Source: Aneurinibacillus sp.
Lineage (GTDB): Bacteria; Bacillota; UBA5301; DYFA01
Reading direction: 5' to 3'
NCBI GenBank assembly: GCA_020725425.1
Contig: DYFA01000034.1
Span: 1-47,039, forward strand
DNA: 47,039 nt
Shown here in pieces: positions 1 to 47,039 of the stretch. Below the pieces are notes generated by a model. That model made no database searches. It was not told the origin of the DNA and saw only the letters and a program-made list of their open reading frames with translations. Position 1 is the stretch's first letter. Every line of letters starts with the position of its first letter. The position numbers and the translations under genes were made by a program.

Positions 1-1715
1 AACATCGCCTCGGCCAAAGCCCGGGCGAGCTCCGTCTTGCCCACGCCGGTCGGGCCGAGGAAGATGAAGGAGCCGATGGGCCGCTTGGGGTCCTTGAGCC
101 CGGCCCGGGCCCGGCGGATCGCCTTCGCCACCGCCACGATCGCCTCGTCCTGCCCGATCACCCGCTGGTGGAGGATCTCCTCGAGGCGCAGCAGCCGCTG
201 GCCCTCCTCCTCCGCCAGCTTCTTCACGGGGATCCCGGTCCAGCTCGACACGATGTCGGCGATGTCGTCCGGCCCGACTTGGCCGATCTCCTGGCTCTTC
301 TTCCGCTCCCACTCCTCCTTTTTCTGTTTCAGCTCCTCCTGAAGCTTCTGCTCGCTGTCGCGGAGCTTGGCCGCCCGCTCGAACTCCTCGTTCTTGATGG
401 CGGCTTCCTTCTCGGCGTGGGTTTCTCCGATTTTCCTCTCGATCTCCTTGAGTTCTTCCGGCGGGACCAGCGCCTTGAGCCGGACGCGGCTGGAGGCCTC
501 GTCGATCAGGTCAATCGCCTTGTCGGGGAGGAAACGGTCGGTCACGTACCGGTCGGAGAGGCGGACCGCCGCCTGCAGCGCCTCATCCGAGATCTTCACC
601 CGGTGATGCGCCTCGTAGCGGTCGCGCAACCCCTCAAGAATCGCCAGCGTCTCCTCGACCGTCGGCTCGTCCACCATCACCGGCTGGAACCGGCGCTCGA
701 GGGCCGGGTCCTTCTCCACGTGCTTGCGGTACTCGTCCAGAGTGGTGGCGCCGATGGTCTGCAACTCGCCCCGGGCCAGGGCGGGCTTCAGGATGTTGGA
801 GGCGTCGATCGCCCCCTCGGCGGCCCCTGCGCCGATGATGGTGTGCATCTCGTCCACGAAGAGGATGACGTCCCCGGAGTGGCGGATCTCGTCCATCACT
901 TTCTTGAGCCGCTCCTCGAACTCGCCCCGGAACTTGGATCCGGCGACCAGCGCCCCCATGTCCAGCGTCACGACCCGCTTGCCGATCAGAACCTCGGGAA
1001 CGTCGCCGCTCACGATCTTCTGGGCCAGCCCCTCCACGATGGCGGTCTTGCCCACCCCCGGCTCCCCGATCAGGACCGGGTTGTTCTTCGTCCGGCGGGA
1101 GAGCACCTGGATGACCCGCTCGATCTCCTTGGCCCGGCCGATGACCGGGTCCAGCTTGCCCTGGCGGGCCAGGTCAGTCAGGTCGCGGCCGAACTGGTCG
1201 AGAGTCGGAGTGGCGCTCTTGCGCTTTTGGGCCCCGGCAGCCGCCCCGGCCGGCTTGGCGCCCTTGGCGCCGCCCCCGTACATCGCTCCCAGGAGCTGGA
1301 GGACCTCCTCCCGCACCCGGTCAAGCTCCGCTCCCAGGTTCTTCAGGACCTGGGCGGCCACGCCCTCGTCCTCCCGCAACAGCCCGAGCAGAATGTGTTC
1401 GGTGCCGATGTAGGAGTGCCCCAGCTCCCGGGCCTCGTCCACTGCCAGCTCCATCACCCGCTTGGCCCGGGGAGTGAAATTGATCTTGCCGGTCAGGCCC
1501 CCTTCTCCCGGGCCGATCACGGTCTCCACCTGTTCCCGGATCTGTTCCAGGGAGAGGCCCAGGTTCTGCAGGGCCCGGGCGGCCACACCCTCGCCCTCCC
1601 GCACCAGCCCGAGCAGGAGGTGCTCGGTGCCGACGTAGTTGTGGCCCAGGCGCCGGGCCTCCTCCTGCGACAGGATGATCACCCGCTCGGCGCGCTCGGT
1701 GAACCGTCCAAACAT
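1..1715 (-). CDS. clpC: ClpC, Hsp100 AAA+ unfoldase (3' end cut by window edge)
   Basis: This is the unfoldase partner of ClpP in regulated proteolysis of misfolded and phosphoarginine-tagged proteins. About 571 codons are present. In order they show the double Clp-N repeat (residues about 1-145, two copies of a GTEH(L/I)LLG(L)-type motif), AAA-1 with Walker [14 protein letters not shown] and Walker [10 protein letters not shown], the coiled M domain with a UVR-like stretch, and AAA-2 up to Walker [11 protein letters not shown], where the window stops. The ATG at 1713-1715 follows an AGGTGAG ribosome site. It is the last gene of ctsR-mcsA-mcsB-clpC, 44 bases after mcsB. The M domain separates ClpC from ClpA. 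Nothing odd is seen apart from the edge truncation. Confidence 0.97.
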
Positions 1716-1759
1716 GTTCTCACCTCGTGTTTCGCTTTCTTAATCTTCATCAGACCGGC

Positions 1760-2830
1760 TCAGGCCATGACGGCCTCGCCGATCGCCTCTCTGATCAAGG
1801 TCGCCCGTTCCACGTCCCGCTCCTCCGCCGAGAGCTCACGGCCGACGATCAGTTGCAGCAGGGCCGGCCGGATGGCCACACTCAAGGCGTTGAGCGTGCG
1901 CAGCTCGAGTTTCTTGATGAGGCCGGCGTCCACTCCCAGCCGGACGTCGGAGAGCAGCTGCATGGCCTCCTGCGTGTCGAGCCGGCGGGCGTTGGAGAGT
2001 ATCCCGTATGCCCGGTGGACCCGGTCGTCCACCGCAAGGCGGGCCTGCTCCAGCAGGGCCTCCCGGGCCGCCCGCTCCTGCTCGATCACCTGGCGGGTCA
2101 CGGCAGCCAGATGGCGAATGATGTCTTCCTCGGAGTGGCCGAGCGTCACCTGGTTGGAGACCTGAAAGATGTTCCCGGCGGCAGCCGTCCCCTCGCCGAA
2201 GAGCCCTCTGACCGCCAGGCTGAGCTTGGCGGCGGCTCCCACCACCCGGGGCAGCTGGTTCGTCAGCGCCAGGGCGGGGAGATGGACCATCGCCGAGGCC
2301 CGCAATCCCGTCCCGACGTTGGTCGGGCAGGCAGTGAGGTACCCCCAGCGGGACGAGAAGGCGACACTCAGGCGCTTGGCGTAGTAATCGTCCATCTCGC
2401 TGGCCAGACGCCATGCCTGCTCCAGATCGAGCCCGGCCAGGATGACCTGGATCCGTAGGTGATCCTCTTCATTCACCATGATGGCGACCGTCTCGTCCGG
2501 CGAGAGCACGACTGCCTTCCCTTCCCCCTGCTCGGCGTGGGCCGGGCTGATGAGGTGGCGCTCCACCAGCGCCGCCTTCTCCAGCGGCGGCACCTTCTCC
2601 AAGGGGACGAAGGCCAGCCGGCCCCGGCCGGAGTCGCCGGCGGTCGCCTCCTCGACCAGCCGCCGCACCTCGTTCAGCGTCTCGGGCTTGGCGAACCGGG
2701 GAAAGGGCAGGTCGCACAGGTTCCGGGCCAGGCGGACCCGGCTCGACAGGACCACGTCCGGCTCAGGCCCCGTCTGCTTCAACCACGCCGAGAGGTATGC
2801 TTCCAGAGGTCTCTTCCTGCTATTCCCCAT
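1760..2830 (-). CDS. mcsB: McsB, protein arginine kinase
   Basis: Phosphorylates arginine residues on CtsR and on damaged proteins, marking them for ClpCP. The 356-residue protein belongs to the ATP:guanido phosphotransferase fold. The N-terminal SSRVRLARNL motif, NEEDHLRIQ (about residues 120-128) and the catalytic-loop CPTNVGTG with its cysteine near residue 168 are all visible. The length is normal (about 360). The ATG at 2828-2830 lies inside the end of mcsA (11-base overlap), so translation is probably coupled. An upstream in-frame extension was discarded because it runs through mcsA and is only shadow sequence. Regulation is through the CtsR operator ahead of the operon. Confidence 0.96.
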   Translation of the reverse strand: MGNSRKRPLEAYLSAWLKQTGPEPDVVLSSRVRLARNLCDLPFPRFAKPETLNEVRRLVEEATAGDSGRGRLAFVPLEKVPPLEKAALVERHLISPAHAEQGEGKAVVLSPDETVAIMVNEEDHLRIQVILAGLDLEQAWRLASEMDDYYAKRLSVAFSSRWGYLTACPTNVGTGLRASAMVHLPALALTNQLPRVVGAAAKLSLAVRGLFGEGTAAAGNIFQVSNQVTLGHSEEDIIRHLAAVTRQVIEQERAAREALLEQARLAVDDRVHRAYGILSNARRLDTQEAMQLLSDVRLGVDAGLIKKLELRTLNALSVAIRPALLQLIVGRELSAEERDVERATLIREAIGEAVMA

Positions 2831-3377
2831 GGGACTGCCCCTCCTTCTCCAGCCGGCGGATCTCGTCCCGCAGCTCAGCGGCCCGCTCGTACTCCTCCCG
2901 GGCGATGGCCGCGGCCAGTTCCTCCCGGAGCTGTTCGAGCCGCGGCTTCGACGCCGGCGCGGCCACTGCCCTGGCCGGCTTTGCCGGGCGCGGCCGCGGG
3001 CGGCCCTGCCCGGGCGACTTGCCGACGTGCTCGGTCCCGCCCTGGACCCGCCGGAACAACCCCTCCAGGTACGGCTCGAACTCCTCGTAACAGTGAGAAC
3101 AGGCAAACTGTCCGACCTGGCGGAAGTCGTCGTAGGTCAGCCCGCAGTTGCGACACTGGGGGGCTGAGGGGCTCTGCTTGGCCGGGGCGAAACCCAGCTC
3201 GTTGTTGAGCAGTCCGGCCAGGAAGTTCGTGAAGGTGAACTGGGGCTCCAGCACAATCCCCAGTTGTCCCGTCTCGGCCGCGCACTGCTGGCAGAGATGG
3301 AGCTCGGTTTTCTCCCCGTTGACAATCCGCGTCAGGAAGAAGGTGGCCGGCCGTTCCTTACACCGCTCGCACAGCAT
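2820..3377 (-). CDS. mcsA: McsA, zinc-binding activator of McsB
   Basis: Adaptor that activates the McsB arginine kinase and modulates CtsR. The 185-residue protein carries four CxxC pairs in its first 100 residues (CERC, CQQC, CRNC, CSHC), the expected zinc-finger pattern. A low-complexity Pro/Arg/Ala linker follows, then a C-terminal UVR motif (about residues 148-180, REEYERAAELRDEIRRLE). The start ATG lies 4 bases after the ctsR stop, and the end overlaps mcsB. All features match the family; the function is taken from Bacillus homologues. Confidence 0.94.
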   Translation of the reverse strand: MLCERCKERPATFFLTRIVNGEKTELHLCQQCAAETGQLGIVLEPQFTFTNFLAGLLNNELGFAPAKQSPSAPQCRNCGLTYDDFRQVGQFACSHCYEEFEPYLEGLFRRVQGGTEHVGKSPGQGRPRPRPAKPARAVAAPASKPRLEQLREELAAAIAREEYERAAELRDEIRRLEKEGQSHGE

Positions 3378-3381
3378 AAAC

Positions 3382-3861
3382 TCAAACCTCCCCGCCGGAG
3401 TCTCGGTCGATCAGCAACACGCACAGGATGGCCCGGAGCAGCATCGCCCGCAGCACGTCGCCGACCGGCGGCGCGATGGACCGGGTCTCGCGGGCGATCG
3501 CCCGGCGGACCAACCCCGCCTGGTCCGCGCTGAGCAATCCCGCTCCGGAAAGTCGCTCCAGCAGATGGTCGACTTCCCGGGGAGTCAACTGGTCTCCGAT
3601 GTGCTCCTGGATGGCGCAGGCCAAGCCAGGCCGGCTCACCTGGAGCCGCATGATGCGGATGTAGCCGCCCCCGCCTCTCCGGCTCTCCACGAGGTAACCC
3701 CGTTCGGCCGTGAAGCGGGTCTCCAACACATAGTTTATCTGCGATGGGGCGCAGCCGAACCGCTCGGCCAGTTCGTGGCGGCGCAGCTCGACCGTCGACT
3801 GGCCCAGGCGTTCGAACAGACCCTGGATGTACCGTTCAATGAGTTCGGACAGGCTGGGCAT
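3382..3861 (-). CDS. ctsR: CtsR, class III stress-gene repressor
   Basis: DNA-binding repressor of clp genes that is inactivated by heat through a glycine-rich loop. The 159-residue protein has a winged HTH (RHELAERFGCAPSQINYVLE, about residues 28-47) followed by the diagnostic RRGGGGYIRI wing, which is the thermosensor tetraglycine. A C-terminal dimerisation domain completes it. It is the first gene of the operon and lies just downstream of tandem CtsR heptads, so autorepression is expected. Confidence 0.95.
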   Translation of the reverse strand: MPSLSELIERYIQGLFERLGQSTVELRRHELAERFGCAPSQINYVLETRFTAERGYLVESRRGGGGYIRIMRLQVSRPGLACAIQEHIGDQLTPREVDHLLERLSGAGLLSADQAGLVRRAIARETRSIAPPVGDVLRAMLLRAILCVLLIDRDSGGEV

Positions 3862-3870
3862 CCCGCGCCT

Positions 3871-3924
3871 CCTGACCTTCTCTGACCTTTGACTATATTA
3901 TACCACTGGCGCTAAGGATTACAA
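3871..3924 (-). promoter_or_regulatory. Promoter of ctsR operon with tandem CtsR heptads
   Basis: On the minus strand a -35-like TTGTAA (3919-3924) is followed after 16 bases by a perfect TATAAT (3897-3902). Immediately downstream lie three heptad-like units, AGTCAAA, GGTCAGA and GGTCAGG (3871-3894). The last two are spaced by GAA, as in the known CtsR consensus of two GGTCAAA-like repeats three bases apart. Placement over the transcription start suits repression. Confidence 0.85.
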
Positions 3925-3972
3925 GTCCGGCCAGGAAGAAGTTAGCAGGAGAAGCCGCTGGCGGTCGCAGAG

Positions 3973-5157
3973 CTACAACACCTCGTAGATCCCGCACTTC
4001 AGATACTGGGTCTCAGGGACGCCGACCAGGATGGGGTGATCCGGCGCCTGGCCCCGCCACTCCCGGAGCCGGAGTCGCCGGTGAGCGTCGGCGGCGGCCG
4101 AGGCCACCATCTCGCGGAAGACGGCCTCCTCCAGGTGGTGCGAGCAGGAGCAGGTCACGAGGATGCCCCCCGGGCCGAGCAGCTTGAGCGCGCGCAGGTT
4201 GATCTCCTTGTACCCCCGGAGCGCCGCCTCGACCGTATGCTTGCTCCTGGTGAAAGCCGGCGGGTCGAGGATGACCAAGTCGAAGCGGTCCCGGTTCTGG
4301 TCAGCCTGGCGCAACAGGTCGAACCCGTTGGCGGCCCGGCATTGGATGATGCCGGAGAAGCCGTTGGCGGCGGCGTTCCGCTCGCCTAGCCGCACCGCCT
4401 CCTCCGAGATGTCCGAGGCCAGGACCTCCGCGGCGCCGTAAGCGGCGGCGTGGACGGCGAAGCTCCCGGTATAGCAGAAGGGGTCCAGGACGCGGGCGCC
4501 TGGCCGGATGTAGCCGGCGAGGGCCCGGCGGTTCAGCTTCTGGTCGAAGAAGTAGCCGGTCTTCTGCCCGCCGGCGAGGTCCACCCAGAACCAGAGATCG
4601 TTCTCCCTGATCCACACTTCCGGGGGGCATGTCCCGTAGACCACCCGCCGTTCGAGGGCAAGCCCTTCCAGCCGGCGCGCCGGCGCGTCGTTCCGGGCGT
4701 AGAGGCCGGCGGGCGCGACCAGTTCCACCAGGAGTTCAGCGAGCATCTCCTGGCGGACCTCCATGCCGAGCGTGAGGACCTGCCAGACGAGGACGTCCTC
4801 GAAGCGGTCGACAATCAGGCCCGGCAGGCCGTCGCCCTCCCCGAAGACCAGCCGGCAGGAGGTGGCGCCGGGCAGGGCGGCGGCGCGCAGGGAGAGGGCC
4901 CTCGCCAGCCGGCGGCGGAAGAACTCCCGGTCCACCGGCTCGTCCCCCTCGGTCAGGCGGCGCACGACGATCTGCGAGGCGGGGTTGTAGTACCCCAGCC
5001 CCAGGAAGTGGCCGGCGCTGTTCGTGAGCGCCACGAGGTCGCCCGGCGCCGGTTCTCCCTCGACCCGGTCCACCTCGCCCGCGTACACCCAGGCGTGACC
5101 GGAGCGCAGCCTCTGGTCGCGCCCCCGCTTCAGGACGACGGTCGCCCGCCCCGTCAC
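3973..5157 (-). CDS. RlmI-like SAM-dependent 23S rRNA cytosine methyltransferase
   Basis: Probable class I rRNA (cytosine-C5)-methyltransferase of the RlmI/YwbD type. The 394-residue protein has an N-terminal PUA-like RNA-binding domain (about residues 1-75, with GHAWVYAGEV). A Rossmann methyltransferase domain follows with QKTGYFFDQ, SAM motif I DPFCYTGSF, motif IV DPPAF and the catalytic CSCSHH near the C-terminus. The GTG start at 5155-5157 overlaps the TGA of the upstream FAD gene as GTGA, which implies translational coupling. The family call is firm; the exact target base is inferred from homologues. Confidence 0.88.
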   Translation of the reverse strand: MTGRATVVLKRGRDQRLRSGHAWVYAGEVDRVEGEPAPGDLVALTNSAGHFLGLGYYNPASQIVVRRLTEGDEPVDREFFRRRLARALSLRAAALPGATSCRLVFGEGDGLPGLIVDRFEDVLVWQVLTLGMEVRQEMLAELLVELVAPAGLYARNDAPARRLEGLALERRVVYGTCPPEVWIRENDLWFWVDLAGGQKTGYFFDQKLNRRALAGYIRPGARVLDPFCYTGSFAVHAAAYGAAEVLASDISEEAVRLGERNAAANGFSGIIQCRAANGFDLLRQADQNRDRFDLVILDPPAFTRSKHTVEAALRGYKEINLRALKLLGPGGILVTCSCSHHLEEAVFREMVASAAADAHRRLRLREWRGQAPDHPILVGVPETQYLKCGIYEVL

Positions 5158-6587
5158 CGGACCGCCTCCGCTCGCACCGGCTCCACCGGCTTTCTCCCCT
5201 CGCGCCGCAGGATCTCCCGGGCGACCACCACGCCGGAAGCCGAGGCCTGCACCAAGCCTCGGGTGACCCCCGCTCCGTCACCCACGGCGAAGAGGTTGGC
5301 GATCCGGGTCTCGAGGCTCGGCGAGAGCTCCAGCCGGGAGGAGTAGAACTTGACCTCCACCCCGTAGAGCAGGGTGTGCCGCCCGTACACGCCGGGGGCC
5401 AGGGCATCCATCGCCTTGAGCATCTCCAGGATCGAGACGAGATGGCGGTAGGGGAAGACCAGGGAGAGGTCGCCGGGGGTGGCGTCCGGCAGAGTCGGGC
5501 GGACCAGCCCCTTGGCGATTCTCTCCGGGGTCGAGCGATGGCCGTCCAGAAGGTCCCCGAGCCGCTGGACCAGGACCCCCCCGCCCAAGAGGTTGGCGAG
5601 CCCGGCGATGTACTTGCCGTAGGTGATCGGTTCCTTGAAGGGCTCAGTGAACGTTTTCGAGACCAGGAGGGCGAAGTTGGTGTTCTCCGTGCGCCGCTCG
5701 GCGTGGGAGTGGCCGTTCACCGTCACGATCCCGGCCCCGTCCTCGCCGTCGTAGTGTTCCGAGGTCACGAAGCCGTGGGGACACATGCAGAACGTCCGCA
5801 CCCGGTCGTCGAACGACCGGGAGTGGTAGATGAACTTGGATTCCCAGGCCACGTCGGTCAGGGGTGACATCACCGCTGCGGGGAGTTCCACCCTCACCCC
5901 GAGGTCGACCGGGTTGATGGCGAGGCTCAAGCCGAGCGCCTGCGCCTGCCGGGCCAGCCACTCCGCCCCCTCCCGGCCGGGCGCCACCACCACGTACCGT
6001 CCAGCCACCACCTCTCCCTCGGCTGTCTCGATTCCGGCCACCCGCCCGTCCCTGACGAGCAGGCGCTGCGCCGCCGTCCGGGTCCGGATCTCGACCCGGT
6101 CCTTGAGGTGATCGAACATGCGGGAGAGGATCTCCCCCGTGCGCCCGGTCCCCAGGTGGCGGATCCGGCCGGGGACGAAACGGAGCTCGGCGAGCGTCGC
6201 CCGGCGGGCGATCTCCCGCAGCCGTTCCTCGTCGGTGCCGTGGACCTCCTTGGGGGCACCGTAGGCCACGTACAGTTCATCCACATAGCCGATGAGCGCC
6301 TTGAGCCGCTCGAGCCCCACGTAGTCGCCGAGGTTGCCCCCGATCTCGGGCGACAGGGTGAGCTTGCCGTCGGAAAACGCCCCGGCCCCGCCCCAGCCCG
6401 ACACCATCGAACAGGGGTTGCACCCCCGGCAGGTCACGCCGCGCTCGTTCGCCGGGCACAACCGGCCGGACAGAGCGGGTCCCTTCTCCAGGACCACCGC
6501 CGAGAGCCCCGCCCCGGCCAGCTCCAAGGCGGCGAAGATCCCGGCGGGCCCCGCCCCCACGATCACCACGTCGTAGTTGTCCGTCAT
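5154..6587 (-). CDS. FAD-dependent dehydrogenase (COG2509-like), substrate unknown
   Basis: A 477-residue flavoprotein with an N-terminal dinucleotide-binding motif VVIVGAGPAGIFAALE, a cysteine cluster CRGCNPC near residue 50, then WGGAGAFSDGK. Near the C-terminus FAVGDGAGVTRG is the second FAD contact. This layout matches uncharacterised FAD dehydrogenases common in anaerobes, whose substrate is not known. The ATG at 6585-6587 was chosen because it directly precedes the FAD motif; the longer open frame upstream would run into the divergent gene. It ends in a GTGA overlap with the methyltransferase. Confidence 0.85.
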   Translation of the reverse strand: MTDNYDVVIVGAGPAGIFAALELAGAGLSAVVLEKGPALSGRLCPANERGVTCRGCNPCSMVSGWGGAGAFSDGKLTLSPEIGGNLGDYVGLERLKALIGYVDELYVAYGAPKEVHGTDEERLREIARRATLAELRFVPGRIRHLGTGRTGEILSRMFDHLKDRVEIRTRTAAQRLLVRDGRVAGIETAEGEVVAGRYVVVAPGREGAEWLARQAQALGLSLAINPVDLGVRVELPAAVMSPLTDVAWESKFIYHSRSFDDRVRTFCMCPHGFVTSEHYDGEDGAGIVTVNGHSHAERRTENTNFALLVSKTFTEPFKEPITYGKYIAGLANLLGGGVLVQRLGDLLDGHRSTPERIAKGLVRPTLPDATPGDLSLVFPYRHLVSILEMLKAMDALAPGVYGRHTLLYGVEVKFYSSRLELSPSLETRIANLFAVGDGAGVTRGLVQASASGVVVAREILRREGRKPVEPVRAEAVR

Positions 6588-6701
6588 GGAGCCGCCCCTC
6601 TCTGTCGATAGTATGCGTGGCAGACGCCGCTCCCGGCAGGCAAGGAATCGCGCCCGGAGCGACGAAGCTACCACCCGTGAGTCCGGAGGGGGTCGACAAG
6701 C

Positions 6702-7298
6702 GTGGGCGGTTACCGCACGGTCGCCGGGCCGGCCGCGGTCGAGGTCAAGATCGAAAAATCGCTCTTTTTGGGATATGCCGCCCCCACCCCGGATAGTGCA
6801 GCAGCCCAGGCCCTCGTCGCCCGCCTCCGGCAGGAACACCGCCAGGCGACGCACGTCTGTTTCGCCTACCGGCTCGGCGACGAGCCCGGCGCCGTCACCT
6901 ACTTCACGGATCACGGAGAGCCGGCCGGCACAGCGGGCAAGCCCATCCTCGGGGCCATCCTCCGCCGGGACCTGACCGACGTGACCGTGGTGGTCGTCCG
7001 CTACTTCGGCGGTAAGAAACTGGGCGTTCGCGGGTTGATCGCGGCGTACGGCCAGGTGGCGGAGGCCGCGCTCGCCGCGGCCGGCCTCGTCCTCCGCCGG
7101 CGGTTGGTAAACCTCCGGGTGGCCTGCGCCTACCGCCAGTTCTCTGCTCTCACCCACCTGGTGCGTCAGGCCGGCGGCGAGGTCGGCCCCCCGGCTTACG
7201 ACGCCCGGCAGGTGAGGGCAGAGGTCCAGGTGCCGACCGAGGCCTTACCGGCCCTCCGGACGGCCCTGGCCGCCCTGGGAGCTGAGATCGGGGAATGA
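6702..7298 (+). CDS. YigZ/IMPACT family protein
   Basis: The 198-residue protein has the UPF0029/Impact N-terminal domain with HVCFAYRLGD, DHGEPAGTAGKPIL and VVVVRYFGGKKLGVRGL, followed by a DUF1949-like C-terminal half. The family is widespread and is linked to translation or stress in the eukaryotic IMPACT protein; the bacterial role is not settled. A GTG start follows a GGAGGGGG ribosome site (about 6686-6692). It is divergent from the FAD gene, and its last 54 bases overlap convergently with cheB. Confidence 0.85.
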   Translation: MGGYRTVAGPAAVEVKIEKSLFLGYAAPTPDSAAAQALVARLRQEHRQATHVCFAYRLGDEPGAVTYFTDHGEPAGTAGKPILGAILRRDLTDVTVVVVRYFGGKKLGVRGLIAAYGQVAEAALAAAGLVLRRRLVNLRVACAYRQFSALTHLVRQAGGEVGPPAYDARQVRAEVQVPTEALPALRTALAALGAEIGE

Positions 7299-8348
7299 GG
7301 AACCCCCGGTGAACCGCTCCGGCGTTACGGCCCGGACCAGCTCGTCAGCCACCTCGCCCAGCGGGACCACCCGGTCGGCGTAGCCTTCCTCGATGACCGA
7401 GCGCGGCATGCCGTAGACGACACAGGTCGACTGGTCCTCCGCCACCACCCACCCGCCAGCCCGCTTGATCAGCCCGGCGCCGCGGGTCCCGTCGTTCCCC
7501 ATTCCGGTCAGCACTGCCGCCACAGTCCCGGCCCCGTACACCTCCGCCACCGACTCGAACAGGGCGTCCACCGAAGGGCGGAGCGAGGCGATCGGCGGAT
7601 CCTGCCCCAGCGCGATCTCCCCGCGGAGCCCGACCCGCAGGTGGTAGGCGCCGGGGGCGAGGTAGACGGTGCCGGGGCGGATCGGCTCGCCGTGCTCGGC
7701 TTCCTTGACCCGCAAGGAGCTGCAGGCGTCGAGGCGCTGGGCCAGGGTGCGGGTGAAGCCGGGCGGCATGTGCTGGACGACCAGCACCCCCACCGGCAGG
7801 TCGCGGGGCAGGCGGGGTATCACCTCCTGGAGGGCCCTGGGACCACCGGTGGAGGTCCCGATGGCCACGATGCGGGCGCCCCCCGCCCGCCTCCGCCCGC
7901 TCGCTGCAGCTCCCGCGCCGTGGACGCGGGCCGCCCCGGGCCGCCCGAGGTTGGCCCGGGCAGCCACCTTCACCTTGGCGATTACTTCCTGCTGCCACGC
8001 CCCGTCCACCTGAGTGAGGGCAGGCTTGCACAGGAAGTCCACCGCTCCGTCCTGGAGCGCCTGGATTGTCTCTTCCGCCCCTTCGACCGTCAGGCTCGAC
8101 AGCATGACCACCGGGGTCGGGGTCTCCCGCATGATCTGGCGGAGCGCTTCCAGCCCGTTCAACTCGGGCATGTTGACGTCCAGGGTTACCACATCGGGGC
8201 GGAGGATCTTCACCTTTTCGACGGCGTCGTGCCCATCGCGCGCCACCCCGGCGACCCGCAGGCTGGGGTCCTTGGTCAGCACCTCTCCAATCAAGCGGCG
8301 AAAGAAGGCCGAATCGTCGACGACCAGTACTCTGATTGGTGGTTCCAC
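7245..8348 (-). CDS. cheB: CheB, chemoreceptor methylesterase/glutamine deamidase
   Basis: Response-regulator-controlled methylesterase that adjusts receptor methylation. The N-terminal receiver has the acidic pair at residues 11-12 and phospho-acceptor Asp57 (TLDVNMPE). After a linker, the catalytic domain shows the Ser in AIGTSTGGP, the His in VVQHMPPGFT and the Asp in LTGMGNDGTRG. It is 367 residues long with a GTG start, 16 bases after cheA. The 3' end overlaps the convergent YigZ-family gene by 54 bases. Neither cheR nor cheY lies in this window. Confidence 0.95.
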   Translation of the reverse strand: MEPPIRVLVVDDSAFFRRLIGEVLTKDPSLRVAGVARDGHDAVEKVKILRPDVVTLDVNMPELNGLEALRQIMRETPTPVVMLSSLTVEGAEETIQALQDGAVDFLCKPALTQVDGAWQQEVIAKVKVAARANLGRPGAARVHGAGAAASGRRRAGGARIVAIGTSTGGPRALQEVIPRLPRDLPVGVLVVQHMPPGFTRTLAQRLDACSSLRVKEAEHGEPIRPGTVYLAPGAYHLRVGLRGEIALGQDPPIASLRPSVDALFESVAEVYGAGTVAAVLTGMGNDGTRGAGLIKRAGGWVVAEDQSTCVVYGMPRSVIEEGYADRVVPLGEVADELVRAVTPERFTGGSSFPDLSSQGGQGRPEGR

Positions 8349-8364
8349 GCCTGAACGTCCTCCG

Positions 8365-10596
8365 TTACGCGCCGACCTTGAGCGGGCTGTGTCCCCCCTC
8401 CGGGCGGTGGAGGCTGAGGAGGTCGAGGATCAGCGCCACCTTGCCGTCTCCCAGAATAGTCGCTCCGGCAAAGCCGCGCACGTCGGCGAAGAGCGAGTCG
8501 AGGGACTTGATCACGATTTCCTGCTGCCCGAGGAGTTGGTCGACCACGAGCCCCAGCCTTCGGCCGCCGCTCTTGACCACCACCACGTCGAGTTCACTCT
8601 CCCCCTCGCCGGCGTCGGGGGTGGCAAAGAGCACCCCCAGCCGGATGACGGGGATCACCTGGCCGCGGAAGAGCAGGTACTCAGCGCGCTGGATGGACTT
8701 GAGGGCGTCCTGGGGAACCTTGATGATCTCCTCAATGTTCTCGAGAGGCAGGGCGTACACTTCATGCTGGCCGAGCTTGACCAGGAGGGCCTGGATAATG
8801 GCGAGGGTGAGCGGAAGCTTGATTACGAAGCGGGATCCCGCCCCGGGTTTGGAGTGGAGTTCAACCGTGCCGTTGAGCGACTGGATTTTGTTGTTCACCA
8901 CGTCCAGACCGACCCCGCGCCCGGAGATGTCGGTCACCTTGTCGGCGGTGCTGAAGCCGGAGCGGAAGAGCAGGGAGTACGCCTCCTGCTCAGTCATCTG
9001 GGCCGCCTCCTCGGCGGTGACCACCCCGCGCTCGACCGCCCTGGCCTTCACCTTGGTCACGTCGACCCCTTTGCCGTCGTCCGAGACCTCGACCACCACC
9101 TGGTTCCCCTCGTGGCGGGCGGTGAGGCGAACTTCGCCCACCGGGTTCTTGCCCACGGCCTTCCGGACATCAGGGGGCTCCACCCCGTGGTCCACGGCGT
9201 TGCGCAGGAGATGGACGAGCGGGTCACCGATCTCGTCGACCACCGTGCGGTCCAGCTCGGTTTCGTGGCCCTCGATGACCAGGTTGATCTCCTTCCCCAA
9301 TTCCCGGGCGAGATCCCGGACCATGCGGGGAAACCGGTTGAAGACCTGGTCGATGGGGACCATCCGGGCCTTCATGACCAGCCCCTGCAGGTCGGTGGTG
9401 ATGCGCGCCAGCTCCTCGATCGTCTCGCTGAGCATCGGCACCTTGGCCTGCATGCCGATCTGCGAGAGGCGGCTCCGGTTGATGACCAGCTCCCCCACCA
9501 GGTTCATAAGGCTGTCGAGCTTCTCGATGTCCACGCGCACCGTCTGGCGCACGGCCTGGTGTCCGACGGTGGTTGCCTTGGCCGCTCCCGGCGCGGCTGC
9601 TCCGCCCTCCGCCGGGGCATCCAGGTGCGCGGCGTCGGACGCCGCAGCCGCTTCTGGAGCCGCGGCTTCGACGTGCGGGGGCGTTGGGACGGCGGAGGGC
9701 CCGGCCGCCGGCGCCGCCCCCTCGTCCTGCCCGGCCTGGGCCGCTGTCGGCGCCAGCTGGTAGGCGCTAACCCGGACCCGGGAGATCTCCGAGACCGAGT
9801 GGACCACGTTCAGGACCTCCTCCGCCATCAAGCGGGTGGCGTACAGCAGGCTGAAGACCCGGGCGAACTTGTCCTCCTCCAGCGCTTCCACGGGGGGCTG
9901 GATGTGGACGACCTGCCCCTGGTCCTCCAGGTTCCGCACGACCAGGTACGCCCGGGCCGACTTGAGGATACACTGTTCGTCGAGCTCCACATCCACCTGG
10001 TAGAGCCGGTAGGCATTCTCCACGGCTTCCGCCAGCACGGCGGCCTCCTCCGGGGTGGGGGTGAGCGCCGGCGCTTCGAGCCCTTGGTCGCCCGCCCGGC
10101 TCTGCTCGGCTTCCCCGCCCGCCGCCGGTTCAGCCGCCGCGGGGACCTCGGGCGTGCCGGCCGTCGGGGCGGGCGGCGGCGCCGGAGCGGGCGGCGCGGC
10201 GGCGGGCTTCCCGCCCCCGCCTGCCAGACCCTGGAGGTCTTTGACCAGTCCGGAGGGATCGAGCGAGGTGTCCCCCCCCCCCGCCGCCACCGCGTTGGTG
10301 AACCCTTCCAGGACATCGAGGCAGCGGAAGAGCACGTCCATGGACTCGGGCCTCACCTCGAGCTGCTTCTGGCGGAACTTGTCCAGCACGTTCTCCATGG
10401 CATGCGTCAACTCCGCCACCGCCGAGAAGCCCATCGTCGCCGACATGCCCTTGAGGGTGTGCGCGGCGCGGAAGACGCGCTCGATGACCGCCGAATCTTT
10501 CGGGTTCGTCTCCAGGGCCAGGAACCCCTCGCTCATCGCCTGGAGGTGCTCCCGGGCCTCGTCCAGAAAGATCCCGAGATACTGGGACATGTCCAT
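8365..10596 (-). CDS. cheA: CheA, chemotaxis histidine kinase
   Basis: Core chemotaxis kinase of 743 residues. The order is a P1 Hpt domain with phospho-acceptor His46 (AAHTLKGM), an Ala/Pro-rich linker with a P2-like response-regulator docking region (about 185-275), a dimerisation helix pair, an HATPase with N box LLRNAVDHG and a DISGRGVGLDVV glycine motif, and a C-terminal CheW-like P5 domain. The ATG at 10594-10596 lies 2 bases from the cheW stop. The Pro/Ala linkers around P2 are long and low in complexity, as is common in GC-rich genomes. Confidence 0.96.
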   Translation of the reverse strand: MDMSQYLGIFLDEAREHLQAMSEGFLALETNPKDSAVIERVFRAAHTLKGMSATMGFSAVAELTHAMENVLDKFRQKQLEVRPESMDVLFRCLDVLEGFTNAVAAGGGDTSLDPSGLVKDLQGLAGGGGKPAAAPPAPAPPPAPTAGTPEVPAAAEPAAGGEAEQSRAGDQGLEAPALTPTPEEAAVLAEAVENAYRLYQVDVELDEQCILKSARAYLVVRNLEDQGQVVHIQPPVEALEEDKFARVFSLLYATRLMAEEVLNVVHSVSEISRVRVSAYQLAPTAAQAGQDEGAAPAAGPSAVPTPPHVEAAAPEAAAASDAAHLDAPAEGGAAAPGAAKATTVGHQAVRQTVRVDIEKLDSLMNLVGELVINRSRLSQIGMQAKVPMLSETIEELARITTDLQGLVMKARMVPIDQVFNRFPRMVRDLARELGKEINLVIEGHETELDRTVVDEIGDPLVHLLRNAVDHGVEPPDVRKAVGKNPVGEVRLTARHEGNQVVVEVSDDGKGVDVTKVKARAVERGVVTAEEAAQMTEQEAYSLLFRSGFSTADKVTDISGRGVGLDVVNNKIQSLNGTVELHSKPGAGSRFVIKLPLTLAIIQALLVKLGQHEVYALPLENIEEIIKVPQDALKSIQRAEYLLFRGQVIPVIRLGVLFATPDAGEGESELDVVVVKSGGRRLGLVVDQLLGQQEIVIKSLDSLFADVRGFAGATILGDGKVALILDLLSLHRPEGGHSPLKVGA

Positions 10597-10598
10597 GC

Positions 10599-11060
10599 TC
10601 AGCCCACCTGCCTTTCCGCCTCAACCGTCTCCTCGCCGCTCTTGGCCAGGACGCGGTCCAGGTTGAGCCAGGTCAGCAACCGGTCGCCGAGCTTCACGAT
10701 GCCTTCCACCAGGTCCTGCGACACGCTGCCCATCATCACGGAGGCCGGCTCGATCTGACCCCGCTCGACCAGCGTCGTTTCCGACACCCCATCCACCAGC
10801 AGCCCCGCCACATGTTCTCCGACCTTGACCACCACCAGGCGGGACGTCTCCCCGACCGTGGTGACCCCCAGGGAGAGGCGCTGCTTCAGGTCGATGGCGG
10901 GCAGAACCTTGCCGCGCAGGTTGAACACTCCGAGGATGAACGAGGGGGCCCGCGGCACCCGGGTGATTTCGGCCACGTTGATGATCTCCTGCACCTGGTC
11001 GATCGTCACGGCATACTCAACGCCGCTCAGGTGGAAAACAACCAACTGGACGCTCTCCAT
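10599..11060 (-). CDS. cheW: CheW, chemotaxis coupling protein
   Basis: Scaffold linking chemoreceptors to CheA. The 153-residue single CheW domain shows LVVFHLSGVEYAVTIDQVQE, then VPRAPSFILGVFNLRGKVLP and the conserved tail LLTWLNLDRVL. An ATG follows a GGAGGAGG ribosome site. It is first in cheW-cheA-cheB, with stop and cheA start 2 bases apart, so co-translation is likely. Confidence 0.93.
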   Translation of the reverse strand: MESVQLVVFHLSGVEYAVTIDQVQEIINVAEITRVPRAPSFILGVFNLRGKVLPAIDLKQRLSLGVTTVGETSRLVVVKVGEHVAGLLVDGVSETTLVERGQIEPASVMMGSVSQDLVEGIVKLGDRLLTWLNLDRVLAKSGEETVEAERQVG

Positions 11061-11078
11061 CCCTCAGCCTCCTCCAAG

Positions 11079-11102
11079 GCCGGACAGCCCGGACTGTCCG
11101 GC
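11079..11102. repeat. 9-bp perfect inverted repeat upstream of cheW
   Basis: GCCGGACAG and CTGTCCGGC flank a 6-base loop, just ahead of the cheW ribosome site in the gap to the CPBP-family gene. No T tract follows on either strand, so this is either a weak terminator or a leader hairpin for cheW. Confidence 0.5.
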
Positions 11103-11125
11103 GCTGGTGACTGTTTTCGGCAGAA

Positions 11126-14133
<3,008 letters not shown>

Positions 14134-14271
14134 CCTGATCTCCTCCTTCGTTCGCCTCTACCGGTTTTCTTCGCAGGGCGGCTGCCGTTCCCCTGCCATT
14201 CCCACGCCGTGACGGGCGGAGGGAAGAAGGCATATGATGGCGTGCCCGGCGCGACCGGGGAGAAGGGGGTT

Positions 14272-15594
14272 ATGAGGGTGATCACCATCTACGTCGTGCG
14301 GCCCGGGGACACTCTCTGGGCCATCGCTCAAAGCCAGGGGGTGCCCCTGGACACGCTCATCGCGGCCAACGCTCTGCCCGACCCGAACCAGCTCGTGGTG
14401 GGCCAGGCGATCATCATTCCGTCCCGGCCCGTCCCGCGGACCTACACTGTCCGGCCGGGCGACACCCTGTACGCCATCGCCCGGAGGTTCGGCACGACGG
14501 TGAGCGCCCTGGTGGCGGCCAATCGCATCGTCAATCCCAACCTCATCTACCCGGGACAGGTGCTGGTCATCCCGACGGCGGAGCCACCCAAGCCGGAGGT
14601 CAGCGTCAACGGGTACATCTTCCCGATCAGCCGGACCCGGGCAGCAGCGCTGTTTGGGCGCTTCGGCGACCTGCTCACTTACATCTGCATCTTCTCCCTG
14701 GCGGTGGACGGAAGGGGCGGGCTGATCCCGCCGGGCGACATCACACCGGTGGTGACCGAGGCTCGGGCCCGGGGCATCGCTCCTCTGATCACCCTGTCCA
14801 ACTTCTCGGCGGAAGCCGGCACCTTCACCTCCGAACTGGCCCGGTCGGTCCTGGCCAACCGGGACGTGCGCGACCGGACCATCGAGAACCTCCTGGGCTA
14901 CCTGCGCGGTTCAGGCCTCGTCGGGGTGAACGTCGATTTTGAGAACATGTTCCCGGAGGACCGGCCGCTCTACAACGACTTCATCCGCCTGCTCACCGAT
15001 CGCCTCCGCGCCGAAGGCCTCCTCTCCACCATCGCCGCCGCCCCCAAGCCGGCCGACTTCCCGACCCTGCCCTGGGTAGGGGCCTTCGACTACGCCACTC
15101 TGGGGGCGATCGTCGACTGGCTGGTCATCATGACCTATGAGTGGGGATGGATCGGCGGGCCGCCGATGGCTATCGCCCCGGCCAACCAGGTGCGGCGGGC
15201 GCTGACCTACGCCGTCTCCCAGATCCCGCGGGAGAAAATTCTACAGGGGATCCCGCTCTACGGCTACGACTGGGAGCTGCCGGACACCCCGGAGAATCTC
15301 GCCGTGCACCGCACCCACCAGGAGGCGCTCCGGATCGCGGTGGCCCGCGGGGCGGCCATCGAGTACGACCCGGTGGCAGAGGCGCCAGTCATCCGCTACA
15401 CTGACGAGGCCGGGGTCGCCCACGAGCTCTGGTTCGAGGATGCCCGGTCGCTCCTGGCGCTCTTCGCCCTCAACCGGGAATTCGGCCTCCTGGGGATCAG
15501 CTTCTGGCACCTGCTCGAAGACTGGCCGGCCGCCTGGACGGTGGTCCGGGAGACCTTCACCGTGCGGAAGCGGCTCGACCTGCTCGGAACGTAA
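14272..15594 (+). CDS. LysM-LysM-GH18 peptidoglycan hydrolase (YaaH/SleL type)
   Basis: Probable spore or cell-wall glucosaminidase. Two LysM domains (about residues 6-50 and 54-99, each with VRPGDTL(W/Y)AIA) bind peptidoglycan. They are followed by a GH18 barrel with the catalytic strand VGVNVDFENM, Glu224 being the proton donor, and MTYEWGW near 290. The order and 440-residue length match Bacillus YaaH/SleL, which help degrade spore cortex fragments. The ATG at 14272 with GAAGGGGG upstream was preferred over a longer in-frame start. It has no classical signal peptide, as in YaaH. A spore role is inferred from family only. Confidence 0.86.
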   Translation: MRVITIYVVRPGDTLWAIAQSQGVPLDTLIAANALPDPNQLVVGQAIIIPSRPVPRTYTVRPGDTLYAIARRFGTTVSALVAANRIVNPNLIYPGQVLVIPTAEPPKPEVSVNGYIFPISRTRAAALFGRFGDLLTYICIFSLAVDGRGGLIPPGDITPVVTEARARGIAPLITLSNFSAEAGTFTSELARSVLANRDVRDRTIENLLGYLRGSGLVGVNVDFENMFPEDRPLYNDFIRLLTDRLRAEGLLSTIAAAPKPADFPTLPWVGAFDYATLGAIVDWLVIMTYEWGWIGGPPMAIAPANQVRRALTYAVSQIPREKILQGIPLYGYDWELPDTPENLAVHRTHQEALRIAVARGAAIEYDPVAEAPVIRYTDEAGVAHELWFEDARSLLALFALNREFGLLGISFWHLLEDWPAAWTVVRETFTVRKRLDLLGT

Positions 15595-15596
15595 GC

Positions 15597-15625
15597 CGAG
15601 GCTGCCCACAAGCGGGGCAGCCTCG
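15597..15625. terminator. Bidirectional hairpin terminator
   Basis: A perfect 11-bp stem (CGAGGCTGCCC pairing GGGCAGCCTCG) with a 7-base loop lies 2 bases after the GH18 stop and 9 bases past the 3' end of the opposing tRNA. Flanking T tracts are short on both strands, so termination strength is uncertain. Confidence 0.7.
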
Positions 15626-15634
15626 CAAACTTTC

Positions 15635-15709
15635 TGGTGCGCCTAGCAGGAATCGAACCTGCGCACCCGGCTCCGGAGGCCGGTGCTCTATCCGCTGAGC
15701 TATAGGCGC
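15635..15709 (-). tRNA. tRNA-Arg (anticodon CCG), CCA encoded
   Basis: Read on the minus strand, the acceptor GCGCCTA pairs TAGGCGC, the D arm is GCTCAGCGGATAGAGC, and the anticodon stem CCGGC/GCCGG encloses the loop CTCCGGA, giving anticodon CCG for codon CGG. The T arm is GCAGG-TTCGATT-CCTGC, and a genomically encoded CCA follows the A discriminator. All four arms pair fully. Confidence 0.95.
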
Positions 15710-15738
15710 ACGCTTTCGAGTGCGGTGTTAATTATACC

Positions 15739-17988
15739 TCACCTCACCCGGGATTGCAAGGCGGGCGGTGCGGGCTCCCACCGCACCTCGATCGTGTCCC
15801 CCTCGGAGAGCGGCGAGGTGTACTCGGCCTCGGCGCCGTTCAGCCGGAGCACCAGACGCTGGCCCGCGGAGGCGGCGGAGAGGTCCACAGGGTAGTAGTT
15901 GAACACCTCGGCGAAATAAGCCTGGGCATCGCCCCCCTGCTCCACCCGGAGATCGGCCCCTTCGGGCACCGGGTCGTCAGGCTTGGCCTCCCGCCCGTTG
16001 ACCAGCACCCCGCCCCGCCGGCCGGGGATCGTCACCGGCGTGCCGTTGACCGAGACGTGAAGATCTCGCCCGGGGCGCCAAGCCTGTTCACCCTCTGCTT
16101 CCAGAAGCTCGGCCACCGTAGGCCGGGTGTCCTCGCGGCGCAGGACCTCCACCGAATCGCCCGGCCGCAGCTCCCGGTCGAGCGGGGCCTCCTGCCCGTT
16201 GACCAGCACCGCCTGCCGCCTGGAGGGATAGGTCCGCCGGCTCCCGTTGTAGTAGTAGGTGAAGGATGCGCCCTCTCCGCCGTCCAGGTCGACGTCCATC
16301 AACTCCAGAAGGTCCCGGAGGCGGTTGCGCGGGGCGAACTCCACCTCCGCCCCGTCAGGCACCGGGTCGGTGTAGCGGGCCGCCCGGCCGTCGATCGTCA
16401 GATGGGGCCGGAGGACGATCCGCCGCTTGTTCAGGCTCACCGGTATGTCCGGAACCCGGGGGACCAGGTCGGCCAGGGTCGCGGCCGCGTCCCGGCCATC
16501 CACGGCCGGGATCACCGTAATCCGGTCTCCGTCGTCGATCGGCGTGTCCAGACCGGCCTCCTTTCCTCCCAAGAGGAGTCTCCCCGGCTGCCCCGGTGTG
16601 CCCGGCACCACTCGGAATTCCCCGTTCACCTTGACCGTCAACGCCAAGCCCAACCGGCCGCGCAGGGAACCTGCCGGCACCCCCGCCGCCAGCAGGGCAT
16701 CGGCCACGCGGGGCGCCACCAGGTTGAACAGGCGGACGCGCCGGTCGTTGACCGTCACCTCCCAGGAGCGGAAGGCCAGCCCTTTCTGGCTGCGGGCGGA
16801 GAGGGCGATCCCGATGGGAGTCACGGCCTCGGGACCGGAAAGCCCTTCGAGGTCTCCCGCCAGCTCCACGGGGAGCTCTTCCCGTCCCCGGACGACCACG
16901 CGGGATGGCGCCAGAGTGAGACGCTGAGCCAGCTTGGCGGGGAGCAGGGGTGTCAGACTTCCTCCGCCGACGCAGAGCACTGCCGACGGGGGCTTCTCGT
17001 TCAGGGCCACGATCCGCTCGGCGATCCGCTCCGCCAACTCCTCCACCACCGGCTCGATTTCGGCGAGCAGCTGGCTCTTGGGGCAGGTGTGCCGGTTCCC
17101 CAGGACGTCGGTGAACGTCACCTCACCGCCAGCCGCCAGTTCCCGCTTCACTTGTTCCGCAGTGGCAAAGTCGAGCAGGTAGTTCTCGCAGAGGCGCTCT
17201 GAGACCTCGTCCCCGGCGAACGGCACCATGCCGAAGGCGATGATCGAGCCGTGGCGGGCGACGGCGATGTCCGACGTTCCGGCCCCGATGTCAACCAAGG
17301 AGAGGTTGAGCTGGCGAAGGTCGACCGGGATCGCGACGTGGCTCGCGGCGATCGGCTCCAGGGTCATGCTGGAGACCGTCAGGCCCGCCCGGCGCAGCAC
17401 CGTGTAAAGCGAGTCCACGACCACCTCGGGTAGAAAGGTGGCGAGCACCTCCACCGCGATCTGCCGCCCCCGGTGCCCCACCAGGTTCTTGATGCGGCTC
17501 CCGTCCAGCTCGTAGGCGACCACTGCGTAACCCACGCAATGATAGACCTCCTCGGCCGCGGCCGAGGGAGCAGCCGCCTCCCGCCGGGTAGCCCCTGACG
17601 CGGCAGACTCCTCCCGGAGTTGGGCCTGGGCGAGCTGGACCGCCTCCAACTCCCACCGTCGGACATCCTCTGCCTCAATCTCCCCGAGTTGGGCCGTTTC
17701 GGCAGTGATCCTCGCCCGGCGCGTCAAGAGCGCCCGCCCGGCCGCCGCCACCGCCGCCTCCGTCAGCGTCAGGCCAAGACGCTGCTCCAGCTCCTCTTTG
17801 ACCTGCCGTACGACGGAGGCCACCGCCTCGATATCGTGGATCTGCCCGTCGAGCATGGAGCGGCTGCGGTGTTCCAGCGTGACTGAAGCCAGGACCACCG
17901 GCTGAGGGCCGTGGTCGTCCATGACCAGCCCGGTGACGGTGCGCGTCCCGGTGTCGAGGGCGAAGATCAGGTCGTTCGGGTTGGCCAT
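15739..17988 (-). CDS. FtsA/PilM-like actin-fold ATPase with repeated C-terminal domains
   Basis: A 749-residue protein. The first ~380 residues carry an actin-fold ATPase of the FtsA type: phosphate-1 motif ALDTGTRTVTGLV, an SHS2-like insert, phosphate-2 LSLVDIGAGTSDIAVA and adenosine motif VLCVGGGSLTP. The remainder is unlike cell-division FtsA. It contains at least five units ending in a motif of the type DxxPxxDGDxIxV (for example DTPIDDGDRITVIP, TDPVPDGAEVEFAP, SPLSEGDTIEVRW), reminiscent of beta-grasp/ThiS-like folds. There is no C-terminal amphipathic membrane helix. Similar large FtsA-domain proteins occur in Clostridia, but no function is known to me. ATG at 17986-17988. Confidence 0.75.
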   Translation of the reverse strand: MANPNDLIFALDTGTRTVTGLVMDDHGPQPVVLASVTLEHRSRSMLDGQIHDIEAVASVVRQVKEELEQRLGLTLTEAAVAAAGRALLTRRARITAETAQLGEIEAEDVRRWELEAVQLAQAQLREESAASGATRREAAAPSAAAEEVYHCVGYAVVAYELDGSRIKNLVGHRGRQIAVEVLATFLPEVVVDSLYTVLRRAGLTVSSMTLEPIAASHVAIPVDLRQLNLSLVDIGAGTSDIAVARHGSIIAFGMVPFAGDEVSERLCENYLLDFATAEQVKRELAAGGEVTFTDVLGNRHTCPKSQLLAEIEPVVEELAERIAERIVALNEKPPSAVLCVGGGSLTPLLPAKLAQRLTLAPSRVVVRGREELPVELAGDLEGLSGPEAVTPIGIALSARSQKGLAFRSWEVTVNDRRVRLFNLVAPRVADALLAAGVPAGSLRGRLGLALTVKVNGEFRVVPGTPGQPGRLLLGGKEAGLDTPIDDGDRITVIPAVDGRDAAATLADLVPRVPDIPVSLNKRRIVLRPHLTIDGRAARYTDPVPDGAEVEFAPRNRLRDLLELMDVDLDGGEGASFTYYYNGSRRTYPSRRQAVLVNGQEAPLDRELRPGDSVEVLRREDTRPTVAELLEAEGEQAWRPGRDLHVSVNGTPVTIPGRRGGVLVNGREAKPDDPVPEGADLRVEQGGDAQAYFAEVFNYYPVDLSAASAGQRLVLRLNGAEAEYTSPLSEGDTIEVRWEPAPPALQSRVR

Positions 17989-17995
17989 CTCGGAT

Positions 17996-19180
17996 TCACC
18001 TTCCCTTCCGCAGCGCGCAGCGTGCCTCGTAGAGCGCGGCCTGCTCCCCCATGTCCGCCACCGCCGCCGGGGTCAGGAGGTTGACGCTGCCGCCGTTCCG
18101 GCGCCAGTAGGTCCAGGAGGAGACGTAGACGTCCTCCTCCTCCAGGAAGGTGGTCGCCGGCAAGACCAGATCGGCCAGTTCGGCCGTATCGGTGAGGAAG
18201 TGCTCGATCGACACCTTGAACGGCACCCGCTCCGGGGCCGCCCTCACCCGTCGTGACTCCGGCGCCTGGCAGGCCGGGTTGGCCCGGGCGATCACCGCCA
18301 CCGCCACCGGACGGTCGCTCCTCTGCAGCGCTTCAAGGTCCTCCCCGAGGCAGGCGCGCCGGACAGAGCGGACCTCCTGCGGCAACTCCCGCCCCTCCAG
18401 GGACGCCAGCTCTCTCCAGTGGCGGTGAGCGTAGCTCACCCCCCCGCCCGGAACGCCCACGCTCCCGGCGATGGCTCCCAGCGCGTCAATCGCCCGGACG
18501 GTGGCGCCGCCGTTCCGGTAGCGTTGCAGGCCCCACCCCAGGATGAAGGCAGCCGGGTGGCGGTCGCTCAATAGCCCGGCGAGCCGCCGGATGTCCTCCG
18601 GCGACAAGCCGGTGACGGTGGCGGCACGCTCGGGGGTCCACTCCATGACCCGTTCCCGGTAGGCCGGAAACCCGACCGTATGTCCGGAGACGAACTCCGT
18701 GGCGTAACAGCCGGAGACGATCAGCTCCCGGGCGACGGCCTGGGCCAGGGCGGCGTCGGTGCCCGGCCGCGGCTGGAGGACCCAGTCGGCCAGCGCCGCG
18801 GACCGGGTGCGCTGCGGATCGATCAGCACCACCGGCGCGCCGCGGCGCCGGACTTCCCGGAGCAGCCACGCCGTCTGCAAGTTGGTGTCGACCGGGTTCC
18901 GGCCCCAGACGAGGACCAGCCGGCTCTTGAGCAGGTCGGGCGGTTCGTGGTGGCAGGCGACGCCGAAGTCGTACGCCTGCGCCGCGAGACCGGCGAAGAA
19001 GCACAGGCTCCCCCGGGGCACGGTCGCCCCGCCGAAGTGGGCGAAGAACCGCCGATCAAGCGCCTTCAGGAGCCCCTGGGAGCCGCCGCCCACAACTCCA
19101 AGGCTTCATCCCAGGAAATTCGGGTGAAGCCCCCCGTGGCAGTGCGGCGTCCGGCCGGCGCCGGCCTCCCCCATGGGCAA
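17996..19180 (-). pseudogene. Decayed molybdopterin oxidoreductase (CISM family) fragment
   Basis: The readable frame (17996-19093) covers only the central molybdopterin-binding domains: GLLKALDRRFFAHFGG, LVLVWGRNPVDTN, FILGWGLQRYRNGG, ELADLVLPATTFLEEEDVYV. Just upstream, in another frame (about 19094-19180), GGFTRISWDEALELW is recognisable as the N-terminal entry to the same domain. It is joined to the main frame by a deletion of some 30 residues and a frameshift. The 4Fe-4S N-terminus and the whole C-terminal molydopterin-binding domain are missing. I therefore call it a pseudogene. It lies directly behind hppA and next to the Moco genes. Confidence 0.8.
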
Positions 19181-19188
19181 TCCTCTCC

Positions 19189-21363
<2,175 letters not shown>

Positions 21364-21433
21364 TTCAACACTCCCTCCAGAATAGTGACGTTAGGGAGTA
21401 TTCGAGGGCCTGACAGCCATTCCTGCTTTTGCC

Positions 21434-22411
21434 TCAGACTGCCGCCTCACCCGCCGGCCGGGCGCACTCGCCTTCCCGCCCCGTCAGAATGCCGAGGGCA
21501 TGGGGCAGCGCCGGCAGAATCACCTCCAGGCACTCCTCCACCGCCTTCGGGCTGCCGGGCAGGTTGACGATGAGGGTCCGTTTCCGGATCCCCGCCAGCG
21601 CCCGGGAGAGCATCGCCCGCGGCGTATGGCGCAGGGAGGCGGCCCGGACTGCTTCGGGTATTCCCGGCACCGCCCGCTCCAGGACATCCAGCGTCGCTTC
21701 GGGAGTGACGTCGCGTGCCCCCAGCCCCGTCCCCCCGGTGGTGAGGAGGAGGTCGCACTCTCCCCGGTCGCAGAGGTCCGCCATGGTCCGGGCCAGGACC
21801 TCCCGCTCATCAGGCAGGACGTGGTAGACGACCACCTGTCCGCCGATCCCGCCTACCAGCCGCTGGATGGTGGGCCCGCTCTCGTCCACCCGCTCCCCCC
21901 GGAAACCTTTGTCGCTGGCGGTCAGGATGGCGACGCGCCAGGGTGCCGGGGTCGCGGAAGCCTCCGGAGCCGCCGTCTCAACGACGGAAACGGGATCTCC
22001 GGGAGCGACCCGGCCGCCCCGCAGGACGCGGGCGAAGATCCCCTCCCGCGGCATCACGCAGTCCCCCGCCTGGTAGTAGATGGCGCACCGGGTGTGGCAG
22101 ACCTTGCCGATCTGCGTCACCTCCAAGAGAACCTCCTCCCCCACGGCGAGGCGCGTCCCGATGGGCAACGCCGTCAGGTCGAGGCCCTCCGTGGTCAGGT
22201 TCTCGGCGAAGTCGCCCGGCTTGACCTTGAGCCCCTTCGCCTGCATCTTGCGGATGGACTCCAGGGCGAGGAGGCTGACCTGCCGGTGCCAGGGCGCGGC
22301 GTGGGCGTCGCCCTCGATCCCCCACTCCTCCTTCAGGACCACTTCCGACACGTTCTGTTTCCGCACCGACTTGGTGGCGCTGGTGTTTACCGCCACAATC
22401 CGGCCTTCCAT
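21434..22411 (-). CDS. MOSC domain - MogA/MoaB fusion protein
   Basis: A 325-residue two-domain protein. Residues about 1-145 form a MOSC domain (EWGIEGDAHAAPWHRQVSLL, GDFAENLTTEGLDL, GKVCHTRCAIYYQAGDCVMP), a predicted sulfur or cofactor carrier. Residues about 155-315 form MogA/MoaB with TTGGTGLGARDVTPEAT and NLPGSPKAVEECLEVILPAL, which adenylylates molybdopterin before molybdenum insertion. The ATG starts one base after the moaC stop. Such fusions occur in other anaerobes. It ends the riboswitch-led moaA-moaC unit; hppA begins 70 bases further on. Confidence 0.92.
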   Translation of the reverse strand: MEGRIVAVNTSATKSVRKQNVSEVVLKEEWGIEGDAHAAPWHRQVSLLALESIRKMQAKGLKVKPGDFAENLTTEGLDLTALPIGTRLAVGEEVLLEVTQIGKVCHTRCAIYYQAGDCVMPREGIFARVLRGGRVAPGDPVSVVETAAPEASATPAPWRVAILTASDKGFRGERVDESGPTIQRLVGGIGGQVVVYHVLPDEREVLARTMADLCDRGECDLLLTTGGTGLGARDVTPEATLDVLERAVPGIPEAVRAASLRHTPRAMLSRALAGIRKRTLIVNLPGSPKAVEECLEVILPALPHALGILTGREGECARPAGEAAV

Positions 22412-22412
22412 C

Positions 22413-22895
22413 TCACCGCTCCCCTCTCCGGTATTCTCCGCTCTTGCCGCCGCGCTTTTCCACCAGGTAGATATCCGTGATTTCGATCCCCTTCTCCACC
22501 GCCTTGCACATGTCGTAGACCGTCAGCGCCGCCACGCTGGCCGCGGTCAGCGCCTCCATCTCCACCCCGGTGCGGGCCACTGTGCGCACGGCGGCCGCGA
22601 TGTGAATCGTCGCGGTGGACTCGTCGGGGGTGAAGGAGAGGTCGACCTTGGTCAGGGGCAGCGGATGGCAGAGGGGAATCAGTTCTGAGGTCTTCTTGGC
22701 CGCCATCACCCCGGCAACCTGCGCCACGCCCAGGACGTCGCCTTTAGCCAACTGGCGGTTGACCACCTGGCGGAACGTCCCAGGGGAGAGACGGACCGCC
22801 GCGTGGGCCACGGCTTCCCGGGCGGTGGCCTCCTTCCCGCCGACGTCGACCATGTGGGCCATTCCCCGTTCGTTGAAGTGGGTGAACTCAGCCAT
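22413..22895 (-). CDS. moaC: MoaC, cyclic pyranopterin monophosphate synthase
   Basis: Second enzyme of molybdenum-cofactor synthesis, converting the MoaA product to cPMP. The 160-residue protein shows [40 protein letters not shown], a [21 protein letters not shown] stretch and [13 protein letters not shown], all diagnostic. It begins 3 bases after moaA and its stop is one base from the MOSC-MogA start, giving a tight operon. Confidence 0.97.
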
Positions 22896-22898
22896 CTC

Positions 22899-23930
22899 TC
22901 ACCCTCCGATCTGCGACATGTACCGGCCGGAGCAGGAGTCGCCGTGCGCCTCCGCCGGAGGGAGAACCGCCCCGCACTGTCCTAGCGGGAGTTGCGGAAC
23001 CTCCTGTTCGGCCGGTTTGAGGGCCACCGCCTGGCAGAAGAGACTGGCCAGCTCCGCTCCGGACGCCCCTGCCCGGAGAGGGCCTTTGACGTCGATCTCA
23101 CGGGTCGAGAGGAGGCAGGGGCGGAGGTGCCCGTCGGCTGTCAGGCGGAGACGGTTGCACTGATCGCAGAACCGTTCGGAGACGGGACTGATGAAGCCCA
23201 CGGTCCCCTGGGCGCCTTTAAGCCGCCAGGACCGGGCCGGGCCGTTTCCGGGGACGACCAACTCCTCCCGTCCGCCGGCCTCCTCTACCAGCGGCTGGAG
23301 GCGCGCCCACAGCCGTTCCGTCGCCACAAACCCGCCGCCCCGGCCGGCGCTGGCCCCGAGCGCCATCAGCTCGATGAATCGCACATGTACGTCCCGGGTG
23401 AGAGTCAGGCGGGCCAGGTCGGCCACCTCGTCCTCGTTGATCCCGGCCATGACCACGGTGTTCAGCTTAACCGGCCTCAACCCCGCCGCCAGCGCCGCCT
23501 CGATTCCCGCCAACACCTTCCGGAGGTCGCCGCCCCGGGTGAGCTGGCGGAACCGGTGGGGCCGTAGAGAGTCCAGGCTGATGTTGACCCGCCGCAGTCC
23601 GGCCCCGGCCAGCTCGGCGGCGAGTGGCGCCAGGAGCGTCCCGTTGGTGGTCATCGCCACCTCTTCCAGGCCCGGCAGGCTGGACAGCCCTCGGACCAGC
23701 TCAACGATATCCCGCCGCACCAGGGGCTCGCCGCCGGTCAGGCGGACCCGGCGGATCCCCAGCGGCACGCCGGCCCCCACCAGCCGGATGATCTCCTCGT
23801 AGCTCAGAATTTCCTCGTGCCCGCGGGGGGCGACCCCCTCCGGCGGCATGCAGTAGGTGCAGCGCAGGTTGCACCGGTCGGTCACGGCCACCCGCAGGTA
23901 GCTGATCTCTCGCCCAAACGGGTCTTTCAC
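22899..23930 (-). CDS. moaA: MoaA, radical-SAM GTP 3',8-cyclase
   Basis: First step of molybdenum-cofactor synthesis. The 343-residue enzyme has the radical-SAM cluster motif CNLRCTYC near the N-terminus, TGGEPLVR for SAM binding, the C-terminal 4Fe-4S ligands FCDQCNRLRL...RPCLL, and the essential C-terminal Gly-Gly (SQIGG). The GTG at 23928-23930 is chosen for the AGGGGAG ribosome site 7 bases before it and for correct family length. Longer upstream frames run through the structured leader. Confidence 0.95.
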   Translation of the reverse strand: MKDPFGREISYLRVAVTDRCNLRCTYCMPPEGVAPRGHEEILSYEEIIRLVGAGVPLGIRRVRLTGGEPLVRRDIVELVRGLSSLPGLEEVAMTTNGTLLAPLAAELAGAGLRRVNISLDSLRPHRFRQLTRGGDLRKVLAGIEAALAAGLRPVKLNTVVMAGINEDEVADLARLTLTRDVHVRFIELMALGASAGRGGGFVATERLWARLQPLVEEAGGREELVVPGNGPARSWRLKGAQGTVGFISPVSERFCDQCNRLRLTADGHLRPCLLSTREIDVKGPLRAGASGAELASLFCQAVALKPAEQEVPQLPLGQCGAVLPPAEAHGDSCSGRYMSQIGG

Positions 23931-23960
23931 CAGGCTTCTCCCCTCCCGGAACCCGCAATC

Positions 23961-23989
23961 AAATAACGGCGCCCGTGTCCGGGTGCCGT
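23961..23989 (-). terminator. Intrinsic terminator in moaA leader (riboswitch expression platform)
   Basis: On the minus strand ACGGCACCCG and CGGGCGCCGT form a 10-position stem with one A-C mismatch and a 4-base loop, followed at once by TTATTT. It lies between the putative Moco riboswitch and the moaA ribosome site, where a riboswitch-controlled terminator would be expected. Confidence 0.7.
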
Positions 23990-24027
23990 CCCAACCACTC
24001 CCCTGCCCCCACGGGGCCTGAGGCTGA

Positions 24028-24140
24028 CTGGACGCCTTTCCGAACGCGGGAGGCGCACCCGTTTCCCGGTGCACCCTCGGCCGGCGGAGCCGGCCTCGGC
24101 CGCCACCCATGGTGACCCTTTAGGCGTGACGGCTCGGACA
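24028..24140 (-). promoter_or_regulatory. Putative molybdenum cofactor (Moco) riboswitch
   Basis: The minus-strand leader of moaA contains, in order, TCCGAGCC, a closing arm ACGCCT (24122-24127), long GC stems, a perfect 8-bp hairpin around GGGAAACG (GGTGCACC/GGTGCGCC), GCCTCCC, then GGAAAGGCGT whose AGGCGT closes the first arm (24032-24037). From memory, CCGAGCC, the GGGAAAC element and a terminal GGAAAGG are hallmarks of the Moco RNA motif, which typically sits upstream of moaA. A covariance-model match is still needed for a firm assignment. Confidence 0.75.
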
Positions 24141-24164
24141 TCCATTAGTTATCTATGTCGTCAT

Positions 24165-24929
24165 CTATTCGCCGCCCGGGGCCGTTTCCCTCTCAGCCCG
24201 CGCCCGCCTGGCCCGCCAGACGAGCCGGGCGATCCAGATGCTGAGTTCATACATCAGGTACATGGGCGCCAGCATCAGGCTCATGTTGAACGGGTCGGGC
24301 GTCGGCGTGATCAAAGCCGCGAGGATGGCGCCGACGAACAGGGCCAACTTGCGGTTCTTGACCAGCGGCTCGGGGCGGAGGATGCCCACCCGGGCCAGGA
24401 AGTACGCCACGACCGGCATCTCGAACACCAGGCCGAACGGGATGATCAGCATCTCCGCGAACTTGACCAGGCTCCGGAACTGGATCATCGGTCGCAGGTC
24501 AGCCGAGGCGAAAGACATGAAGAACCGCAGCGCCGCCGGGAGAACGAAGAAGAAGCAGAAGCTGGCCCCGCCTACAAAGAGGAGAAAGGCCGCTGGCACC
24601 ACCCAGAAGGTCTTCCGCCGCTGGGCCGCCGGGAGGAAGGTGGCGACGAAGGCCCACAGCTCCCACAGGATGAGCGGCAGGGCGAGGAAGATTCCGATTA
24701 CGATCGCCAGTTCGATCTGAGTGAGGAAGGCCTCTGCCGGGGTGGTGTAGATGACCTTGGGCACCAGTTTGGTCAGCCGGGCCAGGATACGGGGCGAGAG
24801 GTACCATCCCGCGGCCGAGCTCGCCGCCACGCCCAGAAGCGTGACGATGATCCGGCGCCGGACTTCCTCCAGCCGGTTGAGGACCTTGAGGGCGCCGTCC
24901 TTAATGGTGTCAGAGGTGAGTTCAGCCAT
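24165..24929 (-). CDS. tatC: TatC paralogue 2, twin-arginine translocase subunit
   Basis: A 254-residue six-span TatC-family protein. It retains the last-loop motif TPTPDPFN and LAPMYLMYELSI. Two canonical sites are altered: the N-terminal HLEELR is RLEEVR, and the periplasmic-face Glu that contacts the twin-arginine pair (Glu103 in E. coli) is Gln in LPAAQRR. The ATG at 24927-24929 overlaps the upstream tatC stop by 8 bases and has GGAG ahead of it; the GTG five codons earlier lies too close to a Shine-Dalgarno. It likely works with the neighbouring TatC. Confidence 0.85.
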   Translation of the reverse strand: MAELTSDTIKDGALKVLNRLEEVRRRIIVTLLGVAASSAAGWYLSPRILARLTKLVPKVIYTTPAEAFLTQIELAIVIGIFLALPLILWELWAFVATFLPAAQRRKTFWVVPAAFLLFVGGASFCFFFVLPAALRFFMSFASADLRPMIQFRSLVKFAEMLIIPFGLVFEMPVVAYFLARVGILRPEPLVKNRKLALFVGAILAALITPTPDPFNMSLMLAPMYLMYELSIWIARLVWRARRARAERETAPGGE

Positions 24930-25755
24930 CGTTCTCCGTCCCACCCTCCTCGGCGAAATCCTCGTACAACTGGACCGGCTTGACCCGGGCCACGATCGGG
25001 ATGCTCAACTGGTACAGAACCAGCAGCGGGATGGCGATCAAAAGTTGCAGGACGAGCTCGGAAGGGGCGATGAAGACCGCGATCACGTAGGCTCCGAACA
25101 GAAAGTACTTGCGCCCCTGCCGCAAGCGGGCGGCAGTGACGACCCCCAGCTTCGCCAGGACCACCAGGACGAGGGGGAGCTCGAACATCAGTCCGAAGGG
25201 GAAGATCCAGGTCCAGAGGAACCCAAGATACCGCTGGACTGCCAGGGCCGGGGTCAGGTCGCGGCCCATCCGGAAGAAGAACTTCAGCGCCACCGGGTAG
25301 ACCGCCAGATACCCGAAGACCATACCCCCCACGAACAGGCCGATCACCCATGGGACCCACCGCTTGAAGAACCGGACCTCCTTGGGCAGGAGGCCCGGCA
25401 CAATGAACAGCCACAACTGGCCCAGAACTATGGGGGAGGCGATGATCAGGCCGACCGCCGCCGCCACTTCCAGGTGGGCGAAGAAGGCCTCGGTCGGATG
25501 AAAGAATACGAGGTAGCCAGCTTGTTGGGCCAGATGATGAATCACGCGGCCGGACTGGAACCAGCCGACGACCGCCCCTGCCGCCAGGGCGAAAAGCGAG
25601 ACGATGAGCCTTCGTCGCAGCTCTTCCAGGTGTTCGACGATGGTCATCGTCTCTTCGACCGGCTCGGAGCCGGTATCCCCGCCTCCTGACCCGGCCGCCG
25701 TACCGCTCTCCGCCGGGGCGGGCGGCACCCGTTCGAGGAGGGTCTCTTGGTCCAT
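24922..25755 (-). CDS. tatC: TatC paralogue 1, twin-arginine translocase subunit
   Basis: A 277-residue TatC with a roughly 35-residue hydrophilic N-terminal extension, then the canonical EHLEELRRRL cap and six membrane segments. The E. coli Glu103 equivalent is kept (GLLPKEVRFF), but the usual TPxD of the last loop is replaced by IAPSEL. It lies 6 bases after tatA and overlaps the second tatC. As the paralogue with intact signal-peptide contacts, it is the likelier receptor for twin-arginine precursors such as molybdoenzymes. Confidence 0.88.
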   Translation of the reverse strand: MDQETLLERVPPAPAESGTAAGSGGGDTGSEPVEETMTIVEHLEELRRRLIVSLFALAAGAVVGWFQSGRVIHHLAQQAGYLVFFHPTEAFFAHLEVAAAVGLIIASPIVLGQLWLFIVPGLLPKEVRFFKRWVPWVIGLFVGGMVFGYLAVYPVALKFFFRMGRDLTPALAVQRYLGFLWTWIFPFGLMFELPLVLVVLAKLGVVTAARLRQGRKYFLFGAYVIAVFIAPSELVLQLLIAIPLLVLYQLSIPIVARVKPVQLYEDFAEEGGTENDG

Positions 25756-25761
25756 CAGGGA

Positions 25762-25947
25762 TTAAGCCTTCTTCTCCTCTTTGTCGTCCTTCCCCGTCAC
25801 TTCTTCGGTGATCTCCCGCGAGGCCTTCCGGAACTCGTTGATGCTCTTGCCGATCGCCTTGCCGACATCGGGCAGCTTACCCGGGCCGAAGATGATGAGG
25901 GCGAGGACCAGGATGATGATCAACTCCGGGATACCGATGTTAAACAT
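25762..25947 (-). CDS. tatA: TatA/E, twin-arginine translocase pore subunit
   Basis: A 61-residue protein: one N-terminal membrane helix ([23 protein letters not shown]), the FGPGKLP hinge, an amphipathic helix ([18 protein letters not shown]) and a charged tail. The ATG at 25945-25947 is fixed by a perfect AGGAGGT 8 bases upstream. It is first in tatA-tatC-tatC, and no tatB is seen, as is usual in Firmicutes. Confidence 0.93.
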
Positions 25948-26003
25948 TACGGCATACCTCCTAAGCTCTTTCCTCTTGAGCTCTTTCGTCTTGCCTTGTC
26001 CCA

Positions 26004-26032
26004 ACTATAGCACAAGTTTGGTCTCCTTTCAT
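26004..26032 (-). promoter_or_regulatory. Candidate promoter for tatA operon
   Basis: Minus-strand ATGAAA (26027-26032) and TATAGT (26004-26009) are separated by 17 bases. The -10 is good and the -35 weak. It lies in the 102-base gap between moeA and tatA, with AAGAGCTC-rich leader repeats downstream. Confidence 0.45.
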
Positions 26033-26049
26033 ACCGGAATACTTTTCGC

Positions 26050-27384
26050 CTAACTCAAGACCTCTCCTTCTTTTGCGGGGGCGCACTTCTTTCCTGGTAC
26101 CCCGCCATCTGGCAGGAGCGGGGCGAGCGGCCACACCTCCACCGTCTCCCCGGCCACCGGCCCTCCGGAATCGCCAGCACCTCTCCCCCCACCCCCTCCC
26201 CCTGGGGGGAGGAGAATCACCCCGTCGGTCCCCCGGGCGATGACCGGCGCTCCGGAGGAGTGGGGCTGGGGATGGGCCCACAGTCGCCCGGCAGACAGGC
26301 TGAGCTCGACCGGTACGGCCCGCCTCCTCCCTCGCCCCGACGGCACCCCGGCCGGCGCCCCTTCCGGGTCCTCCGCCAGTAAGGCCGCCAACGTCGACCA
26401 GCCTCTCCCGGCTAACGACGCCACCGCCGGGGCCACGAGCAACACTGCCGCCGTCAGGCAGGCGCCCGGCCCGCCGGAGAGAAAACAGACCACCGCCCCG
26501 CTCCCGGGTACCCGGGCCACGGCGCACCGCCCGCCCGGGTGAAAGTCGACCCCGTCCAGCAGGACCGGCCACCCCAGCTCGGACAGGACCCGGCGGCTCA
26601 AGTCGCGGTCGCCGCCGGCCACGCCGCCCGTCACGAGCACCAGGTCCGCCCCCCGGGCCTCGCCCTCCAGCGCCTCCCGGACTGCCGCCCGCTGATCGGG
26701 GATGGGCGCCGCGGGGTGCGGCACGCCCCCCCAGGCCGCCACCAGGCCGGAGAGCAGGTACAGGTTGCTGGCGTAGATCTTGCCCGGAGACAACGGCTCG
26801 CCCAGGGGCACGAGCTCGCTTCCCGTGGCGATCAGCCCCACCCGGGGGCGCCGGTACGCCCAGACGGCGGCTTCCCCGGCGGCCGCCAACAGCCCCAGCT
26901 CCACCGGGCCGCAGGCCTCCCCGGCGGGCAGCACCAGCGAGCCGCGGGACCCCTCTCTCCCGGCGGGAATGATGTTCTCCCCCGGGACGGGCCTGCGCTG
27001 TAAGGTGACAAGATCCCCCGGCTGGGCATCTTCCCCTTCGGGCACCTCCTCGAAGGGCACGACCGCTCCGGTCCCTTCCGGAAGCGCCGCCCCGGCCATC
27101 ACCCGCAGGGCCGAGCCCGGCGGGAAGGGAGCCGGCGGCTCCTCTCCGGCGAGCACCACCCCGGTGACCGCCAGCCGGGAGGGGGGAGCGCCCCTCTCCT
27201 CCAGATCGGCGGAGGCGACAGCGTAGCCGTCCACCCGTGACCGGGTGAACGGCGGCTCAGGTATGTGCCGGCGCACGGGGCGCGAGAGGACCCGCCCGCC
27301 GGCCGATGCCAGGGGGACCAGCTCCTCCGCCGGCTGGCGGAGATGGTGGAGCAGGAGCCGGCGCGCTTCTTCGACACTCTGCAT
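26050..27384 (-). CDS. moeA: MoeA-like molybdopterin molybdenumtransferase (divergent)
   Basis: Inserts molybdate into adenylylated molybdopterin. The 444-residue protein starts with SVEEARRLLLHHL and has PEPPFTRSRVDGYAV (usual: PPFDNSAMDGYAV), RVMAGAALPEGTGAVVPFEE, GLIATGSELVPLG and a C-terminal MoeA domain IV. Two normally invariant loops are altered: VTGGVAGGDRDL in place of a TSGGVSVGDxDx form, and LSGGPGACLTA in place of LPGNPVSA. It may therefore be a specialised paralogue. The ATG lies 2 bases after the mobA-mobB stop. Confidence 0.88.
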   Translation of the reverse strand: MQSVEEARRLLLHHLRQPAEELVPLASAGGRVLSRPVRRHIPEPPFTRSRVDGYAVASADLEERGAPPSRLAVTGVVLAGEEPPAPFPPGSALRVMAGAALPEGTGAVVPFEEVPEGEDAQPGDLVTLQRRPVPGENIIPAGREGSRGSLVLPAGEACGPVELGLLAAAGEAAVWAYRRPRVGLIATGSELVPLGEPLSPGKIYASNLYLLSGLVAAWGGVPHPAAPIPDQRAAVREALEGEARGADLVLVTGGVAGGDRDLSRRVLSELGWPVLLDGVDFHPGGRCAVARVPGSGAVVCFLSGGPGACLTAAVLLVAPAVASLAGRGWSTLAALLAEDPEGAPAGVPSGRGRRRAVPVELSLSAGRLWAHPQPHSSGAPVIARGTDGVILLPPGGGGGGRGAGDSGGPVAGETVEVWPLAPLLPDGGVPGKKCAPAKEGEVLS

Positions 27385-27386
27385 GA

Positions 27387-28535
27387 TCAGGACCCCTCTC
27401 CCAGGCCGAGGCGCTGGCGGAGATGGGTCGCCAGCGCCGCCGTCTCACCGGGGGCGAAGACCGGCACCGGAGTGGCCAGGGCGGCGGAAACCCTCCGGGC
27501 TTCTTCCCCCTCGCCCACCACCGCCAGCACCTCACCGGGACCGAGAAGCGCCCGCCCGTCACCGCGGGCTTCCGGGCGCACCACGACCACCCGGGGGACC
27601 GGCTCCCCTTTCCACCCTTCGGCCAGAACCAGATCGACCGGCGGCGACTGGCGGACGAGGACAGCCAGGGACAACGGCTCTTTCACCCGCCACCAGGTGG
27701 TGACGAGCTGCGGCCCGGCGAGCACGGTCACTTCAGCCCCGCTCTCCCGGTGCACGTAGGTGTCCTTGCCCGGGGTGTCGGTCTCATGGCCGTGGGGATC
27801 GTGTTTCACCACCGCCACCCGCAGCCCGGTCCGACTGAACTCCCGGACCAGGGCGGAGGTGACACTCGTCTTCCCCGCCTCCTGCCACCCGACCACTGCC
27901 AGGAGAGGCGGAGACCCTTCCCGCACTGCTTCTGCCGCCTCCCTTTGGGCCGCGGCCTCCGCTTCACGCCACTCCTCCCAGGTGTTCACGTTCCAGAAGG
28001 CCCGCTGCAGGTCGACTCCGTGCCGGCGGGCCCACTCCGTGACCTCGATCTCCAAGACAGAAATGGCCGTGTTCAGGCGGCCCAGCCGCAGGTCGCCGGA
28101 TTCCAGCCGCCCAGCCAGGGCGCCGGCTGCCCGCTTCCGGTACACGGCGAAGAGCGGCTCCTGCCCCTTCTCCCAGGAGGGGACGAGGGCGTCGGCCTCC
28201 GGGTGTGCCTCGGCCTCCCGGCCGAGGTGCGCCGCCAGCTCAGCCGAAACGAACGGCAGGTCGCAGGCGACCACCAGGTTGAGCTCAGCCGGAGACGCGG
28301 CGAGACCCGCCTCGAGCCCGCCCAGCGGCCCCTTGCCGGGATAACGGTCGGCAGTCGTCGGCGCGCCGGTGAAGGCGTAGGCCTCCGGATCGCCGGTGAC
28401 GATAAGGCAGCCCTCCACCACCGGCTGGAGCCGGGTGATGATCCGTTCGATGATCGGCCGGCCGCCGACCGAGAGCAGAGCCTTCTTGGTCTGAATCCGG
28501 GAGTTGCGCCCTCCCGCCAGGATGATCAGGTGCAC
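27387..28535 (-). CDS. mobAB: MobA-MobB fusion, Mo-cofactor guanylyltransferase and GTPase
   Basis: A 382-residue fusion. Residues about 3-195 are MobA (LAGGRNSRIQTKKALL, GPLGGLEAGL, VACDLPFV), which adds GMP to Mo-molybdopterin. Residues about 212-375 are MobB with P-loop GWQEAGKT, VVKHDPHGHETDTPGKDT and VLAEGWKGEPVPR. The GTG at 28533-28535 follows AAGGGGG by 8 bases; it replaces longer upstream starts because MobA begins directly there. It is first of the block mobAB-moeA. Making the guanine dinucleotide cofactor fits DMSO-reductase-type enzymes. Confidence 0.93.
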   Translation of the reverse strand: MHLIILAGGRNSRIQTKKALLSVGGRPIIERIITRLQPVVEGCLIVTGDPEAYAFTGAPTTADRYPGKGPLGGLEAGLAASPAELNLVVACDLPFVSAELAAHLGREAEAHPEADALVPSWEKGQEPLFAVYRKRAAGALAGRLESGDLRLGRLNTAISVLEIEVTEWARRHGVDLQRAFWNVNTWEEWREAEAAAQREAAEAVREGSPPLLAVVGWQEAGKTSVTSALVREFSRTGLRVAVVKHDPHGHETDTPGKDTYVHRESGAEVTVLAGPQLVTTWWRVKEPLSLAVLVRQSPPVDLVLAEGWKGEPVPRVVVVRPEARGDGRALLGPGEVLAVVGEGEEARRVSAALATPVPVFAPGETAALATHLRQRLGLGEGS

Positions 28536-28588
28536 GAACTCGTCCCCCTTGTGGCGCGGTCCTTCCTGACCAAGCCTTAATTCGACAA

Positions 28589-28622
28589 GGGGGATGGCGC
28601 CCCTCCCGGAGCGCCATCCCCC
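28589..28622. repeat. Perfect 12-bp inverted repeat in mobAB leader
   Basis: GGGGGATGGCGC and GCGCCATCCCCC with a 10-base loop, 54 bases upstream of the mobAB start in a 306-base divergent gap. The minus-strand continuation TTGTCGAATTAAGG is not a good U tract, so an attenuator or a mRNA-stability hairpin is as likely as a terminator. The rest of the gap holds the permease promoter and no recognised gene. Confidence 0.6.
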
Positions 28623-28779
28623 AATTACCCAACCATCCGTGGTCGTCTTTCGCCTCTCGGCGGACAAGGTCCGGCTGGACCGGCCGCGCTGTTCACCAGA
28701 ACATCCTCACCACCCCCCTGATGTCACTCCATCACAGATATCGGCGCCTGGTGTAAGAACCTTTAATCCCGAGGTCTGC

Positions 28780-28808
28780 TTGACAGTCTCTCCAGCCTCT
28801 GGTAAGTT
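28780..28808 (+). promoter_or_regulatory. Promoter for the uracil/xanthine permease
   Basis: A perfect TTGACA (28780-28785), a 17-base spacer and TAAGTT (28803-28808) preceded by an extended -10 TG. The permease GTG start lies 34 bases downstream. Confidence 0.7.
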
Positions 28809-28841
28809 GGAAGCGGCCCCGAAGGGGAAGGAGGAGTAGCT

Positions 28842-30167
28842 GTGGCTGACGCACCTCGCCTCACTGGTTACCTGCCCGACGACACCCCGCCCCTTGGCAA
28901 ACTCATCGCCTTCGCTCTCCAACAGGTCATCGTGATGTTTCCCGCAACCGTCCTCGTCGCCATTCTGACCAAGTTCGACATCAGCGTGACCATCGTCGCC
29001 TCCGGTCTGGCCACCCTCGGCTTCCTCCTCATCACCGGGCGCAAGATCCCGCTGTACTACGGCTCCTCGTTCTCGTACATCGCCGCGGTGGCCGGAGTGG
29101 TCGCCACGGTGGAGGCCGGGGCCCTCGCTTCCGGGGCGGGCGCGGCGGCCGCCCGCGAGTTGGGGGTGCGGGCCGCCCAGTGCGGGATCGTAGCCTCGGG
29201 GCTAGTGTCCATCGCCGCAGGGTGGCTCGTGCGGGTCTCCGGGCGGCGGGTCATCAACCGTGTCCTGCCCCCGGTGATCACCGGCTCCGTGGCGATCATC
29301 ATCGGCCTCTCGCTCGCCAAGGCCGCCCTCGACATGGCGGCAGGCGGCTGGACCATCGCCCTCGTGACTCTGCTGGCGACCATCCTCTTCTCGGTCTATC
29401 TCCGGGGCACCCTGGGCCAGTTGCCGGTGCTCTTCGGCGTGCTCGTGGGGTACGTCTTCGCCCTCTCCCTCGGCAAGGTCGACTTCGCCCCGCTGGTCCA
29501 GGCCTCGTTCTTCGCGGTGCCGCACTTCACCTTCCCGGTCTGGAGCTCAGTGGCCGTCTGGTCGATCATGCCGATCGCCATCGCCACCATCCCCGAGTCC
29601 ACCGCCCACCTCTACCAGATCGACCTCTACGTCAACAACCTCGCCCGGAGGCTCGGGCGGAAGAACTACGAGATCGCCAACCGGCTCGGCGACAACCTCA
29701 TCGGTGACGGCGCAGGCGACATGATCGCCGGGTTCATCGGCGGGCCCGCCGGGACCAACTACGGGGAGAACAACTCCCTCATGGCCATCACCCGCAACTT
29801 CTCCGTGCCCGTCCTCATGACCGCCGCCCTGATCGCCATCGCCCTGGGTTTCCTCGGGAAGCTCGCCGGGGCGGTCTCGACCATCCCGACCGCGGTGGTC
29901 GGCGGCGTCTCGATCTACCTCTTCGGGGTGATCGGCGTGCAGGGCGTGGCGCTGATGATCGCCGAGAAGGTGGACCTCTTCAGCCCCCGGACGTTGGCGG
30001 TCGCCTCGACGATCCTGGTCATCGGCTTGGGCGGGTCGGTCTTCCCGAACGGGATGATCCCGCTCGGCCCGTGGAAGCTCCCGGCTATCGCCACAGCCGC
30101 CGTCTTCGGCATTCTGCTCAACCTGTTTTTCGAGCTCTTCCCGGCCCGGCCTGACGCCGCGGAATAG
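28842..30167 (+). CDS. NCS2-family uracil/xanthine permease
   Basis: Proton-coupled nucleobase uptake. The 441-residue protein has about 14 membrane segments with QQVIVMFPATVLVAILT at the N-terminus, the substrate Glu region AIATIPESTAHLYQI, and GGPAGTNYGENNSLMAITR, which matches the UraA GGVPNTTYGEN region. The length equals UraA/PyrP. The GTG start is preceded by AAGGAGGAG. UraA-like residues suggest uracil, but xanthine cannot be excluded. No pyr or xpt genes are adjacent. Confidence 0.9.
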   Translation: MADAPRLTGYLPDDTPPLGKLIAFALQQVIVMFPATVLVAILTKFDISVTIVASGLATLGFLLITGRKIPLYYGSSFSYIAAVAGVVATVEAGALASGAGAAAARELGVRAAQCGIVASGLVSIAAGWLVRVSGRRVINRVLPPVITGSVAIIIGLSLAKAALDMAAGGWTIALVTLLATILFSVYLRGTLGQLPVLFGVLVGYVFALSLGKVDFAPLVQASFFAVPHFTFPVWSSVAVWSIMPIAIATIPESTAHLYQIDLYVNNLARRLGRKNYEIANRLGDNLIGDGAGDMIAGFIGGPAGTNYGENNSLMAITRNFSVPVLMTAALIAIALGFLGKLAGAVSTIPTAVVGGVSIYLFGVIGVQGVALMIAEKVDLFSPRTLAVASTILVIGLGGSVFPNGMIPLGPWKLPAIATAAVFGILLNLFFELFPARPDAAE

Positions 30168-30181
30168 GAGGGTCGGGTGCC

Positions 30182-30826
30182 ATGGGAGCGCCACCGTTCG
30201 CCGGCCCGCCGCGCCGCCGAGTCCTGACGACGCGCCACGGCCCGGTGGTCGTCCACGGCCCCGCCACGGTGGACGACCTGGCGCCCCTCCGCCCCGATCC
30301 GGGCCTGACCGCCTTCCGCCCGCCGGCCAAACAGAAGGAGGCCCTGCTGGCCCTGGCCGAGGCAGACGACGGGGCTGTCTTCCTGGCCCAGCAGGACGAC
30401 CTCCTGGTAGGCTATTGCACTCTTCACCCGCCGGACCCGCTTACCACCTTCGGCGCCGCCCGGTTGCCGTTCCTCATCGAGATGGGGGCGATCGAGGTGA
30501 GTTCCGCCTGGCGGTTCGAAGGAATCGGCCGCGCCCTCCTCGAAACGGCCTTTGACAATGAGGCGCTCGAGGACTACATCGTGATCTCCTGCGAATACTG
30601 GTGGCACTGGGACCTCGACGGGCTGGAGATGGAAATCTGGACCTACCGCAACATGTTGGAGGACGTGATGGGCCGGGTCGGGCTGGTGCCTCACTCCACC
30701 GACGACCCGGAGATTTCCTCCCACCCGGCGAACATGCTGACGGCGCGCTTCGGACGCCGGGTCAGCGAAGAGCAGATCGCCGCCTTCGAACGAGTGTGCC
30801 ACTCGGAGCGCCCCTGGTTGGCTTGA
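30182..30826 (+). CDS. acuA: AcuA, GNAT protein acetyltransferase
   Basis: In Bacillus, AcuA acetylates and switches off acetyl-CoA synthetase. The 214-residue protein shows the GNAT core (EVSSAWRFEGIGRALLETAF) and the family-specific tail STDDPEISSHPANMLTARFGRRV. The ATG follows AGGAGGG. It is the first gene of acuA-acuB-acuC. The substrate synthetase gene is not in this window. Confidence 0.88.
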   Translation: MGAPPFAGPPRRRVLTTRHGPVVVHGPATVDDLAPLRPDPGLTAFRPPAKQKEALLALAEADDGAVFLAQQDDLLVGYCTLHPPDPLTTFGAARLPFLIEMGAIEVSSAWRFEGIGRALLETAFDNEALEDYIVISCEYWWHWDLDGLEMEIWTYRNMLEDVMGRVGLVPHSTDDPEISSHPANMLTARFGRRVSEEQIAAFERVCHSERPWLA

Positions 30827-30840
30827 AAGGAGGACCGCCC

Positions 30841-31494
30841 TTGCTCATCGAAGACATCATGACCACCAAGGTCGTCACCGTCACCCCCGCCGACTCCATC
30901 GCCGAAGCCCTGCGCCGGACGAGGGCCGGGCGGTTTCGCCACCTTCCGGTGGTTGACGGGGAGCGGGTGGTGGGGGTCGTCTCCGACCGCGACCTCAGGG
31001 CCGCCGTGCCGGCCCTCGTGACCGATGACGCGGAGGAGTACCTCGAGCAGATCCGGGTTGATCTGGTGATGCACCCCGACGTCATCGTCGCTCATCCGCT
31101 CGACCCGGTGGAGGACGCCGCCCGCCTCATGTACGAGCACAAGATCGGCTGTCTGCCGGTGGTCAGCGGGGACCGCCTGGTGGGCATCGTCACCGAGACC
31201 GATGTCCTGCGCTCCTTCGTGGAGATGTCGGGGGGCCTCCAGACCGGCTCCCGGATCGAGATCGAGGCCGAGGACCGTCCCGGCGTCCTGGCGGAGATCG
31301 GCGAGATCACCCGCCGCCACCACGTCAACGTGGCCAGCATCTTCACCACGCCGGCGAAACGGCCCGGCCGGGTCGTGCTGGTCGTGCGTCTCCAGGCGCT
31401 CGACCTCCGCCCCATCGTCCGGGACCTCAAGGCGGCGGGGTATGAGGTGCGCTGGCCCAATCCGCTGGGCTCGGCGGGGGTGACCACCCCTTGA
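30841..31494 (+). CDS. acuB: AcuB, CBS-CBS-ACT regulatory protein
   Basis: A 217-residue protein of two CBS domains (about residues 1-60, MTTKVVTVTPADSIAEALRR, and 75-130, LMYEHKIGCLPVVSGDRLVG) and a C-terminal ACT domain (about 140-210, IEIEAEDRPGVLAEIGEITRR). CBS pairs bind adenine nucleotides, so it could sense energy state for the acetylation switch; the precise role of AcuB is unknown. The TTG start is fixed by AAAGGAGG 7 bases upstream. It overlaps the acuC start. Confidence 0.87.
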   Translation: MLIEDIMTTKVVTVTPADSIAEALRRTRAGRFRHLPVVDGERVVGVVSDRDLRAAVPALVTDDAEEYLEQIRVDLVMHPDVIVAHPLDPVEDAARLMYEHKIGCLPVVSGDRLVGIVTETDVLRSFVEMSGGLQTGSRIEIEAEDRPGVLAEIGEITRRHHVNVASIFTTPAKRPGRVVLVVRLQALDLRPIVRDLKAAGYEVRWPNPLGSAGVTTP

Positions 31495-32651
31495 GCGGCC
31501 GGGTGGCGCTGGTCCACGCCCCCGCCTTCTTGACCTGTGCCCTGCCGGCTGAGCACCCGATGAACCCCCGCCGCCTTCACCTGACCATCGACCTCCTCGA
31601 GGACCTCCGGCTGTTCTCCCCTTCCGAGGTCCTCGCCCCCCGCCCGGCCACCCTGGACGAGCTCCGCCTGGTCCATGGCCAGGGGTACCTCGATCTGGTT
31701 CGCCGGTCCAGCAAGGCCGGGCGCCCGGTAGACGGGGCCGACCTCTTCGGCCTCGGCTCTGAGGACAACCCAGTTTACCCGGGACTCCACGAGACAGCGT
31801 CCCTGATCGTGGGAGGGGCGGTAGCAGCGGCTGAACAGATCATGGCGGGGGAACTGGACCACGCCTTCCACCCGGCCGGCGGCCTCCACCACGCCCACCG
31901 TTCCCGGGCCTCCGGCTTCTGCGTCTACAATGACGCCGCGGTGGCCATCGCGGTCCTGGAGAACCGCTTCGAAGCCCGGGTGGCCTACGTCGACCTCGAC
32001 GCCCACCACGGGGACGGCGTGCAGTTCGCGTTCTACGACGACCCCGACGTCCTGACCGTCTCCTTTCACGAGACCGGCCGGTTCCTCTTTCCCGGCAGCG
32101 GCGAGGTCCTCGAGCGGGGGGTGAACGACGGGTACGGCTACGCCGTGAACGTCCCGCTCGAGCCGTTCACCGACGACGAGTCCTTCCTCGAGGTCTTTCA
32201 CCAGGTGGTTCCGCCGCTCCTGCGCGCCTTCCGCCCCGAGTTTCTCGTCACCCAGCACGGCTGTGACGGCCACCACCTGGATGTCATGTCTGACCTGGCC
32301 TTCACCACCCGGGCCTACGCCGAGGCCACCGCCCTCCTTCACACCCTGGCGCACGAGTTGTGCGGCGGCCGGTGGCTGGCGCTCGGCGGCGGCGGCTACG
32401 ACGCCTGGCGGGTGGTCCCCCGGGTCTGGGCGTTGCAGTGGGCCGCCCTGGCCGACCGCCCGCAGCCGCCTGACGCGCTCCTGCCGGTGTCCTGGCGGGA
32501 ACGGTGGCAGAGCGAAGCGCCCTGCCCCCTGCCGGAGCAGCTTTGGGACCGCCCAGCGGACGCTCCCTTCCCCGCCCGCCGGCCCGCCATTGCAGAAAAG
32601 AACCGGCTGACGGCCCACGCGGCCATCGCCGGCTCCTTCCTGAACCGGTAA
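31491..32651 (+). CDS. acuC: AcuC, class I histone-deacetylase-like lysine deacetylase
   Basis: Deacetylates proteins, in Bacillus reactivating acetyl-CoA synthetase. The 386-residue zinc enzyme shows PAGGLHHAHRSRASGFCVYND, DLDAHHGDGVQ (zinc ligands), QHGCDGHHLD and the substrate-tyrosine loop LALGGGGYD. The TTG start overlaps the acuB stop as TTGA. The C-terminal 60 residues extend beyond the core, as in other AcuC proteins. Confidence 0.92.
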   Translation: MSGRVALVHAPAFLTCALPAEHPMNPRRLHLTIDLLEDLRLFSPSEVLAPRPATLDELRLVHGQGYLDLVRRSSKAGRPVDGADLFGLGSEDNPVYPGLHETASLIVGGAVAAAEQIMAGELDHAFHPAGGLHHAHRSRASGFCVYNDAAVAIAVLENRFEARVAYVDLDAHHGDGVQFAFYDDPDVLTVSFHETGRFLFPGSGEVLERGVNDGYGYAVNVPLEPFTDDESFLEVFHQVVPPLLRAFRPEFLVTQHGCDGHHLDVMSDLAFTTRAYAEATALLHTLAHELCGGRWLALGGGGYDAWRVVPRVWALQWAALADRPQPPDALLPVSWRERWQSEAPCPLPEQLWDRPADAPFPARRPAIAEKNRLTAHAAIAGSFLNR

Positions 32652-32676
32652 AGCCTGAAGCGCGCCAGCGTTATGC

Positions 32677-33330
32677 TCAGTATATCCCTGGGAAGAAGCG
32701 CCAGCTACGCTCCATGTACTTCTCGTACCGCTCGCCCCACCGCTCCCGCAGGATGCGTTCCTCAGCGTCCACCCGGGCCACCACGGGACCCACCATCACC
32801 AGTGCTGCCACGAGCCCGAGCCAGCTCCGGAAGGCCAGTGTGAACCCGACCATCTGGAGCAGCAGCCCGATGTACTGGGGGTGACGGGTCCGGAGGTAGA
32901 GCGACCGCTCCTCGAAGCTCTGCTCGTCGAGGAGGGGGAAGAGGCCGGTGGCGCTCATCCTTTCCTTCCGAGTCAGAAAGCCCATCGTCCGCAACCCGGT
33001 GCCCACCCAGAAAATCAGCATTCCGGTGAAACGAACCTCCTCGCCGGAAACGATCACGAACCAGGACCGCCGGTCAGCCAGAGGGAGGAAATAGCAGAAG
33101 AAGAACGAAAGGAGCAGCGTGGCCAGGAGGCCCCACCGTTCGGTCCAGTCATCCAGGTGCAGTTCCACTCCGGTGTGGAGGATGGTGAAGGCGCCCAGAA
33201 CCATGGCGAGGAAAACCCCGAGAATCGGCAGCCTGTTCAGAAAGCCGAAGCCGCTCCACCCCAACATCACGAGGCAGAAAATCAACGCCACCTGGAACAG
33301 GACATACAGCAGGGTCACTCTGCGACTCAT
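32677..33330 (-). CDS. Isoprenylcysteine carboxylmethyltransferase-like membrane protein
   Basis: A 217-residue protein with five or six membrane spans and the C-terminal signature RTRHPQYIGLLLQMVGF plus DAEERILRERWGERYEKYMERS. This is the ICMT/PEMT/NnrU-like SAM-dependent methyltransferase fold. Bacterial members methylate lipids or small molecules; the substrate here is unknown. It converges with acuC and diverges from the second acuA-like gene. Confidence 0.78.
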   Translation of the reverse strand: MSRRVTLLYVLFQVALIFCLVMLGWSGFGFLNRLPILGVFLAMVLGAFTILHTGVELHLDDWTERWGLLATLLLSFFFCYFLPLADRRSWFVIVSGEEVRFTGMLIFWVGTGLRTMGFLTRKERMSATGLFPLLDEQSFEERSLYLRTRHPQYIGLLLQMVGFTLAFRSWLGLVAALVMVGPVVARVDAEERILRERWGERYEKYMERSWRFFPGIY

Positions 33331-33344
33331 GCCTTCTCTTCCTC

Positions 33345-33405
33345 AGTGCATCGACGGTGCACTGGCTCACACCGCAGCAGCATCCTGAATTGATATATTG
33401 ATATA
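33345..33405. repeat. Inverted and tandem repeats in divergent intergenic region
   Basis: The 142-base gap between the methyltransferase-like gene and the second acuA-like gene holds AGTGCA-N7-TGCACT (33345-33363) and an AT-rich tandem 8-mer TTGATATA x2 (33390-33405). The tandem stands out in this GC-rich DNA and may be the promoter or operator zone for one or both genes. No clean -35/-10 pair is visible. Confidence 0.4.
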
Positions 33406-33472
33406 TTCGGCCCAGGCCAGGCGAATCCTTTCCAAACGCCGGCCCCCGGCAGCGGCGAAGGGGTGTGGGAAC

Positions 33473-34120
33473 GTGTCGAGTCTGGGTGAACGCCTCTCGG
33501 TCGAACGCCTCCTTGATACCCCCCGGGGTCAGGTCCTGATCCGGGGGGCGCTGCCCCCGTCCGCCCTGGTCCGGCTCACTCTGGATCCCTCGCTCCGCAT
33601 GTTCCGCCCCCCGGACCAGCAAAAGCAAGCCCTCCTGGCCATCGCCGCCCAGCCCCTGGGGGCGGTGGTCGCCGCCACCTTCGAGGAGACGGTCATCGGG
33701 TACGCCACCTTTCATCCCCCGGACTCCCACTGCCGGTGGGCCACCCCGGGTCTTCCGGTCCTGGAACTTGGGGCGCTCGAGGTGGCCGCCGGGTGGCGCT
33801 TCATGCGCATCGGGCGCAACGTGCTGGAGACCGCCTTCTCCGCCGACGTCCTCGAGGAATGGATCGTCTTCTCGACGGAGTACTGCTGGCACTGGGACTT
33901 GGAGGCGACGCGCCTTTCCGTCTGGGAGTATCGCAAGCTGCTCTACGCCATCCTGGAGAACGTGGGGCTGGTTATGGTGCCGACCGACGACCCGGAGATC
34001 GCCGCCCACCCAGCCAACATGCTGACCGTACGGTGCGGCGCCCGGGTCGACCCCGCGGCCTGCCAGGCCTTCCTCGCGCTGGCCCGCGGAGCGGCGCCGC
34101 CGGATTTTTCATGGAAATAA
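33473..34120 (+). CDS. AcuA-like GNAT acetyltransferase (paralogue)
   Basis: A 215-residue paralogue of the acuA product at 30182. Shared blocks include FRPP(A/D)(K/Q)QK(E/Q)ALLA(L/I)A, EV(S/A)xxWRF, EYxWHWDLxxxxxxxWxYR and (S/P)TDDPEIxxHPANMLTxRxG. The GTG at 33473 gives the same length as AcuA and has GAAGGGG upstream; the longer frame starting at 33398 lacks similarity. It is not in an operon with acuBC and is followed by a histidine kinase. Its target may differ from AcuA. Confidence 0.8.
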   Translation: MSSLGERLSVERLLDTPRGQVLIRGALPPSALVRLTLDPSLRMFRPPDQQKQALLAIAAQPLGAVVAATFEETVIGYATFHPPDSHCRWATPGLPVLELGALEVAAGWRFMRIGRNVLETAFSADVLEEWIVFSTEYCWHWDLEATRLSVWEYRKLLYAILENVGLVMVPTDDPEIAAHPANMLTVRCGARVDPAACQAFLALARGAAPPDFSWK

Positions 34121-34185
34121 TTCCCTAGAGGAGCAGGAACCCTCGCCGGCAGAGCGAACCATCCAATCCTGTAGGAGGTGGTGGA

Positions 34186-35562
34186 ATGCCCCGCCGACCC
34201 CAAGTCCAGTCTGCCTCGTGCCAGCTCACAATGGACCAGCGCTGGAAGGCCTGGCAAGCATTGCGGAACGAGGTGGTCAGGGCCGGCCTGCCCGCCCCGG
34301 AGATCCGGTGTCACACCGCGCCCTTCGGCGAACTGGCGGAGAAGCGGGAATCCCTGCCCTCTCCGGATCTGGAGAACCGTTACCTGGAAAACGCCCTCCT
34401 GTTACAGGAGGCCGACTGGTTCCTGCGCGAGCTGGACCTCGCTCTCAGTGAGGTTCCCCACTTTGTCGCGCTGCTCGACCGCGAAGGCTGGCTCCTCCGG
34501 CTCTCGGGCGACCATGGCATCCTGAACCGCCAGCACACCCTGGGCGTGGTGCCCGGAACCCGCGCCGCCGCCGACTCCCCCAGCGCCTCGCTCCTCGAGA
34601 CCGCCCTGTGCGAGGGCCACCCGTCCGTCGCCCTGTTCCCCGCGCCAGCCGGCTCCGGCATGCCGGGCTGGACGGTCATCGTGCTCCCGCTCCGGCTGCC
34701 GCCCCAGGGCAGCGCCGGGGCGCTCGTCGCGGCCTACAGCGACCGCCGGAGTTCCTGCCGCGTTTACTCCCAGGTTTACACCGCGGCGCGGGCAATCGAG
34801 CGCCAGATGCTGTGGAGCGACCGGCTGGCCCAAGCCGACCGCCTCTCTCTGGTCGGCACCATGATCAGCCAGATCGTGCACGAGGTGAAAAACCCGCTGG
34901 CCGCGATGAAAGCCGCCCTGCAACTGGCGAAGAACAGCGAAGGTGACGAGCGGATCGACTGCCTGCAATTGGTGAACAAGGAGATCGAAGAGCTCAACGC
35001 CCTGGTGGAGAACCTGCTCGGCCTGGCCAAGCCGGCTCCGGCCCAGTTCGCCCTGCAGTGTGTGGAGACCATCCTTGAAGAGGTGCTGGAGCTGGTCCGG
35101 TATGAGGCCGCCCTGCGCAACATCCGGATCGACTTCCGGCAGGGTCGAGCGGCCTCTTTCCTGCGCTGCGACAACCGCCTGCTGAAACAGGCTCTGCTCA
35201 ACCTGGCCCGCAACGCCATCCAGGCGATGCCTCAGGGCGGCGTGCTCACCATCGCCATCCATCGCCAGACGCGCAAGGGCGGGGTGGAAGTGGAGGTTTC
35301 TGACACGGGAATCGGGATCGCGCCGGAACACCTCACGCGTCTCTTCGAGCCGTTCTTCACCACCAAGGGCAAGGCAGGGACGGGGTTGGGTCTCTCCGTC
35401 ACCCGGCGCATCATCGAGGAGGTCCACCAGGGTAGGATCACCGTGGAAAGCGCACTGGGCGTCGGGACGCGGTTCACCGTCTTCCTGCCCTTCAACCCGG
35501 AGATGCACGCTACAGTTCCACCGCCACCACATCCCGGTCGAGCCGCCGGATGCACCGGTTGA
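34186..35562 (+). CDS. Orphan sensor histidine kinase
   Basis: A 458-residue soluble kinase without membrane spans. The N-terminal half (about residues 85-205) has a GAF-like sensory pattern (VPHFVALLDREGWLLRLSGD), as in regulators that sense small ligands. The catalytic half has H box VHEVKNPLAAMKAAL with His232, N box LLNLARNAIQAMPQGG, G1 DTGIGIAP, F box FEPFFTTKG and G2 GTGLGLSV. TAGGAGGTGG precedes the ATG. No response regulator is adjacent. The 3' end overlaps the convergent helicase by 53 bases. Confidence 0.88.
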   Translation: MPRRPQVQSASCQLTMDQRWKAWQALRNEVVRAGLPAPEIRCHTAPFGELAEKRESLPSPDLENRYLENALLLQEADWFLRELDLALSEVPHFVALLDREGWLLRLSGDHGILNRQHTLGVVPGTRAAADSPSASLLETALCEGHPSVALFPAPAGSGMPGWTVIVLPLRLPPQGSAGALVAAYSDRRSSCRVYSQVYTAARAIERQMLWSDRLAQADRLSLVGTMISQIVHEVKNPLAAMKAALQLAKNSEGDERIDCLQLVNKEIEELNALVENLLGLAKPAPAQFALQCVETILEEVLELVRYEAALRNIRIDFRQGRAASFLRCDNRLLKQALLNLARNAIQAMPQGGVLTIAIHRQTRKGGVEVEVSDTGIGIAPEHLTRLFEPFFTTKGKAGTGLGLSVTRRIIEEVHQGRITVESALGVGTRFTVFLPFNPEMHATVPPPPHPGRAAGCTG

Positions 35563-37846
35563 GCTTCTCGACCAGCATCTCGTCGCCGGCGATGGCGCTC
35601 TTCATTTGGCGCAACAAGTCGATGCCCCGGCGGAAAGCGTGGACCACGTCCCCCGGGTCAGTCTCCGCCGCCCGCAGGGTCTCCGCAAAGCTTCCTCCCT
35701 GCGCCCAGATGTAGGCCGCCAGGGCCAGCTGCGCGGCGTACCGGGTGGTGCTCTCTCCGAGGTGGCGGAGTTCCACCCGGTCGAGGTGGCGGATGATGCC
35801 CCTGATCGGGGCTTCGGCGTACGGCGCCTTGGGGCGGTGGGAGAACCGGAATCCGCCTCGATTCCGCGGTTCGTAGTCGACGCTCACCGCCAGGGCGCAG
35901 AGCTCGCTTTCCGTAAGGCGCTCCGGATAACCGCCGAGGATCAACTCGGTGACCAAGAGCTCCTGCACGTGGATGCGGGCCGCGATCCGGCCCCGGCTGG
36001 TGACTCCCTCCCGATCCAGGTAGCCCAGTTCCTGCAGAACGGCCCGGCGCGCCTGGAAGGCGGCTGTCCCCTCCCGTCCGGTCGCCTCCGCCAGCGCTTC
36101 AGAGAGTGCCGCCTCTCTCTCCGCCAGCTTGCGCAGCTTGCGAGCGAGGGCGCGGCAGCGACCCACCTGGTGGTGGGGGCAGACCCGCGGCCGGGCGCCC
36201 TCCAGCCGCTCCGTCAGGCGGGCCAGGCGGCGCGCCAGCCGCGCCCTCGTCTCTGGGTTCCTGGTCCGCTTCAGCCGGGACTTCAGCCGCTTCAGGTCGT
36301 TCTTCGTCTTGTCCAGGCTCAACGGGCAGTGCGCTTGCCCGAAGAGGTGGCACCCCTCCTCTCCCAGAGCGTCCCTCTCTGCCTTCAGACTGGCGATCTC
36401 CGCCTCGAGCGCCCGCGCCCGGGCGCCCCCCTGGAAGCTGGCGAAGGACCGCCCGAGCAACTCGTCGATCTCCTCCTCAGTGTAGTTCAGAAGCAGGTTG
36501 AGAACCGAGTTGTACGAGACGGCGAACTGACTCTGGAGCGGCTCGATCGCCCGCTCGTCGACCTTGGGGAAGTCCTCCGGGCGGAAGCGGGCCAGATCCA
36601 CCAGCGTGTAGACGTGGCCGCGCTTGTCGATGCCCCGCCGCCCGGCCCGCCCGGCCATCTGGAAGTACTCCATGGTCGTCAGGGTGCGATACCCCTGCGA
36701 GGTGTACTTCATCCCCGAGTCGAAACAGACGGTCTTCACCGGCATGTTCAGCCCGACCGAGAAGGTCTCGGTGCAGTAGAGCACGTGAATGAGCTTTTCC
36801 TGGAAGAGCATCTCCACCAGCTCTTTCAGCACCGGCAACAGGCCGGCGTGGTGGAACCCGATCCCCCGGGCGAGGCACCGCCGCAACTCCCGGACCATCC
36901 CCAGCTTGCCCAGGTCGAACCGGGCGATGGCCGCGTCGAACCGCTGCTCGATCTGGCGCCCGACCGACGGCGGGACGAAGCTGGTCCGTTGAGCGAGCTC
37001 GGCGGCCTTGACCTCGCACTGGCGCCGGCTGAAGACGAAGTACAGGCAAGGCAGTTGCCGCCGCCGCTGGATGTAGGCCAGAAGGTCGAGGTGGGTGGAG
37101 GTGGGCCCCTTGTCGGCCGGGTGCGCCTCCTGCCATCTTGCGGCAGCCTTCGCCATGGTCTCCAGGCTGCCCACCCCCACTCCGGCCGCGAACAAGTGGT
37201 GCTCCAGCGGCACCACCCGGTCGAGTTGACGGACCACCTTGACCTCCTGCCCCTTGATCGTTTCGATCCATTCCGCCAGCTCGTCGGCGTTCGGGATGGT
37301 GGCCGAGAGTCCCAGGAAGCGCATCCGCTCCGGGAGGAAGATGAGCGACTCCTCCCAGATGGTTCCCCGATCCTCGTCGGAGAGGTAGTGGATCTCGTCG
37401 AAGATCACGTAGGAGACGTTTTCCAGGCGCTCCGGGTCCTCGTGCAGCATGTTCCGGAAGATCTCGGTGGTCATGATGCGCAGGGGGGACTCGGGGTTGA
37501 GCACGACGTCACCGGTGATGATCCCCACTGAGTCGTCCCCCAGGAGGTTCTTGAACTCGCGGAACTTCTGGTTGGAGAGAGCCTTGATGGGCGCGGTGTA
37601 GACCACCTCCCGGCCGGCATTGACGAGCTGCTCCACCAGCCAGTCGGCGATCAGCGTCTTGCCGACCCCCGTCGGGGCCGCCACCAGGACGGACCGGTTG
37701 TTCTGGAGATAAGCGATGGCTTCCTTCTGGAAGGGGTCCAACTGGTAGCCCCGGTAGGTTTCCACCGTGGGCGCCGTGAGTGTCTGCGGGATCTCGTCCA
37801 ATTCTCCTGCTGTCTTCCTCTCTCGCCGGCCGGCACCGTCCGCCAC
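35510..37846 (-). CDS. Ski2/Mtr4-like DEAD/DEAH-box RNA helicase
   Basis: A superfamily 2 helicase of about 778 residues. Motif I APTGVGKT, motif II FDEIHYLSDEDRG, motif III LSATIPN, motif VI QMAGRAGRRGIDKRG, then a long charged coiled region and a C-terminal DSHCT-like helical domain (GIIRHLDRVELRHLG). In eukaryotes and archaea relatives feed RNA to exosomes; bacterial members are poorly studied. Two Cys/His clusters lie in the coiled region (36155-36353). The start is uncertain: the GTG at 37844-37846 is chosen, a TTG at 37898-37900 extends it 18 residues, and neither has a good ribosome site. Confidence 0.85.
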   Translation of the reverse strand: MADGAGRRERKTAGELDEIPQTLTAPTVETYRGYQLDPFQKEAIAYLQNNRSVLVAAPTGVGKTLIADWLVEQLVNAGREVVYTAPIKALSNQKFREFKNLLGDDSVGIITGDVVLNPESPLRIMTTEIFRNMLHEDPERLENVSYVIFDEIHYLSDEDRGTIWEESLIFLPERMRFLGLSATIPNADELAEWIETIKGQEVKVVRQLDRVVPLEHHLFAAGVGVGSLETMAKAAARWQEAHPADKGPTSTHLDLLAYIQRRRQLPCLYFVFSRRQCEVKAAELAQRTSFVPPSVGRQIEQRFDAAIARFDLGKLGMVRELRRCLARGIGFHHAGLLPVLKELVEMLFQEKLIHVLYCTETFSVGLNMPVKTVCFDSGMKYTSQGYRTLTTMEYFQMAGRAGRRGIDKRGHVYTLVDLARFRPEDFPKVDERAIEPLQSQFAVSYNSVLNLLLNYTEEEIDELLGRSFASFQGGARARALEAEIASLKAERDALGEEGCHLFGQAHCPLSLDKTKNDLKRLKSRLKRTRNPETRARLARRLARLTERLEGARPRVCPHHQVGRCRALARKLRKLAEREAALSEALAEATGREGTAAFQARRAVLQELGYLDREGVTSRGRIAARIHVQELLVTELILGGYPERLTESELCALAVSVDYEPRNRGGFRFSHRPKAPYAEAPIRGIIRHLDRVELRHLGESTTRYAAQLALAAYIWAQGGSFAETLRAAETDPGDVVHAFRRGIDLLRQMKSAIAGDEMLVEKLNRCIRRLDRDVVAVEL

Positions 37847-37976
37847 CGTATTACCACGCTTACTTCGACGTGGTCGGCCCCACCCCTTCCCCCGCCGCAA
37901 GCCCGGGGCCCGCTGTCCCGGCCGGGTTACCGCCTCCCCCGGGCGTGAATATCATTGGGACGGAGGTGATCCGAGT

Positions 37977-38300
37977 ATGCAGACCCTTCAAGTCAACGTG
38001 ATAGCCCGCCTCGACGTCCTCCTCGCCGTCATCCGGGCCGTGATCGCCCTGGTGCAGGAAGTGGAGGTGCCCGGTTGGGGGCCGGCCAAAAAGCAGGCGG
38101 TGTTGGATCTGATCGCCGCCTTGTACGACGCCACCCCCGCCTGGCAGAGCGTCACCAAGGAGTCCGTCCTGGCTTTGGCTTCTACCGTCATCGACCTGGT
38201 CGTGGCCTTCTTCCACCTCATCGGCCGGTTCAAGCACTCCACCCCGTCCCCGACCCCTGCTCCGGACACCCCCTCGGGCGGCGGCCGTCACGAACCCTGA
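37977..38300 (+). CDS. Small conserved-looking protein of unknown function
   Basis: 107 residues, ATG with an excellent GGAGGTGAT ribosome site 6 bases upstream. Two hydrophobic helices (VIARLDVLLAVIRAVIALV and VLALASTVIDLVVAFFHLIG) flank a segment PAKKQAVLDLIAALYDATP; the tail is Pro/Ser/Thr-rich. The pattern reminds me of small proteins in prophage lysis regions, but I cannot name a family. It is divergent from the helicase and followed by a transposase remnant, consistent with a mobile-DNA scar. Confidence 0.6.
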   Translation: MQTLQVNVIARLDVLLAVIRAVIALVQEVEVPGWGPAKKQAVLDLIAALYDATPAWQSVTKESVLALASTVIDLVVAFFHLIGRFKHSTPSPTPAPDTPSGGGRHEP

Positions 38301-38568
38301 ACCGCCTGCCGCCGCCCGGCGGAGGCCGAAGCGCGCTTATCGCCACCCACGCGGACTGTGCGCGACTTCTGTTGGTCCTCCTGAGCAGCAATGTAAGGTT
38401 ATCGCCGCTCCTTCGCCCGACCGCGCACAGCCCGCCGCCAACCCGGGGCCACGGCAGTAGCCGGCAGCTCTCCCCACCGGTCTCGCTCCACCCCACCCGC
38501 TGCTCCACCGAGAGCTTGGCGAAGATCCTCGATAGCAGCTTCCACAATCCCGCCTCCGGCCTCAGCTC

Positions 38569-38868
38569 GCACGCCTGCTCCACAAACGAGAACCAGGCCA
38601 GGTAGTTGTGGTAATACCGGGCCGCCACCCCCCGGAACCTTCTTCCCCACTCCATCAGCCTCCGCCGGTAGGCGATCAGGTTGACCACCGTCACTTCGGC
38701 CACCCCCGTCAACCGCGGCTTCTCGCTGGCCCGCAGGGCGGAGAGGAACCGGTGCCGCCAGCGGAAGGCGGTCGAGGGGTGCACCCCGAGCAGTTGGGCG
38801 CTGTCCCGGACCGACAACCCCTCCCACAGGCACCAGCCCAGCTCGGCCCACTTGTCCCGGTACTTCAA
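38569..38868 (-). pseudogene. IS1595-type (ISXO2-like) transposase remnant, catalytic core deleted
   Basis: About 100 readable codons. The first 46 match the N-terminal HTH of ISXO2-like transposases (LSVRDSAQLLGVHPSTAFRWRHRFL). Codons 60-97 match their C-terminal end (RRRLMEWGRRFRGVAARYY, YLAWFSF). The DDE catalytic domain normally between them, about 150 residues, and the N-terminal zinc ribbon are absent. The frame continues to 38230 without recognisable similarity. No terminal inverted repeats or target duplication were found by eye. The surrounding 38301-38568 bases hold no convincing gene. Confidence 0.7.
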
Positions 38869-38883
38869 GTGGGCCAGCGGGGT

Positions 38884-39333
38884 CTAGCGCGGCGGGGTGT
38901 TCTTCTCGATCAGGCTGGTGACCCAGTACGCCACGACCAGGACCAGCGTCAGAATACCGTTAAGACCCAGCTCCACGACGTAATGCTGGAACTGGCTGGC
39001 CGAGCCTTCACCCAGCATGGACATCCGGGCGCCGACCATCAGCAGGTGCCGCACCACGGAGATCGTGCCGACGATCAGGAAGGGCTTCAAGGCGAAGTCG
39101 CGGTGCTCGAAGTGGGAGGTGACAGTGCTCAGGACCTCCAGCACGATGATTACGAACAGGAGGTCGTTGACCACGCGCAGGATCGTCCCCATGAAGTCGT
39201 GGCGGAGCCCCGCCAGGCCGGTCCATACCGCCTGGGCGAACACCGCTGTGGCGACCGCCACCAGGCCCACGGCCACTGCCCAGTGAAGGGCCCGGTCGAG
39301 ACATTTCACGAGCTTCGCTCCGTTCACGTTCAT
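38884..39333 (-). CDS. PsiE-family membrane protein
   Basis: A 149-residue protein with four hydrophobic segments and the PsiE signature (LEVLSTVTSHFEHRDFALKPFLIVGTI split across residues about 80-105, then ISVVRHLLMVGARM). PsiE is phosphate-starvation inducible in E. coli; its function is unknown. The ATG at 39331-39333 has GGGAGGGG upstream and starts at the usual family N-terminus; an upstream extension would cross the cytochrome promoter. It is divergent from the cytochrome cluster. Confidence 0.82.
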   Translation of the reverse strand: MNVNGAKLVKCLDRALHWAVAVGLVAVATAVFAQAVWTGLAGLRHDFMGTILRVVNDLLFVIIVLEVLSTVTSHFEHRDFALKPFLIVGTISVVRHLLMVGARMSMLGEGSASQFQHYVVELGLNGILTLVLVVAYWVTSLIEKNTPPR

Positions 39334-39373
39334 CCCGCCCCTCCCATCGTGCTTTGACAAGCGCAGGCAAGCG

Positions 39374-39385
39374 CAACATATGTTG
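39374..39385. promoter_or_regulatory. 12-bp perfect palindrome overlapping the cytochrome promoter -35
   Basis: CAACATATGTTG overlaps the first three bases of the TTGACA. A second dyad, TTGCAC-N10-GTGCAA (39400-39421), straddles the -10. Both are placed as operators would be, in the divergent psiE/cytochrome gap. Confidence 0.5.
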
Positions 39386-39411
39386 ACACCATAGGATAAT
39401 TGCACTACAAT
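39383..39411 (+). promoter_or_regulatory. Near-consensus SigA promoter of the cytochrome cluster
   Basis: TTGACA (39383-39388), 17-base spacer, TACAAT (39406-39411). Predicted transcription start is near 39418, about 20 bases before the riboswitch and 240 bases before the first cytochrome start. Confidence 0.85.
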
Positions 39412-39436
39412 TAGTGTGCAACACAAGTATACTAGC

Positions 39437-39540
39437 ACCCGCGGCCGGAAAGGGCAACCCTTCCGAAAGGAAGGCGGCGCAAAGCACTGGGTCTACGGTT
39501 CCGAAAGGAGCTATGACAGCCGTGCTGCCGAAGACCAGGG
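39437..39540 (+). promoter_or_regulatory. GEMM-I cyclic-dinucleotide riboswitch (probable c-di-GMP-I)
   Basis: The conserved core aligns base for base with the Vibrio Vc2 aptamer: AGGGCAAC, a 6-bp stem capped by GAAA (CCTTCC/GGAAGG), then GCGCAAAGC, followed by the tetraloop-receptor arm GGGTCTACGG...CTATGACAGCC and TGCCGAAG. The position equivalent to Vc2 G20 is G and the intercalating A47 is present, favouring c-di-GMP over cGAMP. There is one extra base before GCAAAG. An intrinsic terminator follows at 39581, making a transcription-control switch ahead of the cytochrome gene. Confidence 0.87.
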
Positions 39541-39580
39541 TTAAGAAGCACGATAGCCCACTTCCGCCACGCCGCTGCGC

Positions 39581-39617
39581 AAAACCTGTTCCTCTGGCGG
39601 AGGGGAACAGGTTTTTT
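39581..39617 (+). terminator. Riboswitch-linked intrinsic terminator
   Basis: A perfect 12-bp stem (AAAACCTGTTCC with GGAACAGGTTTT), 11-base loop and a T tract to 39617. It sits 40 bases after the GEMM-I aptamer and 40 bases before the cytochrome start. The loop segment TGGCGGAGG (39595-39603) can instead pair with CTTCCGCCA at 39561-39569, a candidate antiterminator helix. Confidence 0.92.
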
Positions 39618-39657
39618 GTTACGTCCGGCCGGTGGACGAAGAGGAGGGGCGGAAGCC

Positions 39658-40791
39658 GTGCATGGCTCAATCTTCCGTCCGGAAGCGAGAGGTGCAGCCT
39701 TCCAGGGGCTGGGGGTCCTGGTGGGCTTGCTCTGGCTGGCGCTGTCCGTCCCGCAGCCGGCCCAGGCCGCCACCGGAACCTGCTCCCCTTGCCACGCCCG
39801 GATCCTCTCCTCCTGGGTCGGGTCGACTCACCAGGCTGCCGGAGCGCAGGTCAAGGGGGGCTTCCGCTGCCAGGAGTGCCACCTTCCCAGTCTGCTGCAT
39901 CCCTCGGCCGTCACGCCGGCCAATTCCCCCGACCGCTGCGGCCGGTGCCACTGGGCCCAGACAGCCGGGAAGTCGGGAAAGCGGCCGACCTTCCAGCCCA
40001 AGACGGTTCTCGACCAAAAAGCCTGGAAGGACAGCAAGCATGCGGCAGTGAAGGTCAACTGCACCTCCTGTCACAGCGCTCACCGCTACGCGGAGGGGGG
40101 CGACCAGCACCTGCTGCGGCAGGCCGGAGATGCGCTGTGCCGGAGTTGTCACCGCGAGGTGAGACACCAGGCTTCCGGGAGTACGGCCGAGGCGATCGCG
40201 AAGCAGCCGTGCGTGGCCTGCCACGACCCTCACCGCAAGGAGGGGAGCTTGCTCAAGAGCTGGAGCGGCGGGGAGAAGCGCGATTTCCAGAAGAGGGTGG
40301 TCCACAAGCCGGTGGCGGAGAAGAACTGCAAGGCCTGCCACAGCGCCCACGTGATGATCTTCGGGACGACACCGCCCGAGACCGACGAGGAGCTGGAGGA
40401 AGAGCCGGCCCCCGGGGGAGCGCCGAAGGTGGCCAAGGGACTGTTGCTCGCCGAGGGGCGGGTTTTCTGCTATCTGTGCCACGGGAAGTTCAAGGAGAAG
40501 TTCGAGGCCAGTGGCCACGCGCGCATCCACCGGTTCAAGCGGGGGGAGGAACAGAGTCCCTGCATGGGCTGTCATCTGCCTCACGCCTCAGACTATCCGA
40601 GGCTGCTCCGGTACCCCGGCAACCAGCTCTGCCTCTCCTGCCATCCGGGCTACGCCCCCCACCACTTCCTGGCCCGGGGCGGCGTGAAGCAGAGCCAACT
40701 GGAGTGCGTGAAGTGTCACAACCCGCACGGGAGTGGAAACAAGCGCTTGCTGGTTCAGCCGAGCGTGTGTAAAATGTGCCACAACTTCTAA
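39658..40791 (+). CDS. Dodecaheme c-type cytochrome, exported
   Basis: A 377-residue protein with a Sec signal peptide (hydrophobic core GLGVLVGLLWLALSV, cleavage near Ala37) and 12 CxxCH heme sites: CSPCH, CQECH, CGRCH, CTSCH, CRSCH, CVACH, CKACH, CYLCH, CMGCH, CLSCH, CVKCH, CKMCH. Many extra His residues (SAHR, DPHR, SAHV, LPHA, NPHG) suit bis-His ligation. The layout resembles doubled-CxxCH and DmsE-type periplasmic electron carriers. The GTG at 39658 is chosen for GGAGGGG 8 bases upstream. It is first gene behind the riboswitch terminator. No C-terminal anchor is seen. Confidence 0.92.
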   Translation: MHGSIFRPEARGAAFQGLGVLVGLLWLALSVPQPAQAATGTCSPCHARILSSWVGSTHQAAGAQVKGGFRCQECHLPSLLHPSAVTPANSPDRCGRCHWAQTAGKSGKRPTFQPKTVLDQKAWKDSKHAAVKVNCTSCHSAHRYAEGGDQHLLRQAGDALCRSCHREVRHQASGSTAEAIAKQPCVACHDPHRKEGSLLKSWSGGEKRDFQKRVVHKPVAEKNCKACHSAHVMIFGTTPPETDEELEEEPAPGGAPKVAKGLLLAEGRVFCYLCHGKFKEKFEASGHARIHRFKRGEEQSPCMGCHLPHASDYPRLLRYPGNQLCLSCHPGYAPHHFLARGGVKQSQLECVKCHNPHGSGNKRLLVQPSVCKMCHNF

Positions 40792-40821
40792 TACTGGAAC
40801 GGACAGGAGGATTGTCCCACG

Positions 40822-41862
40822 GTGAAGCACGGGTGGTTCCGCCCAGCAATCATAGTCGCCTTGGCCGCCACGCTGGTTCTGGCCGGCGCAGGCTCGGGGC
40901 TGGCCGCCAAGAAGAAGCCGGTCGAGATCGTCTGGCCGCCGCCGCCGGAGAAGGCGCGGTTCAAGTACCTGGAGACGCTGCGTTCGAGCGACGATGTGAG
41001 CTCCGGCTTTAGCGTGGCCCTCCGCAAGCTCGTCCTGGGAAGCAACTCGGCCCAGGTCCGGCTCAAGCTGCCCTATGGCGTGGCCGTGGACTCCAAGGGC
41101 CGGATCTACGTCGCGGATTACGGCTATGCCACGGTGGCAGTCTTTGACAAGAAGGCCAAGAAGGCCTGGTATCTGGGGAAGACGGCCACGACCACCCTGG
41201 CTGGGCCGGTAGGCCTGGCCATCGGCCCGGGCGATACCGTCTTCGTCGCCGATACGAAGCTTCAAAGAGTCTTCAAGTTCTCCCCGGAAGGCCAGATTCT
41301 CTATGTCCTGGGGAGCAAGAAGGAGTTCGACAGCCCCTCGGGTGTGGCGGTGGACAAGGCCCAGGATGTTCTGTACGTGGTCGATTCGCAGCTGCACAAG
41401 GTCTTGAAGTTCCGCGCTTCCGACGGGACGCCGCTCGGTTCGCTCGGCGAGCGGGGGCGGGGGAACGGCCAGTTCAACTTTCCGACCAACATCTGGGTCG
41501 ATCAGAAGACCGGCCGGCTGCTCGTCTCGGATACCATGAACTTCCGGGTTCAGATCTTCGACCGGCAAGGCAACTTTCTCAAAGCCTTCGGCGAGGCAGG
41601 CGACGGCCCGGGGATGATGGCCCGCTCCCGGGGAGTGGCGGTGGACACGGACGGCCACATCTACGTCGTGGACGCCGCCTTCAACAACTTCCAGGTCTTC
41701 AACGACCAGGGGCAGCTGCTCCTCTGGGTCGGCCAGGGCGGAGTGGGCCCGGGCCAGTTCAACTCGCCGGCCGGCATCTTCATCGACGAGCAGAACCGGG
41801 TCTACGTCGCCGACCGGCTGAACGCCCGGGTACAGATAATACAGTTTCTGGGCGGTGACTAG
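40822..41862 (+). CDS. Exported NHL-repeat beta-propeller protein (copy 1)
   Basis: A 346-residue protein with a signal peptide (PAIIVALAATLVLAGAGSGLA) and about six NHL blades, each of the type PxGVAVDxxGRIYVADxxxxxVxVF. The N-terminal mature part begins with a WPPPPEKARFKYLETL segment that recurs in copy 2 (44796). NHL proteins neighbour nanowire cytochromes in Geobacter, but their job there is not known; a scaffold or assembly role is inference. GTG start, AGGAGG 11 bases upstream. Confidence 0.88.
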   Translation: MKHGWFRPAIIVALAATLVLAGAGSGLAAKKKPVEIVWPPPPEKARFKYLETLRSSDDVSSGFSVALRKLVLGSNSAQVRLKLPYGVAVDSKGRIYVADYGYATVAVFDKKAKKAWYLGKTATTTLAGPVGLAIGPGDTVFVADTKLQRVFKFSPEGQILYVLGSKKEFDSPSGVAVDKAQDVLYVVDSQLHKVLKFRASDGTPLGSLGERGRGNGQFNFPTNIWVDQKTGRLLVSDTMNFRVQIFDRQGNFLKAFGEAGDGPGMMARSRGVAVDTDGHIYVVDAAFNNFQVFNDQGQLLLWVGQGGVGPGQFNSPAGIFIDEQNRVYVADRLNARVQIIQFLGGD

Positions 41863-41925
41863 GGCTAGATCCCTCTGGGGGTTTAGCATAGAGAGAAGGC
41901 ACGGGGAGAAGGGAGGTGAAACAAG

Positions 41926-42609
41926 ATGAAACGCATACTAGCACTCGTCGCCACCGGACTTCTGGTGATACTGCTGGCCAGTACGACTGTGCTCGCCGTA
42001 GCGGGCGCCATCGCGAACACCAAGCACAACCTGGCCACCAGTGGGCCCAACGCTGATGCAAAGTCCACCGATGAGGATGAGATCTGCGTCTTCTGCCATA
42101 CCCCGCACAACGCCCGGGTCGCGGTCCCGCTGTGGAACCGGGATGCCTCGCCGGCAACCTACACGACTTACACCTCCAGCACGATCGACGGCACTCGGGA
42201 CACCATCACCGGCAGCAGCCCCAACATCTCCGTCCTCTGCCTGAGCTGCCATGACGGTGCCATCTCGTTGGGGGCGGTAGTCAACAACTACCCTGACGCC
42301 ACCGATCCAACGATCACCGGAAGCCACACCACCGCGGGCAAACTCAGCAGCGGCCGGGCTTTGCTCGGGATCGACCTCACCAACGACCATCCCATCGCGA
42401 TCACGTACAATACGACCCCCGGTGATCTGGTGGCGCCGGACGCAAACGGCTTGGTGGCCAGCACCTGCCAGCTCTTCAAGACCGGTGGTACCGGCGAGTG
42501 GAAGGTGGAGTGCGCCTCTTGCCACAGTGTCCACAACAACACCTACGCGCCTTTCCTGCGGGCGAGCAACGCCGGCAGCGCTCTCTGCCTGAAGTGCCAC
42601 ATCAAGTAG
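41926..42609 (+). CDS. Tetraheme c-type cytochrome, OmcE-like
   Basis: A 227-residue protein with a signal peptide (LALVATGLLVILLASTTVLA) and four CxxCH sites (CVFCH at 54, CLSCH, CASCH, CLKCH at the extreme C-terminus). Size, heme count and the pattern KHNL...CVFCHTPHN...PLWN...YTTY...CLSCHDG...DHPI...CASCHSVHN...LCLKCH resemble the Geobacter nanowire cytochrome OmcE. GGGAGGTGA precedes the ATG. A strong terminator follows. Homology to OmcE is judged by eye from memory of the pattern and should be tested by structure prediction. Confidence 0.85.
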   Translation: MKRILALVATGLLVILLASTTVLAVAGAIANTKHNLATSGPNADAKSTDEDEICVFCHTPHNARVAVPLWNRDASPATYTTYTSSTIDGTRDTITGSSPNISVLCLSCHDGAISLGAVVNNYPDATDPTITGSHTTAGKLSSGRALLGIDLTNDHPIAITYNTTPGDLVAPDANGLVASTCQLFKTGGTGEWKVECASCHSVHNNTYAPFLRASNAGSALCLKCHIK

Positions 42610-42646
42610 GGTAGGCGCGGCAACGACAGACAGCCTGTGTCGCAGC

Positions 42647-42678
42647 AGGGTGGGGCGGGCAACCGCCCGCCCCACCCT
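42647..42678 (+). terminator. Strong hairpin terminator after tetraheme cytochrome
   Basis: A perfect 14-bp GC-rich stem (AGGGTGGGGCGGGC with GCCCGCCCCACCCT) closed by an AACC tetraloop, followed by CTCTTTCGTTTC. It lies 37 bases past the stop and probably reduces read-through into the barrel gene, letting the tetraheme cytochrome be made in excess. Confidence 0.85.
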
Positions 42679-42719
42679 CTCTTTCGTTTCATCCTGTGCG
42701 GTGGGGGCGGGGGACCATC

Positions 42720-44780
42720 ATGCGGAGAGCTGAAGAAGCGTGTCGCTTGCTGAGCATCGTGCTTTTCGGAGCGATGGTGCTGGTCGGCGCTTCCGCTGAT
42801 TCACGCGCCGCCGAGTGGCGCCTGTTCGGAATCGACGGTTTCTCCGGCTACTTGGGCTTGAGATCGGACACGCTATTCGGGGAAACCTCTGGTGTCCCAT
42901 CGGACAAGCGCAGCTTGGAACAGCAAATCCGCCTGCGCTTGGGGTCGTATGTCTTCCATCCCAGGTTCCTCTCGCTTGACGCTGATACAGCTTTTGCCTT
43001 GCGCACGAGCTCCGACGGCGACTCCGGCTTCCGCAACCTCGACTCCCAGTTGGTCCTCGACCTATTGCCGCGGCATCCGCTCACTTTGGGCGTGACGGTC
43101 GCCTCTCGCGTGGAGAACCTGGAGCGCTCCTTTGTCCCTTATCAACGGGACGTGAAGGCGGGCGAACTTCGCCTCTCCTTCAATTCCCGGCTGGTGAACT
43201 CCGCACTCAAGTACGAAATCAACGAGGCCACATCGTTGGGCGCCCAACTGAGTGGCGGAACGTATGTGGTTCCTCCGGAGGACAAGCGGACGGAGTACCT
43301 CTCCTCCCAGACCAGTGTCCGCGTCCCCTCGCTTGACCGCATGTCCCTGCGTTACGATGGCGTCAGGACCGATGACCGGACCGCCGCCGGGACGGGGGAT
43401 TCAGAACATCATTCCGCCCAACTCGAGGTCGCCCAGTCCGTGTTGAACAAGCGCGGCCGGGTCAACGCCTCCGCCTCTGTCTGGCAGAAGGCCGTCCCGA
43501 CAGAGGAAGAGCGTCTTACTCTGCTGCAGAGCTGGACGATGGATTGGCGTCCCGGCCTCCGTTCAACGGAGAGCATCGAAGCCACCCGGCGGCGGGAGAA
43601 CAGCGAAGAAGCCAATACCTACAAGGTGGATCTCGGCCTGTCGCGGGAACTGAACGAGTGGTGGAGAGTCTCGGGCAACCTGGGCGGCGCCCAGTACAAG
43701 TCTGCCTCCAGCGAGAGCAGTTCTTATCGAGCCTCCGGCAGCGTAGGATATCTGAAGCAGTGGCAGGGATACCGCCTCTCAGCGGTGAACACGCTGGCCC
43801 TGAGCGAGGCGCTGGCCGGACCTTCCAAACGCATCAAGGTATACGACGAAAAGATCTCTCTGCCGCTTAACGGAACTCTCCCCGGGTTCTGGCAGCGCTT
43901 GGCCAACCCTTTCATTGATGAGAGCACCATCAAAGTGTTTGAAGACGGAGTACTCCGCAGGGACTGGACTAAGTTTTGCGAGAAGCGCAAGGTGGGAGCC
44001 TACACGGAGATCCGGTGGGTGCCGGACCCGACAGACCGGGACTACCCCTCCCTTGATCCGGATGCCCAGTTACTGCCGGTGCTGGTGAGCTACGACTACG
44101 TGCTCCCGGAGACGGACTATGCTGAACTGAGCAACAACTTGAACCTTGCCTTGAGCAGGGAGTTTGCCCCAGGAATGGGGCTGGATTCGACCTTCTCCGT
44201 CAACACCAAAGTCCCGGGGACGGCCGGCTCTGGCCTCGGCGGACTCAACTTCAGCGAAGCCGAGTACGAGCTGGGAGTGCAGGGGTACTTGAAGCGGCCA
44301 GAGTACGAGGCCTCCGCCGGCACTTCGGGGGGGCGGGACCGCCAGCGTTTTTTCCTGCGGGGTTCCACCAACCGGAACGGCTGGCAGCTCTCTGAGGCCT
44401 ACCAACTGGAACGGTTCCCCGACCTGGTCGGCCAGACGTTCGACACCAGGCTGAGCCACCTCTGGGGGATCAGCAACAAGACGCGGCTCAACCTTGAGCT
44501 GGGCGATCAGACCTACGTCGTCGACGGGCGAATGGAGCGGGGTCTGAGCTCCGCCAGAGTCGTGGCGGCGGTTCTCTTCAGTCCCTTCATGCGGATCGAA
44601 GTGGAGACGCGGGGCGAGGTGAATCGGGCCCTGCCCAACGACACCAGGCTGGCGTTGGACACCAAGTACTTCTGGCAGCAAGGACAACTCGATCTGACTG
44701 CGGGGTACGAACTGCGGTCCCGCACTTACGACCGGACAACGACCCACCGGCTTTATGCAACCATCATCCGGCGCTTCTAG
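42720..44780 (+). CDS. Putative outer-membrane beta-barrel (porin-like) protein
   Basis: A 686-residue protein with a signal peptide (LLSIVLFGAMVLVGASADSRA) and no cysteine-heme sites. The mature part is a long run of amphipathic 8-12 residue strands with alternating polar and hydrophobic residues, Arg/Glu/Ser-rich turns and aromatic strand ends. It terminates in YATIIRRF with a C-terminal Phe, as outer-membrane barrels do. An insert around residues 390-470 has PLNGTLPGFWQRLANPFIDE. It may be the barrel of a porin-cytochrome conduit. ATG at 42720 chosen over a GTG at 42696 because it directly precedes the signal peptide. Confidence 0.75.
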   Translation: MRRAEEACRLLSIVLFGAMVLVGASADSRAAEWRLFGIDGFSGYLGLRSDTLFGETSGVPSDKRSLEQQIRLRLGSYVFHPRFLSLDADTAFALRTSSDGDSGFRNLDSQLVLDLLPRHPLTLGVTVASRVENLERSFVPYQRDVKAGELRLSFNSRLVNSALKYEINEATSLGAQLSGGTYVVPPEDKRTEYLSSQTSVRVPSLDRMSLRYDGVRTDDRTAAGTGDSEHHSAQLEVAQSVLNKRGRVNASASVWQKAVPTEEERLTLLQSWTMDWRPGLRSTESIEATRRRENSEEANTYKVDLGLSRELNEWWRVSGNLGGAQYKSASSESSSYRASGSVGYLKQWQGYRLSAVNTLALSEALAGPSKRIKVYDEKISLPLNGTLPGFWQRLANPFIDESTIKVFEDGVLRRDWTKFCEKRKVGAYTEIRWVPDPTDRDYPSLDPDAQLLPVLVSYDYVLPETDYAELSNNLNLALSREFAPGMGLDSTFSVNTKVPGTAGSGLGGLNFSEAEYELGVQGYLKRPEYEASAGTSGGRDRQRFFLRGSTNRNGWQLSEAYQLERFPDLVGQTFDTRLSHLWGISNKTRLNLELGDQTYVVDGRMERGLSSARVVAAVLFSPFMRIEVETRGEVNRALPNDTRLALDTKYFWQQGQLDLTAGYELRSRTYDRTTTHRLYATIIRRF

Positions 44781-44795
44781 GAACTGGGTGAAAAC

Positions 44796-45824
44796 ATGTC
44801 AAGGAGACTGAGGCAACTGACATCCTTGGCCCTCCCGCTTGCCGCCCTCCTGGCAGGAGGACTGGCGGCGGCCGGGAAGGTCGCGCTCTACTGGCCGGCG
44901 CCGCCGCCCGACGCCCGCCTGGCTTACGTCACCCAGTTTCGGTCGGAGCGGGACTTTGCCAAGTCGAAGCGGACTCTCTGGCAGAAGATCAAGCGCCTTT
45001 TGGTCGGTTCGGAAGAGTTATGGGCCCTCCGCTCCCCGTTCGGGCTGGACGTCTTCGGCGAACAGCTCTACATCGCCGACCCGGAGGCCAGGACGATCTG
45101 GGTGGCTGACTTCAAAGGAGAGACCTTTTCGCCCTTCGTGCGGAGCACCGGGAAAGTGCCGCTCCCTTCGCCCATCGGCGTAGCGGTCGAAAGCGACGGG
45201 CGGGTTTTCGTCTCGGATTCCCAGCGCAACGCCGTCTTCGTCTTCTCCCCCAAGGGCACGCTCCTCGCCACCCTCGGAGCAGGGAAGTTTGGACGTCCGA
45301 CCGGCCTGGCGGTGGACCGGCAGCGCCACTGGCTGTACGCAGTAGACACAGTCCGAGGCGAAGTAGTCGTCTTCTCCACCAGCACCTTGAAAGAGGTTCG
45401 GCGCTTCGGGAAGATCGGGGAGGGCCCGGGTGAGTTCAATCTGCCGGTGCACCTCGCGGTGCGCGCCGGGATTGTCTACATCGTTGACACCATGAACTTC
45501 CGGGTCCAAGTCTTCAACGCTGAGGGGGAGTTTGTCGGTCTGTTCGGCCAGATGGGCGACGGTCCGGGAGATTTCGCCCGGCCCAAGGGGATCGGGGTGG
45601 ACTCCGAAGGGAACATCTATGTCGCCGATGCTCTTTTCGACAACGTTCAGATCTTCGACCGCCTCGGCCGGCTCCTGATGAGTTTCGGCAACCTGGGTGA
45701 GCGGGAGGGTCAGTTCTGGCTCCCGGCAGGGGTTGCCGTGGACTCACGGAACCGCGTTTACATTGCCGATTCGGCCAACCGGCGGATTCAGGTGTTCCAG
45801 TATCTAGGGCGCGGAGGTGATTGA
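44796..45824 (+). CDS. Exported NHL-repeat beta-propeller protein (copy 2)
   Basis: A 342-residue homologue of the NHL protein at 40822: signal peptide (LALPLAALLAGGLAAAG), WPAPPPDARLAYVTQF, then about six blades, ending VYIADSANRRIQVFQYLG against VYVADRLNARVQIIQFLG in copy 1. It begins 15 bases after the barrel gene and is followed at 5 bases by another multiheme cytochrome, repeating the NHL-cytochrome order of copy 1. This implies a duplicated gene pair. Confidence 0.88.
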   Translation: MSRRLRQLTSLALPLAALLAGGLAAAGKVALYWPAPPPDARLAYVTQFRSERDFAKSKRTLWQKIKRLLVGSEELWALRSPFGLDVFGEQLYIADPEARTIWVADFKGETFSPFVRSTGKVPLPSPIGVAVESDGRVFVSDSQRNAVFVFSPKGTLLATLGAGKFGRPTGLAVDRQRHWLYAVDTVRGEVVVFSTSTLKEVRRFGKIGEGPGEFNLPVHLAVRAGIVYIVDTMNFRVQVFNAEGEFVGLFGQMGDGPGDFARPKGIGVDSEGNIYVADALFDNVQIFDRLGRLLMSFGNLGEREGQFWLPAGVAVDSRNRVYIADSANRRIQVFQYLGRGGD

Positions 45825-45829
45825 CGGGC

Positions 45830-47039
45830 ATGAAGGCCAAGCCGACAATAGTGGGCCTCGGTACGGTGGCTATTGCACTCGGCCTGGTGCTCTCGCTGGG
45901 CCAGGCCGCTCATGCCCTGATCAGCACAACCAAGCACAATCTCTCGGTGAGCGGGCCGGGGACCATCAAGGCCACCTCGGAGACCCGCATCTGCCGTTTT
46001 TGCCACGTCCCCCACAATGCTAACCCCGCCGTCCCCCTCTGGGGCCATACCCAGAACAGCGCCTCCTACACCATCTACACCTCCAGCACCATCCAGGGCA
46101 CCACCGGCCAGCCCAACGGCGCAAGCAAGCAGTGCCTCAGCTGCCACGACGGCGCCGTCGCCCTCGGCTCGGTGGTCCCCTCTTACACCATCACCAGCGG
46201 CTCCATCGCCATGAACCAGACCTACATGCCCGCCGGCCCCTCAAACCTCGGCACCAACCTCAGCGACGACCACCCCGTCTCCCTTGTGGCCAGCGGGTCG
46301 GACCCCGAGATCGTCACCAACCCCTCCGACCCCAAGGTCAAGTACGACTCCACCGGCCGCGTCCAGTGCACCTCCTGCCACAACCCGCACGACAACACCC
46401 ACGGCAAGTTCCTGGTCAAGCCCAACACCGTGGCCGGGGACTTCGGCTCCCAGATCTGTGTGGTCTGCCATGCCAAGTTCAACTGGACCAGCGCCCAGAA
46501 CTCCCACCGCAACTCCACCAAGCTCTACAATTCGGTGCCCCTCAAGGAGCAGGGCTGCGCCATCTGCCACAAGCCTCACTCCACCCCGGTCGCCACCAGG
46601 CTCCTCTTGGGCTCTGAGGAGGCGCTCTGCAACACCTGCCACGACGGCTCCCCCGCGGCGAAGAACGTCGCCGGGGAGTTCACCCGCACCTACAAGCATC
46701 CGCTCTCGACCTCCGCCAAGCACGACCCCGCCGAGACCTTCACCGACCTGAACGACTCGCTCAAGCGCCACTCAGAGTGCGAGGACTGCCACAACCCCCA
46801 CAGCGCCCAGGCCGGGACCCATACCCAGGGCAGTTCCAAGATCGGGGCGGTGCTTTTGGGGGCGTGGGGGATGAAGCCGGTCTACGACACCAACCCCTGG
46901 ACCGACCCGGTATCGTGGCAGAAGGTCGTCTTCACCGACACCGCCGGAGCGGACATGATCGAGGCCTATCTCTGCTTCAAGTGTCACAAGACCCTGGCCC
47001 GGGACTTCAACCCCAACAACCCCTCCTACCATGCGGCGG
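45830..47039 (+). CDS. Multiheme c-type cytochrome, OmcE-like N-terminal module (3' end off window)
   Basis: 403 codons are present with no stop. There is a signal peptide (GLGTVAIALGLVLSLGQAAHA) and eight CxxCH sites so far: CRFCH, CLSCH, CTSCH, CVVCH, CAICH, CNTCH, CEDCH, CFKCH. The first ~200 residues parallel the tetraheme protein at 41926 (TKHNLSVSGP, CRFCHVPHN, VPLWG, YTIYTSSTI, CLSCHDGAVALGSVV, DDHPVSL). Further heme modules follow. The ATG follows GGAGGTGA by 9 bases. Likely an extended relative of the nanowire-type cytochrome. Confidence 0.9.
   Translation, partial: MKAKPTIVGLGTVAIALGLVLSLGQAAHALISTTKHNLSVSGPGTIKATSETRICRFCHVPHNANPAVPLWGHTQNSASYTIYTSSTIQGTTGQPNGASKQCLSCHDGAVALGSVVPSYTITSGSIAMNQTYMPAGPSNLGTNLSDDHPVSLVASGSDPEIVTNPSDPKVKYDSTGRVQCTSCHNPHDNTHGKFLVKPNTVAGDFGSQICVVCHAKFNWTSAQNSHRNSTKLYNSVPLKEQGCAICHKPHSTPVATRLLLGSEEALCNTCHDGSPAAKNVAGEFTRTYKHPLSTSAKHDPAETFTDLNDSLKRHSECEDCHNPHSAQAGTHTQGSSKIGAVLLGAWGMKPVYDTNPWTDPVSWQKVVFTDTAGADMIEAYLCFKCHKTLARDFNPNNPSYHAA

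Follow-up and report, generated by a model that had tools for sequence, protein, structure and literature searches.

The window analysed here is an entire contig (C19) of 47,039 bases, from a host genome of 2.38 Mb in 72 contigs. At 39658-47039 it carries six consecutive open reading frames on the + strand for exported proteins, with signal peptides at all six N-termini as judged by inspection and with 12, 0, 4, 0, 0 and 8 heme motifs, respectively. The stretch ahead of these genes (39374-39650) is not empty, as promoter, riboswitch and terminator are all located in it. The features, all on the + strand, are as follows.

39383-39411 (+), sigma-70-type promoter, TTGACA-17-TACAAT, 11 of 12 consensus matches
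39443-39532 (+), c-di-GMP-I (GEMM-I) riboswitch aptamer, RF01051, 69.1 bits at a cut-off of 35, E 1.2e-13, full model 1-87
39581-39617 (+), intrinsic terminator belonging to the riboswitch expression platform, 15-bp stem without mismatch, then a U run
39658-40791 (+), cyt12, exported cytochrome c with 12 hemes, 12 CXXCH motifs, Pfam doubled-CXXCH 3e-37
40822-41862 (+), exported NHL beta-propeller 1, Pfam NHL 2.3e-34
41926-42609 (+), tetraheme OmcE homologue, 4 CXXCH motifs, PDB 7tfs E 1e-44 and 9yuq E 2.6e-30
42647-42678 (+), 14-bp GC-rich hairpin directly 3' of omcE, between omcE and the barrel gene
42720-44780 (+), predicted outer-membrane beta-barrel of an uncurated family, 26-28 strands, C-terminal F (AlphaFold2, HMM)
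44796-45824 (+), exported NHL beta-propeller 2, Pfam NHL 1.3e-27
45830-47039 (+), OmcE-like domain fused to a further multiheme region, 8 hemes before the contig end, PDB 7tfs E 1e-26

The cyt12 gene starts with GTG and has AGGAGG upstream, the barrel gene has an alternative GTG start at 42696, and ATG 45830 is the best start of the last cytochrome gene. The contig stops at 47039 inside this last gene, which leaves the locus truncated. Joining the contig end to contig C51 or C3 was rejected, since both end in a different NHL gene and not in the last gene of the operon. An earlier note, made from the DNA letters alone, had described six exported proteins in a row (a 12-heme cytochrome, an NHL protein, a tetraheme cytochrome, a barrel, a second NHL protein and a cytochrome of 8 or more hemes), and the reading frames, the CXXCH counts and the Pfam and PDB matches bear out this description. 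In view of the doubled-CXXCH (3e-37), NHL (2e-34) and OmcE (1e-44) matches and of a gene order that is kept across phyla, the locus is not a chance pattern. The hairpin at 42647-42678 could be an attenuator or a transcript stabiliser; a possible effect is a higher output of OmcE than of barrel. Divergent from the operon lies a gene for a PsiE-family membrane protein (38884-39438, − strand), the longest frame of which overlaps the operon promoter region.

The assignment of the contig to the Firmicutes, already proposed from its gene content, holds. CtsR is found in 21 of 21 relatives, whereas among 14 controls only Lactococcus has it; the genes for ClpC, McsB and McsA adjoin that for CtsR, and the host belongs to the same phylum as Candidatus Frackibacter WG13. 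The earlier note had further regarded this as a lineage in which barrel-based conduits are not standard, a view that finds no support: BamA and LpxC are encoded in all seven class genomes, the window genome harbors together with them a cluster for LptA-like, OmpH and TamB proteins, and OmcE, NHL and barrel genes occur in six of the seven. To judge from its LPS and Bam genes the class is diderm. A search for LptD (PF04453) gave no match, but this search is uninformative as the family was found in only 2 of the 14 controls. Among 300 genomes sampled from the phylum, LpxC is present in 63 and an OmcE-family gene in 7, which are all LpxC-positive and represent only two lineages. A locus that is common to the class of a diderm host is not odd for this host, nor is it misplaced or unique.

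The same data bear on whether a proteobacterial cytochrome operon was joined to a Firmicute contig during binning or assembly. The contig does end inside the operon and most relatives are from other phyla, as such a joint would have it. On the other hand, CtsR and the operon are on one contig, OmcE, NHL and barrel homologues recur through the class as described above, the fusion proteins of the class form one tree group with a support of 90, and riboswitches of the same class are present in 7 of 7 class genomes. An artefact is therefore largely refuted, and we regard it as highly improbable.

Among proteins of known structure, the product of the 41926 gene matches the OmcE filament protein of Geobacter sulfurreducens (PDB 7tfs) in a phmmer search over residues 11-227, that is over the whole chain, and the newer structure 9yuq is matched as well. 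Of the 210 aligned residues 98 are identical to OmcE (47%). The window protein was aligned with 25 homologues taken from other genomes; in these 26 sequences the four CXXCH motifs and exactly four further histidines, H34, H61, H155 and H203, are invariant, and the latter align with the four distal histidines of 7tfs. On these grounds of sequence the protein with four hemes is a genuine homologue of OmcE, and the identification of the locus as one for OmcE-type extracellular electron transfer, put forward in the earlier note, is supported by the OmcE homology with all distal histidines in place. The resemblance to the Geobacter protein extends from full-length homology and the heme and histidine motifs to the C-terminal end, whereas here the protein comes from a diderm Firmicute, its operon also encodes a large barrel and an OmcE-fusion cytochrome, and filament formation is a prediction.

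In the published structures of OmcE and OmcS, the heme at the interface has as one ligand a histidine from the next subunit (PMC12954529, PMC9473688). Because this heme is shared in the known structures and the four CXXCH motifs and four distal histidines are invariant, the ligand set for polymerisation is kept, and the homologue may polymerise. An AlphaFold2 monomer, modelled without heme, had a pLDDT of 49.5 and gave no usable fold match. Alternatively, the protein could be a soluble or surface-bound electron carrier which does not polymerise. In keeping with this, filaments of G. sulfurreducens OmcE have been called a mutant artefact (PMC11077965). However, the four distal histidines are all invariant, as many as bis-His ligation needs when one of them is shared across the interface, and the protein is 47% identical to one solved as a filament, which makes a non-polymerising carrier unlikely.

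The last gene encodes a protein of which residues 19-219 match OmcE (7tfs) at 1e-26 and which then continues into a larger multiheme part. The 45830 protein had been taken for a tetraheme cytochrome; it is instead composed of an OmcE-like N-terminal domain and an extension, with 11 hemes in most relatives. Complete relatives encoded directly behind an NHL gene (n = 51) have 11 hemes in 34 cases and 10 hemes in 10, and the full-length protein is accordingly expected to carry about 11. In class relatives, open reading frames that by eye resemble ResB and CcsA lie directly 3' of the 11-heme fusion gene. A gene for a B12-binding radical SAM protein is also found closely downstream of the fusion gene in several class genomes (L135, 14854-16341; L172, 8837-10318; L170, 3653-5113). 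Such a radical SAM protein, with 48% identity, is likewise encoded near the Frackibacter OmcE loci (L074, 15901-17361), and the homologue of the window genome is on contig C25. In the tree of fusion proteins the window's class forms its supported group apart from Frackibacter; because the two sets of sequences group separately, the tree does not establish a single Firmicute origin.

The barrel protein gave no Pfam or NCBIfam porin match above cut-off. A profile HMM made from the barrels that occupy this position in loci of other phyla, with the window's class excluded, matches the protein at 1.2e-29; of 300 shuffled sequences none was reported at E≤10. The AlphaFold2 model (pLDDT 81.9) has 26-28 long strands. 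When Foldseek matches were ranked by E-value, TonB transporters came first and MtrB (6r2q_B) was at rank 15; by TM-score MtrB was the best, at 0.49/0.52 as compared to at most 0.38/0.44 for the other 49 matches listed, although a TM-score of about 0.5 is borderline. A search of the PDB with the barrel profile found no MtrB match by sequence. The model thus predicts a very large outer-membrane barrel of MtrB size that could hold a multiheme cytochrome, not a demonstrated MtrB.

The cyt12 protein scored 94.7 bits against the DmsE/MtrA family TIGR03508, below the cut-off of 192.2, and its profile matches MtrA (6r2q_A) at 3.7e-26. This match was withdrawn as support for an MtrA identity because it lacks specificity: MtrA is matched better by another, unrelated cytochrome with 12 hemes from contig C15 of the host genome (2.9e-10) than by cyt12 (1.1e-7). 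For the surface decaheme protein MtrC/OmcA, the TIGR03507 score was 14.7 bits, under the cut-off of 209, and no member of the MtrC family was found. Similar to MtrCAB (PDB 6r2q), the operon combines a very large barrel, for which MtrB is the best TM match, with a long multiheme cytochrome. Unlike in MtrCAB, the barrel has no sequence homology to MtrB, cyt12 stays under the DmsE/MtrA cut-off and an MtrC family member is lacking.

It is conceivable that no electrons pass through the barrel at all and that it is an export or assembly pore for OmcE-family proteins, aided by the NHL proteins, with another complex crossing the membrane. The missing sequence homology to MtrB would agree with this, as would the distribution of the genes: barrel genes accompany those for OmcE and the fusion protein across many phyla, whereas a gene for cyt12, the candidate plug, can be recognised beside the barrel gene mostly in loci of Firmicutes. 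By TM-score, however, the 26-28 strands bring the barrel closer in size to MtrB than to 22-strand transporters, and an export pore is in our view possible but rather doubtful.

Related loci were collected with NHL protein 1 as the query. An NHL gene is therefore present in them by design, whereas the genes for OmcE, barrel and fusion protein are linked to it independently of the query. The order NHL-OmcE-barrel-NHL-OmcE fusion, with at most small insertions, is present in 28 of 81 loci (window included), most of the loci being from metagenome bins, and the loci with this order have one barrel family in common. The order is distributed over nine phyla, namely Nitrospirota, Pseudomonadota, Aquificota, Bacteroidota, Myxococcota, Acidobacteriota, Fidelibacterota, Schekmanbacteria and Bacillota. 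Orthologues of cyt12, all with 12 hemes, were found in two class genomes and two Frackibacter loci, and a search added a fourth class genome. The earlier note had suggested to look for the gene order in other Firmicutes, and the full arrangement cyt12-NHL-OmcE-barrel-NHL-fusion is indeed present in Candidatus Frackibacter sp. WG13 (L074; a further locus is L063). This Firmicute also has a c-di-GMP riboswitch before OmcE-like genes, but there it is of class II and precedes other OmcE paralogues, and the fusion proteins group apart from those of the window's class.

The same gene order is also found in Candidatus Manganitrophaceae, Persephonella and Thiodiazotropha, which are lineages known for lithotrophy, and this would fit a system that takes up electrons from outside, for example from Fe(II), Mn(II), metals or partner cells. 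Another locus which points in this direction is that of Geoalkalibacter ferrihydriticus, with an OmcE homologue, two NHL proteins, MtoA and larger multiheme cytochromes, which has been discussed for steel corrosion (PMC12016550). In contrast to that locus, the operon described here has no MtoA/MtrA-family member by curated cut-off, possesses a riboswitch and is from a different phylum. The sequence does not set a direction, and NapC/NirT-type cytochromes can run either way; electron uptake is a tentative reading to which we give less than even weight.

The operon head has the order promoter, riboswitch, terminator and ribosome-binding site of cyt12. The promoter lies 31 bases upstream of the riboswitch (promoter-type sites in the region: 2 found, 0.7 expected), and the isolated terminator hairpin segment has a computed folding energy of −24.7 kcal/mol. 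The riboswitch was also recovered in a genome-wide search. In our own mapping of the Rfam alignment, a G occupies the selectivity position, which corresponds to G20 of Vc2 and at which riboswitches for c-di-GMP also have G; this position is a selectivity factor but no hard filter (PMC9262584). The mapped base would suit c-di-GMP, with cGAMP as the other candidate ligand.

Five c-di-GMP-I riboswitches are present in the window genome, three of the others preceding flagellar rod genes, a prepilin peptidase gene and a secretin gene. Those located (L184, L187 and L194, on contigs C71, C41 and C32) resemble a surface-lifestyle regulon. All seven class genomes have riboswitches of this class, in one relative ahead of a tetraheme cytochrome. 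The heads of 38 related loci were scanned and gave no riboswitch except for the class II element in Frackibacter (L074, 19280-19364, − strand), which has its own terminator and lies about 150 bases before two OmcE-like genes. In two Thiodiazotropha genomes c-di-GMP-I riboswitches are located beside, not ahead of, the OmcE operons (L011, 19788-19876, − strand; L019, 20527-20615, − strand), where both precede a small exported protein. In Geobacter, GEMM-I riboswitches are found before the OmcST, OmcAHG and PgcA genes (PMC6456294). What these operons have in common with the present one is that surface cytochrome genes are preceded by a GEMM-I aptamer and a terminator, whereas the selectivity base here is G, many of the Geobacter riboswitches bind cGAMP, and cytochromes and phylum are different. 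The wiring of a riboswitch to cytochromes is thus known in kind from Geobacter and is seen here in another phylum.

Taken together, the operon is probably a c-di-GMP-controlled route of the OmcE type by which electrons cross the outer membrane and travel along a surface cytochrome filament. Its parts and their conservation are read from the sequences; from these we infer the electron steps, the polymerisation, the direction of the current and the role of the barrel. Quinol would be oxidised by NapC/NirT-type cytochromes encoded elsewhere, which would feed periplasmic hemes. The barrel would sheathe or dock a multiheme cytochrome, either cyt12 or the OmcE-fusion protein, in the way MtrB does MtrA, and electrons would cross the outer membrane at this point. 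OmcE subunits would then polymerise outside, each with one heme ligand from the neighbouring subunit, while the fusion protein may join the filament to the membrane or cap it, and the two NHL propellers may serve in assembly or anchoring. Some doubt attaches to the part played by OmcE, as its deletion in G. sulfurreducens left Fe(III) oxide reduction unimpaired and conduction along OmcE filaments is without demonstration (PMC11077965). Binding of c-di-GMP would set transcription past the terminator, either ON or OFF. The locus had been described as a complete route, which goes too far: the inner-membrane quinol step is not encoded in it, and the NapC/NirT cytochrome genes of the genome are on other contigs (C51 and C39). 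Genes of the CcsA type are also located elsewhere in the genome.

The main interest lies in the conserved module of barrel and OmcE-fusion protein and in its riboswitch control. A more speculative reading, which we advance with considerable reserve, is that this is a widespread, undescribed module in which an MtrB-size barrel of a new family is tied to an OmcE nanowire via a dedicated OmcE-fusion protein with 11 hemes, at which the filament begins, is anchored or is capped, and which in diderm Firmicutes is switched by two unrelated c-di-GMP riboswitch classes. If so, the module would supply the link that is missing between the outer membrane and the cytochrome filaments. It would bear on the attachment of filaments to the cell and on the nature of their ends; possible filament tip proteins were not considered in the paper on the OmcZ structure (PMC9473688). 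A fusion protein encoded beside a large barrel in nine phyla offers concrete candidates that are testable in cultured hosts. The present locus places such machinery in diderm Firmicutes, and because the riboswitch links it to c-di-GMP, control of the operon can be assayed directly in vitro.

A second NHL-cytochrome locus of the window genome is found on contigs C51 (L097, 1-1716) and C3 (L132, 2-571). It has the order NHL, tetraheme cytochrome, six-heme NapC/NirT cytochrome, hemA, CcsA and heme genes of the siroheme route. The pair of NHL and tetraheme genes occurs in four class genomes, mostly with a NapC-like gene.
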